From contig NZ_LT671418.1 in assembly GCF_900130075.1 (NCBI RefSeq), positions 2,418,001 to 2,482,000 on the forward strand: 64,000 nt of DNA. Reading direction: 5' to 3'. The DNA is from Herminiimonas arsenitoxidans (GTDB taxonomy: Bacteria; Pseudomonadota; Gammaproteobacteria; Burkholderiales; Burkholderiaceae_D). Below are positions 1 to 64,000 of the stretch, in pieces; position 1 is the stretch's first letter; the number at the start of each line of letters is the position of its first letter. The position numbers were made by a program, and so were the translations under genes. The notes under the pieces were generated by a model. The model had not been told where the DNA came from, did not search any database, and saw nothing but the letters and a program-made list of their open reading frames with translations.

Positions 1-10
1 AAACTCATCA

Positions 11-904
11 ATGGCACGCGAAAACTTCAACGATCTGCAAGCTTTCCTGGTGGTAGCCCGCGAAGGAAGCTTTACCAGAGCGGCCGCACAACTCGGCGTT
101 TCTCAATCTGCGTTGAGTCACACCATCCGTGGGCTGGAGACACGAATGGGACTGCGACTGCTAACCCGCACCACGCGGAGCGTTTCTCCCACCGAGGCAG
201 GAGAACGGTTGCTATTGAATATAGGACCGCGCTTCGAAGAAATCGAGGCAGAACTCGCCGCCTTGAGCGAACTGCGGGACAAACCTGCCGGCACCATACG
301 CATCACGACGGCCGAACACGCTGCGAACCATATTATTTGGCCCAAGCTGTCCAAGCTCCTGGCGGACTACCCAGACATCAAGGTCGAAATCAATCTCGAC
401 TATGGAATGACTAACATCGTCGCGCAACGATTCGATGCAGGCGTGCGTCTTGGCGATCAGGTAGAAAAAGATATGATCGCCGTACGCATCAGTCCGGAAC
501 TACGCATGGCCGTGGTTGGCGCGCCGTCTTACTTCGCGCAACGTGCAGCACCGAAGACGCCACAAGAACTGGCCGCACATAGTTGCATCAATCTACGCTT
601 GCCTACTCACGACAGCCTGCTGGTGTGGGAGTTTGAAAAAAACAATCTGCCCTTGAAAGCGCATGTGGATGGCCAGTGGGTATTCAACACAGGAACCGCC
701 ATCATGAAAGCAGCCTTGGCCGGATTTGGCCTGGCTTATCTGCCGGAAGATATGGTGGAGCCCTACGTTGCCAGCGGTGAACTTGCTTATGTCCTCCAAG
801 ACTGGTGCCCGACTTTTCCCGCCTATCACCTTTACTATCCAAGCCGCCGACAAGCGTCACCGGCATTCAGACTTCTAGTTGATGCCTTGCGCTATCAGGA
901 ATAA
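11..904 (+). CDS. LysR-family transcriptional regulator
   Basis: A 297-residue LysR-type regulator. The N-terminal winged HTH spans about residues 5-64 (FLVVAREGSFTRAAAQLGVS, followed by the QSALSH recognition helix and the usual LLTRTTRSV wing). The rest is the LysR effector-binding domain. The linker wording (LSELRDKPAGTIRIT) is typical of the CrgA/PgrR-like subgroup, whose members often control oxidoreductase or transport genes. The start is only 10 bases from the window edge, so its ribosome binding site and any divergently transcribed target lie outside or cannot be judged. It is followed by an unrelated lipoprotein gene. The specific effector cannot be named. Confidence 0.9.
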   Translation: MARENFNDLQAFLVVAREGSFTRAAAQLGVSQSALSHTIRGLETRMGLRLLTRTTRSVSPTEAGERLLLNIGPRFEEIEAELAALSELRDKPAGTIRITTAEHAANHIIWPKLSKLLADYPDIKVEINLDYGMTNIVAQRFDAGVRLGDQVEKDMIAVRISPELRMAVVGAPSYFAQRAAPKTPQELAAHSCINLRLPTHDSLLVWEFEKNNLPLKAHVDGQWVFNTGTAIMKAALAGFGLAYLPEDMVEPYVASGELAYVLQDWCPTFPAYHLYYPSRRQASPAFRLLVDALRYQE

Positions 905-1161
905 TCAAGCGTCCGATCACGACCACGGACGAAATCCGGCATCTGAAAAATGCCAAAAATTGCATCGCAGACATCTTCTCCAGCCACCTCTTTCTTACAA
1001 GACGTCGGCCACCGACAACACCCATACAGAAACCTGCAAATCCGCTATCCGATTGGTGTAATCTGCAAATAGTGCGGAGCCGGTGAGGCCGCACACAAAA
1101 TAAAAAATAGATTCAAACAGACATAGACAGTCAGCGCTATCGCGATGACTTTGGAGGAGAC

Positions 1162-1722
1162 ATGAAGAAGTTAGCTTGCACCTTGCTGGTGTTGAGTCTG
1201 GCCGCCTGCGGGCAAGCCGTCGAGACAAAAACGGCAGCGATGACAGAAACACAAAACAGCTTCAGCAAGGAAGCTGCGTTTGAATTAACGCCAGAACAAT
1301 TTGCCACTGCATTCAACGCTGCCGCGCGCGCTTACGGCCAAGCGTTCAGAATCAACAAAGTAGATGTGCAACACGGCTCCGCCCACGATTACTTTCAGCA
1401 AACATTCTCCAGCGGGATATCGCTGACCGCCGCTGTCTCCAAGGAAACCGGACACGTCACCAGCGTCACGGCCTTGGTCGCAGAAGATAACTCGCAAGCC
1501 GATAGCCGTAGCAATGTATTGGCAATATCGGAAGTTGTCGCCGCTACAGTCAATCCAAAACTGAGTCAAAACAAAAGTACCGAACTCGTCACTGACATGA
1601 TGAAGGAAGTCGCCAGCAGCAGCGATACCAGTAAATTCCCGCAACGCTTCGTCAACAATGTGCGCTACGTTTTACGCAATGGCAGTGGGATTGGTTATTG
1701 GTGGATTGCCAATCCAGTCTGA
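1162..1722 (+). CDS. putative lipoprotein, unknown function
   Basis: A 186-residue protein with a lipoprotein signal peptide: MKK, a hydrophobic core and the lipobox LAAC, with cysteine at residue 16. GGAGG at 1152-1156 supports this start. The mature part has no transmembrane segment and no domain I recognise; it looks like a soluble periplasmic or membrane-tethered domain. The gene stands alone and ends just before a strong hairpin terminator shared with the convergent small lipoprotein gene. The family is not identified. Confidence 0.75.
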   Translation: MKKLACTLLVLSLAACGQAVETKTAAMTETQNSFSKEAAFELTPEQFATAFNAAARAYGQAFRINKVDVQHGSAHDYFQQTFSSGISLTAAVSKETGHVTSVTALVAEDNSQADSRSNVLAISEVVAATVNPKLSQNKSTELVTDMMKEVASSSDTSKFPQRFVNNVRYVLRNGSGIGYWWIANPV

Positions 1723-1751
1723 TGTCTGACCGCTATATTCAACGCACAAAT

Positions 1752-1778
1752 AAAAAGGCTTCCTGAGGAAGCCTTTTT
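1752..1778. terminator. bidirectional intrinsic terminator
   Basis: A perfect 12-bp stem (AAAAAGGCTTCC / GGAAGCCTTTTT) with a 3-base loop. The A/T runs on both sides make it usable from both strands. It lies between two convergent lipoprotein genes. Confidence 0.85.
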
Positions 1779-1806
1779 GCAAGAAGCCGGGGATACCGCA
1801 CAAAGC

Positions 1807-1968
1807 CTAGCGACTTTCGTGTTGCACACCAATATCGATGACGCCATAAGCATCGACACCTGAACTACTGTTCGGCGTACGCGCATATCCGCCACATCCA
1901 CCAAGAACTAACAGGGCGGGTAACAATAGAACCAAGCCTATTCTGAAATATTTTTGAGATTGTTTCAT
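1807..1968 (-). CDS. small lipoprotein, unknown function
   Basis: A 53-residue predicted lipoprotein starting MKQSQKYFRIG. It has a hydrophobic stretch LVLLLPALLVLGGC, so cysteine 24 would be lipidated, then a short Gly/Ser-rich tail. An ATG further upstream at 2025 would give 19 unlikely extra residues ahead of the signal peptide. It is the last gene of the leftward run behind the two-partner secretion genes, separated from the FecR-domain gene by 111 bases that contain an imperfect inverted repeat, so co-transcription is possible but not certain. No family recognised. Confidence 0.6.
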   Translation of the reverse strand: MKQSQKYFRIGLVLLLPALLVLGGCGGYARTPNSSSGVDAYGVIDIGVQHESR

Positions 1969-1985
1969 TGCACTCACTGTATCAA

Positions 1986-2014
1986 CTTGATCGCTCAGAA
2001 TGAGCGACATCAAG
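1986..2014. repeat. imperfect inverted repeat
   Basis: CTTGATCGCTCA and TGAGCGACATCAAG face each other around GAA, with two bulged bases in one arm. It lies between the FecR-domain gene and the small lipoprotein gene. There is no T-run, so it is more likely an RNA hairpin or an operator than a classical terminator. Confidence 0.5.
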
Positions 2015-2079
2015 TTATACGACAACAGTCACAGCAAATCATTCCCCACATGATCAATCATCATGTCAGAGTCTATTGT

Positions 2080-2973
2080 TTAACGAACCACACAATCAAC
2101 CGCATTGGATTTTGGCGTCGTACTGCTTCCCGTAACCGAAGGAGGTAGGCTAAATGCCGGGGGCGGCAAGAACAGCAGACTAGGATTTTTTGGCACGAGA
2201 ATAGGAGGCTGCATCGGGTTGGGAGTATAACCAAACTGACCAGCGGCAAAACTCTGTATGCCGGCCTTATTCGCCACATTAATCAAACCATCGATCACTG
2301 ATACATACAAACCCGGCGGCAGTGGCGGCGTTGAACCAGTAGCGGTCGGCCTCAGCCCTGTGGGCAAAGGTATATTGATTTGCGCCAGCAGCAAAGGTTG
2401 AATCGCTGAGGGCATAGGCATATCGCTGCGCGTAACTTGCATGGAAAGATCCAGCGCTGCCGTACTCGCCAACAAGTAAGCTTCACGCGCTGCAGCAACT
2501 GCTTCCTCATTCGGCTTCACATATTGCACGACGACATTCGCCGCCTGCATGCTGATGTTCGCCGATGGCGTCACCATCTGCACGCTATCCTTGCTACGCT
2601 TGCCAAGCAAACCCGCATTCGAACGTACACCGCCTTGCACCAGAGTGAACGCAATACTGTCAGCCGATGGCTTGGCAGCGTCATACGAAAACTTATCGAT
2701 CGTCAACACGGTATCCGGTTGCAGAATCAGCGCACTGCCATCGCTGAATTTGATTTGTGCGTAACTTTTGCCTTGGGTCGACAAAGTATCGCCGGGTTCA
2801 ACCGCCGACTTCATGCCCAATACGCGCACGCTGCCATTTGCCTTCTTCGCCAGCAAAGGACCACTCAGGTGCGTGACCATACCGACTCCTGCCGCCTGAA
2901 CCACTGTTGCTGTACACAAGACTGCCAGCAACAGCACAGACTTAATTGCAATACAGTTTTTTAGCTGGTTCAT
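2080..2973 (-). CDS. FecR-domain exported protein of a two-partner secretion operon
   Basis: A 297-residue protein starting MNQLKNCIAIKSV with a signal peptide ending near VVQAAG. A FecR-type domain follows at about residues 45-130 (VEPGDTLSTQGKSYAQIKF, then SDGSALILQPDTVL). FecR domains are best known from sigma-factor regulators, but exported forms also occur in surface or polysaccharide-related proteins. The C-terminal third is Pro-rich, and the only cysteine outside the signal peptide is four residues from the end. The start overlaps the end of the TpsA gene by 32 bases, so the two are translationally linked. AGAGTGGA precedes this ATG. An ATG further upstream would add 42 basic residues ahead of the signal and is unlikely. 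Confidence 0.8.
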   Translation of the reverse strand: MNQLKNCIAIKSVLLLAVLCTATVVQAAGVGMVTHLSGPLLAKKANGSVRVLGMKSAVEPGDTLSTQGKSYAQIKFSDGSALILQPDTVLTIDKFSYDAAKPSADSIAFTLVQGGVRSNAGLLGKRSKDSVQMVTPSANISMQAANVVVQYVKPNEEAVAAAREAYLLASTAALDLSMQVTRSDMPMPSAIQPLLLAQINIPLPTGLRPTATGSTPPLPPGLYVSVIDGLINVANKAGIQSFAAGQFGYTPNPMQPPILVPKNPSLLFLPPPAFSLPPSVTGSSTTPKSNAVDCVVR

Positions 2974-4945
2974 TTTTGGTTCCACTCTTGTCATTGGAGG
3001 CAACTTCTTTGGTGTCGGGCTTTTTGTCATCGGACTTTTTATCATCTGGTGTGGATGAACTTGCGGACGCTGACGATCCCGATCCACCTGATGAACCATC
3101 GCCTTGCTTCTTCGTATCGAGGAAAGCCACCTGATCGAAATCAGTCTTAGGCGTGGATTGAGTCACCGCCCTGATAATTTCATTGCTTGCCTGTTGTACC
3201 GGTTTGACTGGTTCACTGGCGGTTGGCGGTGAGAGGACTTGGCACAAGGCCGAGTTAGGGGCGATGGTGCAGATGTCCGGCGATGGCGGCTTAACCAGCG
3301 CTTGCGTAATGGAGTCTCGGATCGTCAAAGGTCCGCCTGTCGGCTGATCTGCACTGATGCGAACCAGGCCGGTTCCTCTCGCCTGGCCGCCGCTATCGTT
3401 GGCCGACAAAACGATGGCTCCGCCGTTCGTCCTGATTGGTGCAATGACAATGATGTCGTTGCCCGCCTGTGCCGTAAGTCCCACACCTGCCGCCGTAATA
3501 TCAATTGCTTGTGTAAAAGTGATGTCGTTCCGTGCCTGCAAAGTTACATTAGCAGTCGCTGCAGAGATGACTGACGCATTAATGAAGGATGTATCACTAC
3601 CGCCAGGCGAGGGATTGGAAAAAGCAGCGACGTCATTCAGCGTGACACTATCGCCCACCGAAACACGAATGTTCTCTGGATCGAGCAACCACTGACCGCT
3701 TTTTCCTTTCGCTGCACCGGCATTCACACGTATCCCTGCCACATCCAGATGTTGTAGTCCCGATGTTTCAATAAAGCCACCATTACCCCACGCCGCACCA
3801 CCACGTGCAAATATAGAGCCGTAAGCCTGCGCAGTCTGGTTACCCCAGACGACGACCTTGCCGCCATTACCTTGCGCAATCGCATCTGCCTTGATAGTCG
3901 CATCCTTGCCGACAAAGACTTGCTCAGCATTCATCACCGTAGCATTCTTGCCCTGGTAATCGCCGCCTATCAATGCGGTACCACCACCAGTCTGCCCACT
4001 CACATCAACCAGCGCATCGCCCATCAAACCGACCTTTTCACCGAGCACCTGCACTTCACCGCCGGTACCTGCACCAGTTGCTGTCGTCGTACTACCCGCT
4101 TCCAACAACGTCGTGCCGCTTGCCTTCAAGATGATCTTGCCGTTCTCTCCGACCACTGCGCTATTCGCATTGAGCTTGCCGCGCTGATTGATCAAGGCAC
4201 CATAAATACCGATCTTGCCGCCTTGCGCAATGATTTCGCCCAGGTTCAATGCCTTGTCAGTTGGTGCAGACACGACGACCTGCATATCCGGATTACTGGA
4301 ATCCGCCAATTGCACACTACGTCCAGCAGCCAGCACCACATCACCTTTAGGCGAAGTGATGATGCCGCTATTAGTAACATCCGGCGCGATCAGATACACC
4401 TGTCCACCGGATGGTGTGGTGATCGCGCCGAGATTACTCACAGCACCGGCAACATCACCCGCGGTGAATTTGTTTTTACCAGCGAGGAAGTCACTATTCG
4501 AAATCGCCAGCGTCGATGCAACCAGACCAGCCACATTCACTTGCGAACCAGCGCCAAACATGATGCCGTTCGGATTGATCAGGAAGACGCGACCATTCGA
4601 TTCCAGCGCACCCATGATGCGGCTCGGGTCTTGACCGGTAATGCGGTTCAACACACTGCTACTGCTGTTTTGCTGGAGGAAACGCACCATCTCGCCCGCA
4701 TTGATCGAGAAGCTGGCCCAGTTGATGATCGCGCTCGGGCTGTTCGTAATCGTAAAAACATTGCCATTCTGCGAGAAGGTCACCTGCCCATTCACTACCG
4801 TCGGATTAGCAGGACTCGCTACAGCACTACCGATACCGGCTACGCCCAGACACGCTGCCAGCACAGGCGGCAAGAAGGCGCAACGGATAGACCAGACCAA
4901 CGTTGCTGATTTTTTCAAAGCCATATTCATAGAATTCTTCATCAT
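2942..4945 (-). CDS. short TpsA-type exoprotein with filamentous haemagglutinin N-terminal (TPS) domain
   Basis: A 667-residue secreted protein. After an extended signal peptide (about residues 1-43, ending VASPANPT) comes the TPS domain that is recognised by a TpsB pore. It contains the hallmark NPNGI motif and a typical beta-helix start (FSQNGNVFTITNSPSAIINW). The rest is Gly/Val/Ala-rich beta-helix-like sequence, then a Ser/Lys/Asp-rich low-complexity tail ending LYCN. Most TpsA proteins exceed 1000 residues, so this is a compact version with no long haemagglutinin repeats. The start is 6 bases after the TpsB stop, with AAGGTG overlapping that stop. It probably forms a short surface filament or adhesin; its target is unknown. 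Confidence 0.88.
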   Translation of the reverse strand: MMKNSMNMALKKSATLVWSIRCAFLPPVLAACLGVAGIGSAVASPANPTVVNGQVTFSQNGNVFTITNSPSAIINWASFSINAGEMVRFLQQNSSSSVLNRITGQDPSRIMGALESNGRVFLINPNGIMFGAGSQVNVAGLVASTLAISNSDFLAGKNKFTAGDVAGAVSNLGAITTPSGGQVYLIAPDVTNSGIITSPKGDVVLAAGRSVQLADSSNPDMQVVVSAPTDKALNLGEIIAQGGKIGIYGALINQRGKLNANSAVVGENGKIILKASGTTLLEAGSTTTATGAGTGGEVQVLGEKVGLMGDALVDVSGQTGGGTALIGGDYQGKNATVMNAEQVFVGKDATIKADAIAQGNGGKVVVWGNQTAQAYGSIFARGGAAWGNGGFIETSGLQHLDVAGIRVNAGAAKGKSGQWLLDPENIRVSVGDSVTLNDVAAFSNPSPGGSDTSFINASVISAATANVTLQARNDITFTQAIDITAAGVGLTAQAGNDIIVIAPIRTNGGAIVLSANDSGGQARGTGLVRISADQPTGGPLTIRDSITQALVKPPSPDICTIAPNSALCQVLSPPTASEPVKPVQQASNEIIRAVTQSTPKTDFDQVAFLDTKKQGDGSSGGSGSSASASSSTPDDKKSDDKKPDTKEVASNDKSGTKNEPAKKLYCN

Positions 4946-4951
4946 GGCACC

Positions 4952-6538
4952 TTAGAAAGACAAGGCAAGACGAGCGTGGACACGGTTGTCACCGCTGCGG
5001 GTAACTGTCATCGCTGAATCGCGCAACACATGGGCCACATCGACCTGGAAGTTCACGTCATTGGCTAACTGCAAGCGTAGACCCAAGCCGACGCTATTGA
5101 TAGAAATGCTTGTGAATTCACCCGGCAATGCATGGTTACGTGTCAGATAGGCATGATCGTAAAAAGCCAATGCTCGACATTGCCATTTACTGCTACCGCA
5201 CAGTGGCGCGGTATACACCTCAAAATTACCGGTGATACCTGAATCGTTCGCTACTTCACGCTCCAGGAAGCCACGTACCGAACTAGCGCCACCCGCACCG
5301 AACTGTTCACCCGGAATCAAGGCATCCTTGGTGTATTGGCCATTGATGATGGCACGCGCCAACCATTCGGCCGGCAACGCCTGTGTCAGGCTCGCACCAA
5401 CGCGTACCGCGGTGTAATTCGCTTTCGCATCGAAGCGCACTTTATCGAAATCGCTTTGGCGACCGTTCGTGCCGCCGGCAATGTTATGCAGCAAGGTGGT
5501 GACAAAGCTGGCCGAACCGTTCGCCAATGCCCAATCGCCCTGATAGCCGATGCTGAGTGGACGTACCGTAATATCGGCACCCAGCTCGACGCCGAGCAGC
5601 TGCATGCTGTTCTTGTATTCCTTCAGGTCGATGCCGTACAAAATCTTTGATTCGTAATTACCTACGGTCGCCAGGTTCTGGTTATAGCGTGCGCCGTACA
5701 TCGAACCTTTACCACTCACCGCCACATCGAAAATACCTGCGGTCACCGTACCTGCATTCACATCCGAATAACTCGCATAAAAATCCATCGAGTCACCGAG
5801 CGCATACAGCGGTATGTGATAACCGACGCCATATACACCAACGCGGCTAGGCTCTTCCAGCGTAGTCGTGTACTGCAAGCTCATCACATGATCGAGGCCG
5901 AACATATTGGCGTTCTGCAGTACGACACCGGCGCGGGTGCGGCCGGTTGACGGTGTGCCGGTATTGTCCAGATTGACCGTCGTGCGCCAAATCGACTCAT
6001 CAACAACTGCCAACGTCGCCTCGACTTCATCGTCCTCCGCACCGGACTTCATGCGCATCGTGACCTTCTTGGCCGGATTCTCATTGGCCAGCTTCAGGCT
6101 CTTGGACACCGCTTTCAGATCAGGCGTTTGTCCTTCATGCAAGGCAGGCAAGGAACGACGGATATTGGCATCATCGAAATGGCTGTTGCCTTCGATGACG
6201 ACATTACCGATTTTAGTTTGTACGACATTCAGCACTACAGTACCGTGATCAAGTTCCTGCTCTGGTAGATCGATGCGCACCAGTTGATAACCGCGCGCAT
6301 GGTAAGCCGCCTCCACCGCTTCCAACGCACCTATCACATCGGCAAAATCGCGATGCTTGCCTATAAAAGGTGCGACCAATTGATCAACTGTCTGCGTAGA
6401 CAACAGCGTGTTACCGCGAACGTCAAAGCGATTGATATCGAAGTGAGGGGAAGTGTTGCCAGCATCGGCTGCGCAAGACACAGCACTGACGGTTGCTAGC
6501 AATGCGCCGGCAAACAAAGATATAAAACGGGATTTCAT
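4952..6538 (-). CDS. TpsB outer-membrane transporter (ShlB/FhaC/HecB family)
   Basis: A 528-residue outer-membrane beta-barrel that exports the partner TpsA across the outer membrane. It has a signal peptide (MKSRFISLFAGALLAT), POTRA-like regions at about residues 30-190 (FDVRGNTLLS, VVIEGNSHFD), then a C-terminal barrel. The family VRGF motif appears in the conserved loop (GGASSVRGFLE), and the last residue is Phe, as is typical of barrels. AAGGGCG precedes the chosen ATG; a more upstream start would disrupt the signal peptide. It is the first gene of the tpsB-tpsA-fecR operon. Confidence 0.92.
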   Translation of the reverse strand: MKSRFISLFAGALLATVSAVSCAADAGNTSPHFDINRFDVRGNTLLSTQTVDQLVAPFIGKHRDFADVIGALEAVEAAYHARGYQLVRIDLPEQELDHGTVVLNVVQTKIGNVVIEGNSHFDDANIRRSLPALHEGQTPDLKAVSKSLKLANENPAKKVTMRMKSGAEDDEVEATLAVVDESIWRTTVNLDNTGTPSTGRTRAGVVLQNANMFGLDHVMSLQYTTTLEEPSRVGVYGVGYHIPLYALGDSMDFYASYSDVNAGTVTAGIFDVAVSGKGSMYGARYNQNLATVGNYESKILYGIDLKEYKNSMQLLGVELGADITVRPLSIGYQGDWALANGSASFVTTLLHNIAGGTNGRQSDFDKVRFDAKANYTAVRVGASLTQALPAEWLARAIINGQYTKDALIPGEQFGAGGASSVRGFLEREVANDSGITGNFEVYTAPLCGSSKWQCRALAFYDHAYLTRNHALPGEFTSISINSVGLGLRLQLANDVNFQVDVAHVLRDSAMTVTRSGDNRVHARLALSF

Positions 6539-6919
6539 CGATTCGCCCTTGGGCAGCGTAGTTATTATGATTTTTAGGCCAGCGCTGCGCATCAGAAAGC
6601 AGGCGTGCCGTGGATCACAAGTCTACCGATTTGTATTTCCAACAAGGAAAATTTCTAAAGGGAATCACACAGAATGAGGTTAGAACGCGACAACTCAGCG
6701 ACGTTTTAACGGAAAGCTGAGATTGCTCATGAAAAATAGAAGAAGGATTCTTTTTACAAATAAATTAATACTGGAACTCTGTCCTCAAATTGGATTTTGA
6801 TGAAATTTGACACAATAAAAAGAGGGGGAGAAATTGGTCTTCTCCCCCTCTTTTTCAACAAGTCATATCAACAACCGTGAATTAACTAAAATTAATGTAG
6901 TAAATCCGTACAGCCTAAG
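6539..6919. other. gene-free stretch upstream of tpsB
   Basis: 381 bases without a convincing gene. The right part holds the terminator of the neighbouring island (listed separately); the left part must hold the tpsB promoter, but I see no clear -35/-10 pair. From about 6650 rightwards the sequence becomes visibly A/T-rich, which marks the left edge of the AT-rich island. Confidence 0.6.
6817..6855. terminator. strong intrinsic terminator of the HigB/ImmA/beta operon
   Basis: AAAAAGAGGGGGAGA and the matching TCTCCCCCTCTTTTT form a stem of about 14 bp around a short loop, with T-runs available on both strands. It closes the leftward three-gene operon and insulates it from tpsB. Confidence 0.9.
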
Positions 6920-8050
6920 TTAATTTTTACGAGCGATTCCAATCTCGTTAGCCGCTAGTTGAGGAATAGTAGTAATTTTTTGCTGGAATTCGAAAATTTC
7001 TGCAATCACCGCATGAATATGATGATTACTATCAATTCCAATCCAAGTTGTCGGCGAACCCATTTCCCGAGAGTTAGGAAGACTGCACTCCATAATTTGC
7101 GCATCTCCCCAACTGAATCCCGCCCCCATATAATGTTGTGACGCAACTAAACGCTGAGCTAAAGTTTGATTTTGTTTTCCGAGCGGACTTAAATGTTTGG
7201 AACGCCCCCTAACAATAAAGAACTGGTTGTTGATTGTGTACCGTATCTTCGCATTATTGTATTGCGTAATAATACCGTCAGCAGCATTAGCACTTCTTAC
7301 CGCATAATCACCAAAAATAATATTCTTATCGTTTCTAGATGCAAAAATTGCTTTCCAAGCCATCATCTCGATTCTAGGTATACATCCTGTTGTATCAGGT
7401 TTACTCACAGCTTCATTTATAGATGAAGCCATCGAACTTCCAGCTAAGATAACTGACGTGAATCCCAAGGCACGGACATTATCAATCGCTAGCTCAGCAG
7501 TTGCCAGCACATCCGGCACAGCAGATTTTGCGACATTTCCTAGATCAACGAGTATGTAGCAATTGCTTGGCACGATGTCGAGAGTTGACATGATTTCATC
7601 CAAGCGCTCTTTGAAATAGGGAAAATCTCCCATATCCTCAAGAGCTTCTGCCTCCAACCGAATGCAAAGCTTTATCGGATAAGTAAGACGAATATTCTTT
7701 AATGCAAGACTATATTCATGATCGTCCCAACGATCATAAGAAACCACGGGATGAGCAATGACTCCTTCAGCTCGCAACTGCGTGAATGCAAATTCGAGAA
7801 CATGAATCCCACTTTCCGTACGAGCATTCGGTTTCCATTTCATGATGTCCATGAATGCTTCGCGCCCCGACCAAACTTTACCCGTTTTAACTGCAGTCTT
7901 CGCTATCGCTGCCTCTATCGGCGCGCCATCCTTTGGTTTCGGAATCTCAAAGACGGGGAGAATCTGCTCAGTACTACTTTTCGACAATTTCGCAAGAGCA
8001 GAGAACTCCCCTAATTTTGCGGCCAATATTGGAACATATAAGACACCCAT
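6920..8050 (-). CDS. beta-family protein (phage beta-protein-like), third gene of a toxin/defence-like operon
   Basis: A 376-residue protein resembling the Pfam 'Beta protein' family: it opens MGVLYVPILAAKLGEFSAL, then LPVFEIP, and has alternating hydrophobic strands (CYILVDLGNV, TSVILAGSS) like a TIM-barrel-type fold. The biochemical activity of this family is not established. It begins one base after the stop of the HTH-metallopeptidase gene with GAGG 9 bases ahead of its ATG, so it is part of one transcript with the two upstream genes. Family members are often found in variable regions beside toxin-antitoxin or restriction-like genes; a defence or effector role here is inferred only from that context. 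Base composition is A/T-rich relative to flanking genes, consistent with horizontal transfer. Confidence 0.7.
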   Translation of the reverse strand: MGVLYVPILAAKLGEFSALAKLSKSSTEQILPVFEIPKPKDGAPIEAAIAKTAVKTGKVWSGREAFMDIMKWKPNARTESGIHVLEFAFTQLRAEGVIAHPVVSYDRWDDHEYSLALKNIRLTYPIKLCIRLEAEALEDMGDFPYFKERLDEIMSTLDIVPSNCYILVDLGNVAKSAVPDVLATAELAIDNVRALGFTSVILAGSSMASSINEAVSKPDTTGCIPRIEMMAWKAIFASRNDKNIIFGDYAVRSANAADGIITQYNNAKIRYTINNQFFIVRGRSKHLSPLGKQNQTLAQRLVASQHYMGAGFSWGDAQIMECSLPNSREMGSPTTWIGIDSNHHIHAVIAEIFEFQQKITTIPQLAANEIGIARKN

Positions 8051-8051
8051 G

Positions 8052-9275
8052 CTAAACCTCAGACTCAGTTAAGTTGAAATGCTTGCGAACTTGGTAATGC
8101 CCAATTAAATCATTGAAAAGTGTGTAATTTTCACGCTCTTTTCTTATCCTACCGGCAATAATGGCCGGATGAATTCGAAGTTCTCTTGAGAGCTTATCTA
8201 TGGATTCTGCACTAGGATAAAGATATGCATCACTACGTTTCCATGCAACCCTCGGTATTAACGCTTCTTTAGCTATCCTATTCGCCTCTACCTCTCTACG
8301 ATCCTCTGATGAAGAGTCCAAATTATCAAGAAATGTTTCATCATGGTCTACGTGTTTCCAGAGATGAGCCACCTCATGTAATAACGTAAACCAAAAATTG
8401 TCGATTCGGTCAAACCTTAACGTTAGTCCAATAATTGGGATTCCATCTACATCTTTTAATGCAGCACCATCCAATAATGTCCCCTTCAGCGCGGGTTCAA
8501 TTACAACAGCAATTCCTCGCTTCTCCAAAAACTCTACTGCTATAGACGGTCCTTGTTCAGACCAACTTAACTGCGCTAACTCTCGAAAAAAACCCGTTGA
8601 AAAAACATTTTTGTCAAATTTTCCAAGATTGTTTTTCTTTTCTCTAGCCTTCTGAATAACCCGCGCCAACCAAGCGTACAACGCATATCTGGTTGCCGGT
8701 GAATACGCATCTCCATTTACTGTCCGTCGAAAAGCTGCGCTACCAAATTCAATACCCGTGTTCGCAATAAAACCATGCACGAGTTCTTCTGTTGATTGCA
8801 CAGCCTTATTAGCAAACTTCTCTAGCCACCCCCTAGCTACCATTTCCTTGATGGGAAAACTGCCCCAGTCCACATCATCTTTTTTCGTCGAGGCCCCATC
8901 TTGGAGATCAATGCCTATTAGCGTCTCTGCCGTTATTCCAAGGCCCAATGAAATAGCCCGAATCATGTTTACAGTAAGCGGACGCTTTCTACTTAAAACC
9001 TCCGACACTCGACTTCTAGTTCCAAAGTAGGGAACTAGATCTGCTTGCTTTAATCCTTGCTCTTGCATTCTAAAAAGAATTGCATCAATAGGATCCGGTG
9101 CTTCAATCGGATATTTTTGATTCTCATAAGCTTCAACAAGAACAGAAAGCAATTCCAATCGCTCCGATTCCAGGCTACCTGGTTTCGGGGATAGAGAAAT
9201 TAATCTCTGCATCTCCTTTAAATACTCTTGATGCTGCTCTTCAGAGCGTATAACTTTGGCTTCCATTGATATCAT
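8052..9275 (-). CDS. HigA-like HTH antitoxin fused to ImmA/IrrE metallopeptidase domain
   Basis: A 407-residue two-domain protein. Residues about 55-120 form a HigA/XRE-type HTH (ILFRMQEQGLKQADLVPYFG, followed by SRVSEVLSRKRPLT). The C-terminal half is an ImmA/IrrE (DUF955) zinc peptidase with the HExxH motif in LLHEVAHLWKH and the downstream EANRIAKEALIP segment that supplies the third metal ligand. Such proteases cleave repressors or antitoxins; in HTH fusions they probably control their own stability. The ATG at 9275 overlaps the toxin stop (TGATG), giving tight coupling. It is likely the autorepressor binding the operator-like repeats at the operon promoter. Confidence 0.85.
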   Translation of the reverse strand: MISMEAKVIRSEEQHQEYLKEMQRLISLSPKPGSLESERLELLSVLVEAYENQKYPIEAPDPIDAILFRMQEQGLKQADLVPYFGTRSRVSEVLSRKRPLTVNMIRAISLGLGITAETLIGIDLQDGASTKKDDVDWGSFPIKEMVARGWLEKFANKAVQSTEELVHGFIANTGIEFGSAAFRRTVNGDAYSPATRYALYAWLARVIQKAREKKNNLGKFDKNVFSTGFFRELAQLSWSEQGPSIAVEFLEKRGIAVVIEPALKGTLLDGAALKDVDGIPIIGLTLRFDRIDNFWFTLLHEVAHLWKHVDHDETFLDNLDSSSEDRREVEANRIAKEALIPRVAWKRSDAYLYPSAESIDKLSRELRIHPAIIAGRIRKERENYTLFNDLIGHYQVRKHFNLTESEV

Positions 9276-9538
9276 CAATTTATGTATTTCAGGTCGGTTA
9301 TCACCGCTACAGATAACGGATACATCATGGCTACTTCAATGTATTGCGTGTGCGGCCCTACTCGGAATTGAAAAATCGTTTCAGCCACACATTTAGCCTG
9401 GGGAAATTGCTGACGAACATCGTTAGCATGCTTCCAGTTTGCGTGTGACATTTCCGACATCCAACTAACAAGCCACTTATCGATCTGTTCATCCAGTCCG
9501 AACAATGCTTGCAGTCGATTCCTTCCAAGTAGTTTCAT
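9275..9538 (-). CDS. higB: HigB-like type II toxin (RelE superfamily mRNA interferase)
   Basis: An 87-residue protein matching the HigB family pattern: MKLLGRNRLQALF at the start, a WLVSWMSEMSHANWKHANDV helix with the family's characteristic second Trp, QQFPQAKCV, then FQFRVGPHTQYIEVAMMYP strands. HigB toxins cleave ribosome-bound mRNA and are neutralised by a downstream HigA antitoxin; that toxin-first order is seen here. The usual IRFVGTHAEYDKI ending is absent, and the protein ends ITDLKYIN, so it may be a divergent or weakened enzyme. The leader between the predicted transcription start and the ATG is only about 20 bases and has no good Shine-Dalgarno. Confidence 0.78.
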   Translation of the reverse strand: MKLLGRNRLQALFGLDEQIDKWLVSWMSEMSHANWKHANDVRQQFPQAKCVAETIFQFRVGPHTQYIEVAMMYPLSVAVITDLKYIN

Positions 9539-9559
9539 AAATTCAAAAATTCACGATAT

Positions 9560-9610
9560 GGGAACAAGATATCAGCAGAGTTAAATGAAGTCAAGTTCCC
9601 AAAACGGGAA
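9560..9610 (-). promoter_or_regulatory. sigma-70 promoter of higB operon flanked by operator-like repeats
   Basis: Reading leftwards, TTGACT (9589-9594) and TATCTT (9566-9571) are 17 bases apart, a good -35/-10 pair. Immediately outside them lie GGGAAC half-sites: TTCCC-N5-GGGAA at 9596-9610 next to the -35 and GGGAAC at 9560-9565 next to the -10. Two facing GGGAAC/GTTCCC elements therefore bracket the promoter, as expected for autorepression by a HigA-type antitoxin. Confidence 0.7.
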
Positions 9611-9717
9611 TACATGGCTTTATTTTACTGTATAAAAACACAGTACTCAATTCTTTTTTTGACAGGTTTCACTTTAAAAGTTATGGAAATAGCCATATCT
9701 TTCAAGAGATACACAAA

Positions 9718-9748
9718 TAAAAAGCCAACTAATAAAGTTGGCTTTTTA
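9718..9748 (-). terminator. gyrB: intrinsic terminator of gyrB
   Basis: AAAAAGCCAAC and GTTGGCTTTTT form an 11-bp stem with a 7-base loop, followed on the leftward strand by a T-rich tract. It sits 20 bases past the gyrB stop and separates gyrB from the A/T-rich island. Confidence 0.9.
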
Positions 9749-9766
9749 TTTGATCACGGCATAATT

Positions 9767-12292
<2,526 letters not shown>

Positions 12293-12540
12293 TCATTGCC
12301 GACAGTGGGAGCTTTAGCCTTCTCTCGTCACCGCGCGGTGATCGAGAAGAGAAAAAGCGGAAGGCGGGTTTGAATACCTGGCGGTTACTCAAAGAGGCTG
12401 ACCTATCCGGCTTTTTCCTGGAAGGAAAAGAGCGGGCTTGCGCGGACTACCGCGCTGGCTGGCTTGACCTCACACATGCTTGCAAATAACTTAACTACAA
12501 AAAATTGCTGTAAAACAAGCTACAAATCAGTGCTACTACT

Positions 12541-12597
12541 GCAAAGCTGAACTACCTTTATCTCATAAGAAAACAAAGGTAGCAATCATGCTTTGCG
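12541..12597. repeat. nested inverted repeat
   Basis: Outer arms GCAAAGC (12541-12547) and GCTTTGC (12591-12597) enclose inner arms CTACCTTT (12552-12559) and AAAGGTAG (12575-12582). Both pairs are perfect. The combined structure could form a cruciform or an RNA with two stacked stems in the dnaN-gyrB gap. Confidence 0.65.
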
Positions 12598-12612
12598 TCA
12601 CTTTCTTAGATG

Positions 12613-12647
12613 GGGGCAAACCGCTGTTTTTAAAGCGATTTATCCCC
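12613..12647 (-). terminator. hairpin downstream of dnaN
   Basis: On the leftward transcript, GGGGAUAAAUCGCU pairs with AGCGGUUUGCCCCC (one G-U pair and a small internal loop), starting 24 bases after the dnaN stop. It is stable but not followed by a T-run, so termination may be partial or Rho-assisted. Confidence 0.45.
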
Positions 12648-12670
12648 TTTTCTGACTCTTATTTTGAGGC

Positions 12671-13777
12671 TTAAATACGCATCGGCATGACGACGTATTT
12701 AAAGTCAGGATTATCCGGCACGGTGATCAGTGCGGATGAATTGGCGTCGCCGAGGGCGATGTTGATATTGTCGCCTTTCAGGTTGTTCAATACGTCCAGC
12801 AAATAGGTCACGTTGAAGCCGATATCGACGCTATCTCCACCGTAATCGATTTCGATTTCTTCGACTGCTTCTTCCTGATCGGCATTGGTCGAACTGATCT
12901 TCATGCTGCCCGGGCTCATGATGCAACGCACACCTTTGAACTTGTCGGACGTCATGATCGCAGCGCGCTGCAGCGAACGCAGCAATGCATCGCGGCCAAT
13001 CGTGAAGTTGTTCTTGTAACCCTTAGGGACGACGCGGGTGTAATCCGGGAACTTGCCTTCGACCAATTTCGAAATCAGTTCGATATCGCCGAACGTGAGC
13101 TTGACTTGGTTGTTGGCGATTTCCAGATCGACAGGCTGATCGGTATCTTCCAGCAGGCGTTGCAATTCGATGATGGTTTTGCGCGGGATGATGACTTCCT
13201 GACGCGCGAACTCCTGATCGGTTTCAACCTGGCAGAAAGCCAGACGGTGACCGTCGGTTGCGACTGCAATCACGTTCTTGCCATCGACGACCAGCAACAA
13301 ACCGTTGAGGTAATAACGGATGTCTTGCTGCGCCATCGAGAAATGCACCATGTTAAAAAGGTGCTTCAATGTTTTTTGCGGCAGCGTGACTTTGGCGTTG
13401 TATTGCTCAGCTTGTGCAACGGTAGGGAATTCTTCCGCAGCCAAAGTTTGCAAAGCAAAACGCGACTTGCCCGATTGCACGGTCATGCGTTTGTTAGCCA
13501 GCGTCAGCGATACATCGCCGGAGTCCGGCAGTGCGCGCAAAATGTCGAGCAATTTACGTGCAGCGACCGTGGTCGATGCGATGTCGTTGCCACTGCCGAC
13601 TTGTGCGTGCGTGGTGATTTGCACTTCGATGTCGGTCGACAGGAATGAGACTCTCTCGCCATCCTTGCGTATGAGGATATTGGCCAGAATCGGCAATGTG
13701 TGCCGACGCTCGACAATACCACTCACGATCTGCAGCGGACGTAGCAGCGCGTCTCGTTGGGTTTTGACCAATTGCAT
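12671..13777 (-). CDS. dnaN: DNA polymerase III sliding clamp (beta subunit)
   Basis: A 368-residue beta clamp, which encircles DNA and tethers polymerase III and many repair enzymes. The start MQLVKTQRDALLRPL is the standard beginning of the family, and the total length fits (366 in E. coli). A more upstream in-frame start would add 22 unrelated residues. The three repeated clamp domains are recognisable, with the family ending FKYVVMPMRI, which forms part of the protein-binding pocket. It lies 351 bases downstream of dnaA across the probable origin, on the same strand. Confidence 0.98.
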   Translation of the reverse strand: MQLVKTQRDALLRPLQIVSGIVERRHTLPILANILIRKDGERVSFLSTDIEVQITTHAQVGSGNDIASTTVAARKLLDILRALPDSGDVSLTLANKRMTVQSGKSRFALQTLAAEEFPTVAQAEQYNAKVTLPQKTLKHLFNMVHFSMAQQDIRYYLNGLLLVVDGKNVIAVATDGHRLAFCQVETDQEFARQEVIIPRKTIIELQRLLEDTDQPVDLEIANNQVKLTFGDIELISKLVEGKFPDYTRVVPKGYKNNFTIGRDALLRSLQRAAIMTSDKFKGVRCIMSPGSMKISSTNADQEEAVEEIEIDYGGDSVDIGFNVTYLLDVLNNLKGDNINIALGDANSSALITVPDNPDFKYVVMPMRI

Positions 13778-14128
13778 AGTTAGATCCTTATCGATAGTTA
13801 AACGAATGCGGTATTCAGTGAAACAAATGCCTGATGCGCACAACCTGCAACTTACTTATTTATATAGATGCGGGTCAACTTGATGCCACCCAGTATTCTT
13901 TTTGGCCGTCATCCCGTTCATGCCTATATAAAAGGGCAAAGTAGGGTGCGGCATTTTTAACTGAACAGCACTGGTAACGACACCCCGTATTTTGACAGAA
14001 ACCCTCGTCTAAAAGCCGGTTTGACGCGATTTTGTCCCGCTTCTTACTTATTCACCTGTTATCAACCGCTTATCCCAAGGATATCCACAAAGTTATCCAC
14101 AGGACGATAGGCAGCAGCGATTTACCCA
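13778..14128. other. oriC: dnaA-dnaN intergenic region, probable oriC
   Basis: 351 gene-free bases. It holds the five-site DnaA-box-like row at 14048-14101 and A/T-rich stretches (for example TTACTTATTTATATAG near 13852) that could unwind. Core genes run leftwards from here while rpmH-yidC-mnmE run rightwards about 1.7 kb away, consistent with an origin close by. The rpmH-dnaA gap with its single perfect box is the competing candidate. Confidence 0.65.
14048..14101. promoter_or_regulatory. phased row of five DnaA-box-like 9-mers
   Basis: Same-orientation 9-mers start at 14048 (TTATTCACC), 14059 (TTATCAACC), 14070 (TTATCCCAA), 14081 (ATATCCACA) and 14093 (TTATCCACA). The last is a perfect consensus box; the others differ at one to three positions. 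Spacing is 11, 11, 11 and 12 bases, about one helical turn. This is the pattern expected for cooperative DnaA filament loading at an origin, or for autoregulation. Confidence 0.75.
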
Positions 14129-15514
14129 TCAACCTTTTAAGGTTTGTTCTAAAACGTGTAACTCGTGATTGCATTCCGGGCTCTTGCCCCGGTCCGCCGC
14201 AATCTTGCGTACCGCGTGCAACACCGTCGTATGGTCACGTCCGCCAAACAACTCGCCGATTTCCGGCAAGCTCTTTTGCGTTAATTCTTTGGCAAGATAC
14301 ATCGCTATCTGGCGTGGTCTGGCAATATTCGCAGGGCGTTTTTTGGAATACATATCCGCCACTTTGATATTGAAAAAGTCCGCCACCGTCTTTTGAATGT
14401 TCTCTACCGAGATCTGGCGGTTCTGTACCGACAACAAATCTTTTAGTGCATCCTTGACAACTTCAATCGTGATGTCCTTCCCATGAAAACGGGAGTAAGC
14501 AAGAATCTTGCGCAGAGCGCCTTCCAGCTCACGGACGTTGGATCGTAAATGTTTGGCAACGAAAAATGCCACGTCATCGGAGAAGGTCACACCTTCTTGC
14601 ACCGCTTTTTTGAGCAAAATGGCAACGCGCATTTCCAGCTCAGGCGGCTCTACTGCGACCGTCAAACCCGAGTCGAAACGTGAAATCAGGCGATCATCCA
14701 TGCCGGTGATTTCTTTCGGATAGGTGTCGCTGGTGATGATGATTTGCTTCTTGGCAGCGATCAACGCTTCAAAGGCGTAGAAGAATTCTTCCTGCGTGCG
14801 GCTCTTGCCACCAAAGAATTGGATGTCGTCAATCAGCAACAAATCGAGCGAATGGTAATAGCGCTTGAAGTCGTCAAAACCCTTACGTTGGTAAGCAGTC
14901 ACTACGTCTCTAACGTACTGTTCTGCGTGGATGTAGCGGATTTTGACGTTAGGATTGTCGGCCAGAACCTGATTGCCGATGGCGTGTATCAAATGGGTTT
15001 TACCCAAACCAACGCCGCCATATAAGAACAGCGGGTTGTAGGAACTGCCCGGATTATTGGCGACCTGGATCGCTGCGGCGCGTGCCAATTGGTTGGCTTT
15101 ACCGGTAACGAAACTGTCAAATGTCAGTGCTGTATTAATACGGCTTTGGTCGCGGCGCGGGGTTTGCTCAGCAGCGCTGGACGGAATAGGTTCCAGCACA
15201 TTGGACGGCACTTCGTCCGATTGCGGTGAGGCAACGCTGCTGGTTTGCGCGGCCGGCTTCTTGGGCGAATTGAGGCGAGGGTCGAGTACGAACTGAACGT
15301 CTACCGGCATGTCCCAAAACTGTGCAGCGATGCTCGTGATGCGGCTGGCGAATTGGGTTTTGACCCAATCCAGCTTGAAACGATTCGGCGCGGCAATCCG
15401 CAACGTGCCATCCTCGTAATCGAGCGGCGCGAGTGGTTTGATCCACGCACTATATTGTTGAGGCGTCAACTCCTGCTCCAACTGGGCGGAGCAGGTCTGC
15501 CAGAAATTTTCCAT
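14129..15514 (-). CDS. dnaA: chromosomal replication initiator protein DnaA
   Basis: A 461-residue AAA+ initiator. Domain I is at the N-terminus ([20 protein letters not shown]), followed by a Pro/Ser-rich linker. The ATPase core has Walker [11 protein letters not shown] at about residue 165 and Walker [11 protein letters not shown]. The C-terminal DNA-binding domain carries the signature [15 protein letters not shown] that contacts the DnaA box. Length matches betaproteobacterial DnaA. It is flanked by gaps containing DnaA boxes on both sides, suggesting both origin function and autoregulation. Confidence 0.99.
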
Positions 15515-15627
15515 GAATCTTCTACGTGAATTTGTTCGAGGGTAATGCTGCGGCGGCCATGGGTGGTCTATTTATATGCCGGTCGGCGCGCCACATGTTG
15601 CAGCTATTCTACCCTTGCTGAGCAAAG

Positions 15628-15636
15628 TTATCCACA
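15628..15636 (+). promoter_or_regulatory. perfect DnaA box upstream of dnaA
   Basis: TTATCCACA, an exact match to the DnaA-box consensus, 114 bases upstream of the dnaA start. It may mediate dnaA autoregulation or be an outlying origin element. Confidence 0.75.
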
Positions 15637-15688
15637 GGCTGGACGCTTATTTCAATAAGTACTAATTCAGCAAAAGTATGCTAAGTGA

Positions 15689-15718
15689 TTGACAGGGAAG
15701 CAGAAAATGCTGTCTAAT
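15689..15718 (+). promoter_or_regulatory. rpmH: sigma-70 promoter of rpmH operon
   Basis: TTGACA at 15689-15694, an 18-base spacer, and TCTAAT at 15713-15718 (five of six consensus bases). A start near 15726 would leave a leader of about 125 bases before rpmH. Confidence 0.65.
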
Positions 15719-15851
15719 TCAGGGTTCACTACCCAGGATGTTGGTAAGTTGTGTTGTCGCCAGTCAGGCATCAGCATGCACCAGCTGCCCAGAAATTTGG
15801 CGACGGGCGCGTGATGTTCCGATTTATTATTTGCTGATTAGCGAGACCAAC

Positions 15852-15986
15852 ATGAAACGTACTTACCAACCTTCCGTCGTTCGCCGCAAGCGCACCCATG
15901 GCTTTCGCGTCCGTATGGCAACCCGCGGTGGCCGCGCTGTGCTCAATGCACGTCGTGCCAAAGGCCGTAAACGCCTCGCTGCTTAA
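15852..15986 (+). CDS. rpmH: 50S ribosomal protein L34
   Basis: The 44-residue L34, beginning [20 protein letters not shown] and ending [11 protein letters not shown], nearly invariant in bacteria. It is the first gene of the rpmH-rnpA-yidD-yidC operon, nine bases before rnpA. Confidence 0.99.
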
Positions 15987-15995
15987 GCGAATGGC

Positions 15996-16406
15996 GTGAC
16001 CGGCGATCGTTCGCTCGACTTTGCACGCGATCGGCGGATCGTTAAAACGGATGAATTTTCATCCGTTTTTCGTTTGCGACCCGTGCAACGTACTGCGCAC
16101 TTTGTTCTTTATGTGCGCAAAACCGATTTGCCGCACGCCCGTTTGGGTGTGGTCGCTGCCAAACGCCTTGCGCCTCGCGCCGTGACACGTAATACCATCA
16201 AGCGCGTGACGCGCGAACTGTTCCGACAAACGGCTTTGCCGTCCATCGATTGCATCGTTCGCCTGTCGCAACCTGTCAATACGAAAAAAGGGCCCGCCAC
16301 CACGGCCAGCCTGAAAGTCGCATTGCGGGAAGAATTGACGCGACTGTTTGCTTCTCAAAGTCTGCATCAAGGTGATTCGCAGTGTTTGCCGGAGGCAAGC
16401 AAATGA
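15996..16406 (+). CDS. rnpA: ribonuclease P protein component
   Basis: A 136-residue basic protein that assists the RNase P RNA in maturing tRNA 5' ends. The RNR signature is present ([14 protein letters not shown]), preceded by the typical [14 protein letters not shown] segment. The start is a GTG at 15996; the nearby ATG at 15991 is in another frame. It is translationally coupled to yidD by a 4-base ATGA overlap. Confidence 0.95.
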
Positions 16407-16666
16407 AAACGATCCTGCAGTTATTGGTACGCGCTTACCAATTGGGCATCAGCCCTTTTCTCGGACAGAACTGCCGCTTTTATCCAAGCTGCTCTAGCTA
16501 CGCTATCGAAGCGCTCGAAGAGCATGGTGCTTGGAAGGGCAGTTTTCTGGCGACCAAGCGCCTGTGCAAATGCCATCCGTGGCATGCCGGTGGAGTTGAT
16601 CCGGTACCGAAAAAATCATCATCCAAAACTTCATCTACAACCGCTTGCGGTTGCGGCCATTCCTGA
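16403..16666 (+). CDS. yidD: membrane protein insertion efficiency factor YidD
   Basis: An 87-residue protein with the conserved block [20 protein letters not shown] and the Cys/His-rich segment [15 protein letters not shown]. YidD is an amphipathic inner-membrane-associated factor assisting YidC-dependent insertion. GGAGG at 16391-16395 precedes this ATG, which overlaps the rnpA stop; an earlier in-frame ATG lacks such a site. Confidence 0.95.
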
Positions 16667-16684
16667 TTACTGATTAAGACACTT

Positions 16685-18385
16685 ATGGATATCAAACGTA
16701 CCGTCCTGTGGGTTGTGTTCTCGTTTTCACTGTTGATGCTGTGGGACAACTACAACCGCTACACCGGCAAACCATCGATCTTCTTCGACAATCCGACCAC
16801 GCAAGCAGCAGCTAAACCTGCAGCAGCGGGCGACGGCAGCACCGCAGCGGCAGCAGCGCCAACTGCAGATGTACCGACCTCCAGCGCACATGCAGCGAAC
16901 GCCGGCAGCGTGCCGGATGGCGTAGCGCCAAGCAAAAGCGAGTTGATCACGGTCACCACCGATCTGGTTAAAGTCGAAATCGATACCGCTGGTGGCGAAA
17001 TCCGCCATCTGGAATTATTGAAGCATCACGAGAGCTCGGATTCGAGCAAAGATGTCGTGTTGTTCGACTCCACTCCGCCACGCACCTATCTCGGCCAAAC
17101 CGGCTTGATCGGCGGCGCATACCCGAATCACAAGTCCGTCTTTACAGCACGTCCAGGCCCACGCGCGCTGGACAACTCCGACCAGGTACAACTGGTATTG
17201 GAAGCTGAACAAAACGGCGTCAAGCTGATCAAGACCTTCACCTTTAAACGCGGTGAATACAAGATCGATATCAAACATGATGTCGTGAACAATACTGCTG
17301 CGGCTATCAACCCATCGCTGTATCTGCAATTGGTACGCGACGGTTCCAAGCTGAATAATGAATCGATGTTCTATAGCACCTTCACCGGTCCTGCTATTTA
17401 TTCGAACACCGACAAATTTCAGAAAGTCACTTTCGAATCGATCGAAAAAGGCAAAATCGACCACGTTGTGAAAGCCGACAGCGGCTGGATCGCGATGGTG
17501 CAGCATTACTTCGTTTCCGCTTTCGTACCACCTGCTGATGTGCCACGTGAATACTTCACCAAGAAACTGGCCACCAATCTGTACGCAGTTGGCGCGATCA
17601 TGCCTATGGGCGCAGTTGCTCCTGGCGCAACCCAATCGATGGATGCGACGCTGTACTCCGGTCCGCAAGAATCCAAACGTCTGGAAGCAGTTGCTCCTGG
17701 CTTTGAACTGGTCAAGGATTATGGCTGGTTGACGATTATCGCCAAACCGATTTTCTGGCTGATGATTCAGATTCACCAATTGCTCGGCAACTGGGGCTGG
17801 ACCATTATCGTCCTGACCATCGTCATCAAACTGGCCTTCTTCCCATTGTCGGCTGCCAGCTATCGCAGCATGGCCAAGATGAAACTGGTCACGCCTAAGA
17901 TGACCGAAATCCGTACCAAGTACAAAGGCGAGCCGCAAAAGATGAACGCGGCCATGATGGAGCTGTACAAGAAAGAGAAGATCAATCCTTTGGGCGGCTG
18001 TATGCCTATCGTGATTCAGATCCCAGTCTTCATTTCGCTGTACTGGGTATTGCTGGCTAGCGTTGAGATGCGTAATGCACCATGGTTGTGGATCACCGAT
18101 CTGGCTTCACCGGATGTTCTGTTCGGCGCATACAACATCTTCGGTTTCCATCTGACGATCGGTATCTTGCCTATCTTGATGGCGATTTCGATGTTCATCC
18201 AGACCAAGCTGAACCCAACACCACCAGATCCTATCCAGGCTAAAGTGATGATGTTCATGCCGATCGCATTCTCGCTGATGTTCTTCTTCTTCCCTGCCGG
18301 CCTCGTGCTGTACTGGGTAGTCAACAACATCCTGTCGATTGCGCAGCAATGGACCATCAGCAAAAAGATGGGCATCGTGAACTAA
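16685..18385 (+). CDS. yidC: membrane protein insertase YidC
   Basis: A 566-residue Oxa1-family insertase. The N-terminal membrane anchor ([17 protein letters not shown]) is followed by an Ala-rich linker, the large periplasmic beta-sandwich domain (about residues 90-350), then five transmembrane segments beginning near [20 protein letters not shown]. The conserved cytoplasmic stretch [13 protein letters not shown] and the [19 protein letters not shown] segment identify the core. It ends the operon, followed by a strong terminator. Confidence 0.98.
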
Positions 18386-18416
18386 ATCTGCACCGGTAAT
18401 CATCGATTACCGCAAA

Positions 18417-18449
18417 TAAAAAAAGCCCGCGTTGTTTGCGGGCTTTTTT
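18417..18449 (+). terminator. intrinsic terminator after yidC
   Basis: AAAAAAGCCCGC and GCGGGCTTTTTT form a strong stem around GTTGTTT, followed by a T-run. It separates yidC from mnmE. Confidence 0.92.
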
Positions 18450-18487
18450 GTTGCCTAAAACATCTGAACAACCTATAGAATTGCTGC

Positions 18488-19885
18488 ATGAACTTTGACT
18501 CTTCCCCCATCGCAGCAATCGCCACCGCACCAGGCCGTGGCGGCATCGGCGTCGTACGCGTCTCCGGTAAAAATCTCTCTTCCGTGATCGAGGCAGTGTG
18601 CGCCACCAAAGGTGCCGAACTACAGCCACGTCACGCCACTTTCACCAATTTCATCAACACCGATGGCAGTGTGATTGATCAAGGTCTGGCGATCTATTTC
18701 AAGGCACCGCATTCCTACACCGGTGAAGACGTGCTGGAGTTGCAAGGCCACGGCGGTCCCGTCGTGCTGCAAATGCTGCTCGCGCGCTGTCTGGAAGCAG
18801 GTACCGAAATCGGTCTGCGCATGGCGCAACCGGGCGAATTTACGCATCGCGCTTTCTTGAATGACAAACTGGATCTGGCACAAGCAGAAGGCGTGATCGA
18901 CTTGATCGAAGCATCTACCGAAGCTGCTGCCAAATCGGCATCGCAATCCTTGTCCGGCGCATTCTCCAAAACCATCCAGGAGTTGGTCGACAAAATCACC
19001 AACCTGCGCATGCTGGTTGAAGCCACGCTGGATTTCCCTGAAGAAGAAATCGACTTCCTGGAAAAATCCGATGCACGCGGCCAACTCGACGGCATACGCG
19101 AAGCATTGCGCAACGTGTTCAGCCAGGCATCGCAAGGTGCTTTACTACGTGACGGCTTGAACATCGTGCTCGCTGGTCAACCCAACGTCGGCAAATCGTC
19201 GCTGTTAAATGCACTGGCTGGCAGCGATGTCGCCATCGTCACACCGATAGCCGGTACCACGCGTGACAAGGTCATCGAAACGATACAGATCGAAGGCATA
19301 CCAGTTAACGTGATCGACACCGCCGGTATCCGTGATGCTGCTGACGCGGGTGATGAAGTCGAGCGTATCGGTATCGAACGTACCTGGGCCGCAGTGCAAA
19401 CGGCCGATGTCATCGTGCACATGCTGGATGCCAATCGCGGCCCGACACGTGCTGATGAACAAATCGTTGAACGCTTCCCGGCCAACGTGCCTGTGATGCG
19501 CATCTGGAACAAGATCGATCTCTCCGGCCACAGACCAGCGATCGATCGTATGCCGGATGCAACGCATATCTATGTGTCGGCGACTGATTTGCTCGGCATG
19601 GATTTATTGCGTACCGAATTGTTGCGACTGGTCGGTTGGCAACAAACTGGTGAGTCGCTGTATCTTGCGCGTGAACGTCATTTGATCGCATTGAAAGCAG
19701 CACACGATCATCTGGAAATGGCAGCACAGCATGCAGCACACGATAACGAAGCAACCGATCCGGCACTCGATCTGTTCGCTGAAGAATTGCGTCTGGCGCA
19801 AGAACGTTTGAGCAGCATCACCGGTGAGTTCACCTCCGACGATTTACTCGGCGTGATTTTCAGCCGCTTCTGCATCGGCAAGTAA
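18488..19885 (+). CDS. mnmE: tRNA uridine-5-carboxymethylaminomethyl modification GTPase
   Basis: A 465-residue MnmE/TrmE, which with MnmG modifies U34 of several tRNAs. The N-terminal folate-binding domain starts [20 protein letters not shown]. The embedded G domain carries [10 protein letters not shown] (G1), DTAG (G3) and NKID (G4). The chain ends with the invariant CIGK motif whose cysteine is catalytically important. It is monocistronic between a terminator and a long hairpin. Confidence 0.98.
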
Positions 19886-19893
19886 ATGTAGTC

Positions 19894-19927
19894 GCTTGGT
19901 GCTTGAAGACATGACTTCAAGCACCAA
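19894..19927. repeat. perfect 14-bp hairpin between convergent genes
   Basis: CTTGGTGCTTGAAG and CTTCAAGCACCAAG flank a 6-base loop, between mnmE and the convergent LysR gene. There is no T-run, but the stem is long enough to act as a transcription barrier or to protect both 3' ends. Confidence 0.65.
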
Positions 19928-19934
19928 GGTCTGA

Positions 19935-21161
19935 TCACTTTGCAATCGGCTCCGGAATACTGCCGTGCAAAGAACTCAATCGACGCACTTCCGCCAGCAA
20001 TGCCACGGCACCAGGTGACAGATGCGCACCCGCACGCGTCGTGATCCCGATGGCGCGCACTATCCCTTTCATTTCAAACGGTAATACCGTCAAACTGCCG
20101 GCTTCCATTTCGTACTGCAGTTGATGCGCGGTGAGCGCGGTCAACATATCGCTGTGCAAAAGCAATCCGCGTAGCAAAGCCAGATCGCCTGTTTCAACAG
20201 CGGGCTGTGGTGGTGTCTGACCCGACTCAATAAAGAAGGCTTCAAACTCATCACGCAAAGGTGTGCCGGCACGCGACAATGCCCATGGAAATTTCTGGAT
20301 GTCTGCGAAGTTCAGACGTGCTTTTGCGGCCAGTGGATGCGCAGAACGACTAATCAATACGGTCGGTTCTTCAAACAAGAATTCCGTCACCAACTGTTTA
20401 TCCAATGCAGGTCGCAATCCGCCGAGGATGAAATCCACCTTGCCGCTGAGCAGATCCCCACACAATTCTTCATAGGGACTTTCCAGCGAACGCACTTGCA
20501 ACTTCGGATGACGCGCGAGTAGGGCGACGATGGCCGCCGGCAGGATAGAGGTACGCGCCAGCGGCAGGGCGCCTATGGTCACGACACCTTTCAAGGTTCC
20601 ATTCAGAGCAGAAATATCAGCTTCGATATGCGTCAACTCTGCAAGCGCACGATCAAAACGTACGATCCAGCGTATGCCAACATCCGTCGGCACCATGCCA
20701 CGCGCACTACGCAGGAACAAGGGCTGACACAATGCTTTCTCCAACACAGCATTGGCGGCACTCACTGCCGGTTGTGATAAATCCAATGCACGCGCAACGC
20801 TGGGCATGTGATGTGTCTGAGCCAGCAGTGATGCGATAGACAAGCGGCTGGTATTAAACAAAACATCCACCGCAGCAACCCGTGCACCTTGTCCGCATAA
20901 ACGCACCGCATCTTCGCGCACGGCATTCAATTCACTCTCTATCCGCAATGCCCGCAACAACACCATCTCGCCTGCGCCGGTAAGCAACATGCCGCGCCCC
21001 TTGCGTTCGAACAAGGGCACGTCCAGATCTGCTTCGAGTGCCGCAACTGCGCGTACCACCGCCGATGGCGCGCGCAACAGCACTTCCGCTGCAGGTCGAA
21101 CGCCTCCAGTTGCCGCAACAGAACAAAAGGTCCGTAAATGGTGAAGATTAAGTGAGGACAT
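19935..21161 (-). CDS. LysR-type regulator with two HTH domains, adjacent to gallate/PCA genes
   Basis: 408 residues, about 100 longer than a normal LysR protein. A first LysR HTH is at about residues 5-65 (LHHLRTFCSVAATGGVRPAA ... PLFERKGRGMLLT). A second complete one is at about 107-165 (HHMPSVARALDLSQPAVSAA ... PLFLRSARGMVPT). One substrate-binding domain follows. It is divergently transcribed from the oxalomesaconate tautomerase gene, 139 bases away, and is therefore the probable regulator of that operon; the effector is likely a pathway intermediate. Tandem HTHs would allow one dimer to contact four half-sites, consistent with repeated sequence in the gap. Confidence 0.88.
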   Translation of the reverse strand: MSSLNLHHLRTFCSVAATGGVRPAAEVLLRAPSAVVRAVAALEADLDVPLFERKGRGMLLTGAGEMVLLRALRIESELNAVREDAVRLCGQGARVAAVDVLFNTSRLSIASLLAQTHHMPSVARALDLSQPAVSAANAVLEKALCQPLFLRSARGMVPTDVGIRWIVRFDRALAELTHIEADISALNGTLKGVVTIGALPLARTSILPAAIVALLARHPKLQVRSLESPYEELCGDLLSGKVDFILGGLRPALDKQLVTEFLFEEPTVLISRSAHPLAAKARLNFADIQKFPWALSRAGTPLRDEFEAFFIESGQTPPQPAVETGDLALLRGLLLHSDMLTALTAHQLQYEMEAGSLTVLPFEMKGIVRAIGITTRAGAHLSPGAVALLAEVRRLSSLHGSIPEPIAK

Positions 21162-21229
21162 AGTCGCTTTCCATACATTTTTGACACGCCTGCCAGCCAG
21201 CTACCGATAAAAAAATTAGAACGGTTATA

Positions 21230-21255
21230 CCTCGAGAAGGCAACCCTCGACAAGG
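21230..21255. repeat. tandem 11-bp direct repeats in regulator/operon gap
   Basis: CCTCGAGAAGG (21230-21240) and CCTCGACAAGG (21245-21255), 10 of 11 identical, 15 bases apart. They lie between the double-HTH LysR gene and galD and could be its binding sites. Confidence 0.45.
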
Positions 21256-21300
21256 TGGCAATTGCAATACTGGAAGCCGAGATTACAAATGGAGCAGCAC

Positions 21301-22437
21301 ATGTCCGAAACGAACACGGGTTTAAGCGCGATACCGTGCTATTTGATGCGCGGCGGCACTTCTCGTGGGCCTTTTTTCCTGGCATCCGATCTGCCTGCCG
21401 ATATCGCACAGCGCGACCGCGTGCTACTGGCCGTGATGGGCTCGCCCGATCAACGCCAGATCGATGGACTGGGCGGCGCCAATCCACTGACCAGCAAAGT
21501 AGGCATCGTCAGCAAGAGCAGCATCCCTGACGTTGCACTGGATTTTTTGTTCGCGCAATTACAGCCGGCAACTGACATAGTCGATACCACACCGAACTGC
21601 GGCAATATGCTGGCCGCCGTAGTGCCCTTCGCACTGGAACGCGGTCTGATTACCGCGCAAGGCGAGAGCACGACCGTGCGCGTCCTCACCTTGAACACCG
21701 GCATGCAATGCGACATCACCGTGCAGACACCGGACGGCAAAGTACGCTACGACGGCGATACGAGAATCGATGGCGTTCCAGGAACATCCGCGCCCATCGC
21801 GATCAATTTTCTCGATACCGCCGGCTCGGTATGCAGTTCCATGCTGCCTACCGGCAAGGTACTGGACAGCATCACCATCGCATACCGCAATACGCATATA
21901 CATCTGGATGTGACCTGCATAGATAACGGCATGCCTATGGTATTGCTACGTGCCACCGATCTGGGCCGCAGCGGCTACGAGTCAGTAACTGAAATGAATG
22001 CCGACAGCGAGTTGAAAACCTTGTTGGAAGCACTACGCCTCAAGACAGGAGAGTTGATGGGTCTGGGCGATGTGACCAATAAAAGTTATCCGAAAATGTG
22101 CCTGCTGGCAGCGCCCAAAGATGGCGGCAGCATCAGCACACGCTGCTTCATCCCACATGTATGTCACGACGCCATTGGCGTATTGGCAGCCGTCACGGTA
22201 GCAAGCGCCTGCATCCTCGACGGCTCAGTCGCGGACAAGCTGGCCGTCATCAACGACGGCGAATTGAAGAACGTCTCGGTAGAACATCCATCCGGCGAAT
22301 TCAGCGTTGAACTCGCCACCGATCCGAATAATCCGCAAGTGGTGACCAAGGCCGCGCTGCTGCGCACCGCACGTCTCATCATGCGCGGCGAAGTCATGAT
22401 TAACGAAACAGTATGGAAAGGTAACAACAATGCGTGA
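21301..22437 (+). CDS. galD: 4-oxalomesaconate tautomerase (PrpF family)
   Basis: A 378-residue PrpF-fold isomerase converting the keto and enol forms of 4-oxalomesaconate in gallate and protocatechuate 4,5-cleavage. It opens with IPCYLMRGGTSRGPFFLASD, the conserved PrpF start, and has the paired half-domains with GGANPLTSKVGIV and CGNMLAAVVPFALERG. GGAG at 21291-21294 supports this ATG. It overlaps the next gene by 8 bases. The tautomerase assignment over other PrpF isomerases (such as aconitate isomerases) rests on its operon partners. Confidence 0.88.
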   Translation: MSETNTGLSAIPCYLMRGGTSRGPFFLASDLPADIAQRDRVLLAVMGSPDQRQIDGLGGANPLTSKVGIVSKSSIPDVALDFLFAQLQPATDIVDTTPNCGNMLAAVVPFALERGLITAQGESTTVRVLTLNTGMQCDITVQTPDGKVRYDGDTRIDGVPGTSAPIAINFLDTAGSVCSSMLPTGKVLDSITIAYRNTHIHLDVTCIDNGMPMVLLRATDLGRSGYESVTEMNADSELKTLLEALRLKTGELMGLGDVTNKSYPKMCLLAAPKDGGSISTRCFIPHVCHDAIGVLAAVTVASACILDGSVADKLAVINDGELKNVSVEHPSGEFSVELATDPNNPQVVTKAALLRTARLIMRGEVMINETVWKGNNNA

Positions 22438-23470
22438 TCCATTGATCATTGACTGCCACGGTCACTACACCACAGCGCCCAAGGCGCTGGAAGAATGGCG
22501 TCGCAAGCAGATCGACAATTTGAATGCACCGGATGCCGGCCCTAAAGTCGCCGATCTGAAAATCAGCGACGATGAATTGCGCGAATCGATAGAACTCAAT
22601 CAGTTGCGACTCATGCGCGAGCGCGGCATCGACCTGACTATTTTTTCGCCACGTGCCAGCTTCATGGCGCATCACATTGGCGACTTCAATACCAGCGCTA
22701 CGTGGGCTGGTATTTGCAATGAGTTGTGTCACCGCGTGTCGGAATTGTTCCCGGATAACTTCATCGGCGCTGCAATGTTGCCGCAATCGCCAGGCATCGA
22801 TCCGGCAACCTGCATTCCTGAGTTGGAAAAGTGCATCAATGATTACGGCTTCGTCGGTATCAATCTGAATCCCGATCCTTCAGGCGGTCACTGGACTGCG
22901 CCACCACTGTCGGATCGTCACTGGTATCCGATCTACGAAAAAATGGTGGAGTACGACATCCCTGCAATGGTCCACGTCAGCACCAGTTGCAATAGCTGCT
23001 TCCACACCACTGGTGCACACTATCTGAACGCTGACACTACTGCCTTTATGCAATGCCTGACATCGGATTTGTTCAGCGACTTCCCGACGTTGAAGTTCCT
23101 GATTCCACACGGCGGCGGTGCAGTGCCTTATCACTGGGGTCGTTTCCGTGGCCTGGCACAAGAGATGAAAAAGCCTTTGCTGCAAGATCATTTGCTGAAA
23201 AATATTTTCTTCGACACCTGCGTCTATCACCAGCCCGGCATCGATCTGCTGACCAAGGTCATCCCGGTCGACAACATTCTGTTCGCATCCGAAATGATAG
23301 GAGCAGTACGCGGCATCGATCCGGAAACCGGCTACTACTACGACGATACCAAGCGCTATATCGAAGCATCGCCACACCTCAATGCAGAAACCCGTTACCA
23401 ACTTTATGAAGGCAATGCGCGTCGCGTATTCAGCCGACTCGATACGGCCCTGAAGGCCAAAGGCATCTAA
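22430..23470 (+). CDS. ligJ: 4-oxalomesaconate hydratase (amidohydrolase family, LigJ-like)
   Basis: A 346-residue TIM-barrel metal enzyme hydrating 4-oxalomesaconate to 4-carboxy-4-hydroxy-2-oxoadipate. It begins LIIDCHGHYTTAPKALEEWR, carrying the HxH zinc ligands and matching LigJ closely. Further metal or active-site histidines lie in IPAMVHVS and LIPHGGGAVPYHWGR. It overlaps galD and is followed 12 bases later by the aldolase gene with AGGAGAA before its ATG. Confidence 0.92.
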   Translation: MRDPLIIDCHGHYTTAPKALEEWRRKQIDNLNAPDAGPKVADLKISDDELRESIELNQLRLMRERGIDLTIFSPRASFMAHHIGDFNTSATWAGICNELCHRVSELFPDNFIGAAMLPQSPGIDPATCIPELEKCINDYGFVGINLNPDPSGGHWTAPPLSDRHWYPIYEKMVEYDIPAMVHVSTSCNSCFHTTGAHYLNADTTAFMQCLTSDLFSDFPTLKFLIPHGGGAVPYHWGRFRGLAQEMKKPLLQDHLLKNIFFDTCVYHQPGIDLLTKVIPVDNILFASEMIGAVRGIDPETGYYYDDTKRYIEASPHLNAETRYQLYEGNARRVFSRLDTALKAKGI

Positions 23471-23482
23471 TAGGAGAATCAC

Positions 23483-24172
23483 ATGCAATTGAATAATCTC
23501 GGCATCGTCAAACGCAACATCGTCCGCGCAGATAAAGACGCCGTCGCACAACTGTCTCGCTTCAGCTCGGGCACCATCCATGAAGCCATGGGCCGTGTCG
23601 GTTTGATGCTGCCGTATATCCGTCCTGCCTATAGCGGCGCGCAAATGTGCGGTACCGCAATCACCGTGTTGCTGCATCCTGGCGACAACTGGATGATGCA
23701 TGTCGCCGCAGAACAAATTCAACCGGGTGACGTCGTCATCGCCGCAATCACTGCGGAATGCACAGACGGCTATTTCGGCGATTTGCTGGCGACTTCATTC
23801 CAGGCACGCGGAGCCAAAGGCATCGTGATCGATGCTGGCGTGCGTGATGTAAAAGAGCTGGCAGCGATGCAGTTCCCAACCTTCTCCAAAGCGATCAGCG
23901 CCAAAGGCACGATCAAGGCGACGCTCGGTTCGGTCAACATCCCTGTGGTGTGTGCCGGTGCAGTGGTCAATCCAGGCGATGTCGTGATTGCGGATGATGA
24001 CGGTGTCGTAGTGGTCCCTGCAGCGGTCGCGCAACTGGTTGCGGATGCTGCTGCTGCACGCGAAGCGAATGAAACAGAGAAGCGCGCCAAACTTGCTGCC
24101 GGCACGTTGGGTCTCGATATGTACAACTTCCGCGAACCGCTGGCGAAACTCGGCCTGCGTTACATTGATTAA
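23483..24172 (+). CDS. ligK: 4-carboxy-4-hydroxy-2-oxoadipate aldolase
   Basis: A 229-residue RraA-like class II aldolase splitting 4-carboxy-4-hydroxy-2-oxoadipate to pyruvate and oxaloacetate. The family signature GDLLATSFQARGAKGIVIDA is followed by GVRDV, where Arg and Asp bind substrate and metal. The N-terminal block FSSGTIHEAMGRVGLM is characteristic of LigK/GalC/ProA aldolases. It is the last gene of the galD-ligJ-ligK operon and is followed by a strong terminator. Confidence 0.93.
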   Translation: MQLNNLGIVKRNIVRADKDAVAQLSRFSSGTIHEAMGRVGLMLPYIRPAYSGAQMCGTAITVLLHPGDNWMMHVAAEQIQPGDVVIAAITAECTDGYFGDLLATSFQARGAKGIVIDAGVRDVKELAAMQFPTFSKAISAKGTIKATLGSVNIPVVCAGAVVNPGDVVIADDDGVVVVPAAVAQLVADAAAAREANETEKRAKLAAGTLGLDMYNFREPLAKLGLRYID

Positions 24173-24205
24173 AAAGAAGATGCACGTTTTGTGCATGGAC
24201 AAATA

Positions 24206-24244
24206 AAAGCGGCGCTGCAATCAAATGCAGCGCCGCTTTTTTTA
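24206..24244. terminator. bidirectional terminator between ligK and porin
   Basis: AAAGCGGCGCTGCA and TGCAGCGCCGCTTT form a perfect 14-bp stem with a 6-base loop and A/T runs on both sides, between convergent genes. Confidence 0.93.
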
Positions 24245-24263
24245 TACTTGTATCTGACTTAGA

Positions 24264-25295
24264 TCAGAAGGTGTGGCGTATACCTACACCGTAAGTTCCC
24301 GCCGAATTAAATGCCGTTTGCTTGTCATACGAATAGATAGCATAGACATCAGTACGCTTGGACAGGAAGTGATCGTAGCCAACCGATACTGTGTCGCGTG
24401 TATTGCGCGGAACCAGATCACGTGTGCGCTTGGTTTGCGCCCACTCAGCCAGGATGGAACCGGCTGCTGTCACTGGAATTTTCACACCCAGATCGACGGT
24501 ACGCGTGTCATTTTTGGTGCCTTCGGCATTCGATTTTCCGAGCGAGCCATAGACCTTGAGCACTTTGAAATCATAGGTGGCACCAAGCAGATAAGCATCT
24601 TGCCGTGTCATCGGTGCGGTCACTGGTGCGCGGAAACTTTGCGCCGAGAATGCGGCAGTAAAATTACCGTTCACATAGCTACCATGCGCGCCCAGATTGG
24701 CGGTGCCTGTGTGACCAGCGACTTCACCCATGCCATACACCAAGTTGCCGGCAAACCCGCCTACACGCGGTGTGCTGTATTGAATCGCATTGTTCCAGAC
24801 CGTGTCACCGATAAAGGCGCCGTTGTAAGTCGCAACAAACGATTGCAACACCAGCGGTGAAAACACCACCGACACGCCGAACGGGCTAAGCGTACCCATA
24901 TTGATATAGGTTGGATTGGTCTGACGTCCAAACGTCAATTTACCGAAACCACCTTCGACACCAACATAAGAATTGCGCGAGAAGAAAGGATCTGTATCGC
25001 TGCGTCCCTGTGCGCCAGTATCGGTGCGGAAGAAACTTTCCATTGCGAAGATGGCCTTGTAACCGCCGCCCAGATCTTCGCTGCCGCGGATACCGAAGAA
25101 GGAAGTGGTCAAGCCACCGTGTCCCACTTGCGTAACCGATTTTGGTCCGCCGCTACGTTCCGATGAACTGACATACGCGCCCACCAAACCGTAGATTTCG
25201 ACCTTGGAGGTCTCTTGCGCCAAAGTGCTCATCGCGGCTCCCATCGCGACGCACCCCACTCCTATACGCATCATGCTTTGATATTTTTTTTTCAT
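24264..25295 (-). CDS. outer-membrane porin
   Basis: A 343-residue general porin of the betaproteobacterial OmpC-like family. The signal peptide ends at TLAQ and the mature chain begins with VEIYGLVGAYV. Typical strand motifs include FFGIRGSEDLGGGYKAIFAM and SYVGVEGGFGKLTFGRQ. The chain ends GVGIRHTF with the terminal Phe needed for barrel assembly. An upstream ATG would add ten residues ahead of the signal. It sits beside the aromatic-acid genes, so it may pass their substrates, but porin specificity cannot be read from sequence. Confidence 0.93.
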   Translation of the reverse strand: MKKKYQSMMRIGVGCVAMGAAMSTLAQETSKVEIYGLVGAYVSSSERSGGPKSVTQVGHGGLTTSFFGIRGSEDLGGGYKAIFAMESFFRTDTGAQGRSDTDPFFSRNSYVGVEGGFGKLTFGRQTNPTYINMGTLSPFGVSVVFSPLVLQSFVATYNGAFIGDTVWNNAIQYSTPRVGGFAGNLVYGMGEVAGHTGTANLGAHGSYVNGNFTAAFSAQSFRAPVTAPMTRQDAYLLGATYDFKVLKVYGSLGKSNAEGTKNDTRTVDLGVKIPVTAAGSILAEWAQTKRTRDLVPRNTRDTVSVGYDHFLSKRTDVYAIYSYDKQTAFNSAGTYGVGIRHTF

Positions 25296-25382
25296 TTTTG
25301 ATGACTCTTGTAAGTAATTAGACAAAGGTTGCCCACCGTCCCCGCGGGCGTTTATTCGTTCAGGTGTACGAATTCTTTGGCA

Positions 25383-25402
25383 GATATGGCGAGCGCCATA
25401 TC
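25383..25402. repeat. perfect 20-bp palindrome upstream of porin gene
   Basis: GATATGGCG and CGCCATATC around AG, 88 bases upstream of the porin ATG and just past the Bug-protein gene. It could be an operator or a transcript-end hairpin; there is no T-run. Confidence 0.55.
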
Positions 25403-25430
25403 AATCTGTCTGCAGCGATCTAACTAGCGA

Positions 25431-26408
25431 TCACTGCTTCTCGATCTTTGCCTTTTCGATGACGGCGGCCCACTTGGCCATATCCGATGCGAGTAATTGC
25501 TTGGTCGCTTCAGGCGTGCCGCCCTGAGCAGTCACGCCAAAACTCAAGAGGCGTTTTTGTACGTCAGGAGAATTCACTGCTGCAAGAATTTCCTTGTTCA
25601 GACGCTCGATGATAGGAAGAGGAGTCTTGGCTGGTGCAGCCAAACCGTTCCATGACGCAGCCTGATAGGCAGGCAAACCACTTTCCGAAACAGTAGGTAC
25701 ATCCGGCAAACCCGAGAATCGTTTGTTCGACGTCACAGCCAGCGCTCGCACGTTGCCTGATTTGATCTGTGGCAATGTCGGGCCGAGAATTTCTACCGCG
25801 ACATCCAGCTCACCCGTAGTCACTGCAGTCACTACATCCGGTGTATTTTTGTAAGGCACGATCAGTGCATCCACGCCTGCTACCGTCGTAAACAATTCCG
25901 CCGCCAGGTTTTGTGTGCTGCCGCGATTGATGGTGCCGATGTTGAGTTTGTTCGGATGCGCCTTGGCATAAGTAATCAGTTCAGCAACATTGCGGAATGG
26001 TGTTTTGTTATTCGAAATGATGGCGAGATCAAAAAAGCCCAAAGTAGAGATAGGCGCAAAATCGTTGAGCGTGTCATACGGCAAACGCTTGAACAATCCA
26101 GCGCTGACTGCCGTGCCATTGCTGATCAACAGCAAGGTATAACCATCCGGATAAGCCTTGGCCACCGCATCGGCCGCCACAATGCCACCAGCGCCTGGAC
26201 GGTTATCAACTATCACCGCCTGCTTCATAGACTCCGACATTTTCTGCGCGACGACGCGGATAGTCAGATCAGCAATACCGCCAGGGCCGAACGGCACCAC
26301 GATCTTGATTACTTTCGAAGGATAAGCCTGCGCAAAAGCCGACGTCGATGCCGCGAACAAAATCGCCAGCATGCCGCCCTTCAGGGTCTTTTTCATTATG
26401 TTCAACAT
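25431..26408 (-). CDS. Bug/TctC-family periplasmic solute-binding protein
   Basis: A 325-residue binding protein of the tripartite tricarboxylate transporter type. A signal peptide ends at SAFAQ, followed by the family opening YPSKVIKIVVPFGPGG. Bug proteins are hugely expanded in Burkholderiales and usually bind carboxylates; many are orphans without TctA/TctB, as here. GAGG about 8 bases before the MLNIMKK start supports this start. It is transcribed with or just after the PDC-hydrolase gene, so an aromatic or pyrone carboxylate ligand is plausible. Confidence 0.92.
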   Translation of the reverse strand: MLNIMKKTLKGGMLAILFAASTSAFAQAYPSKVIKIVVPFGPGGIADLTIRVVAQKMSESMKQAVIVDNRPGAGGIVAADAVAKAYPDGYTLLLISNGTAVSAGLFKRLPYDTLNDFAPISTLGFFDLAIISNNKTPFRNVAELITYAKAHPNKLNIGTINRGSTQNLAAELFTTVAGVDALIVPYKNTPDVVTAVTTGELDVAVEILGPTLPQIKSGNVRALAVTSNKRFSGLPDVPTVSESGLPAYQAASWNGLAAPAKTPLPIIERLNKEILAAVNSPDVQKRLLSFGVTAQGGTPEATKQLLASDMAKWAAVIEKAKIEKQ

Positions 26409-26477
26409 AGGTCTACCTCTATGATTATTCAATTAATTAGCTGGCTCGCTGGTAAGAGCGAGAAATACTCACATCGT

Positions 26478-27347
26478 TCAGGAGCGCCAATACAGACGGT
26501 CCGGATTGTCCACCAGAATCTGATGGCGTAAAGCTTCATCTGGGCACATTTCTGCAAACAGATTGACCAGCTCGCCGTCATTCGGCATATCACCAGTAAT
26601 GTTTGGATGCGGGAAATCTGTTCCCCACAACACGCGGTCCGGCGCAGCAGCGATCAATTGCGCTGCAAATGGAATCGCATCACGGAAAGGTGCACCCGCC
26701 GCGGAAATTCTTTCGGAGCCAGAGATCTTGACCCAGGCACGCGGGTTGTTGCGCATCAGTGCAAGCAGGCTCTGGAAAGGTGCTTGTTCGACACCATCGG
26801 CAACCTTGGCACGGCCCATGTGATCGATGATGAACGGAACCGGGATCGCATCGAGCAGAGATGAATAGGTCAGGATATCGGCTGAATCTAGATGCAACAC
26901 AACATGCCAGCCCAGATCCTTGATGCGATTGACGATACCGAAGAAGGTATCGAGATCCGGCGCGCCACCCAGATGGCGCACGAAATTGAAACGCACACCG
27001 CGCACGCCACCTGCATGCAGCTCGCGCAGTTCCTCGTCGGTCACAGTGCCATCCACCATGGCAACGCCACGATAAGTGTCATTGCTATCAGCGATGGCAT
27101 CCAGCATTGCGCGATTATCGGTGCCATGACAACTAGCCTGAACCAATACGGCGCGTGTTATGCCGATATGCGCATGCAAACTACGCAACATCGCCTTCGG
27201 TGCATCCGCCGGTTTATACGTGCTAGTGGCAGCAAACGGAAATTCCGCCTCAGGTCCGAAGATATGGCAATGTGCATCGCACGCATTCGGCGGTAGCACG
27301 TAAGTTGGTTTGACCGGGTTGTAGTCCGGTGCTTTGATCGTTTTCAT
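26478..27347 (-). CDS. ligI: 2-pyrone-4,6-dicarboxylate hydrolase-like amidohydrolase (LigI)
   Basis: A 289-residue TIM-barrel lactonase of the LigI family, opening the PDC ring to 4-oxalomesaconate. The start region ACDAHCHIFGPEAEFPF contains the HxH pair, and the last active-site segment is WGTDFPHPN with the catalytic Asp. LigI works without a bound metal, and these residues position the lactone. It is divergent from a LysR gene 153 bases away and upstream of the Bug-protein gene. Other dicarboxylic lactones are possible substrates. Confidence 0.85.
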   Translation of the reverse strand: MKTIKAPDYNPVKPTYVLPPNACDAHCHIFGPEAEFPFAATSTYKPADAPKAMLRSLHAHIGITRAVLVQASCHGTDNRAMLDAIADSNDTYRGVAMVDGTVTDEELRELHAGGVRGVRFNFVRHLGGAPDLDTFFGIVNRIKDLGWHVVLHLDSADILTYSSLLDAIPVPFIIDHMGRAKVADGVEQAPFQSLLALMRNNPRAWVKISGSERISAAGAPFRDAIPFAAQLIAAAPDRVLWGTDFPHPNITGDMPNDGELVNLFAEMCPDEALRHQILVDNPDRLYWRS

Positions 27348-27375
27348 GCTGCCCTTACTCCCAATATATGCGTGC

Positions 27376-27407
27376 CATTGTTACGTAAGCGATATATGCG
27401 AACAATG
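27376..27407. promoter_or_regulatory. inverted repeat in LysR/ligI gap, possible regulator site
   Basis: CATTGTT (27376-27382) and AACAATG (27401-27407) are perfect arms; ATATATGCG also occurs twice (around 27364 and 27392). Such dyads between a LysR gene and its divergent target are typical regulator-binding sites. Confidence 0.5.
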
Positions 27408-27500
27408 CTATATTTACGCTAGCTGTTATATCAAAACGGCATAACCGAGAAATCACGCACGTGCGGCACCGAATGCATCGATTGAATAAAGAGTCAGGAT

Positions 27501-28451
27501 ATGGACCTCAAGCAACTTGAATACTTTGTGCGGGTTGCGGAGTTCGGCAGCTTCACGCGCGCCGCTGCATTTCTCGGCATTGCGCAACCGGCACTGAGCC
27601 GTCAGGTCAGACTGTTGGAAGTGGAACTGAGACAAGCTTTATTAATACGTAATGGACGCGGCGTCGTCGCCACCGATGCGGGTCGTTTGCTGCTGTCGCA
27701 CGGGCTGGGCATTCTACAGCAGGTCGATCACGTCAAAGAAGCACTGGAAGCACAGCGCGGCGCCACCGTCGGACGCGTCGTCATTGCGATGCCGCCCAGC
27801 GCGGGCAAACTACTCGCCGTTTCAACCGTCAAGGCATTCCAGGAACGCTTTCCCAAAGCTGCACTCGGGATCGTCGAAGGTTTATCGGCACATATCGCCG
27901 AATGGCTGCAGATAGGTCGAGTCGATATCGGCCTCATCTACAATCCGATCCCATCGCCCGGCATGGAAATCATCCCGCTGATGGAAGAAGAGCTGTACCT
28001 GATGCGTCCGGCACCTGCTTCAAAAAAGAAAAGCGGACGAGGCAAACCCGTGCGACTGGATGAACTGCCGCGCTATCCCTTGGTCATTCCGAGTCGACCA
28101 CATTCAATACGCATGCTGATTGAAACGCAGATGGCGCATGCCGGCTTGCGTATGAATGTACAGGCAGAAGTCGATGGCATTTCTGCGATCCTGGATCTGG
28201 TTTCGCAAGGCGTCGGCTACGCTGTCTTGCCTATCAATGCACTGCACACCGCGCAACTGGAGTCGGCAATTCAAGCCCATCCCATCGTGCAGCCGCGCAT
28301 CGTGAGTGTGCTTACACTCGCACGCTCGCAACAACGTCCCGCCACGCCTTTGGTCACCAACACGGTTGATCTATTACTCGAGCTGGTGAAGCAACACACG
28401 TCCGGTAGCGCAGCGAAGCCGCAGAGCAATCTTATTGATTTGCTACGATAA
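27501..28451 (+). CDS. LysR-type regulator next to PDC hydrolase
   Basis: A 316-residue LysR protein with the HTH at residues 4-62 (LEYFVRVAEFGSFTRAAAFL, then IAQPALSRQVRLLE). The effector domain follows and the C-terminal tail is somewhat extended. A basic insert SKKKSGRGKPVRL near residue 175 is unusual. The arrangement opposite ligI and the Bug gene suggests control of those genes. AGTCAGGAT precedes the ATG. Confidence 0.92.
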   Translation: MDLKQLEYFVRVAEFGSFTRAAAFLGIAQPALSRQVRLLEVELRQALLIRNGRGVVATDAGRLLLSHGLGILQQVDHVKEALEAQRGATVGRVVIAMPPSAGKLLAVSTVKAFQERFPKAALGIVEGLSAHIAEWLQIGRVDIGLIYNPIPSPGMEIIPLMEEELYLMRPAPASKKKSGRGKPVRLDELPRYPLVIPSRPHSIRMLIETQMAHAGLRMNVQAEVDGISAILDLVSQGVGYAVLPINALHTAQLESAIQAHPIVQPRIVSVLTLARSQQRPATPLVTNTVDLLLELVKQHTSGSAAKPQSNLIDLLR

Positions 28452-28475
28452 ACGAGCAAACATGCACACTCAGTG

Positions 28476-28497
28476 ACAGTTGGGTACAATTTGCACT
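28476..28497 (+). promoter_or_regulatory. TACAAT promoter element upstream of icd (repeat copy 1)
   Basis: Contains GGTACAATTTGCACT with TACAAT as a possible -10. The 22-base block differs at one position from the block upstream of lpxO (31082-31103). No good -35 is visible. Use as promoter would give icd a leader of almost 200 bases. Confidence 0.4.
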
Positions 28498-28554
28498 TGT
28501 CACACTGAGACTGAATTGGCGACCAAAGATCTGCCATCAAGAGACCCTGTGTGA

Positions 28555-30924
<2,370 letters not shown>

Positions 30925-30941
30925 ACCACGCTGTTTCACTC

Positions 30942-30976
30942 AATCATCCCGCTGGCACTCTGCTGGCGGGATGATT
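30942..30976 (+). terminator. hairpin terminator after icd
   Basis: AATCATCCCGC and GCGGGATGATT pair over 11 bp with a 13-base loop containing a second small repeat, followed by only a short T tract. Confidence 0.65.
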
Positions 30977-31081
30977 TGAATGACATGTTTTCCGCTGGTA
31001 ACAGCCAGTCTTATAGAGAAAACCGTTGTTTTCCTTGAAATAATGTATAGCTGGCAACTGGCCGTCTCTGCATACCCCGCC

Positions 31082-31103
31082 ACAGTTCGGTACAATTTGC
31101 ACT
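31082..31103 (+). promoter_or_regulatory. TACAAT promoter element upstream of lpxO (repeat copy 2)
   Basis: The second copy of the icd-upstream block; it includes GGTACAATTTGCACT. TACAAT at 31091-31096 would place the transcript start about 30 bases before the lpxO ATG. Confidence 0.45.
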
Positions 31104-31133
31104 CCGCAACGTCTGAAATCCAATTCCGACCCA

Positions 31134-32030
31134 ATGATTAAATGGACTCTCATCTCGCTGTTTATATGCAGCGTGCTCTACACACACTACCGTGGCAAGG
31201 TGCGACATAAGTGGCTGCGTCAATCGACCGACCATTCAACCTTCATGGCGCCTATCAATGCGTTCATGACTTTGTTTTCGCCGCTGCCGGATCGTCCTTA
31301 TCACGATCTGAACAGCTATCCGGAAATGAAGGCACTGGCTGATCAGTGGGAAGTCATTCGTGATGAAGCCGTCGCCCTGCAGGACAAGATCAAGGCTTCG
31401 GACAATATGGACGACGCCGGCTTCAACTCCTTCTTCCGTCGCGGCTGGACCCGTTTCTATCTGAAGTGGTACGGTGAAAGCCATCCATCAGCGATGCAAA
31501 GCTGCCCACGCACGGTCGCCATACTGGATTCGATTCCTATCATCAAGGCAGCGATGTTCGCGCAATTGCCACCAGGCGCCGATCTGGGCAAGCACCGCGA
31601 TCCGTATGCTGGCTCCTTGCGTTATCACCTGGGTTTGGCCACGCCGAATGACGATCGCTGCTTCATCGATGTCGATGGCGTGCGTTATAGCTGGCGCGAT
31701 GGCGAAGCGGTTATCTTTGATGAAACCTATATCCACTGGGCCGCCAACGAAAGCGACAAGAACCGCATCATTCTGTTCTGCGATCTGGAACGCAAGATGA
31801 AGTGGCGCTGGGCACAAGCCTTCAACCAATGGTTCAGCCGCACCGTGATGGCATCCACTGCAGCGCCTAACGATATGCAAGATCGCACCGGTGGTCTCAA
31901 TCGCGCATTCCGCCATATTTACGCGATCCGGGCCAACGGCAAGAAACTGAAGGCACGCAACAAGCCTTTGTACTACATCGTGAAATGGTCTATCTTGCTG
32001 GCGATAGTCGGCGGCATCTTGATGATTTGA
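31134..32030 (+). CDS. lpxO: lipid A hydroxylase LpxO-like (aspartyl/asparaginyl beta-hydroxylase family)
   Basis: A 298-residue Fe(II)/2-oxoglutarate dioxygenase likely hydroxylating a lipid A secondary acyl chain at the inner membrane. Membrane segments lie at both ends (WTLISLFICSVLYTHY; IVKWSILLAIVGGILMI). The catalytic jelly roll has the HxD motif in GKHRDPYAGSLRYHLGL and the distal His in FDETYIHWAANES, followed by the Arg that binds 2-oxoglutarate. Other family members hydroxylate proteins, but the membrane anchors favour LpxO. Confidence 0.88.
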   Translation: MIKWTLISLFICSVLYTHYRGKVRHKWLRQSTDHSTFMAPINAFMTLFSPLPDRPYHDLNSYPEMKALADQWEVIRDEAVALQDKIKASDNMDDAGFNSFFRRGWTRFYLKWYGESHPSAMQSCPRTVAILDSIPIIKAAMFAQLPPGADLGKHRDPYAGSLRYHLGLATPNDDRCFIDVDGVRYSWRDGEAVIFDETYIHWAANESDKNRIILFCDLERKMKWRWAQAFNQWFSRTVMASTAAPNDMQDRTGGLNRAFRHIYAIRANGKKLKARNKPLYYIVKWSILLAIVGGILMI

Positions 32031-32047
32031 TGCAAATCTGATGATGA

Positions 32048-32075
32048 GAAAAAGCTCGCTACGGCGGGCTTTTTT
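32048..32075 (+). terminator. intrinsic terminator after lpxO
   Basis: AAAAAGCTCGC and GCGGGCTTTTTT form a stem with one mismatch around TACG, followed by a T-run. Confidence 0.88.
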
Positions 32076-32149
32076 ATTGGGAATATAGACTGCAGACGCA
32101 AAAATGGCTTGGTCTAGCCAAGCCATTGGTTTTGATTACAAGCAACTAT

Positions 32150-32377
32150 TTAATGATGCAGCGCTGGAATTTCCAGGCGTTTATTCCAGGCATCCACCGC
32201 TTTCTGACTATTCTTGGCGTCTGCATCGCCGCTGAAATGCGCAGTGTTGTGATTCAGGGTACAAGTTTCATTCGTACAATGTACGTAGCTGTAAGGCAAT
32301 TCGGATTCTAGGTAATGGGCTTCTTTCAGTTCTGCTTTACCACCGCAAAACGGGCAGGATTTCAGTGCTTTATCCAT
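32150..32377 (-). CDS. small zinc-ribbon protein, Lar-like (restriction alleviation family)
   Basis: A 75-residue protein beginning MDKALKSCPFCGGKAEL, with a CPFCGG knuckle and a second Cys pair in HCTNETCTLNH, and ending with the AWNKR motif typical of Lar/Com-like phage-related zinc ribbons. Lar of phage Rac modulates EcoKI restriction; a similar role here is only suggested by family. GGAGG precedes the chosen ATG by 7 bases, ruling out the longer frame. It is monocistronic with no phage genes nearby. Confidence 0.75.
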   Translation of the reverse strand: MDKALKSCPFCGGKAELKEAHYLESELPYSYVHCTNETCTLNHNTAHFSGDADAKNSQKAVDAWNKRLEIPALHH

Positions 32378-32619
32378 TTTTTCCCTCCAAGTGATTGCGT
32401 TATGTCTCTCAGTTTGATTCCATCGTTTGATAACTTGGATACTCAAGAGTTCAGCCGAATTCCCCTTAATGAATGAGTTGTTGATTTGCCTTATCGAAGG
32501 GCTGATTGATTGCAGCCACTCGATTTAAATTCTAGTACAAAACACAAACAAAAGTTTCTTAACCCTACAACTTTTGTTTGTATTGTTCTTACGCACGCAC
32601 AAGCTTGCATCACACACAT

Positions 32620-34467
32620 CTACTTGGGCTTTGCCACTCTCTCGCATTTGCTGCGTTCCGATGGCCAAGGCTGCACGTGCAAACGCTGACCAGCCACTTC
32701 CATATCCTGAAACATCGGCGGCACCGCGCGATAACTGCCATCTTCCAATGCCTGCGCAACGTCCTTGCAACCTGCATTCAGTCCGTCTATCGTGCCGCTG
32801 GCGCTCCATTTGCCATCGCTCTCCAGCGAGAAAACTACCAAACGCCCGTAATCTTGCGTATTTTTTAACAGGATTTCCGCTTTGCCATCGCCAGTCAGAT
32901 CAAGCAGATAAGCATTGCATTTCTGATCTTGCCGCTTCAAACACTCCGGCAACATATAGTTGCTGTTGGAGTCCGTCCAATTTTGCGTGAGGAAGGCAGC
33001 GGGCAAACTTGCTCCTTTCGGCCAGACGGTAATGCTGTCTGCGCGCGTCTGCGCATTTGCGGCAGGGCCATCCTTGTTCCATTTGTTTTTCTTTTGCAGC
33101 GCGGCTTCCGCGCGTTTGCGGATCAGTTCAGCATCCGTACCCGTGGTCTGGACTTTCAACTTTTGCAGCGCATCATTACCGTAACGCGCACCTTCAAAGC
33201 GCAGGAAATCGAAATCGAATTGCGCAGCACTCACTTTGCCGGTTTCCAGACGCGCTAATTGATTCGCCACCGACAAGCGTGCCGGATCGGCAATCGGCGT
33301 AAACATCGCCAGCAATACCGCCAACGTTAGAAAAGCCGTCAAGACATTCGTCGGCGCAATCCGCGCCAACCACGCATCACGTTCCACCGCAGCCCACAGA
33401 TAACCGCAGGCATAAGAAATCGCCACCAGCAAACAAGCTGCAGCGATCACGCGATCACTGGTCCAGCCGTATTGCTGTACCCGCAAGGTCAACGAATAAA
33501 TCGCGATCAGCGTCATCGGCAACAACAGCACACACGCCAATCTGGCGCTCACGCGCAGCACGCGCGCGACTTCCTTGCCGACTTCACCGCTCTGAAATGC
33601 CGTATTGATCAACACCACCAAGACTGCGGTCGAGCCCAGCAACACCGATGTTGCATGACGCGTCGCCCACAAAGGCTCCAAGCCGGTAAAAGGCAAGCTG
33701 ATGAGAAAGCCGCCAACGATCAATGTCGTAATCGGCAACAGCCATGACATCAAGACCAACAACAGGCTGCGTATGCCGCGCACGATACCCGGACGCACAT
33801 CGGTAATATGCAGCGCCGTGGAAAATGCAAAGACCGTCACTGGAATCGCAAACCACGATTGCTCCAGCAGCTTTTGCAGGAAGTTGAGTTTGACCAGCAT
33901 GAACAAGGTTGCACCCAGCCACAGGATCAACCACAACACACCGACAAACAGCGCCGACAACTTGATCTGTATCAGCAGTTGCCAGGCACTTTCAAAATAC
34001 GAGGGATAGCGTGCGATACGACGTTGATCTTTTGCCGCCGCCAAGACCAGGGCATGCGCAATATAGAAACCCGCAGCAGCAAAGAACAGCAGCAAGCCGG
34101 AAGGCATGCGCTTGAACGTGCCACCACCTAACCAGCTGCGCCCTTCAATGAAGCCGATACGCCAGATATCGTAAATGCCCAACACTGCACAAATCAACGC
34201 AGCAACTACCATCCAGATCCAGATGCGTCGTGATTCAAGATGGCCCAAGCCGGAGATAAACAACACCGGCACAAACAGGAAGATCAGCGCCAGGGTGGCG
34301 AATAGATAAACGTTGGTCGCAGGCCAGCTCGCTGACTTCAGGGAAAAATACAGCGCATACAATACGAGGCCCTGCAGCACACCCGTCAACAGCCGCAAGC
34401 GCGCCACACGATCCGTCACTATGGCTTTGGGTATGGACAACTCTTCATCTGTTGCGGTCGTATGCAT
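32620..34467 (-). CDS. DUF4153 integral membrane protein
   Basis: A 615-residue protein. The first ~420 residues hold about ten or more hydrophobic transmembrane segments of the DUF4153 type (for example LIFLFVPVLFISGLG, WLLPITTLIVGGFLISLPF). The soluble C-terminal part includes an FG-GAP/VCBS-like stretch (LLDLTGDGKAEILLKN) that may be periplasmic. Function of DUF4153 is not established. GGGAG precedes the start MHTTATDEEL; the longer N-terminus is unlikely. Confidence 0.85.
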   Translation of the reverse strand: MHTTATDEELSIPKAIVTDRVARLRLLTGVLQGLVLYALYFSLKSASWPATNVYLFATLALIFLFVPVLFISGLGHLESRRIWIWMVVAALICAVLGIYDIWRIGFIEGRSWLGGGTFKRMPSGLLLFFAAAGFYIAHALVLAAAKDQRRIARYPSYFESAWQLLIQIKLSALFVGVLWLILWLGATLFMLVKLNFLQKLLEQSWFAIPVTVFAFSTALHITDVRPGIVRGIRSLLLVLMSWLLPITTLIVGGFLISLPFTGLEPLWATRHATSVLLGSTAVLVVLINTAFQSGEVGKEVARVLRVSARLACVLLLPMTLIAIYSLTLRVQQYGWTSDRVIAAACLLVAISYACGYLWAAVERDAWLARIAPTNVLTAFLTLAVLLAMFTPIADPARLSVANQLARLETGKVSAAQFDFDFLRFEGARYGNDALQKLKVQTTGTDAELIRKRAEAALQKKNKWNKDGPAANAQTRADSITVWPKGASLPAAFLTQNWTDSNSNYMLPECLKRQDQKCNAYLLDLTGDGKAEILLKNTQDYGRLVVFSLESDGKWSASGTIDGLNAGCKDVAQALEDGSYRAVPPMFQDMEVAGQRLHVQPWPSERSKCERVAKPK

Positions 34468-34551
34468 CTGTGTGCTCCCGTTTATTGTTGTGATCGACAC
34501 TGCAAAACTCTGTCGATGGTAATCCCGATTTACGCCTAAGCACCATATAAA

Positions 34552-34589
34552 CAAAAAGCCGGAAAATCAAATACCTGATTTATCCGGCT
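34552..34589 (-). terminator. intrinsic terminator after the short asparaginase gene
   Basis: On the leftward strand AGCCGGATAAATCA pairs with TGATTTTCCGGCT around a short loop, then a TTTTTG tract. It lies 27 bases past the stop of the preceding minus-strand gene. Confidence 0.8.
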
Positions 34590-34615
34590 CCACTGAAGCG
34601 ATAAGAATTACATAT

Positions 34616-35101
34616 TCAGCGTGTTTCAAACACGCCTTCAACCTTATTCTTGCGCACATTATTCCAGGTGAAGATTTGCGCATTCATCGCGATATACACA
34701 CCGTGCGGCAAGGCTTGCGCAATACCGCAGGCAAACCCGAAGTTGAAGAAGGCGTCCGAATCCTTGATTTCATACGGAATCATCGCACCCGTCAGCACAA
34801 TGGTTTTTTTTAATTGCGCGGCTCCGAGCACTTCCGCCGTTTCTTTCATCGTATCGGTACCGTGGACAATGACGATGCTTTTTTCATCGGCGCGCAGGCA
34901 GGATGCGGCGATGCGCTGACGATCGGCGTCATGCATCTCCAACGAATCAAGGAAGGGAAGTTGTTCTAGCTGCAGCGGCACCGTAATCCGGGCGCGCTTG
35001 ATGATCTGCGGCAAATGGCCGTTACTGAAATTCAGCTTGCCGGTAATTTCATCGTAATGCTTATCGAAAGTACCGCCGGTGGCGATGATGCGCAGTGTCA
35101 T
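34616..35101 (-). CDS. short asparaginase-domain protein (N-terminal domain only)
   Basis: A 161-residue protein corresponding only to the N-terminal domain of L-asparaginases (normally about 330 residues). The first catalytic loop is present as ATGGTFDKHYDE, and the second Thr/Asp pair as VHGTDTMKET. The C-terminal domain that completes the dimeric active site is missing, and the frame ends cleanly with a stop and a terminator rather than decaying. Such single-domain proteins are known as a conserved group in proteobacteria; whether they hydrolyse asparagine is uncertain. The start MTLRIIATGG fits the family. Confidence 0.8.
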   Translation of the reverse strand: MTLRIIATGGTFDKHYDEITGKLNFSNGHLPQIIKRARITVPLQLEQLPFLDSLEMHDADRQRIAASCLRADEKSIVIVHGTDTMKETAEVLGAAQLKKTIVLTGAMIPYEIKDSDAFFNFGFACGIAQALPHGVYIAMNAQIFTWNNVRKNKVEGVFETR

Positions 35102-35267
35102 TGGGATCACACAACAAAGATAGTCCAAAAGCGGATATCACATCATAACGCGAGCCAGCCAATTGTGAGAAGAGCTACGCATTTATCAGACGATAAATTT
35201 ACAAATGGATGAGGCAGATATCGCGAGGTTATCTCTACCGCGCGTATCTGCACTCATCCATCCGGCT

Positions 35268-37829
35268 TCAGGCAGCGATCTTCATCGGTTCGGCAGGAAT
35301 TGGTATTTCCTGATCATTGAGAACAGCAAACAGATGATCAACGTTGATCGATTGAATCAACAAGCGGCCGCCATTGGCTTGTATCACCTCCGTCACCAAC
35401 ATACCGTCGGTCGGACTGGCCAACGGCGTTGGTGTAATTTGCGAAGCTTGGAATTCCGGCACACCGTGTAACTCGCTGACCAGCAAGCCTATGCTTTGCG
35501 TGCCGCGCTTGACGATGATGACTTGGCTGCTGCTATCAATTTCCGACTTGTAACCGCGCATCAAATGACCGAGATCGAAGACCCAGACAAAGCGCTTGGC
35601 CTCGTTATCATGATGCAAGGCGAGGATACCGATCCGCTCTGGACGACCGCCCATCGAAACCGGCGATACGGCTGACGCCGGCAAGGCTTCTTCCGCATGT
35701 TCGGCCGCCAGTGCAAACAGGGAGCCATCGATGAAGAAGGTGGCAAACTCGCGTCCAGGTGCTGCGGTTGGATCGACTTCCAGCGTGGTCGATACGCTGT
35801 TGCCGTTGTTGATTTTTTGCCGTTCTTCGCCAAAGGAGTTGTACACCACGGCTAGCACGTCTTCGCTATAACCATCCGAAGTCTTGAACTCGCGATAGCC
35901 GTGCGATACGGTGCAGCCGAGTATGGCGTAATGGCCGTCGTGGATCACGATGCGCGAAGTACTGCTACCGTTTTCCATTGCCAGCAATTCTGGATCTATC
36001 TCCAAATAGTCGCCTACCGGACGCGTAGGATCGGTGCTGGAAATAATGCGGCCGCTGCGATTGATAAAGAGGGCGCTGACTTCTTCCTTGTCGCCGAGCG
36101 CACCTTTCAACATCGCCGAGAACTCCGGCTCCGAATCGAACACGATACCGATGCCGCCGACAATTTGTCCGGCGTTGTCTGGATGACGGATCGCCGCGTG
36201 ATAAACGTAAGTCGGCCGTTCGCCATACAGCGGCGTGTTTTCAAACGGCGTGACGTAATAATGCTGATCGCTGCGCAAGCTGGAAACATGCTCCAGCGTA
36301 GTTTCGTCGATATGCGTGCCGACCACTTCCAGTCCATCTTCCTTGAAGTCGGTGCTGGCGATGATCATGCCTGCATTGTCGTAAATAAAAATCCGCGTAT
36401 AGACCGTGTACAGCGAGTTGATGTAATCGAGAATCTCGCTCAAGCGCGCGACAGTTTCTGGCGATTTATGCGGCGCTGCCAACGCGACTTGCAGCTCTGG
36501 CGTCAGCGCCCACCAGCGGCAGTCATCCGAGCGCTCGTACAAATTGCGATCCAACAGATCCACCATCAGATGCGACACGAATTCCGAATCGCTCAGGCTG
36601 GACGACAGCACGGTCTCGTACAGATCACGGATTGATTGCGAAAAGAGTTCGTTACTGCGCGCGCCGGTTTCGCTGATTTGCTCGAGGATGGTTTTGAGTT
36701 TCAGCAGCTCACCGTTTTGCCCGGCTGTCATGACTTGACCGTTCCACACCACGCGCCGTATCGTTTCTGCCGCACTCATGATTTCAAACAGCGGCGGGCA
36801 GAAAGATTGCGCATGCGAGAGCAAGCCATCGGCCACATCAGCATCCAGTGATTTCAATGCCGTAGTTTCCAATCCGGTAAAACCCAATTCAACCGGAATC
36901 ATCACTTGGCCTTGCCAGCCCGGCGGCCCCATATAACCTTGATAACCGTCGGCCGGAAAAGTGCGCGCCAGATATTCGCGTCCGCCGTACACCACCAAGC
37001 GCGGATCAGCATCGCGATTGACTGGCACCACCGCACCAACTGGTATCCACAGCGGATCGGCACTGGCGATCACGCGATTGCTGCCATCCAGCAGCAACAT
37101 GTTCGAGCGTTCGGCAGGATCGCGATGCGAGCGGAAGATGCCGGCCATCTCTTCTTCAAAATGGAAGCACAGACACAACACGCCCACCACCGCGCCGGTT
37201 TCCGGATGATGCATGCGGCGTGAATAAATCAGCGCTTCATGCTTGGCAGGGCGCAGATCGGTGGCGCGGAAAGTTTCGACGTAGGTGTCCGATGCCAGCG
37301 TCTCCTTGATCAGCGGATCAGTGGTGCCTTCCAGCGGTGTTGTTTCATCAATTTGTACCAGTACGTTGCCGGCCACATCGACCAGCATGATTTCGTCATA
37401 GACGGTGTATTTGTTGCGATAGGCGCGCAGACGCGCACGGATCATGTCGCGGTCGTCATGCAAACCGGCGACGAAAGTGCACAGCTCGCGGTCGGTCGCG
37501 AGGAAGCCGACATCGGCGGTGCGCTCATACAAGTTACGCACGACGATATCGATCACGTATTGCGCCTTGGTGCCGATTTCTTCCAGCACATTGGAAACTT
37601 TTTCGCGTACCAGGCTGCTGACCAACTCTTGTTCCAGACGATTGAAACCAGCGCGTGTCGCCGCCATCGTCGGCAGGATCGCCTTGGCTTCAACCGGGCA
37701 ATTCATCTTGGCGGAAGCTTCGATCATGCGCCACATCAGGTTCAGCTCACGCAAGGATTGCTCGCAGCGGCTGACATCGCGCATATACGGCAGGAAGGTA
37801 TCGATTTGTAGCGAAGCGTGGGTATCCAT
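35268..37829 (-). CDS. soluble Cache-Cache-CheW chemotaxis-type protein
   Basis: An 853-residue protein with no signal peptide or transmembrane segment. Two Cache-like sensor regions are visible: about residues 60-320 (EIMLVDVAGNVLVQIDE, GAVVGVLCLCFHFEEEM) and about 380-650 (RIFIYDNAGMIIASTD, GQIVGGIGIVFDSEPEF, ALFINRSGRIISSTD). A C-terminal CheW domain at about 695-845 contains FATFFIDGSLFALAAEHAEE and LLVSELHGVPEFQAS. CheW couples receptors to CheA. Here the sensor and coupling modules are joined without a methyl-accepting helical bundle. No other che genes lie in the window. Probably a cytoplasmic sensor feeding a CheA kinase. Confidence 0.82.
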   Translation of the reverse strand: MDTHASLQIDTFLPYMRDVSRCEQSLRELNLMWRMIEASAKMNCPVEAKAILPTMAATRAGFNRLEQELVSSLVREKVSNVLEEIGTKAQYVIDIVVRNLYERTADVGFLATDRELCTFVAGLHDDRDMIRARLRAYRNKYTVYDEIMLVDVAGNVLVQIDETTPLEGTTDPLIKETLASDTYVETFRATDLRPAKHEALIYSRRMHHPETGAVVGVLCLCFHFEEEMAGIFRSHRDPAERSNMLLLDGSNRVIASADPLWIPVGAVVPVNRDADPRLVVYGGREYLARTFPADGYQGYMGPPGWQGQVMIPVELGFTGLETTALKSLDADVADGLLSHAQSFCPPLFEIMSAAETIRRVVWNGQVMTAGQNGELLKLKTILEQISETGARSNELFSQSIRDLYETVLSSSLSDSEFVSHLMVDLLDRNLYERSDDCRWWALTPELQVALAAPHKSPETVARLSEILDYINSLYTVYTRIFIYDNAGMIIASTDFKEDGLEVVGTHIDETTLEHVSSLRSDQHYYVTPFENTPLYGERPTYVYHAAIRHPDNAGQIVGGIGIVFDSEPEFSAMLKGALGDKEEVSALFINRSGRIISSTDPTRPVGDYLEIDPELLAMENGSSTSRIVIHDGHYAILGCTVSHGYREFKTSDGYSEDVLAVVYNSFGEERQKINNGNSVSTTLEVDPTAAPGREFATFFIDGSLFALAAEHAEEALPASAVSPVSMGGRPERIGILALHHDNEAKRFVWVFDLGHLMRGYKSEIDSSSQVIIVKRGTQSIGLLVSELHGVPEFQASQITPTPLASPTDGMLVTEVIQANGGRLLIQSINVDHLFAVLNDQEIPIPAEPMKIAA

Positions 37830-38347
37830 AGTGGGGTCCTAACTCTCAATATGCAGCGCTGACAGTCTGTTGCGGGAGGCGCAACAGCAATGCATTTGCA
37901 TACATGCTTTAAAGCAATTAGCAGACCAAGCAGTGAAGATGCAGGAGAGACAACGTTGAATGAAGAAGTCGATTTTTAAACGATGAGGTGTGAAATGGCG
38001 CAGAAAATAATTTACATATTTGCACTATTTTGATGCGCGAAAATAACAGCTACAAATTTTGCATTTTTATGGTGCACGCTTCGCGCTAAACTCTCTGCTA
38101 AACACGGTGCTTTGCATGTCTTTAGCCGTGACTTGAGGTAGCAAACCCCTTGGACGTAATGAGTACGACTCACTAGCTTGATGCATACGTTTTTGCGCGT
38201 GCTGCAAAGGGGGCGTGCCTAATAAACTGAGGTGTTTACCACACACGCATACACGCCTATGCGTGATGCTCTGGCGTCCGACAAGCAAGGCGTTCTCAAA
38301 TACCGTTACACTATCGCTGGTCCACATATACAAGTATTGCTTTACCA
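37830..38347. other. 518-base gene-free region between divergent genes
   Basis: No convincing gene, tRNA or mobile element seen. It is A/T-richer than its flanks and contains a perfect hairpin CTGTTGCG-GGAGG-CGCAACAG at 37868-37888 near the Cache-CheW start, several ATGCAT-like palindromes, and a GAGTACGACTCACTAG stretch. It must hold both divergent promoters; no clear flagellar sigma-28 site was found. Confidence 0.55.
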
Positions 38348-39121
38348 ATGAAACCTATCGCTCCAGGCACCGTGATTTTTCATCGCCATCGTGGCTATGG
38401 CGTCATCACGGCCGTTAACTTGATGACAGGCTGGATTTCTGCGCGCTTCGGCAACGAGATGCGCACGCTCGATTTGAATCTGTCGACCGATGAAGTTCAG
38501 CACGCCGATGGCGAAGCCATATTGTTCCGTCGCGCGCCGCCTGATCCTATGCCACATGCGCGTCTGATGGCGATGGTGCGTGAACTGCATAGAGCCGGTT
38601 ATCAACGCTTGTATTTATACAGTTGGCCTAAACCATCCGGCCTGCATTGGCGCTGGCATTTATTCACGGGGCCGCGCAACTGGATGGAACGTCCGTGGCG
38701 CGAAGGCTGGTACGGCTCCGGTGCCGAATACAATTGCAATCCGGTGATGGGTTGGGGCGATGCCCCGGGTGAAACAGCGGAAGAATTAGCCAGCACGCTG
38801 GCGCAATTCGATCCAACCGGAATCGCGCAAGCACTGGGCCGCGACGAAGATCACGCGCGCTGGTTTGATGTTGTATGCGAAGCCTTGCTGCCGGATTACA
38901 CCTTCTCGTTAGGCTGGGATAAACACGATGGTCCTATTCCTAACTCACTGCCGGTGATCCCGGTGCGACGCGGTGTGCCGGAATACGCAGGTCCGGCCTT
39001 GCCTTGGCCGCCGGGTTGGGCCAAGTTATGGGGCAGTGCACATCTGGCCAGCACCACTGCCACCTTGCTACCCAAAGTTGAAAAAAGTCAGACCAGAGAC
39101 CGCTCCAACACCGTCAAGTAA
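38348..39121 (+). CDS. hypothetical protein with CarD/Tudor-like N-terminus
   Basis: A 257-residue protein I do not recognise. The first ~45 residues (IAPGTVIFHRHRGYGVITAV) resemble the small beta-barrel of CarD/UvrD-C type RNA-polymerase-binding or Tudor-like domains. The middle is rich in Trp (WPKPSGLHWRWHLFTGPRNW) and Gly and has no cofactor motif. The C-terminus is Pro-rich. It appears soluble. It is monocistronic and convergent with the hydroxyacid dehydrogenase gene. Confidence 0.75.
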   Translation: MKPIAPGTVIFHRHRGYGVITAVNLMTGWISARFGNEMRTLDLNLSTDEVQHADGEAILFRRAPPDPMPHARLMAMVRELHRAGYQRLYLYSWPKPSGLHWRWHLFTGPRNWMERPWREGWYGSGAEYNCNPVMGWGDAPGETAEELASTLAQFDPTGIAQALGRDEDHARWFDVVCEALLPDYTFSLGWDKHDGPIPNSLPVIPVRRGVPEYAGPALPWPPGWAKLWGSAHLASTTATLLPKVEKSQTRDRSNTVK

Positions 39122-39133
39122 GACTTCATCCGT

Positions 39134-39160
39134 GCTTGCCCAGCGTTTTGCTCGGCAAGC
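39134..39160. terminator. hairpin between convergent genes
   Basis: GCTTGCC-C-AGC pairs with GCT-C-GGCAAGC around a short loop. There is no T-run, so the terminator role is tentative. Confidence 0.45.
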
Positions 39161-39169
39161 GCATTCTCA

Positions 39170-40150
39170 TCAGACCTTGGGCTGCAATACATTCTTCGGC
39201 GTGCCGTTGGCGTAGTCGACGATGTTCTGGAATGCGATGCGGAAATACAATTCATAACTGTCTTTTTCCACATAGCCCAGATGCGGCGAAGCCAATACAT
39301 TCTCCATCCGCAACAAGGGCGAACTAGGTGGCAGAGGCTCACTCTCAAACACATCCAGCGCGGCATAGCCGGGACGACCTTGTTTCAATGCGACTGGCAA
39401 GGCTTCGGCCTCTACCAGTTCAGCACGGCTGGTATTAACGAAGAGCGCAGTCGGCTTCATACGCGCCAGATCGGCGGCCGTGACGATGCCCGTCGTTGCA
39501 TCATTCAAGCGCAGATGCAGTGTCAGCACGTCAGCTTCGCTGAAGAACGCTTCCTTCGATGCGGCAGCGCGATAACCATCTTGCACAGCGGCCTCACAAC
39601 TTGCCGCACGTCCCCACACCATGACATCCATGCCGAAAACTTTGCCGTAGGACGCAATCAATTTGCCTATGCGGCCGTAGCCCCAAATACCCAGCGTGCG
39701 TCCCTTCAATACCGTGCCCAACGTATTGTGCGCAGGTGACATCGATGCGGTTTGCCACAAACCATCCTTCAAATTGCTCACGTATTGCGGCAGCTTGCGC
39801 GTGGCTGCCATGATCAAGGCCCAGGTTAATTCTGCCGGCGCCGTCGGATCGCCTATGCCCTCGACTATCGTGACACCGCACGCAGCTGCAGCGACCAAAT
39901 CGATATGCCCGCTGACCTTGCCGGTTTGCGAAATCAATTTGAGCTTGGGTAGTTTTTCCAGCAAAGGACGCGATAAGACTGTGCGTTCACGTATCAAGAC
40001 CAGCGCGTCAAAGTCTGCCAGACGTATCGCCAATTGCCCAACGCCGCGCGCGCTGTTGGTAAACACTTTGACCTCATGCCCATCCAGCAAAGAAAAACAA
40101 GCGAGATGGCGAACACTATCTTGATAATCATCGAGAATCGCGATTTTCAT
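39170..40150 (-). CDS. D-2-hydroxyacid dehydrogenase, NAD-dependent
   Basis: A 326-residue member of the phosphoglycerate/D-lactate dehydrogenase superfamily. The NAD-binding Rossmann motif is GIWGYGRIGKLIASYG. Catalytic residues appear in NTSRAELVEAEAL (Arg) and SPHLGYVEKDSYE (His), with the Glu in between. GGAG precedes the chosen ATG, and the longer frame upstream is not plausible. The substrate cannot be assigned from sequence. The gene stands alone. Confidence 0.9.
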   Translation of the reverse strand: MKIAILDDYQDSVRHLACFSLLDGHEVKVFTNSARGVGQLAIRLADFDALVLIRERTVLSRPLLEKLPKLKLISQTGKVSGHIDLVAAAACGVTIVEGIGDPTAPAELTWALIMAATRKLPQYVSNLKDGLWQTASMSPAHNTLGTVLKGRTLGIWGYGRIGKLIASYGKVFGMDVMVWGRAASCEAAVQDGYRAAASKEAFFSEADVLTLHLRLNDATTGIVTAADLARMKPTALFVNTSRAELVEAEALPVALKQGRPGYAALDVFESEPLPPSSPLLRMENVLASPHLGYVEKDSYELYFRIAFQNIVDYANGTPKNVLQPKV

Positions 40151-40276
40151 GAACACTCCGGTGGCGGTAAACGATCTAGCGTACTGTTTGCACGCACGAT
40201 AAAGATTTGTATTATCCGACAGCTTGCACAACTGTGGTGATAGATGCAGGGGGAAGATAGTGACTATTTTTACGCA

Positions 40277-40304
40277 ATAAAAAAGCCGCTGAAAATCAGC
40301 GGCT
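40277..40304 (-). terminator. intrinsic terminator after DUF2061 gene
   Basis: AGCCGCTGA and TCAGCGGCT flank AAA, followed on the leftward strand by TTTTTTATTG. It serves the DUF2061 gene. Confidence 0.88.
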
Positions 40305-40342
40305 ATCGGTAAAGAAACGATCCGAAGAATAGGTCTCGGTCA

Positions 40343-40585
40343 TCACACAGCTTGCATCTCACCTGATGCAGATTGATGTGAGGAATTGGCTTTCCGTGCT
40401 TCCAGCTTTGCGCGTATCCGCTCCCACATCTTGTCATGCAAAGGCAGCAGCATCACATTGCAAATAGGCTCCACCACGGCGGCCACCCCACCCAGAGCGA
40501 TGGAGCCGGTTGCCACGTACATGACGGCAAAGGCAACGCCCATGTGCATTGCAATTTGACTGGTGGTTTTTGCTACGGTGACCAT
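40343..40585 (-). CDS. DUF2061 small membrane protein
   Basis: An 80-residue protein with two hydrophobic helices (MGVAFAVMYVATGSIALGG; VAAVVEPICNVMLLPLHDKM) and the family pattern SQIAMHMG...GSIALGGVAAVVEP. The Asn in EPICN and His in PLHDKMW are typical of DUF2061. Function unknown. AAAGGATTCC precedes the ATG. Confidence 0.88.
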   Translation of the reverse strand: MVTVAKTTSQIAMHMGVAFAVMYVATGSIALGGVAAVVEPICNVMLLPLHDKMWERIRAKLEARKANSSHQSASGEMQAV

Positions 40586-40776
40586 GATGGAATCCTTTCT
40601 GCCTGTTTTGTGATCTATGCGACCTTGAAACAGATGATAGCGATTCTCATTTGATAGTACAAATTGATTTATTTAAAGAAATTAATAGCAAATGCCTATT
40701 TATTGCTTTCCCGGCTGAATATCCGCGCTTCGCGTAAAATCAGGGAACGCTACATCACCCCTCCACCGGACTTTAC

Positions 40777-41136
40777 GTGCCCCGCCGAATCACCGCCATC
40801 ATCGCCACACCTTTTCGCTTTATCCGCACATCCGTTTATTCGCTTTGGGCCTTGCAGAGCAGGGAACGTGTGCGCCTGTGGAATGAGATGACACAGATGC
40901 GCGGCTTGCTGCCTTTATTGATGAAGCAGCGTAATGGTTACCGCTGGACGGAACTGGATCGCAAGCGCATCAAGGTGCACCTGCATAAGCTAGTAGAACT
41001 CAGTCCGTACATGGTGTTGTTTGTCGCACCAGGTGGTTTGTTTGTCTTGCCGGTGCTGGCGTGGTGGCTGGATAGACGTCGCTTGAAACATGATGAAGAT
41101 GCTGGCGAAACCATCGTGGAAGAATTGCAGCCGTAA
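40777..41136 (+). CDS. hypothetical protein with one C-terminal membrane segment
   Basis: A 119-residue basic protein, IAC motifs absent. Its C-terminal part (LVELSPYMVLFVAPGGLFVL, followed by PVLAWWLDRRR) is a hydrophobic hairpin or helix that weakly recalls the membrane segment of LETM1-type proteins; I would not assign that family. It is convergent with the PAP2 gene, 20 bases from its stop. Confidence 0.65.
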   Translation: MPRRITAIIATPFRFIRTSVYSLWALQSRERVRLWNEMTQMRGLLPLLMKQRNGYRWTELDRKRIKVHLHKLVELSPYMVLFVAPGGLFVLPVLAWWLDRRRLKHDEDAGETIVEELQP

Positions 41137-41156
41137 AATTCCAGCTGCAATCTCGT

Positions 41157-41858
41157 TCACATCGCTGGTCGTGGTGGCCAGATGAATCGCATCAAGCCAT
41201 CAAGCAAGAAGCACATCGCCCAGACCAACCAGAGCGTCCACAGATTGTGCGACAGAAAATGCGCACCGCGCGCCATCTGCACCACACTCATCATCACACC
41301 CAGCAATAAACTCAAAGCCAAAAACGCGCGCGCGAATGGCGGCTTGTCTTCTCTAAAAGCAAAGTAAGCCGCAAGCAAGCCGAAGCCACCAGAAGCATGC
41401 CCACCTGGCCAACATCCGCCGGGGCCAGCAGGCTTGTCCTCCATGCCAAATAGGGGGAACCAATGTCCCTGGCCACCAAACTCATTGATGTCCCACGGAC
41501 AGGAATGCACGCTGTTAATCTTGATCAGCAGCACCACCAACGGCGCTATGGCCGCCATTAATGCGAAGAGAAACAAGGCACGTCGCCATGGCCGCAACGC
41601 CATCACCCAATAGCTGATGACAGCCAGAACGATACCGATCGCAAGTATCCAGACCGTGATCAACTTTAAAACCGTATGCCCCCAAAAATCCAGCGCTTGC
41701 GAAATACGCCAAGGAAAACTGTTCGCAACAGTATCGAAAAATTGCCGCTCCAGCCAAAAATCCAGGCGACCATCACGCGATATCCAAGTGAACAATAATC
41801 CGGTTACCAACAAAGCGATTAAATTGATCGTGGCAAAACGACGATACGCAGCACTCAC
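41157..41858 (-). CDS. PAP2-family membrane phosphatase
   Basis: A 233-residue integral membrane acid phosphatase with about six transmembrane helices. Active-site motifs: the central CWPGGHASGGFGL (PSGH-like, with the catalytic His) and ARGAHFLSHNLW, where the usual terminal Asp is replaced by Asn. The loop SCPWDINEFGGQG is typical of a lipid-phosphatase-like subgroup related to LpxE-type enzymes. The substrate could be lipid A or undecaprenyl or phosphatidyl phosphates. It overlaps the tesB stop by 4 bases, so the two are co-translated. Confidence 0.85.
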   Translation of the reverse strand: MSAAYRRFATINLIALLVTGLLFTWISRDGRLDFWLERQFFDTVANSFPWRISQALDFWGHTVLKLITVWILAIGIVLAVISYWVMALRPWRRALFLFALMAAIAPLVVLLIKINSVHSCPWDINEFGGQGHWFPLFGMEDKPAGPGGCWPGGHASGGFGLLAAYFAFREDKPPFARAFLALSLLLGVMMSVVQMARGAHFLSHNLWTLWLVWAMCFLLDGLMRFIWPPRPAM

Positions 41859-42715
41859 TTCGCCTCACCCCGCAAGCGAATCAAACCTTCTTGTGCCACC
41901 GTCGCCAGCAATACACCGTGCTGATTATAGACATGCAAAAAACACAGACCACGACCGCCTGATGCATTCGGACTTTCCATTGCAAAGAACAGCCAGTCAT
42001 CCATGCGTAAAGGGCGATGAAACCAGATCGTGTGATCGAGGCTGGCAATCTGCAAACGCGGATCGGTCATCTTGACGCCATGCGGTTGCAGAGCAGTCCA
42101 CAACAAACCGTAATCAGATACGTAAGCAAACAAGCTTTCATGCAACAACGGATCATCCGGCAGTTGCATGGGCGCACGCGCCCACACCTGGCGCGTTGCA
42201 GACGTATGCTGGCCATTGAAAATATTGTTGTCCAGATCACGAAAATCCACCGCAGCAGGATGGAAGGCACGGCCAGTTGCAAGCGCACCTTGCTGCCAGG
42301 CTTTTAAAGTAGATGGCAGCGTCTCTGGATCTGTCATGAACGGCGCTTCTTTTTGATGCGACAAACCTTCTTCTTCCGTCTGGAATGAAGCCGACATCAC
42401 AAAGATGCGACGTCCTTCTTGTATCGCCACAACACGCCGTGTGCTAAAGGTGCCGCCATCACGCACACGTTCAACTTCATATTCAATCGGTAGTTGATGA
42501 TTGCCCGGCAGGATGAACAGGGCATGCATGGAATGCGGTCGACGCTGCTGCACCGTACTGCATGCTGCATACAAGGATTGACCCAATGCCTGCCCGCCAA
42601 AAACATGCGGATTACCCATAAAGTGGCTTTGCCCGACGAATTTATCCTCTCCAGTTTGCTGCACGGCCAAGATCTGAATAATTTCTTCAGTGTTGTATAA
42701 AGACTTATCCAGCAT
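41855..42715 (-). CDS. tesB: acyl-CoA thioesterase II
   Basis: A 286-residue double hot-dog thioesterase. The N-terminal repeat includes FMGNPHVFGGQALGQSLYAA. The C-terminal catalytic part carries LQIASLDHTIWFHRP (catalytic Asp) and VAQEGLIRL (catalytic Gln). Length equals E. coli TesB. It hydrolyses medium- and long-chain acyl-CoA. It shares a 4-base overlap with the PAP2 gene downstream. Confidence 0.95.
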   Translation of the reverse strand: MLDKSLYNTEEIIQILAVQQTGEDKFVGQSHFMGNPHVFGGQALGQSLYAACSTVQQRRPHSMHALFILPGNHQLPIEYEVERVRDGGTFSTRRVVAIQEGRRIFVMSASFQTEEEGLSHQKEAPFMTDPETLPSTLKAWQQGALATGRAFHPAAVDFRDLDNNIFNGQHTSATRQVWARAPMQLPDDPLLHESLFAYVSDYGLLWTALQPHGVKMTDPRLQIASLDHTIWFHRPLRMDDWLFFAMESPNASGGRGLCFLHVYNQHGVLLATVAQEGLIRLRGEAK

Positions 42716-42768
42716 GAAATGCTTTCTTGTAAAAAGATCGTCGCACTATACCTGAGACAAAGCGGCGA

Positions 42769-43770
42769 TTATGCCTGCCACACATCAGCAACGATTTCAT
42801 ACGAACGCACGCGCTTGGCGTGATCGAAAATCATGCTGTTGATGATGATCTCATCGGCCTGCGTCATATCCAGAAATGCTTGCAGCTTTTCTTTGACGAT
42901 GGCAGCATCACCGATGATGGACGCACGCAACATCGACTCGACTGAAATACGTTCATGCGGCAACCATGCATCATCCATGCTCTCGATAGGCGGCGGCAAT
43001 TTGCCCGGTGTACCACGCACCAGACTCAGATGCATTTGCTGTTGCGAAGTCGCCAGATGTTGCGCTTCTTCCTCTGTTTCTGCAGCAAAAATATTCACGC
43101 CCACCATCGCATACGGTGCATCCAGTGTTGCTGATGGGCGGAAAGTCTGGCGATACAACTGCAGCGCATTCAACATGTAATCGGGCGAGAACTGCCCGGC
43201 AAATGCGAACGGCAAACCAAGATGACCGGCAAGCTGCGCGCTATAACTGCTCGACCCCAGCAACCAGATCGGGATATTCAATCCTGCTCCTGGGACAGCC
43301 TGAATAGCGGTACCTTCTGCAGCAGGCTGCAAGAATGCGCGCAACTCGTTCAACTGTCTAGGAAACTCGCTACCGTCATCGCTGATCTCGCGGCGCAAGG
43401 CGCGTGCAGTCGCTTGGTTAGAGCCAGGTGCACGCCCCAAGCCGAGATCAATACGACCTGGATAGAGCGATTCCAACGTACCGAATTGTTCGGCGATCAC
43501 CAGCGGTGCGTGATTAGGCAACATGATGCCGCCAGAACCTACACGTATCGTCGAGGTACCACCGGCAACGTAACCGATCACGACCGAAGTTGCTGCGCTG
43601 GCGATACCAGGCATGCTGTGATGTTCGGCCAACCAGTAACGGTTGTAGCCACGTTTTTCTACATGTTGTGCCAAATCCAGCGAACGATGAAAAGCATCAG
43701 CAGGTGCACCATCAACCAGAATCGGCGATAAATCGAGGACGGATAAAGGGATATCTTTTAAGGATTTCAT
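42769..43770 (-). CDS. LLM-class flavin-dependent oxidoreductase
   Basis: A 333-residue luciferase-like TIM-barrel FMN enzyme of the group annotated as alkanal monooxygenase-like (YhbW type). Recognisable blocks: [15 protein letters not shown] at the start, [38 protein letters not shown] and [24 protein letters not shown]-type sequence is not an ideal ribosome site, but the family start fits MKSLKDIP rather than the long upstream extension. Substrate unknown. Confidence 0.9.
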
Positions 43771-44021
43771 GAAGAGCAATCTACTCGCGATATAAAGGCA
43801 ATCCGCTTGCAACACAAACTTGAGCACAGCGCGGATGGAAGATCGACAGCATAGCGTGAATCGACAAATCGAACCGAACACGCCTATTTACTTGACGAAA
43901 TAACCAACGATGAAAGCATGGGTATTGCAGACAGGACACTGCGCTTGTTTCCTCAAAACAAGCTACCCATCGCAGGCATCGCTCATTACAATGAACTATC
44001 CATTACGCGCAGGAGATCGAC

Positions 44022-44174
44022 ATGCTTGGTATACGCTCCATACTTGTTGCCGTTTCTATCGTCATGCTCGTGGTCGCATGTAAAAAACCATCGACCACAC
44101 CAACACCAAAAATGACTGAAAACGCGACGTCCGTCGTCACACCAACAAGCACTGCATCAACAGCAAAACAATAA
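44022..44174 (+). CDS. very small lipoprotein (50 residues)
   Basis: A 50-codon gene starting ATG at 44022 with AGGAG 7 bases upstream. Translation gives MLGIRSILVAVSIVML, then the lipobox VVAC with cysteine 20, then a Thr/Ser/Pro/Lys-rich tail ending STAKQ. This is the pattern of a tethered low-complexity lipoprotein, like entericidins and similar peptides, but the exact family is not recognised. It is flanked by the LLM gene (divergent) and the kinase gene (convergent). Confidence 0.7.
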   Translation: MLGIRSILVAVSIVMLVVACKKPSTTPTPKMTENATSVVTPTSTASTAKQ

Positions 44175-44203
44175 GACATCGCCGTTCATCGCGTTCCGCC
44201 ATT

Positions 44204-46249
44204 TCAGGCTAGCAAGCGCACAGTGAATTCCGTGCCTACGCCTACTTCACTTTTAACAGTGATCGTTCCACCATATCGCGCGACCAGTGTGTAGCTGATC
44301 GATAAACCCAGCCCGGTTCCACCTTGATGCTTGGTCGTGAAGAAGGCATCGAAGATATGCGCGATATCTTCTTTCTTGATTCCTACGCCGGTGTCGGCAA
44401 CGCTGATCGTTACACTGCGCGCGCCATTTTCTTCATAGCTATCTTTGGTCGTGATGGTCAGCCTGCCACCATTTTTCATGGCATGAATAGCGTTCGTGCA
44501 AAGATTGATCAAGACTTGCTGCAACTCGCCACGATTGATAGGCACAGTGAGCGTGGCATGCTTTTCATGCACCACTTCGATATTGCTTTGATTCAGCAAG
44601 TGGCGCACCAGCACCAATGAATCAGCCACCACATCGTCTATCGTAATTGCCTCTACATAACCGGCGAACTCGCCCGGACTGGCGAACTGCAACAGTTTGG
44701 TGACGATGGTATTGATGCGATGAATCTGCTGATCCATCAATTGCAATTCACCTTGTACCGGCTTTGCTGCAGATCCCAAGGTATCGCGCAACACATCCAG
44801 ATTGCCTTGCAATACGGCGACGGGATTATTGATTTCATGCGCAACACCAGCGGTGATTTCACCGATCGCGGCCAGCTTTTCTGCCAGCACCAATTGCTGT
44901 TGTGCCTGCACGAGTAATTTATTCGTCTGCTCCAACTCAACGGTACGTTCAACTACTTTGCGATCCAGTTGATTACCCCAAGTCTTCAGTTCTGCATTCT
45001 GCTGTTGCACGGTATCGAGCAATTCATCCAGATGACGCGATAGATTACCCAGCTCGTCACGCGCTTGTACGCCACCAGTACGCGCATCCATGTCGCCCAG
45101 CTCCACCGCAGTCATTGTGCGGTTCATACTCTTCAACGGAACGTAGATATTGCGTGCCACGCGCAGTGAGAAATACACGCCACCGATGCCGATTGCAGTG
45201 AACAAGACGGCGAGCAAAATGATTGCTGTTTCCTTCGCCTGACGAAATGGCGCTTCCAGATAACCAACGTACAACATGCCGACACGTTTACCAAAACTGT
45301 CGCTGATCGGTTCATACGCGGAGATATACCAATCGTGCACTACAAAGGCTCTATCCAGCCAGGTCTTGCCGTCGTTAAGTACATGATCGCGCACTATCTG
45401 CGAAGCACGCGTACCGAGCGCACGCTTGTCGCCAAACAAACGGACATTGGTTGCGATGCGCACATCGTCGATGAACAGCGTCGCCGTACCGGCGCTACCT
45501 TCGGGTAAGGAGCCATCCGCATAAACCAGACTATTGATGGTATCGACGAAAGCGAGATTCTGATTCAGCAACATGCCGCCTTCCAGCACACCCAACAACT
45601 TGCCATCATCGTCATACACGGGCGTCGCGGAATGGATCACCATACCACTGCGTTCCGCCGTTTGTTTTGTTGGTGCCGCGTTCGATGTATTGATTAATTC
45701 CAGATACGCTTGCTGTGCAACGCTATCGTCTATCTGTCTCAATTGCGCTTCGGAATAGATATCGATCTCTGTCGCTTTATCGCCTTGCAATGCGCCATGC
45801 ACAACCGGCCAGCTTGCATTACTGGTCTCCATATCAGACGGCTTACCCGTCGACGACACCAGCACATGACCTTGCGTATCGAGATAGTTCAGAAAATCCA
45901 GGCCGAGTACTTTCTGCTTTTCCAACAAGATGCGTTGCAGATTTGCGTGATCGTCTGCCTTGACTGTCGAGACGAAAGGGTAGGAGTCACCAAGACTGGA
46001 AACATCCAGTCCTATGCGTTCACGCACATGAATAAAATACTCGTGCGCAACCGCCAGATCACTGCTGACCTTGAAGGTAAGCAAGCGATCGTAATAGCCT
46101 ATTCCCCAATAAAAAATCAGTGAAAACAGTATCGGTAAAACCGTCAGCAAAGGCACCAATGCAACCAACAAGAGCTTGGTGCGCACCGATACATTAGCGA
46201 GAAAGTGCCGGTTAGATAGCCATAGCAAAAATCGACGCACGGTGGACAA
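44204..46249 (-). CDS. sensor histidine kinase with periplasmic Cache domains
   Basis: A 681-residue kinase. The first membrane helix is at about residues 25-50, then a large periplasmic double-Cache-like region (DFLNYLDTQGHVLVSSTG; VYDDDGKLLGVLEGGMLLN) and a second helix (TAIILLAVLFTAIGIGGVYF). HAMP, a coiled coil, a HisKA domain with the phosphorylated His in GVAHEINNPVAVLQGNL, and HATPase_c with NAIHAM and GGTGLGLS follow. The start is uncertain: TTG at 46249 or GTG a few codons later. It follows the response-regulator gene after 3 bases. Its signal is probably a small organic acid, judging by the neighbouring transporter. Confidence 0.92.
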   Translation of the reverse strand: MSTVRRFLLWLSNRHFLANVSVRTKLLLVALVPLLTVLPILFSLIFYWGIGYYDRLLTFKVSSDLAVAHEYFIHVRERIGLDVSSLGDSYPFVSTVKADDHANLQRILLEKQKVLGLDFLNYLDTQGHVLVSSTGKPSDMETSNASWPVVHGALQGDKATEIDIYSEAQLRQIDDSVAQQAYLELINTSNAAPTKQTAERSGMVIHSATPVYDDDGKLLGVLEGGMLLNQNLAFVDTINSLVYADGSLPEGSAGTATLFIDDVRIATNVRLFGDKRALGTRASQIVRDHVLNDGKTWLDRAFVVHDWYISAYEPISDSFGKRVGMLYVGYLEAPFRQAKETAIILLAVLFTAIGIGGVYFSLRVARNIYVPLKSMNRTMTAVELGDMDARTGGVQARDELGNLSRHLDELLDTVQQQNAELKTWGNQLDRKVVERTVELEQTNKLLVQAQQQLVLAEKLAAIGEITAGVAHEINNPVAVLQGNLDVLRDTLGSAAKPVQGELQLMDQQIHRINTIVTKLLQFASPGEFAGYVEAITIDDVVADSLVLVRHLLNQSNIEVVHEKHATLTVPINRGELQQVLINLCTNAIHAMKNGGRLTITTKDSYEENGARSVTISVADTGVGIKKEDIAHIFDAFFTTKHQGGTGLGLSISYTLVARYGGTITVKSEVGVGTEFTVRLLA

Positions 46250-46252
46250 AAT

Positions 46253-47647
46253 TTACATGCCCCATTCAGCGCATTTACGCTCTAGCGTCTTGCGCGAAAT
46301 GCCGAGACGACGACCGGCTTCTGATTTATTGCCATCAACTTCCGCCAGAATTTTAAGGATGTGTTGTTTCTCGACGGCCTCTAATGTCACATCGTTGTTA
46401 TTGATCACCGATGCAGCGGTCGTACTGGAAGTGACGTCAGAAATATTACCGAGTATCAGCCAACGTTCAATCAGGTTACGCAACTCACGTACATTTCCCG
46501 GCCATGCATACGAGGCCAAAGATGCGAACAATGCGCTATCCGGTTTCTTCGCTGCGACACCTAATTGTTGCGACAACTGCCGCACAAAATATTCTGCCAA
46601 TGCAGGGATATCATCGGTGCGTTCACGCAGCGGCGGCATGTGTATCTGCACCACATTCAATCGGTAATACAAATCTTGGCGGAAGCGACCTTCGCGCACG
46701 GCATCTTCCACATTGCGATTGGTCGCTGCAATCACGCGCACATCAACCGGTATCTCGCGCTCGGCACCGACCGGACGAATTTTTTTCTCTTCCAGTACGC
46801 GCAGTAATTTGACCTGCATCGCCAGCGGCAATTCAGCCACCTCATCGAGGAAGAGCGTGCCACCTTGTGCATAGAAGAACAAACCTTCACGCGATGAAGC
46901 CGCACCACTGAACGCACCCTTGATGTGTCCGAACAATTCGCTCTCGATAATATCGGGCGCAACTGCACCGCAATTAATGGGAACAAAATTATTGCCGGAA
47001 CGATTACTGAGCTTATGCATGGCACGCGCAGCGATCTCCTTGCCGGTACCCGATTCGCCGGTAATCAATACCGTGCTCGGCACTGTCGCCAAACGCTTGA
47101 TCGCATCACGTATCGGTTGCAAGGCGGTAGACTGTCCGACCAAACCATCGACACCAGCCAGATCAACATGTGTATCCAGCTCGCGACGCAAAATAAAATT
47201 CTCGCGACGTAAATGTGCCCGATCGAAACAACGTCCGATGGCACTCAAAATTTGATTCACGCGAAATGGCTTCAACAAGAAATCAGCAGCGCCAGCACGC
47301 AGAGCGCGAATCGCTGTTTCCAAATCTGCGAAAGCGGTGATCAATACAACGTCGTTATGCAAACCAAGTTCGCGAACTTCCTGCAACCAGTCGACACCAG
47401 ATTTACCGGGCAAGGAGTTATCCAGAATGATCAAATCGAAATGTCGTTGTCCCAACAAGACGTTGGCATCTTCCACCGACTCGACGGCTTCTACCCGATT
47501 GCAACGACCAATCAAAGTGCGCTGCAAAAAACTGCGCATGCCAGGCTCATCATCGACGATCAGGATCGAGCGTTCTTGCCAGCCGCCAAATGCTTCAACG
47601 AAAGGCTCATCTGTTTCTGTATTAATGGGAGGAGTTGCAGCGCTCAT
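46253..47647 (-). CDS. sigma-54-dependent response regulator (NtrC family)
   Basis: A 464-residue activator: receiver domain (phosphoacceptor Asp in DLIILDNSLPGKSG), AAA+ domain with Walker A GESGTGKE, and a GAFSGA loop contacting sigma-54 in place of the usual GAFTGA. A Fis-type HTH is at the C-terminus (EAGRRLGISRKTLERKCAEW). It is co-transcribed with the kinase. The OFA transporter upstream has a sigma-54 promoter, making it the obvious target. Confidence 0.96.
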   Translation of the reverse strand: MSAATPPINTETDEPFVEAFGGWQERSILIVDDEPGMRSFLQRTLIGRCNRVEAVESVEDANVLLGQRHFDLIILDNSLPGKSGVDWLQEVRELGLHNDVVLITAFADLETAIRALRAGAADFLLKPFRVNQILSAIGRCFDRAHLRRENFILRRELDTHVDLAGVDGLVGQSTALQPIRDAIKRLATVPSTVLITGESGTGKEIAARAMHKLSNRSGNNFVPINCGAVAPDIIESELFGHIKGAFSGAASSREGLFFYAQGGTLFLDEVAELPLAMQVKLLRVLEEKKIRPVGAEREIPVDVRVIAATNRNVEDAVREGRFRQDLYYRLNVVQIHMPPLRERTDDIPALAEYFVRQLSQQLGVAAKKPDSALFASLASYAWPGNVRELRNLIERWLILGNISDVTSSTTAASVINNNDVTLEAVEKQHILKILAEVDGNKSEAGRRLGISRKTLERKCAEWGM

Positions 47648-47732
47648 ATTTAATTCTGTGTGGGATAAGCACGGACTATGGATGATGTTTTCTTATAACC
47701 CATATTTTCTCATCCTGCTGCATACAAATGGA

Positions 47733-47764
47733 AAAAGCGAGGCACCCAAAGGTACCTCGCTTTT
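47733..47764 (-). terminator. intrinsic terminator after OFA transporter operon
   Basis: AAAAGCGAGGCACC and GGTACCTCGCTTTT form a near-perfect stem with a short loop and a T-run on the leftward strand. It separates the transporter genes from the two-component genes. Confidence 0.88.
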
Positions 47765-47786
47765 ATCTTCGTCTTGCTAGTAAATC

Positions 47787-47921
47787 CTAATGGAACAAAG
47801 CCATTGCCTTTTGCATGGTGGACGATACACCCCAGATCAGGGGAATACTCACGTACAACCAGAAAACAGTCACGACAATCGGGCTGGTTTTCTTGGTGCT
47901 ATGCGATGTTGTTGCGTTCAT
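47787..47921 (-). CDS. 44-residue MFS transporter small subunit
   Basis: A 44-codon gene starting ATG at 47921, with AAGGAG 7 bases upstream, 33 bases after the OFA transporter stop. It is one membrane helix (TVFWLYVSIPLIWGVSSTM) between a polar N-terminus and a short amphipathic tail ending ALFH. This matches the small partner proteins found beside OFA-family MFS transporters in betaproteobacteria. It probably binds the transporter in the inner membrane. Confidence 0.8.
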   Translation of the reverse strand: MNATTSHSTKKTSPIVVTVFWLYVSIPLIWGVSSTMQKAMALFH

Positions 47922-47954
47922 ACATTTCTCCTTTGCGCGATATCGATAGGGCGC

Positions 47955-49358
47955 TTAACGCGCACCAGCAGGTTGCGCATTACCAGCGCGCATGGAATTG
48001 TTGTTTTTCGCAGCATCCTCACGCAGATAATGTTTTGCATCGACCGGCTTGATGAAATAGTTGCAGATAAAGCCCAGCAATAACAAACCAGCCATGATGT
48101 ACATGGTGACGGCATACGCCTCACCCTTGGCCACACCTTGATCGATTTGATATTGGCGGATGTAGTTCACCAGCACCGGACCGAGCACACCTGCAGCTGC
48201 CCATGCTGTCAACAAACGACCATGGATGCCACCAACAAACTTGGTACCGAACAGATCGGCCAGATAGACAGGCACTGTCGAGAAGCCGCCACCGTACATG
48301 CTGACGATGATGCCGTAGAACAGTACGAACAAGGCAACGCTACCGCTATGTCCGGTGTAAGGAATACAGGCATACAGGATCGCACCAACGATGAAGAAGA
48401 TGAAGTAAGTACGCTTGCGACCTAAATAATCTGATGCCGACGACCAGAAGAAGCGACCGCCCATATTGAACACGCTGAGCAAGCCAACAAAACCGGCAGC
48501 TGCTGCAGCTGAAACCGAGCCTTTGAAGGTTTCTTGAATCATCACTGAAGCCTGACCCAGCACGCCGATACCCGCCGTCACATTCAGGCACAGTACCAAC
48601 CACAACAGATAAAACTGCGGTGTCTTCATCGCTTGATCAATATCCACATGATGCTTGGTGATCATCTTGTTCTCGACCACAGGCGGTACCCAGCCGGCTG
48701 GTTTCCAATCCGGCGCAGGGATACGAATCGCCATCGCACCTATCGTCATCGAGATGAAGTACAACACGCCCATCACGACAAAGGTTTCCGTCACACCGAC
48801 GGAAGTCGCTGTTTTGAAATGATCCATCAGATAGACGGACAAAGGAGCGCCTATCATCGCGCCGCCGCCAAAACCCATGATCGCCATGCCGGTTGCCATG
48901 CCGCGTCTATCCGGAAACCATTTGATCAGCGTTGAGACAGGAGAAACATAACCGAGTCCCAAACCGATACCGCCGATGACGCCATAACCGAGATACACCA
49001 ACCAAATCTGATGCAGCGAAACGCCGATCGCAGAAATCAAAAAGCCGCCGCCGAAACAACAAGCCGCGACAAACATCGTCAAGCGTGGGCCGACTTTTTC
49101 CAGCCATTTACCACCGAAAGCAGCAGCCAAACCGAGGAATACAATCGCCAGACTGAAGATCCAACCTAGCGTAGTCAGCTTCCAGTCATCTGGTGCCGGA
49201 CTATCGATACCTATCAGTTTGGATAATGGACCATTGAATACGCTGAATGCGTAAGCCTGTCCGATACAAAGATGAACTGCCAATGCAGCCGGCGGCACCA
49301 TCCAACGATTGAAGCCGGGGCCGGCGACACTTTTATCTTTTGCAAAAAAATCGAGCAT
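47955..49358 (-). CDS. OFA-family MFS transporter (oxalate/formate antiporter type)
   Basis: A 467-residue 12-helix transporter. Family features: AVHLCIGQAYAFSVFNGPLS in helix 1, GIGLGLGYVSPVSTLIKWF, PDRRGMATGMAIMGFGGGA, and the central loop followed by FYLLWLVLCLNVTAGIG. OxlT relatives exchange oxalate and formate or carry related monocarboxylates; the substrate here is not proven. GAGGAG precedes the ATG. It is transcribed from a sigma-54 promoter about 100 bases upstream and is followed by its small subunit. Confidence 0.92.
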   Translation of the reverse strand: MLDFFAKDKSVAGPGFNRWMVPPAALAVHLCIGQAYAFSVFNGPLSKLIGIDSPAPDDWKLTTLGWIFSLAIVFLGLAAAFGGKWLEKVGPRLTMFVAACCFGGGFLISAIGVSLHQIWLVYLGYGVIGGIGLGLGYVSPVSTLIKWFPDRRGMATGMAIMGFGGGAMIGAPLSVYLMDHFKTATSVGVTETFVVMGVLYFISMTIGAMAIRIPAPDWKPAGWVPPVVENKMITKHHVDIDQAMKTPQFYLLWLVLCLNVTAGIGVLGQASVMIQETFKGSVSAAAAAGFVGLLSVFNMGGRFFWSSASDYLGRKRTYFIFFIVGAILYACIPYTGHSGSVALFVLFYGIIVSMYGGGFSTVPVYLADLFGTKFVGGIHGRLLTAWAAAGVLGPVLVNYIRQYQIDQGVAKGEAYAVTMYIMAGLLLLGFICNYFIKPVDAKHYLREDAAKNNNSMRAGNAQPAGAR

Positions 49359-49470
49359 GTAAATCTCCTCATTTGATCTTGTTCGCAACATCGCTGTGTT
49401 GCGAGGCGTTTTTCGACGACGCTCATGCATCGTCTGCGGCGAAGCTTCTTCACCAAGCCCGGACCTATAG

Positions 49471-49485
49471 GCAATCGACATGCCA
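49471..49485 (-). promoter_or_regulatory. sigma-54 (-24/-12) promoter of OFA transporter
   Basis: On the leftward strand TGGCATG-TCGA-TTGC has GG and GC exactly 10 bases apart and matches the consensus TGGCAYR-N4-TTGC. It predicts a start near 49459, about 100 bases before the transporter ATG. Confidence 0.8.
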
Positions 49486-49553
49486 GACAGATAAAGCTAT
49501 ACAAGCTATTGATTATTAATGATTTTTATAAAAACATATGACTCATCAAGTGA

Positions 49554-49586
49554 GACAATTTGACCGACCGTAGCGACAATTTGACC
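49554..49586. promoter_or_regulatory. two 12-bp direct repeats, candidate activator sites
   Basis: GACAATTTGACC occurs at 49554-49565 and 49575-49586, start to start 21 bases (two helical turns). They lie about 95-127 bases upstream of the predicted sigma-54 start, the usual position for an NtrC-type enhancer. Confidence 0.65.
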
Positions 49587-49679
49587 CTCTTCTTGCAAGA
49601 CAAAATCCACATCCAAACCTGCCATACCAGCTTGCAAATTGTTGCAAATAGTCATCAAACCCCGTTAATTTTCCGTTAA

Positions 49680-49708
49680 AACGTTATGTCGTACAAATAT
49701 ATAACGTA
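49680..49708. promoter_or_regulatory. ModE-box-like palindrome upstream of TonB receptor 1
   Basis: CGTTATGT (49682-49689) faces ATATAACG (49699-49706) with 9 bases between, so the outer CG dinucleotides span 25 bp. The right arm TATATAACG is identical to the Mo-box arm; the left arm differs at two positions. It ends 86 bases before the receptor ATG. Confidence 0.6.
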
Positions 49709-49794
49709 TATACTCTCGCTTTTTAAAAAATGGCCGTTATTCCTGATTGGCTACAACGCAGCAATCAGAGAAGCCAATAAATTGAGGGAGTGAA

Positions 49795-51813
49795 ATGAGT
49801 TACCAGTTGTCTCGTACCACCATCGCAGCATCCTTGCTGCTTGCGTTCGGTAGCACTGCATTTGCAGCAGAACCGGTTAATGAATCCAATGTCTTTACGC
49901 TCGGCGAAATCAATGTCGCAGGATCAGGCACGGCGACACCTGCAACAGGTGGTGCTACCGTCACCCGCGAGGAGATGGATGATTTCAATCGTGAGACCCT
50001 GCAGAAGGCGCTTGATATCTTGCCAGGCGTCACCGTAACAGGTGGCGGCCAACGTAATGAAAGTATGGTCTACGTACGCGGCTTTGATAGCCGCCAAGTT
50101 CCTGTATTTATTGACGGCATTCCTGTTTATGTGTCCTACGATGGCAATGTCGACATGGCACGCTTTACTACTTACGATCTGGCATCCATTGAAGTTGCAA
50201 AGGGTTTCAGTTCCGTTCTATACGGTCCAAATACCATTGGTGGCGCAATCAACTTGATCAGCCGCCGTCCAGTCAAAGCATTCGAAGGCAATATTGGCGT
50301 CGGCATTCGATCCAATGACAAATTCAATTCCAATGGCAACAACGCCAACATTAATCTCGGCACCAATCAAGGCATGTGGTACGCGCAACTCGCCATGTCT
50401 TATCTGGACACGGATGGTTACACGCTATCCCGCGACTTCCGTCCTGTTGCAACACAACCTGATCGCGAGCGCCGCAATGCCTATAGCAACGACAAGAAAA
50501 TCAATATCAAGGTCGGCCTGACGCCAAATACAACAGATGAATACTCGCTGAATTACATCAACCAAAAAGGTGAAAAAGGTAGCCCACCATATGCTGGCAC
50601 CTTGGCGACCGCCAACTACTGGCAATGGCCAGCATGGGATAAAGAGAGTGTGTATTTCATTTCCAATACTGCAATCGGTCAAAACTCTTATGTCAAAGTA
50701 CGTGCCTACTATGACAAGTTCACAAATCGCTTGAACGCATACGATGATGCACGCTACTCAACTGTCACCAAAAGAAGTTCTTTTTATAGTTTTTACGACG
50801 ACCACACTTATGGCGGTAGCGTTGAATTCGGGACAAAAATCTCTGATATCAATACCTTAAAGGTCGCCTTACATTTAAAAGAAGACATTCATAAAGAACA
50901 TAATCTTGGCGAGCCGACTCAACATTCTCAAGACAGAACAACGTCAATCAGTATTGAAGATACTCACAAATTGACAAGCAAATTGGACTTGGTTACTGGC
51001 GCAAGCTATGACACGCGCAAAGGTAAGCAGGCTCAAAAATATGATTCGACTCTGGGTATTATCAACTACGCACCTACCGACACGTCTGCGTTCAATCCAC
51101 AAGCTGGCTTGATTTACCACACATCAGAAACAGGTAATGCCTACTTTACGATCGCTCGAAAATCTCGCTTCCCGACAATCAAAAATCGTTATTCGGGCGG
51201 CTTGGGTTCAAACATTCCAAACCCTAGTTTGGATGTAGAACGTGCCACCAACTATCAATTAGGGTTCTCCGAAAAACTGAATCCTAAACTGCGTGTAGAG
51301 GCTGCCATCTTCTACAGCGAGATTACTGACATGATGCAATCGGTCCCTGTTCCAGGAACCGTATGCGGTACAAGTACGTGTAATCAGGTACAGAACGTCG
51401 GCGACGTCAGAACTAAAGGTATTGAGTTAGGAATAACCAATTTCATCACTGACAATCTTGAAATCGGTGGGAACTACACTTACACACACAGAGAAAACAA
51501 ATCAAACCCTAGTGTCAAACTGACTGAAGTCCCGTTGAGTAAGTTCTTTGCCTATGCAAAATGGGCAGCTACACCGAAACTTAATGTTATCGGTAACGCC
51601 GTATATCGTACTCATCAATACACGGGCCTCAATGGTGTTTTTAGAGACACTCCTGCTTTCACAGTTGCGAACGCGAAAATTAGTTATGCCATCCAGAAAG
51701 ATGTGACGATCGAAGCAGGTGTAAACAATCTGTTCGATCGTAACTATGCATACACTGAAGGCTTCTACGAAGAAGGCCGTAACCTCTTCGCTAATTTGAA
51801 CTACCGTTTCTAA
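49795..51813 (+). CDS. TonB-dependent outer-membrane receptor 1
   Basis: A 672-residue receptor: signal peptide ending STAFAAE, plug domain (LQKALDILPGVTVTGGGQRN, VYVRGFDSRQVPVFIDGIP, GPNTIGGAINLISRRP), then a barrel ending NLFANLNYRF. Plug and length resemble receptors for metal complexes or cobalamin-size ligands. It is followed 10 bases later by a binding-protein gene, and the intervals suggest one transcript with the di-heme protein. The second half of the gene is more A/T-rich than neighbours. The ligand is unknown; its ModE-like upstream site suggests an oxyanion or metal. Confidence 0.93.
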   Translation: MSYQLSRTTIAASLLLAFGSTAFAAEPVNESNVFTLGEINVAGSGTATPATGGATVTREEMDDFNRETLQKALDILPGVTVTGGGQRNESMVYVRGFDSRQVPVFIDGIPVYVSYDGNVDMARFTTYDLASIEVAKGFSSVLYGPNTIGGAINLISRRPVKAFEGNIGVGIRSNDKFNSNGNNANINLGTNQGMWYAQLAMSYLDTDGYTLSRDFRPVATQPDRERRNAYSNDKKINIKVGLTPNTTDEYSLNYINQKGEKGSPPYAGTLATANYWQWPAWDKESVYFISNTAIGQNSYVKVRAYYDKFTNRLNAYDDARYSTVTKRSSFYSFYDDHTYGGSVEFGTKISDINTLKVALHLKEDIHKEHNLGEPTQHSQDRTTSISIEDTHKLTSKLDLVTGASYDTRKGKQAQKYDSTLGIINYAPTDTSAFNPQAGLIYHTSETGNAYFTIARKSRFPTIKNRYSGGLGSNIPNPSLDVERATNYQLGFSEKLNPKLRVEAAIFYSEITDMMQSVPVPGTVCGTSTCNQVQNVGDVRTKGIELGITNFITDNLEIGGNYTYTHRENKSNPSVKLTEVPLSKFFAYAKWAATPKLNVIGNAVYRTHQYTGLNGVFRDTPAFTVANAKISYAIQKDVTIEAGVNNLFDRNYAYTEGFYEEGRNLFANLNYRF

Positions 51814-51823
51814 GAGTTTCACT

Positions 51824-53170
51824 ATGCTACGCACATCACTTTCTCTCCGTAAGCTGATCGCTACTGCGATCTTCGGCTTTGCATCTGTCATCGCTGTGGC
51901 GGCAGATAAACCCGCTGGCAAGGTTGTGGTCATGACCAGTTATCCGGAAGAAGTGGTGGCGCGTTTCGAAGCTGCTTTTGAAAAAGCGCATCCCGGTACC
52001 CGCGTTGAAATACTCTGGCGTCGTTCCGGTGATGCGCTGTCTTACCTGCGCAAACCGAATCAAGGTAATGTCGATGTCTACTGGACACCGGCACAACGTA
52101 ATTTCCAAATCCTCGCCAAAGAAGGTGCATTCCGCCGTCCCGATCTGGATATGAAGGGCCTGCCTGCCAAAGTTGGCGGCTTCCCGATCTCCGATCCTGC
52201 CGACTTCTATCTCGCAAGTGAAATTGCAGGCTATGGCTTTGCGATCAATCCGCAGCGCCTGCAAGACAAAAAATTGCCGCAACCAAAACAATGGACAGAC
52301 CTGACCGGCCCTGAGTGGAAAGACGAAATCGTTTTCCCGATCCCGGGCAAAGTCGGCTTCGCACCGATCCTCATAGACATCATCTTGCAAGGATATGGCT
52401 GGGATAAAGGCTGGGCCTTGCTGCAATCCATAGGCAGCAATGCGCACCTATTGGGTCAAGGCGGTGCAAATATTTCCGATGACGTCCGTAACGGTCAGGC
52501 CAGTGTCGGCGTGTCTATCGACTTCTTCATCAAATCGGCGATAGCCAATGGCGCGCCTATCCAGTTTATTTATCCCGGCATTACTGGTTACTCGCCAGCG
52601 CATGTCGGCATCATGAAGGGCGCACCGAATCTGGCAGCTGCTCGCGCCTTCGCTACTTTCGTATTGTCGGATGAAGGGCAGAAGATACTGTTCCATCATG
52701 ACATCCGTAAATTGCCGGTACGTCCTGCAGTGTATGCAGACAAACCAGCCGGCTACTACGATCCGTTCGAAGCTGCCAAGGCCATGCCTTTTGTCTTTGA
52801 TACCGAACGTGCATTGGCACGTCAGGGCTTCAACAACACTTTGTTTGATGTGTTGATCAGCAATGAACATGTGCGTCTGCGTTCGGCGAATGACAAGGTC
52901 ATTCAGGCCGAGCGTGCAGCAAACACTCCGGTATTGAAAGCAAAAGCTGCTCAAGCACGCGGCTTGCTCGATACGATACCAGTGAGCGAAGCAGAAGCCA
53001 CTGCGCTCGCGCCACAGTTTGTGTTCGCCTTTGATGAAACAACAGACGCTCACCGCAATGATGCGATTACTGCGCAATGGACTACGCGCATCCGGGAAAA
53101 CCGTGCACGTGCAGAACAACTAGCGCAGGAAGTATTAAACGCAACGGGCAAGCAAGCGAGTGCCCAGTGA
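51824..53170 (+). CDS. ABC-type periplasmic solute-binding protein (iron/metal type)
   Basis: A 448-residue exported binding protein. Signal peptide to about residue 28 (ASVIAVAADKPAGK), then the class II SBP fold (VVVMTSYPEEVVARFEAAFE, then VDVYWTPAQRN). It resembles the FutA/AfuA-like extracellular solute-binding proteins. The C-terminal region is longer than in typical FbpA. No permease or ATPase genes accompany it. It lies between a receptor and a di-heme oxidoreductase and overlaps the latter by 4 bases (GTGA). Confidence 0.87.
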   Translation: MLRTSLSLRKLIATAIFGFASVIAVAADKPAGKVVVMTSYPEEVVARFEAAFEKAHPGTRVEILWRRSGDALSYLRKPNQGNVDVYWTPAQRNFQILAKEGAFRRPDLDMKGLPAKVGGFPISDPADFYLASEIAGYGFAINPQRLQDKKLPQPKQWTDLTGPEWKDEIVFPIPGKVGFAPILIDIILQGYGWDKGWALLQSIGSNAHLLGQGGANISDDVRNGQASVGVSIDFFIKSAIANGAPIQFIYPGITGYSPAHVGIMKGAPNLAAARAFATFVLSDEGQKILFHHDIRKLPVRPAVYADKPAGYYDPFEAAKAMPFVFDTERALARQGFNNTLFDVLISNEHVRLRSANDKVIQAERAANTPVLKAKAAQARGLLDTIPVSEAEATALAPQFVFAFDETTDAHRNDAITAQWTTRIRENRARAEQLAQEVLNATGKQASAQ

Positions 53171-54540
53171 AATTCAAACGTTTCATCGGCTATCTGGGTG
53201 TGTTGCCAGTAGCCTTGCTGTTAAGTGGTACCGCCAACATTGATACCAAGTCACTGAGCGGCGGCAGCGCTACCGTCTTTGACGACAGCCGCGACGCATA
53301 TTCGCAAGCCAGTCCGGTTATGGATACGGACAATATGGCCGCATTCATCCAAGGCCGCGGCTTGTTCCGCCAATCGTGGGTAGTCGCACCGGCGAATGAC
53401 AGGGCGGCCGGACTCGGCCCACTATACAACCGCATTTCCTGCATTGCCTGCCATGCCAAAAATGGCCGCGGCGGCGCACCTGATGGTCCTGATGGCACCA
53501 TGCAAGCGATGCTCTTGCGCCTCAGCATACCCGGCAGCAATCCGCATGGCGGTCCGAAACCGCATCCCGCGTATGGCGATCAGTTGAATGAACGCGGCGT
53601 GCCTGGTGTACCCGGCGAAGGCATAGGCTTCCTGATCTATGACGAAAATGTAGAAACACTGGCCGACGGCACCAAAGTCACGCTGCGCAAACCGAATGTC
53701 CATTTCAAGGAAATGGCCTACGGTGCGCTCGGCACAGATGTCATGGTGTCACCACGCGTAGGCCCGGTTATCTATGGCCTCGGCCTGCTGGAAGCGGTCA
53801 GCGACGAAACCATATTGGCAATGGCAAAACAGGCCAAGCCGGATGGCATCGCCGGACGCGTGAATATGGTCTGGGATGCGATGGCGCAAAAGGAAGCAAT
53901 AGGACGCTTCGGCATGAAGGCGAATGTCGCGACACTGACCGAGCAAATCGCGAATGCTTTCTCCGGCGACCTCGGCATTACGTCACCTCTGATTCCGCAA
54001 GAAAATTGTACCAAGGTACAAACCGCCTGCCAGCGCGCACCGTCCGGTGGCGAACCTGAACTGACGCGCGCTGAGCTGTATGCGACCGTGTTCTACACGC
54101 GCATGTTGGCGGTACCGGCACGACGCGATGTGAATAACAAACAAGTAATCCACGGCAATCGTTTATTTGTACAAGCACGTTGCATTGCCTGTCACGCATC
54201 GCCATTACGTACCCGTCCTGATGCTGCGTTGCCAGCCTTGTCCAACCAGTTGATACGCCCTTATACAGATTTGTTGCTGCACGATATGGGGCCAGGTTTG
54301 GCCGATGGCCGTAGCGATTATCTTGCCACCGGCAAAGAATGGCGCACGCCACCTTTGTGGGGCATAGGGCTGACACACAAGGTCAATCCCGATGCCGGCT
54401 ATCTGCATGATGGTCGTGCTCGCACCTTGCTGGAAGCCATCATGTGGCATGGCGGCGAAGGCAACTACTCGAAGGAAGCAGTACGCGCGATGTCGACCGA
54501 AGATCGCACTGCCTTGCTGCGTTTTCTGGAATCGCTCTGA
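53167..54540 (+). CDS. di-heme oxidoreductase (DUF1111 family)
   Basis: A 457-residue exported protein with two c-type heme sites, CIACHAKNG at about residue 91 and CIACHASPL at about 339, in a DUF1111/MauG-related fold. An N-terminal hydrophobic segment (FIGYLGVLPVALLLSG) targets it for export. The GTG start overlaps the SBP stop (GTGA); the longer upstream frame is not used. Such proteins occur beside metal-uptake systems such as imelysin or EfeO genes and may change the ligand's redox state. Function inferred only. Confidence 0.85.
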   Translation: MKFKRFIGYLGVLPVALLLSGTANIDTKSLSGGSATVFDDSRDAYSQASPVMDTDNMAAFIQGRGLFRQSWVVAPANDRAAGLGPLYNRISCIACHAKNGRGGAPDGPDGTMQAMLLRLSIPGSNPHGGPKPHPAYGDQLNERGVPGVPGEGIGFLIYDENVETLADGTKVTLRKPNVHFKEMAYGALGTDVMVSPRVGPVIYGLGLLEAVSDETILAMAKQAKPDGIAGRVNMVWDAMAQKEAIGRFGMKANVATLTEQIANAFSGDLGITSPLIPQENCTKVQTACQRAPSGGEPELTRAELYATVFYTRMLAVPARRDVNNKQVIHGNRLFVQARCIACHASPLRTRPDAALPALSNQLIRPYTDLLLHDMGPGLADGRSDYLATGKEWRTPPLWGIGLTHKVNPDAGYLHDGRARTLLEAIMWHGGEGNYSKEAVRAMSTEDRTALLRFLESL

Positions 54541-54642
54541 ATACAATCCGTTGCCAAATTTGCAGGACAAAATATCCTGCTTCCCCTATCTCGACTCTCA
54601 TGTAAAACTGTCGTCATCGACGTATAAATGGAAGAGAAGATC

Positions 54643-54840
54643 ATGGCAAAGAAAGAAGAACTGGACCCAGAAACACTAGCCGTCCTGAACTGGTGCATAG
54701 AAGTAGAAGGCTTCCTGGTCGCCGGCGGTGCCACCTTGGCAGAAGCGCAAGATCATATTGAAGAGCAGATCGAATGGTTCACCGATTTGTTCTATGACGG
54801 CCTGACACCGGAAGAAGCGGCGAAAGAAGCATTGGCCTGA
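54643..54840 (+). CDS. small acidic hypothetical protein
   Basis: A 65-residue acidic protein starting MAKKEELDPETLAVLNW, predicted all-helical (LAEAQDHIEEQIEWFTDLFY, then TPEEAAKEAL). GAAGAG precedes this ATG by about 6 bases; an ATG 15 bases upstream is also possible. No family recognised. It is monocistronic with a strong terminator. Confidence 0.65.
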   Translation: MAKKEELDPETLAVLNWCIEVEGFLVAGGATLAEAQDHIEEQIEWFTDLFYDGLTPEEAAKEALA

Positions 54841-54857
54841 ACGCCAGACACTGAAAA

Positions 54858-54898
54858 CTAAAAAGCGCGCCTGAATGTTCAAGGCGCGCTTTTTTTAT
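54858..54898. terminator. bidirectional terminator
   Basis: AAAAAGCGCGCCT and AGGCGCGCTTTTT form a strong stem; A/T runs lie on both sides, between convergent genes. Confidence 0.92.
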
Positions 54899-54913
54899 TG
54901 CATCCAACAAATA

Positions 54914-55747
54914 TCAATCTTCGGCTGGCACTGTCACTGGCGTAAATCCGTATTGCGCCATCAGCTTCTGCGCTTGCGGGCTTAACAGGAAAAGCGCGAA
55001 TCGATAAGCGGCTTCATGCGATTTTTTCTCGCGTGTGATCACCGATAAACCATAGCTAGGTGTGATTGCCAATGCTGCCGGCAATGGCACGCTGGCGAAC
55101 TTGGGGTCAGGTGTGGTCTGACGACCACTGCAATAACCCAGCGATATCTGCACCTTCTTTTCCGCGAAAAAATATTCCATTGCATTGCGCCCAGCTGGAA
55201 CCGGCGGATTGTTTTTTCCACCGACCAGTTGCTGCGCTTTTGCTTCCAGAATTGCTTGCGCACCGGGACGAACTTTCTCGGCCTTGGCAAACATTTGCCA
55301 CGCATAATCACCGCCCGGATCAGCTTTTGGTGTTGAAGTACCGAGGCCGACTTGCGGATCGAGTAAACGATCCAACAAGTTTTCTGTCGTCAACTTGTAG
55401 TCCGGCAAAGCTTTCGCGCACAGACGATTGCGTACCATCACGACTGCTGGTGTTGCGATACCTTGATCGGCCAAAGCTTGCGGATGCTCCATATTCGCTG
55501 ACGCAAAGATATCGGCTTGTTCACCGCTCTCTATGCGCTCACGCAATAAACCGGCAGGACCAAATTGCGCATCGATCTTTTGTCCGGTCTGTTGCGTATA
55601 GAGCTGCGCGACAGCTGTCATCGCACCGGTCAAGCTACCTGCAGCCAACACCTTGATAGGTGCTGATGGCAAGGGTGTGACGGCCGCAGCGCTGACACTA
55701 ACCAGCATCAGCGGTAAAGCCATATAAGAAAAAACTATTTTCTTCAC
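54914..55747 (-). CDS. modA: ModA-like molybdate/oxyanion-binding protein, without ModBC
   Basis: A 277-residue exported binding protein. After the signal peptide (MLVSVSAAAVT) comes the ModA opening IKVLAAGSLTGAMTAVAQLY and the anion-binding Ser segment DIFASANMEHP. The third region GLGTSTPKADPGGDYAWQMF and VQISLGYCSG align with the ModA core but are divergent, so the ligand may be tungstate, molybdate or another oxyanion. modB and modC are absent nearby. It follows TonB receptor 2 by 23 bases, probably in the same transcript. The gene symbol is given by similarity only. Confidence 0.8.
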   Translation of the reverse strand: MKKIVFSYMALPLMLVSVSAAAVTPLPSAPIKVLAAGSLTGAMTAVAQLYTQQTGQKIDAQFGPAGLLRERIESGEQADIFASANMEHPQALADQGIATPAVVMVRNRLCAKALPDYKLTTENLLDRLLDPQVGLGTSTPKADPGGDYAWQMFAKAEKVRPGAQAILEAKAQQLVGGKNNPPVPAGRNAMEYFFAEKKVQISLGYCSGRQTTPDPKFASVPLPAALAITPSYGLSVITREKKSHEAAYRFALFLLSPQAQKLMAQYGFTPVTVPAED

Positions 55748-55770
55748 AATGATTTCGCTTTCAGGAAAAA

Positions 55771-57903
55771 TTAGAAATCCATTTGCATAGATGCACGGAT
55801 AGTGCGCGGGGCACCCAGTGTGCCGGTACCATTATCTGCACCGGTATAACCGTTCTGTCCACTTGGTACGATATTGGCCCAGTAACGCTCATCAGTAACA
55901 TTGTTGATGGCAAGACGCCATGTAGTCGGGCGTCCCATTAATTGCGTCGTGTAACGCGCGCCCAGATCCATCACCGTATAGCCATCTACTTTGTAGCTAT
56001 TGATGTTGTCACCTTGTCGACTGCCTGCATGACTGACGTTCAGGCTAAGCCCTAAGCCAGGTATCATCGCGACGCGGTAGTCCAGCAAGATATTGCTGAC
56101 TATGCGCGACAAGCCCATGATTTGTTTATTCGAAGTCGCAGGGCTGTTCGTATTCAGTAAACGTGGATCAAGATAAGTCAGGCCACCATACAAGGTGAGA
56201 TTGCGTGTCAGTGCGCCGTTTGCCATCAATTCGAGACCTTGATTACGCTGCTCGCCTTGCACGGCAAACACACCATTGGCAGCAAAGGCGAACGGACGCT
56301 CGATGCGAAACAAAGCGGCGCTGAAGCCCATTTTTTCAAATGCAAGTTTGTAGCCCAGTTCCCACTGCTTGCTGCGGTAAGGTGCCAGCGTTGTCGTACC
56401 TGATGTATCGCCTTGCTGCAGGCTGTCCGCATAAGATGCATAGATCGTCATGTTCTTTTGCGGCTTGTATGAAACCGTCGCATTAGTGCTGAGACCACTA
56501 TCGTTGTAAGCAGATGTCGCTACTGTTGTACCGTTGGGATTGTAGCCACGCTGATCAATCCAACTCTGACTCGCAAACAAACCGATCGACCACTGTTCAT
56601 TCAAGCCGAGCGTGTCTCCGACTGTGACGGATTGTTGTCGAACAGTTTGTGCCTTGTAACGATTCTTGAAATCCGAAAAAACAGGTTGATTGAAAATAGC
56701 CGGATTACCCAGAGTTGAATTGCCGAGTGTGATCGCACCTGTCTGAAATGGTCGGTAACGATCCCATTCAAATCCTGTTGCGGATACCACGATGTCATGT
56801 GTCATGCTGCCGGTGCTGACACGTCCATTCAACGCAACGGTATGGCTGAGAATTTCATCCAAACTGAAACTAGTCGTTGCTACTTTTACGTTGTAGGCAC
56901 CTGCATTATTCGTCAACGTATTAGTCGGTACTGTAGACGCACGATCACTGCTTTGCTTCAGTACACCAGCTGTCAGATTCCAATTCTGATTAAGACGATG
57001 TTTGATACGCGCGCTATAAGTTTCCGTCACGTTATCGTCACCAGCAAAAGGCTGGCCATAACCAACGCGTTTTGGATCTGGTGCTGTAGGAAACACGATA
57101 GTCGCGTTATTCAATGCGAACGTGCCTGGCAAACCTTTGCTCGTGTAGTGATAACGGCTGATATTCGTTTCCAGCTTGGTATCGCTCGTCAGTTGCACAT
57201 CGAAGGACAGACTTGCCAGCTTGCGATCCAGCTTGCTACGATCAACATAGCTTTCGCCACCCTCATCCAGCAAATTGACGCGAAAACCGTAACGCTTATC
57301 TTCACCAAAACGATCACTGATATCGGCGCTAACCGATGCGGAACCCTGGCTGGCGTAACCAAGCGTAAAGCGACGCAGCGGCGTTTCCGTCGGCCGCTTC
57401 AAGACATAGTTGAAGGTGCCGGCAGGACTGGCCGGACCATACAATGCGCCCGCCAATCCATTCAATACTTCAATACGATCAAACTGCTCGATAGGATAGT
57501 CGGTAGTCGCAGCGATATTCATGCCGTCTATGCGTGTGTTCTGTACGACGCCGGCTTGCAAGCCACGCGTTTGCGGACGAATGTTCTCGCCTTGTACCGA
57601 TGGCATGTAACGGAAGGCTTCGCGCACGCTTTTCAATTGCTGGTTCTCCAGCAGTTCAGCCGGCACGACGTTGATTGCGTACGGCGTATCCAGCACGCTC
57701 TTTTCGCCTAATGGTCCGATATTCGCTGTTTCTGTCTTGTAGGCAGGTGCACCTGTGCCGACAACGTCAACTGTTTCCAGCACGGCCGCTTTATCTGCTG
57801 CAAGAGAAGCAACAGGCAAAACGCCGCTCATGGTGGCGATGGCGAACACCGTCAGGCCCGATGCACGACGGGCAATATGTGATTTATTTATGTGGTTCTT
57901 CAT
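55771..57903 (-). CDS. TonB-dependent outer-membrane receptor 2 (siderophore-receptor type)
   Basis: A 710-residue receptor of the siderophore class. Signal peptide MKNHINKSHIARRASGLTVF ends near SLAADKA. Plug features are LGEKSVLDTPYAINVVPAEL, YMPSVQGENIRPQTRGLQAG and YGPASPAGTFNYVLKRP. The barrel ends RTIRASMQMDF. No strong ribosome site precedes the chosen start; an upstream start adding 20 residues is possible. It shares with the modA-like gene a divergent gap holding a ModE-box-like palindrome. It may import a metal- or oxyanion-siderophore complex. Confidence 0.9.
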   Translation of the reverse strand: MKNHINKSHIARRASGLTVFAIATMSGVLPVASLAADKAAVLETVDVVGTGAPAYKTETANIGPLGEKSVLDTPYAINVVPAELLENQQLKSVREAFRYMPSVQGENIRPQTRGLQAGVVQNTRIDGMNIAATTDYPIEQFDRIEVLNGLAGALYGPASPAGTFNYVLKRPTETPLRRFTLGYASQGSASVSADISDRFGEDKRYGFRVNLLDEGGESYVDRSKLDRKLASLSFDVQLTSDTKLETNISRYHYTSKGLPGTFALNNATIVFPTAPDPKRVGYGQPFAGDDNVTETYSARIKHRLNQNWNLTAGVLKQSSDRASTVPTNTLTNNAGAYNVKVATTSFSLDEILSHTVALNGRVSTGSMTHDIVVSATGFEWDRYRPFQTGAITLGNSTLGNPAIFNQPVFSDFKNRYKAQTVRQQSVTVGDTLGLNEQWSIGLFASQSWIDQRGYNPNGTTVATSAYNDSGLSTNATVSYKPQKNMTIYASYADSLQQGDTSGTTTLAPYRSKQWELGYKLAFEKMGFSAALFRIERPFAFAANGVFAVQGEQRNQGLELMANGALTRNLTLYGGLTYLDPRLLNTNSPATSNKQIMGLSRIVSNILLDYRVAMIPGLGLSLNVSHAGSRQGDNINSYKVDGYTVMDLGARYTTQLMGRPTTWRLAINNVTDERYWANIVPSGQNGYTGADNGTGTLGAPRTIRASMQMDF

Positions 57904-58035
57904 GAGTAATAGAGGAGTGACGAACAAGGTCCAAATCTTTGGACTACGCGATGCAGGCAGCATCCGTATGAAGTCGCCGTGTAAAGGAAGTCTTGCTTAT
58001 GCCGCTGGCATATCAGGCATTGCGGCCGAAGTTTA

Positions 58036-58064
58036 ATCGACATTACTTAAAACTACATAACGAT
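58036..58064. promoter_or_regulatory. ModE-box-like palindrome in receptor 2 / ModE-like gap
   Basis: CGACATTA (58038-58045) and ACATAACG (58055-58062) are separated by 9 bases; the outer CG pairs again span 25 bp, as at 49680-49708. The right side TACATAACGAT differs at one of 11 positions from the Mo-box arm; the left side is weaker. Confidence 0.55.
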
Positions 58065-58191
58065 ATTTATGCGACTGCGGCAAAGTAGCAACAACGCCAT
58101 CGTGTTGATTTCAGGAAAACTGCATTGAAAGACTTGCGTGTTCCGCAGCGATTTGAGCGAAAATACGTCCGTCCAAAAGAAAGCCCTAGCC

Positions 58192-58614
58192 ATGCCTAAA
58201 AGCCAGCCAAAAAAATCGACCTCCCCGCAGCCACGCGTGCGCGTTTTGATGGGGGAACTCACTGCGATGGGACCGGGCCGCGCAGATCTGATCGATGCGA
58301 TCGCACGCACAGGTTCCATCTCTGCTGCCGGGCGCGAAATGAATATGTCCTATCGTCGAGCATGGTCACTGGTCGAAACTACCAACGCCTCCTTTATCGA
58401 ACCACTCGTCATCGCCAGCACGGGTGGTAGCGGTGGCGGTGGGGCGCTCGTCACCGACTTTGGTCATGGTGTGGTTGAGCGTTACCGTGCGATGGAACGC
58501 AAAGCGGCGAAAGCCATCGCCAGCGATTTTGCGATCTTCAGCAAACTGCTCGCAGCACCAAAAATCGCCACTCCTGCAGCAAAAGCAAAACCTGCCAAGA
58601 GCGCGAAGAAGTAA
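58192..58614 (+). CDS. one-domain ModE-like winged-helix regulator
   Basis: A 140-residue protein corresponding to the DNA-binding half of ModE: a winged helix (LIDAIARTGSISAAGREMNM, followed by SYRRAWSLVE) and the diagnostic Gly-rich loop TGGSGGGGALVTDFG. The two C-terminal molybdate-binding Mop domains of E. coli ModE are missing; a Lys/Ala-rich tail takes their place. It therefore either senses through another partner or works constitutively. It lies divergent from receptor 2. Confidence 0.9.
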   Translation: MPKSQPKKSTSPQPRVRVLMGELTAMGPGRADLIDAIARTGSISAAGREMNMSYRRAWSLVETTNASFIEPLVIASTGGSGGGGALVTDFGHGVVERYRAMERKAAKAIASDFAIFSKLLAAPKIATPAAKAKPAKSAKK

Positions 58615-58972
58615 TTTTTACGGCAAGTACATCAACGACTCATCGTTTGGTGTACCTCATCGCTCTTGCTGCGTTTTCTACGAACAGAAAACCACAGCTC
58701 ACTCCTGCCATCTGACGAATCCTTATCTGTAGTTTACTAAGCCGATACCTGCTCAAAGCTTGCATCTACACGGTTTACGCTATATCCTCATGAGCATAAC
58801 GAAATCGGTTTTGCTAGCAAGCTGCAGAATAAATACCCATCCAGGCACAATTTTTCACGCATAGATACCGACCCCGTTATTACAGTGAGTTTCCGACCTG
58901 TGCGTCAGACAGCGCAAATCAAATGGTCGGCAACCTTATACGTTCCGTTGGAATTTTTGCAGGAAGAAAATC
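58615..58972. other. gene-free region with a third ModE-box-like palindrome
   Basis: 358 bases without a gene. It contains a ModE-box-like element at 58776-58803, listed separately. No terminator for the regulator gene was recognised. Confidence 0.6.
58776..58803. promoter_or_regulatory. third ModE-box-like palindrome
   Basis: CGCTATAT (58778-58785) and GCATAACG (58794-58801) around 8 bases, with outer CG pairs spanning 24 bp, the spacing of the classical Mo-box (two 11-bp arms around 6 bp). The left arm matches exactly. It could control the small gene at 58973 or be an extra site for the regulator gene. Confidence 0.45.
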
Positions 58973-59251
58973 GTGGCTTTGATTGAATACAAAGGCTATT
59001 TCATCTCGGTGACCGCAACCGAACAAACCTGGGGTTTCGCCTTTGGCGAATGGGGTGGCACGTATCGTGTGTGGCACAAAGAAAATCTGGTGCCGATAGA
59101 AGGTGTGATCGAAGGTAATGAGATTTCCGCACACGAGGCAGAGCAAAGAACACTGCGCATAGTCAAGGTTGCCATCGACGAGGCAACCGCGAAAACCAGC
59201 GAACAGCTAATGCAATCGTTGAATCAATTAGGCGAACGTTTCGCCTTGTAA
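58973..59251 (+). CDS. small hypothetical protein
   Basis: A 92-residue soluble protein starting with GTG (MALIEYKGYFISVTATEQ) after AGGA. It has a predicted beta-rich N-terminal half (EWGGTYRVWHKENLV) and a helical C-terminal half. No family recognised. The third ModE-like site lies 170 bases upstream. Confidence 0.65.
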   Translation: MALIEYKGYFISVTATEQTWGFAFGEWGGTYRVWHKENLVPIEGVIEGNEISAHEAEQRTLRIVKVAIDEATAKTSEQLMQSLNQLGERFAL

Positions 59252-59335
59252 GCTGCCATGCCGTCACCAGCACGGCAGCATCCATCACATACGCATTTAA
59301 CGCGCCCGACGATTACTCAATCAAGCGCGCAAACA

Positions 59336-60385
59336 TCAACGATTAAATGCAGCTTGCAAATCGTCTTTGCTCGTTACACCGTTTTGCAGAGACAGCATCA
59401 ACAAGATACGTGCTTTCGCCGGCTTCAAATCATCCGCCATCACTGCACCTGCATCGTATGAAGTTTTGCCGCCGCCTTCAAAGCCGTAGTTAGGTAACAC
59501 GCGACCATTGTGTACGCGGGTCGAAACGACCACTGCGACGTTTTTGGAGATCGCATATTTAACTGCATTGAACATCGCAACGTTCATATTGCCCATGCCC
59601 AAGGCTTGCACCACGACACCTTTGACACCACGATCAACGGCATTACGCAAAGCTGCGCCATCTGCACCGCCATACATCGCAATGATTTCTACCTCTGGCA
59701 TTTTATCGGTGCGGATAGGAATGTATTGACGACGCAATTGTGCGTAAGAGAAGGTCACGCGATCTGGATAAACTTCACCCAGGAAACCGTAGTCGCCTGA
59801 TTTGAATGTTTCCACATTGCCTGTGTGCGTTTTTGTCACGTAACGTGCAGCGTTGATCTGGTTATTCATCGCCAGCATCGTGCCCTTGTCTTTCGCTTGC
59901 GGATCGACAGCAATACGAACGGCATTCAGCAAATTGCGTGGACCGTCAAAATCGGATACCGACGCATTGCGTTGCGCACCGATCAGGACTACAGGTTTGT
60001 TTGATTTGACTGTCAGATCGAGCCAGTACGCTGTTTCTTCCAATGTATCTGTACCGTGCGAAACGATCACGCCGGAAACATCGTTACGATCCAATGCGGT
60101 TTGCACTGCCTTCGTCAACACCACCCAACGCGCCGGGTCCATGTAATCCGACGGTACATTGGAAAGATTGTTGACTTCGATGGTCGCGTACTTGGCGACA
60201 TCAGGAACCGTTGCCAGCAAGTCGTCACCCGAGATCGCTGGTACCGGCGCATTTTTGATCGGATCGATTTTCATCGCGATCGTGCCGCCGGTCGCGATGA
60301 ATTGCACGACAGGTTTATTTTGTGCAAAAGCAGGTATGGCTGCCAATAAAATCAGGCTAAGTGCGGTCTTCTTGAACAATGTCAT
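59336..60385 (-). CDS. ansB: periplasmic type II L-asparaginase
   Basis: A 349-residue enzyme hydrolysing asparagine (and possibly glutamine) to ammonia. Signal peptide to IPAFAQ, then catalytic loop IATGGTIAMKID with the nucleophilic Thr, and the VSHGTDTLEETAYWLDLT motif holding the second Thr and Asp. Further family blocks are GDYGFLGEVYPD and GVVVQALGMGNMN. It is complete, unlike the half-length homologue at 34616-35101. Confidence 0.96.
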   Translation of the reverse strand: MTLFKKTALSLILLAAIPAFAQNKPVVQFIATGGTIAMKIDPIKNAPVPAISGDDLLATVPDVAKYATIEVNNLSNVPSDYMDPARWVVLTKAVQTALDRNDVSGVIVSHGTDTLEETAYWLDLTVKSNKPVVLIGAQRNASVSDFDGPRNLLNAVRIAVDPQAKDKGTMLAMNNQINAARYVTKTHTGNVETFKSGDYGFLGEVYPDRVTFSYAQLRRQYIPIRTDKMPEVEIIAMYGGADGAALRNAVDRGVKGVVVQALGMGNMNVAMFNAVKYAISKNVAVVVSTRVHNGRVLPNYGFEGGGKTSYDAGAVMADDLKPAKARILLMLSLQNGVTSKDDLQAAFNR

Positions 60386-60710
60386 TGTGTGTCTCTCTCA
60401 TTTGTTTTTAGGGTTTTTATTCAACTGCTTAACGTGCCATTTGCAGCACGCCAAGAGAAGAAAGTACTGCCCCCTATGTTTATCACAAACCGATCTAATT
60501 ACGTGTGCTCGGATGCAAAAATAATGAGAGAAATCAAACGCATTTAATCAGTCGAGCTTATGCGATATCGCCACTCTCCGTGCATGAAAAAAGAAGTTAG
60601 TCACCTATCGACAATAGTTGCGCCAAATTAATGGAATATAGCGAACGTTTAAGAAATAGATGCTATACCACATATATTTCCAGCCTCATTGATAGACATG
60701 CAACATGCCT
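60386..60710. other. gene-free region upstream of ansB
   Basis: 325 bases, A/T-rich, with no gene, tRNA or clear terminator. It presumably contains the ansB promoter and the 3' end of the HPP gene transcript. Confidence 0.5.
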
Positions 60711-61220
60711 CTACCAATACTTGGGATACTTGTTTTTACGAACCACGTTGTTGTAAATAATCGCGACGACGACCAGCATGCAAGCTCCGATCAAGGTCGG
60801 GAAAAACAAAAAACTCCAGCCCGGTGCGCCGAGAAAAACAATCACGGGATTTGAACCCGCCGGTGGATGCACGACACGGCAAGCCATCATCACAATGATC
60901 GCAGTAGCTACCGCCAAACCCAAAGCCCACCAATGCGGCCCAAACACATTCAAATAAACCAGACCTGACAAGCTACTCAGGAAATGCCCCAGTATCACAT
61001 TGCGCGGTTGCGCCAAAGGTGTATCAGGCAGGGCGAACACAATCACGCATGACGCGCCGAAGGAACCTAATATCAAAATGGCTTGCGTATAGTCAGCAGC
61101 CAGTGCGATCACACTGATGGCAAAAAACCCGCCGAGACCAGATAACAATACATTGGCGAGGGTAGGTCGAGGCGGCAGCGCCATGCTGCTGGTGAAAAAA
61201 TTCTTGAATGAATTTGGCAT
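60711..61220 (-). CDS. HPP-family integral membrane protein
   Basis: A 169-residue protein with four transmembrane segments and the family motif RVVHPPAGSNPVIVFLG. HPP proteins have been linked to nitrite transport in cyanobacteria and chloroplasts, but most are uncharacterised. It begins MPNSFKNFFTSSM. Alone between ansB and the formate dehydrogenase. Confidence 0.92.
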   Translation of the reverse strand: MPNSFKNFFTSSMALPPRPTLANVLLSGLGGFFAISVIALAADYTQAILILGSFGASCVIVFALPDTPLAQPRNVILGHFLSSLSGLVYLNVFGPHWWALGLAVATAIIVMMACRVVHPPAGSNPVIVFLGAPGWSFLFFPTLIGACMLVVVAIIYNNVVRKNKYPKYW

Positions 61221-61290
61221 AGAAAAACCTAGTCTGATAGATGCCTGTCATCGCGAAGACAGAAGCAGGCAATGCATGCACCGCAATAAA

Positions 61291-61325
61291 AAAATGCCGA
61301 CGTCAGAACTGCACGTCGGCATTAA
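61291..61325 (-). terminator. intrinsic terminator after formate dehydrogenase
   Basis: AATGCCGACGT and ACGTCGGCATT form an 11-bp stem, followed on the leftward strand by a T-run. Confidence 0.88.
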
Positions 61326-61378
61326 ATAATTTAACGAGGCCATCGAATCCGGTACTTCGATGGCTCGTCAATTCTTTC

Positions 61379-62581
61379 TTATGCTGGTTGGAATTTTGCA
61401 GCTTCTTCCGAACCTTTGGTTGCGTTGCCGTCACTGTAGGAGTGAGCGCCGACGCCTGCCAGTTTGCCGCCTTGAACGATGAGGTATTCGTCACGGATAG
61501 GACGACCTTCAAAGTAGCATTCCAGAATTTCGCGGGTACCTGCTGCGTAGCGTGTTTGCGCTGTCAGGCTGGTGCCAGAAATGTGTGGTGTCATGCCGTG
61601 GTGCGGCATGGTGCGCCATGGATGATCTTTTGGTGCTGGTTGTGGGAACCAGACGTCGCCAGCGTAACCAGCCAGTTGACCGCTTTCCAGCGCTTTGACA
61701 ATCGCATCGCGATCGCACAGTTTGCCGCGTGCGGTGTTGATGATGTAGGCGCCACGCTTGAAGTTTTTCAAGGTTTTTTCGTTGATCATGTGCTCTGTTT
61801 CTGGGTGCAGCGGGCAGTTCAGAGTCACAACGTCACAGACTTTGGTCAGGCTTTCCAGCGTGCTGTGGTAAGTCAGATTGAGCTCTTGCTCAACTGCTGT
61901 TGGCAGACGGTGACGATCCATGTAGTGCAGTTTGACGTCGAATGGATGCAACAGACGCAATACGCGCAGACCGATACGGCCAGCTGCAACGGTACCGATA
62001 CTCATTGCTTCCAGATCGTATGAACGCGATACGCAGTCAGCGATGTTCCAGCCGCCGTCGATCACTTGTTTGTACGAAGGGATGTAGTTACGCACTTGCG
62101 ACAAGATCATCATGACGACGTGTTCTGCAACGCTGTGGCTGTTGCAATAGGTCACTTCGGCAACGGTGATGTTGTGCTTGTTGGCAGCTTCCAGATCGGT
62201 GTGATCGGAACCGATACCGGCTGTCACGATCATTTTCAATTTCTTGGCTTTAGCGATGCGTTCTGCTGTCATGTATGCAGGCCAGAATGGTTGCGAGATG
62301 ATGATCTCTGCATCGTGCAATTCTTTGTCGAGGACGCTGTCTGCGCCGTCTTTGCTGGATGTAACAACCAGAGTATGGCCGTTCGATTCCAGGTATTTGC
62401 GCAGGCCGAGTTCGCCGGATACGCTACCAAGCAAGGTACCTGGTTTGAAGTCGATACCCTTAGGCGTCGGCAGCGTTTGGCCATCTGGGTAGATCGATGG
62501 TTGTGCTACGTCATCGCGTGCGTATGTCTTTGGGTAACCGGTGACTGGATCGTCGTATAAAACGCATAAAACTTTTGCCAT
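61379..62581 (-). CDS. fdh: NAD-dependent formate dehydrogenase
   Basis: A 400-residue metal-free enzyme oxidising formate to CO2 with NAD. The nucleotide-binding motif is GTVAAGRIGLRVLR. The catalytic Arg is in NTARGKL and the catalytic His in TPHISGTSLTAQ. The substrate segment PFWPAYMTAERI is the classical FDH block, with the long N-terminus VLYDDPVTGYPKTYARD. It stands next to a divergent LysR gene, and an OFA-type transporter lies 12 kb away; both point to formate metabolism. Confidence 0.95.
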   Translation of the reverse strand: MAKVLCVLYDDPVTGYPKTYARDDVAQPSIYPDGQTLPTPKGIDFKPGTLLGSVSGELGLRKYLESNGHTLVVTSSKDGADSVLDKELHDAEIIISQPFWPAYMTAERIAKAKKLKMIVTAGIGSDHTDLEAANKHNITVAEVTYCNSHSVAEHVVMMILSQVRNYIPSYKQVIDGGWNIADCVSRSYDLEAMSIGTVAAGRIGLRVLRLLHPFDVKLHYMDRHRLPTAVEQELNLTYHSTLESLTKVCDVVTLNCPLHPETEHMINEKTLKNFKRGAYIINTARGKLCDRDAIVKALESGQLAGYAGDVWFPQPAPKDHPWRTMPHHGMTPHISGTSLTAQTRYAAGTREILECYFEGRPIRDEYLIVQGGKLAGVGAHSYSDGNATKGSEEAAKFQPA

Positions 62582-62730
62582 GTTTCTTCTCCATAAGATT
62601 GGTTGCATAAAATTGCTTGCTACAGCGAATTGAAAATTGCTGGCGGTAGCTGAATTTTCTTTTTCTTCTGCAAGCGGACATCAGAATGAATGCCCAGCGA
62701 AGCCATCTTAGGGAGTAAGTTTTTTACGGT

Positions 62731-63669
62731 CTAATCGTTTGATGTGATGGGCTGATAGCCGCCAGTTATGTAAGCGTCGAATTGCGCCTGCAAGTCGATC
62801 TTCTCGGCAATATTGCGCGCGGCCAAGACGATGGGCGAGCACGGTTCATGGTCCAGCGAGATGAGTCCTATAGAGCGGCTCAGCTCAGGCACGATGGGAA
62901 TCGCGACCATTTCATCGCGCAGTTCAAACAGGCATAAAAGACTATGCGGCACTACGCTGAATAAATCCGCGTGCCTGACATGGGAATACAGCGCAAACAC
63001 CGAATCAGTCTCCACCACCACATTCGGATGTACCTCCGCACGACGGAAAGCGGCATCCACGATGCGACGATTCTGCATATGTGAAGTCAACAAGCACAGC
63101 GGCAACTCTGCCGCTTCTTCCCAGCTGACTTCTTCTTTGCCATCCAGCATGGTTCCTTCGCGCGCTAGCAACATATAGCGTTCACGATACAAGGGTTGCA
63201 CATGGAAACCATTGAGTCGCTGGTCTTCCAGATAAGTCAGGCCGACATCCAATTCGAAGTCATCCAGCCTGCGCATGATTTCTTCAGTACTGAGCGACAA
63301 CACCAGTTGACGCAAATCGCCGTGTTGCGCACGACAACGTCCGGTCAGCAAGGAAACTATCGGCATCGTGGTCGGGATCGCGCCCAAGCGCAGCGTGCCG
63401 GTCAGCTTGACGCGCGACATCGATGCTTCCTGCTTCAAACCCTCCAGTGCGGCTAAAGTCTGACGCGCCCAATCCAGAATCCGCTCGCCTTCCGGCGTAA
63501 ATCCCTGAAAGCGTTGGCCACGCTGCACGATGGCGATGCCCAGTTCGGTTTCCAGATTCCGAACGGCGGCCGATAAGGCAGGTTGGGAAACACAGCAAAT
63601 TTCCGCAGCGCGGGCGAAATGTTTCTCTCTTGCGAGGGTAACGAGGTAATCAAGCTGACGTACGAACAT
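62731..63669 (-). CDS. LysR-type regulator next to formate dehydrogenase
   Basis: A 312-residue LysR protein with HTH at residues 1-60 (LDYLVTLAREKHFARAAEIC, then CVSQPALSAAVRNLE). It is of the type found beside formate dehydrogenases (FdsR-like) in betaproteobacteria. AGGCT precedes the chosen ATG; the longer GTG start lacks a ribosome site. It is transcribed in the same direction as fdh, whose start is 149 bases downstream, and divergently from a gene that begins at 63921, so its main target may be either. Confidence 0.88.
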   Translation of the reverse strand: MFVRQLDYLVTLAREKHFARAAEICCVSQPALSAAVRNLETELGIAIVQRGQRFQGFTPEGERILDWARQTLAALEGLKQEASMSRVKLTGTLRLGAIPTTMPIVSLLTGRCRAQHGDLRQLVLSLSTEEIMRRLDDFELDVGLTYLEDQRLNGFHVQPLYRERYMLLAREGTMLDGKEEVSWEEAAELPLCLLTSHMQNRRIVDAAFRRAEVHPNVVVETDSVFALYSHVRHADLFSVVPHSLLCLFELRDEMVAIPIVPELSRSIGLISLDHEPCSPIVLAARNIAEKIDLQAQFDAYITGGYQPITSND

Positions 63670-63843
63670 TGATATAGCCTGTAGAAAATGATGGCGAGAC
63701 ACGCCGGGAGGAGCAGAACGAGACTTTGATCTTATCCGTTAACAACGCGATTTCCGGAATGACCCTGATGCCAATGCGACCAATAGGCACCCGAACTCAG
63801 CGATAGCCAAATAGAATGGCGGTACATCACCTGTTCTCAATAT

Positions 63844-63876
63844 GTCGTTAAAAGTAATATCGTGTATCATAACGAC
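63844..63876. repeat. inverted repeat upstream of the last gene
   Basis: GTCGTTA (63844-63850) and TAACGAC (63870-63876), perfect arms with 19 bases between. TATCAT at 63865-63870 could be a -10. It may be an operator for the LysR protein or for the gene at 63921. Confidence 0.5.
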
Positions 63877-63920
63877 TTTTGCTGAACAGCCCTTCATCAT
63901 TTTTAAAGATAGAGACTGTT

Positions 63921-64000
63921 ATGAGCAAGACAACTTCGCCCATCAAACTGGAAGGTCTATCCAAGCCTCGCGGCAAGCGCTGGGACCATTTGGAACTGCT
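63921..64000 (+). CDS. start of an unidentified gene (cut by window edge)
   Basis: ATG at 63921 begins MSKTTSPIKLEGLSKPRGKR and continues open to the window end, 26 full codons. This is too short to assign. Its position, divergent from the LysR gene beside formate dehydrogenase, suggests a related oxidoreductase or accessory gene, but nothing in the residues shows this. No strong ribosome site. Confidence 0.5.
   Translation, partial: MSKTTSPIKLEGLSKPRGKRWDHLEL

Follow-up and report, generated by a model that had tools for sequence, protein, structure and literature searches.

The window analysed here, the whole stretch of 64 kb, carries two sets of genes for TonB-dependent uptake in the company of ModE-type regulators. 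According to the gene calls, its plus strand from 49795 to 54540 encodes a trio consisting of TonB-dependent receptor 1 (49795..51813), a periplasmic binding protein (51824..53170) and a di-haem oxidoreductase-like protein, DHOR (53167..54540). Receptor 1 is composed of Plug and barrel domains (PF07715 and PF00593, above cut-off in both receptor 1 and receptor 2), its predicted model is a many-stranded barrel (pLDDT 86.5; the sequence alignment, A4, holds 41 sequences), and among solved structures its sequence profile is nearest to the colicin I receptor and to receptors of ferric enterobactin. The gene of the binding protein starts 10 bp past receptor 1 and encodes 448 aa, which domain matches assign to an SBP_bac_6/PhnS2-like protein with a helical C-terminal extension (model pLDDT 92.8). 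The folds nearest to this model are those of G6P- and PLP-binding proteins, and the nearest solved relatives bind phosphate esters. AfuA, VcA0625 and P5PA, which have its fold and sequence in common, bind sugar phosphates or PLP; they comprise 314-321 residues in the solved structures, and they lack the helical extension. In the ferric-binding protein FbpA a tyrosine pair binds iron; here DFF aligns with a TYY stretch of 7li0, and the protein lacks the ferric tyrosine pair. Thus, the label "metal-type" given to this protein in a first-pass annotation of the locus does not suit it. No ABC permease was found beside the binding protein. The DHOR gene uses a GTG start at 53167, which overlaps the stop of the binding protein gene, and its product matches PF06537 (5.3e-95) and has two CxxCH motifs.

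On the minus strand, 54914-57963 holds receptor 2 (55771..57963), followed by a gene for a ModA-like binding protein of 277 aa (54914..55747). Receptor 2, again of Plug and barrel domains, passes the model TIGR01783 (265.5, cut-off 223.5), and the ModA-like protein passes TIGR01256 (76.3 bits, cut-off 62.5). Compared with a molybdate-binding relative, the latter keeps AAGSLTGA and has FGPAG in place of FGSTG; the oxyanion-binding residues of ModA are serines. A search of the proteins encoded between 47955 and 59251 found no ModB or ModC partner of the ModA-like gene, and the modBC of this genome sits with the other modA. Next to receptor 2 is a plus-strand gene for a regulator of 140 aa (58192..58614). 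It matches the DNA-binding domain model TIGR00637 at 79 bits (E 2.1e-22), short of the curated cut-off of 98.5, and also part of the full ModE model PRK10676; Pfam detects no molybdate-binding (TOBE/MOP) domains in it, and the protein stops after the DNA-binding domain. Such one-domain ModEs have been described in Desulfovibrio, according to passages of PMC545781. The regulator is a probable one-domain ModE, as the first-pass annotation had it, and its relatives lie beside modABC. Among 40 family loci of these relatives (L158-L197) a modA or modB match, in some cases a weak one, is present in 35, and a box lies no more than 500 bp from a match to ModE or modA, also in 35 of the 40. A small protein of 92 aa (58973..59251, plus strand) has no Pfam or NCBIfam match; two congeners conserve it (88% and 57%). 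Finally, a modE-modABC operon with a full-length ModE begins 5 kb from the receptor loci and runs past the window end: only the start of modE (278 aa; 63879..64000, plus strand) is inside, with modA, modB and modC beyond (L114). As the one-domain ModE is devoid of a molybdate-binding domain, this full-length ModE is the likelier sensor. Domain and family matches thus bear out the arrangement of receptors, binding proteins, di-haem protein and ModE-like gene that had been described before.

How are these genes connected with ModE? The ModE consensus of Escherichia coli is given in passages of PMC545781 as ATCGNTATATA-N6-TATATANCGAT, and mismatches were counted here against the pattern CGNTATRT-N8/9-AYATANCG. 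The three palindromes noticed earlier were located at 49682-49706, 58038-58062 and 58778-58801 (25, 25 and 24 bp; sites 1, 2 and 3). A matrix scan had been put forward as the way to distinguish them from random sequence. The matrix was built from 28 distinct sites beside modABC in other genomes, taken from 30 of 36 loci (L162-L197); it does not depend on the receptor loci but does depend on the box pattern, because the training sites were chosen by at most two mismatches to that pattern. In the scan of the 64 kb, site 1, a predicted ModE box 88 bp before receptor 1 with no mismatch, ranks first (22.2), and site 3, a predicted box with one mismatch upstream of the 92-aa gene, ranks second (18.2), whereas candidate site 2, which separates receptor 2 from the regulator and has three mismatches, reaches only 8.7, a joint fourth place in the window and near chance, as shuffled windows give 2.5 matches of at least 8. 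Site 1 aligns with boxes in three congeners and site 3 has a counterpart at the same position in two. A second, weaker box stands in tandem with site 1 (49735..49758; one mismatch to CGNTAT-N12-ATANCG, matrix only 3.7), and congeners have a box-like sequence at the equivalent place. It is to be noted that the predicted box of the full-length modE-modABC operon itself (63838..63862), which shares 22 of 25 positions with the corresponding box of a sister species, scores poorly on the matrix (-0.3), and so does site 2. When that sister box was used as a probe of the whole window, the best matches were the own modE operon (22/25), site 1 and site 2 (20/25 each), followed by 17 for the next best, and the identity of site 2 was equalled by 1 in 200 shuffled windows. 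Sites 1 and 3 have thus passed the matrix check by which the first-pass annotation would have dropped the regulon; site 2 has not, and its support comes from this second comparison. Neither receptor promoter showed a sigma-70-like sequence; therefore, repression through overlap is offered as a proposal only.

In the 3.78-Mb genome, site 1 is the sole exact match to the 25-bp pattern. Four places, site 3 among them, have one mismatch to the 24-bp pattern, which has no exact match. With two mismatches allowed, the genome shows no excess of the pattern (33 and 31 places, against 46 and 46 for a reversed-pattern control), so that only tight matches are informative and the loose count is not used as support. 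A site elsewhere in the genome (L116) scores 21.9, nearly equal to site 1, and no evident molybdenum gene lies beside the three one-mismatch or high-matrix places examined (L116, L125 and L117). Thus, a high score alone is no proof of function. A third receptor of the genome, which accompanies a second one-domain ModE (L110), has boxes of 18.4, 15.7 and 11.2; the membrane protein of this locus was found in just one other genome among 399, at a locus where a good box is absent (best 8.3).

The binding protein was traced through conserved peptides in 78 named-genome loci, and the conservation of the trio is accordingly conditional on this protein: receptor 1 lies directly upstream in 73 loci, and the di-haem gene downstream in 75, the remaining three ending 34, 96 and 330 bp past the binding protein. 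Among the 73 usable receptor 1 upstreams (five loci were dropped as the upstream was short or missing), 49 have a ModE box with at most two mismatches within 400 bp, 11 of them exact, and 24 have none in that range; the mean over 60 permuted palindromes was 0.4 and the maximum 2, and a box was present in 17 of 730 random windows drawn from these loci. A modB match of at least 50% is found in 30 of the 78 loci, a ModE-like gene in 39 and either of them in 40. A box within 1 kb or a modB/ModE gene is present in 66, leaving 12 with no such molybdenum link. In genus-level groups, which were assigned by hand from record titles, a box occurs in 32 of 44 and any link in 36 of 44; the genera include Pseudomonas, Methylobacillus, Zoogloea, Azonexus and Herbaspirillum. 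In two Pseudothauera genomes modE-modABC-binding protein-di-haem, and in one Azoarcus modE-modABC-receptor 1-binding protein-di-haem, are aligned on one strand. A paralogous binding protein was followed in 11 loci, and none has modA/modB (at least 40%), ModE, receptor 1 or the di-haem gene. For receptor 2, relatives are at L341 (60%) and at L370 and L371 (41% and 39%), and a ModA-family protein stands beside it in the own window and in L341. Around the ModA-like protein itself, no receptor 2 relative was found in 15 loci and a box within 300 bp upstream in just one, the second copy of the own genome being counted in both cases; the receptor 2 part of the regulon rests on few cases.

From these data, predicted ModE control of the receptor 1 operon is well supported by boxes and by neighbourhood conservation in many genera. 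The proposal that both receptor cassettes form one regulon thus holds well for this operon and moderately for receptor 2 and the ModA-like protein, through their relatives and the similarity of site 2 to the modE-operon box. At the level of sequence, the genes, the boxes, their conservation and the link to modABC are all supported. What, then, do the receptors import? We consider it probable that this is ModE-controlled import of molybdenum (or tungsten) across the outer membrane, the metal probably being complexed with a small chelator. The substrate of TonB-energised uptake would be such a complex, and the ligand is likely molybdate, tungstate or a metallophore complex. Against this reading count the passage of molybdate through porins, the lack of an ABC permease next to the binding protein, the FGPAG stretch of the ModA-like protein, and the upstreams and loci in which no box or no molybdenum link was found. 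We infer the repression, the cargo, the step of each protein and the identity of the acting ModE as follows. With ample molybdate, a ModE protein would sit on the boxes and the operon would be off; at low molybdate, the operon would open. Receptor 1, driven by TonB, would bring the complex into the periplasm, where the binding protein may capture the complex or the oxyanion and the di-haem protein may set molybdate free by oxidising or reducing the complex; ModABC would carry the molybdate onward into the cell. Receptor 2 and the ModA-like protein might provide a second route of the same sort.

It may be that ModE controls the operon but the cargo is another one, for example a phosphorylated organic molecule, or a different metal that the cell requires while its molybdenum enzymes are switched off. 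We regard this as rather unlikely, though glucose-6-phosphate and pyridoxal phosphate are the ligands of the nearest solved relatives of the binding protein. In Azotobacter, moreover, TonB receptors are switched on through VnfA1 in the absence of Mo and V with a cargo described, in section 8 of PMC9542535, as only potentially metal-related: Avin_30860, 39890 and 47130 of A. vinelandii are strongly activated only under this condition and depend on VnfA1, which differs from the present case in that VnfA1 acts from sigma-54 promoters and not by removal of ModE. Against another cargo speak the co-direction of the trio with modABC in some genomes and the ModA-family protein found with receptor 2 both in this window and in L341. 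Could the receptors be ordinary Fur-controlled iron-siderophore or haem receptors that came to lie near ModE genes by accident? The match of receptor 2 to a siderophore-receptor model and the solved relatives of receptor 1 are in favour, but the binding protein has other residues where the ferric tyrosine pair would be, and ModE boxes recur across many genera, which makes this very improbable; Fur boxes with up to six mismatches (consensus from PMC545781) occur in 5 of the 73 receptor 1 upstreams and in 20 of 365 random windows, that is, without enrichment. That palindromes and neighbours came together by chance, as the unenriched two-mismatch pattern, site 2 by its matrix score and the isolated 21.9 site might hint, is hardly credible. 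For receptor 1 it is refuted: 32 of the 44 genus-level groups have a box, and permuted palindromes occurred on average in 0.4 of the 73 upstreams.

That the trio and its ModE switch recur in many bacteria, often next to the genes of the molybdate pump, suggests that a route of molybdenum scavenging has been overlooked. We see about an even chance that it is widespread in Beta- and Gammaproteobacteria and previously undescribed within the open-access literature: a ModE-repressed TonB receptor for chelated or phosphate-ester-bound molybdenum (or tungsten) would work together with a binding protein derived from a family of phosphate-ester binders and with a di-haem protein releasing the metal to ModABC in the periplasm. 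To our knowledge, no outer-membrane receptor has a proven function for chelator-bound molybdenum. Uptake of molybdenum in such a form is reported for Azotobacter in passages of PMC3440940. If the cargo is a molybdenum complex, the trio supplies named, testable receptor genes in culturable genera, and the metabolism of formate, nitrate and nitrogen where water and soil are poor in molybdenum would be tied to specific uptake genes. The PF06537 di-haem family, annotated only as putative peroxidase, would become linked to metal supply.

The proteobacterial ModE regulon of modABC and molybdoenzyme operons resembles the window in its near-consensus box, its ModE-family regulator and the adjacency of modABC, while the window has, in addition, TonB receptors, a binding protein of phosphate-ester type and a di-haem protein, and beside the receptors a regulator without molybdate-binding domains. 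In PMC5343134, "molybd" occurs once, in the reference list. Achr_39320-39290 of Azotobacter chroococcum sounds, by partial description only, like the receptor 2-type operon of L370 and L371; it differs in being an ABC operon annotated by neighbourhood, with no SBP_bac_6/di-haem pair mentioned in that part of the description. A dedicated outer-membrane step for molybdate is likewise known from ModA-IcmP of Pseudomonas aeruginosa, where, according to passages of PMC8602904, ModA is instead secreted by a type VI system.

This region is best explained as a ModE-controlled system for taking up a complex of molybdenum or tungsten. On the forward strand, a TonB-dependent receptor (receptor 1; 49795-51813) is followed after 10 bp by the gene for a binding protein of 448 aa (51824-53170), whose end is overlapped by a di-haem protein gene (53167-54540). 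The reverse strand encodes a ModA-like protein (54914-55747) and receptor 2 (55771-57963), and the gene for a one-domain ModE of 140 aa starts at 58192. The window occupies positions 2418001-2482000 of a single-contig genome of 3.78 Mb, and at its edge (63838-64000, locus L114) full-length modE, modA, modB and modC begin, followed by the gene for a ModE-like regulator that includes a binding-protein domain and then by formate dehydrogenase genes, all named from their translations. modE and modABC are recurring conserved neighbours in the loci of relatives. Elsewhere in the window, a LysR-type regulator (19935-21161) carries two separate HTH_1 stretches within one protein.

How well do the palindromes of the window fit a ModE box? 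The ModE consensus and one-domain ModEs are described in an earlier study (PMC545781), and the pattern used here has the arms CGNTATRT and AYATANCG spaced by 8 or 9 bases. Site 1 (49682-49706) fits it without mismatch, site 3 (58778-58801) with one and site 2 (58038-58062) with three. Genome-wide, the only exact 25-bp match is site 1, an exact 24-bp match is absent, and site 3 is among four 24-bp matches with a single mismatch. Matches with up to two mismatches number 33 and 31, fewer than the 46 and 46 of a reversed-pattern control, so that weak matches are worthless alone. A position-weight matrix was built from 28 distinct sites adjoining one-domain modE or modABC in other genomes of the family. 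The first-pass annotation had proposed all three palindromes as ModE-type boxes of a possible regulon; as boxes, sites 1 (22.2) and 3 (18.2) are supported by the matrix, while site 2 (8.7), against training sites of 18.8-32.1, is at chance, like the box of the genome's own modE operon (63838-63862; -0.3). When the box of the modE operon from Herminiimonas sp. KBW02 was slid along the window, the own modE operon gave the best match (22/25), followed by sites 1 and 2 (20/25 each) and then by 17; a 20/25 match arose once in 200 shuffled windows. This similarity supports site 2 as a candidate ModE box. Downstream of site 3 lies a gene for a 92-aa protein (58973-59251) that matches no family and is kept in two congeners; it may belong to the ModE regulon as a new small member. 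Elsewhere in the genome, a box scoring 21.9 (L116 2539-2562; G000:C1:737538) has no evident molybdenum gene alongside and is either a chance match or a site for an unknown target. In another locus (L110 5241-9572; G000:C1:804000-823000), a second one-domain ModE is encoded beside a TiaS-like protein, a membrane protein of 209 aa and the third TonB receptor; the boxes there score 18.4, 15.7 and 11.2.

The receptor 1 operon is kept in all three congeners with a box ahead of receptor 1, and a second box about 50 bp beyond the first has at most two mismatches in two of them (G080 and G114) and is weak in the window. Across the wider order, several families have the binding protein together with receptor 1 and the gene for the di-haem protein. 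When a collection of 84,980 species was scanned with alignment A1, 78 loci emerged, among them loci from Gallionellaceae, Methylophilaceae, Rhodocyclales, Oxalobacteraceae, Pseudomonas, methanotrophs and one MAG labelled Verrucomicrobiaceae. Receptor 1 is immediately 5' of the binding protein in 73 of the 78 and somewhere in the locus in 77; the di-haem gene is 3' of it in 75, and the other three loci end 34, 96 and 330 bp past the binding protein. Of the 73 usable loci, 49 have a box with at most two mismatches within 400 bp of receptor 1 (no mismatch in 11, one in 29, two in 9), L296, L315 and L330 being left out for short upstream sequence and L318 and L347 for want of a long receptor 1. 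Sixty permuted palindromes averaged 0.40 such loci and never exceeded 2, and random windows gave 17/730. The matrix reaches at least 8 in 52/73 of these upstream regions vs 33/730 random windows. Within 1 kb, 58 of the 78 loci have a box and 38 have two or more. modB (at least 50% identity) is present in 30, a ModE-like gene (at least 38% over 80 residues) in 39, and either in 40. Counted by genus-level groups, 32/44 have a box and 36/44 some molybdenum link. No such link was found in 12 of the 78 loci (L295, L306, L317, L330, L331, L336, L342, L344, L347, L350, L356 and L359), some of which are short contigs. In Azoarcus the entire trio is 3' of modABC, and in two Pseudothauera genomes modE-modABC is followed on one strand by the binding protein and di-haem genes, with receptor 1 apart on the opposite strand. 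As a control, 11 loci of a paralogous binding protein (33-37% identity) contain no modA or modB at 40% or above, no ModE, no receptor 1 and no di-haem gene. A DUF2325 gene adjoins pairs of exact ModE boxes in two loci (L351 12908-14280; L318 2931-4538), and a DUF2478 gene separates receptor 1 from the binding protein in two others (L340 9360-10004; L341 9288-9887).

Matches to receptor 2 at E 1e-80 or better occur in 9/399 genomes, and at 41% or above in 3/399, the own genome counted. No relative of it was found in the congeners' loci (L282-L284), and it is other loci that lend it support. In a Rhodocyclales MAG (L341; order receptor 1-DUF2478-binding protein-di-haem), the same strand continues beyond the di-haem gene with another TonB receptor and a Peripla_BP_2 protein, and then with a receptor 2 relative (60%) and a ModA-like protein (42%); no good box lies immediately 5' of this receptor 2 relative. 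A run of permease-like (labelled from sequence), ATPase and receptor 2-like genes is headed by a box of 29.3 in L370 and of 31.2 in L371. The 56% ModA-like relative of genome G028 (L267) has a box of 28.0 just 5' of it. Counting against this support, none of 15 ModA-like loci (L267-L281, including the own genome's second copy) contains a receptor 2 relative, and L267 alone among them has a box no more than 300 bp upstream.

Among 40 loci of one-domain ModE relatives in the family (L158-L197), 35 have a modA or modB match, some of them weak (exceptions L160, L161, L171, L182 and L197), and in 35 a box lies no more than 500 bp from a ModE or modA match (exceptions L160, L171, L182, L192 and L194). 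Thus, as judged from gene neighbourhoods, the subfamily is associated with molybdate transport. Because the molybdate-binding part is absent from the one-domain ModE, it may partner full-length ModE, compete with it, or depend on sensing by another route. In the passages covered from the open-access literature, no description of a ModE-controlled TonB receptor was found; related reports deal with VnfA1, which activates TonB receptors only without Mo and V (PMC9542535), and with ModA-IcmP of P. aeruginosa (PMC8602904).

What, then, would be carried? By profile, receptor 1 has its closest solved relatives in the colicin I receptor and the enterobactin receptors. The molybdophores of Azotobacter are catecholates, as is the cargo of these relatives. 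Because of this resemblance and of the molybdophores, which according to one report are produced under molybdenum limitation (PMC3440940), our guess by analogy is a catechol-type molybdenum complex. The model of the binding protein (pLDDT 92.8) is closest in fold to glucose-6-phosphate- and PLP-binding proteins and then to ferric-binding proteins; on inspection of the model and the fold search, the binding fold extends to about residue 310 and the remainder is helical. D-F-F replaces the tyrosine pair of ferric-binding proteins, and a protein of this type could bind either a phosphate ester or an oxyanion of tetrahedral shape. The di-haem protein might, as a further guess, free the metal from its complex. 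In two Methylobacillus species a SulP-family permease is encoded 3' of the di-haem gene (L292 12603-14246; L343 12839-14452), and it could be an alternative inner-membrane step.
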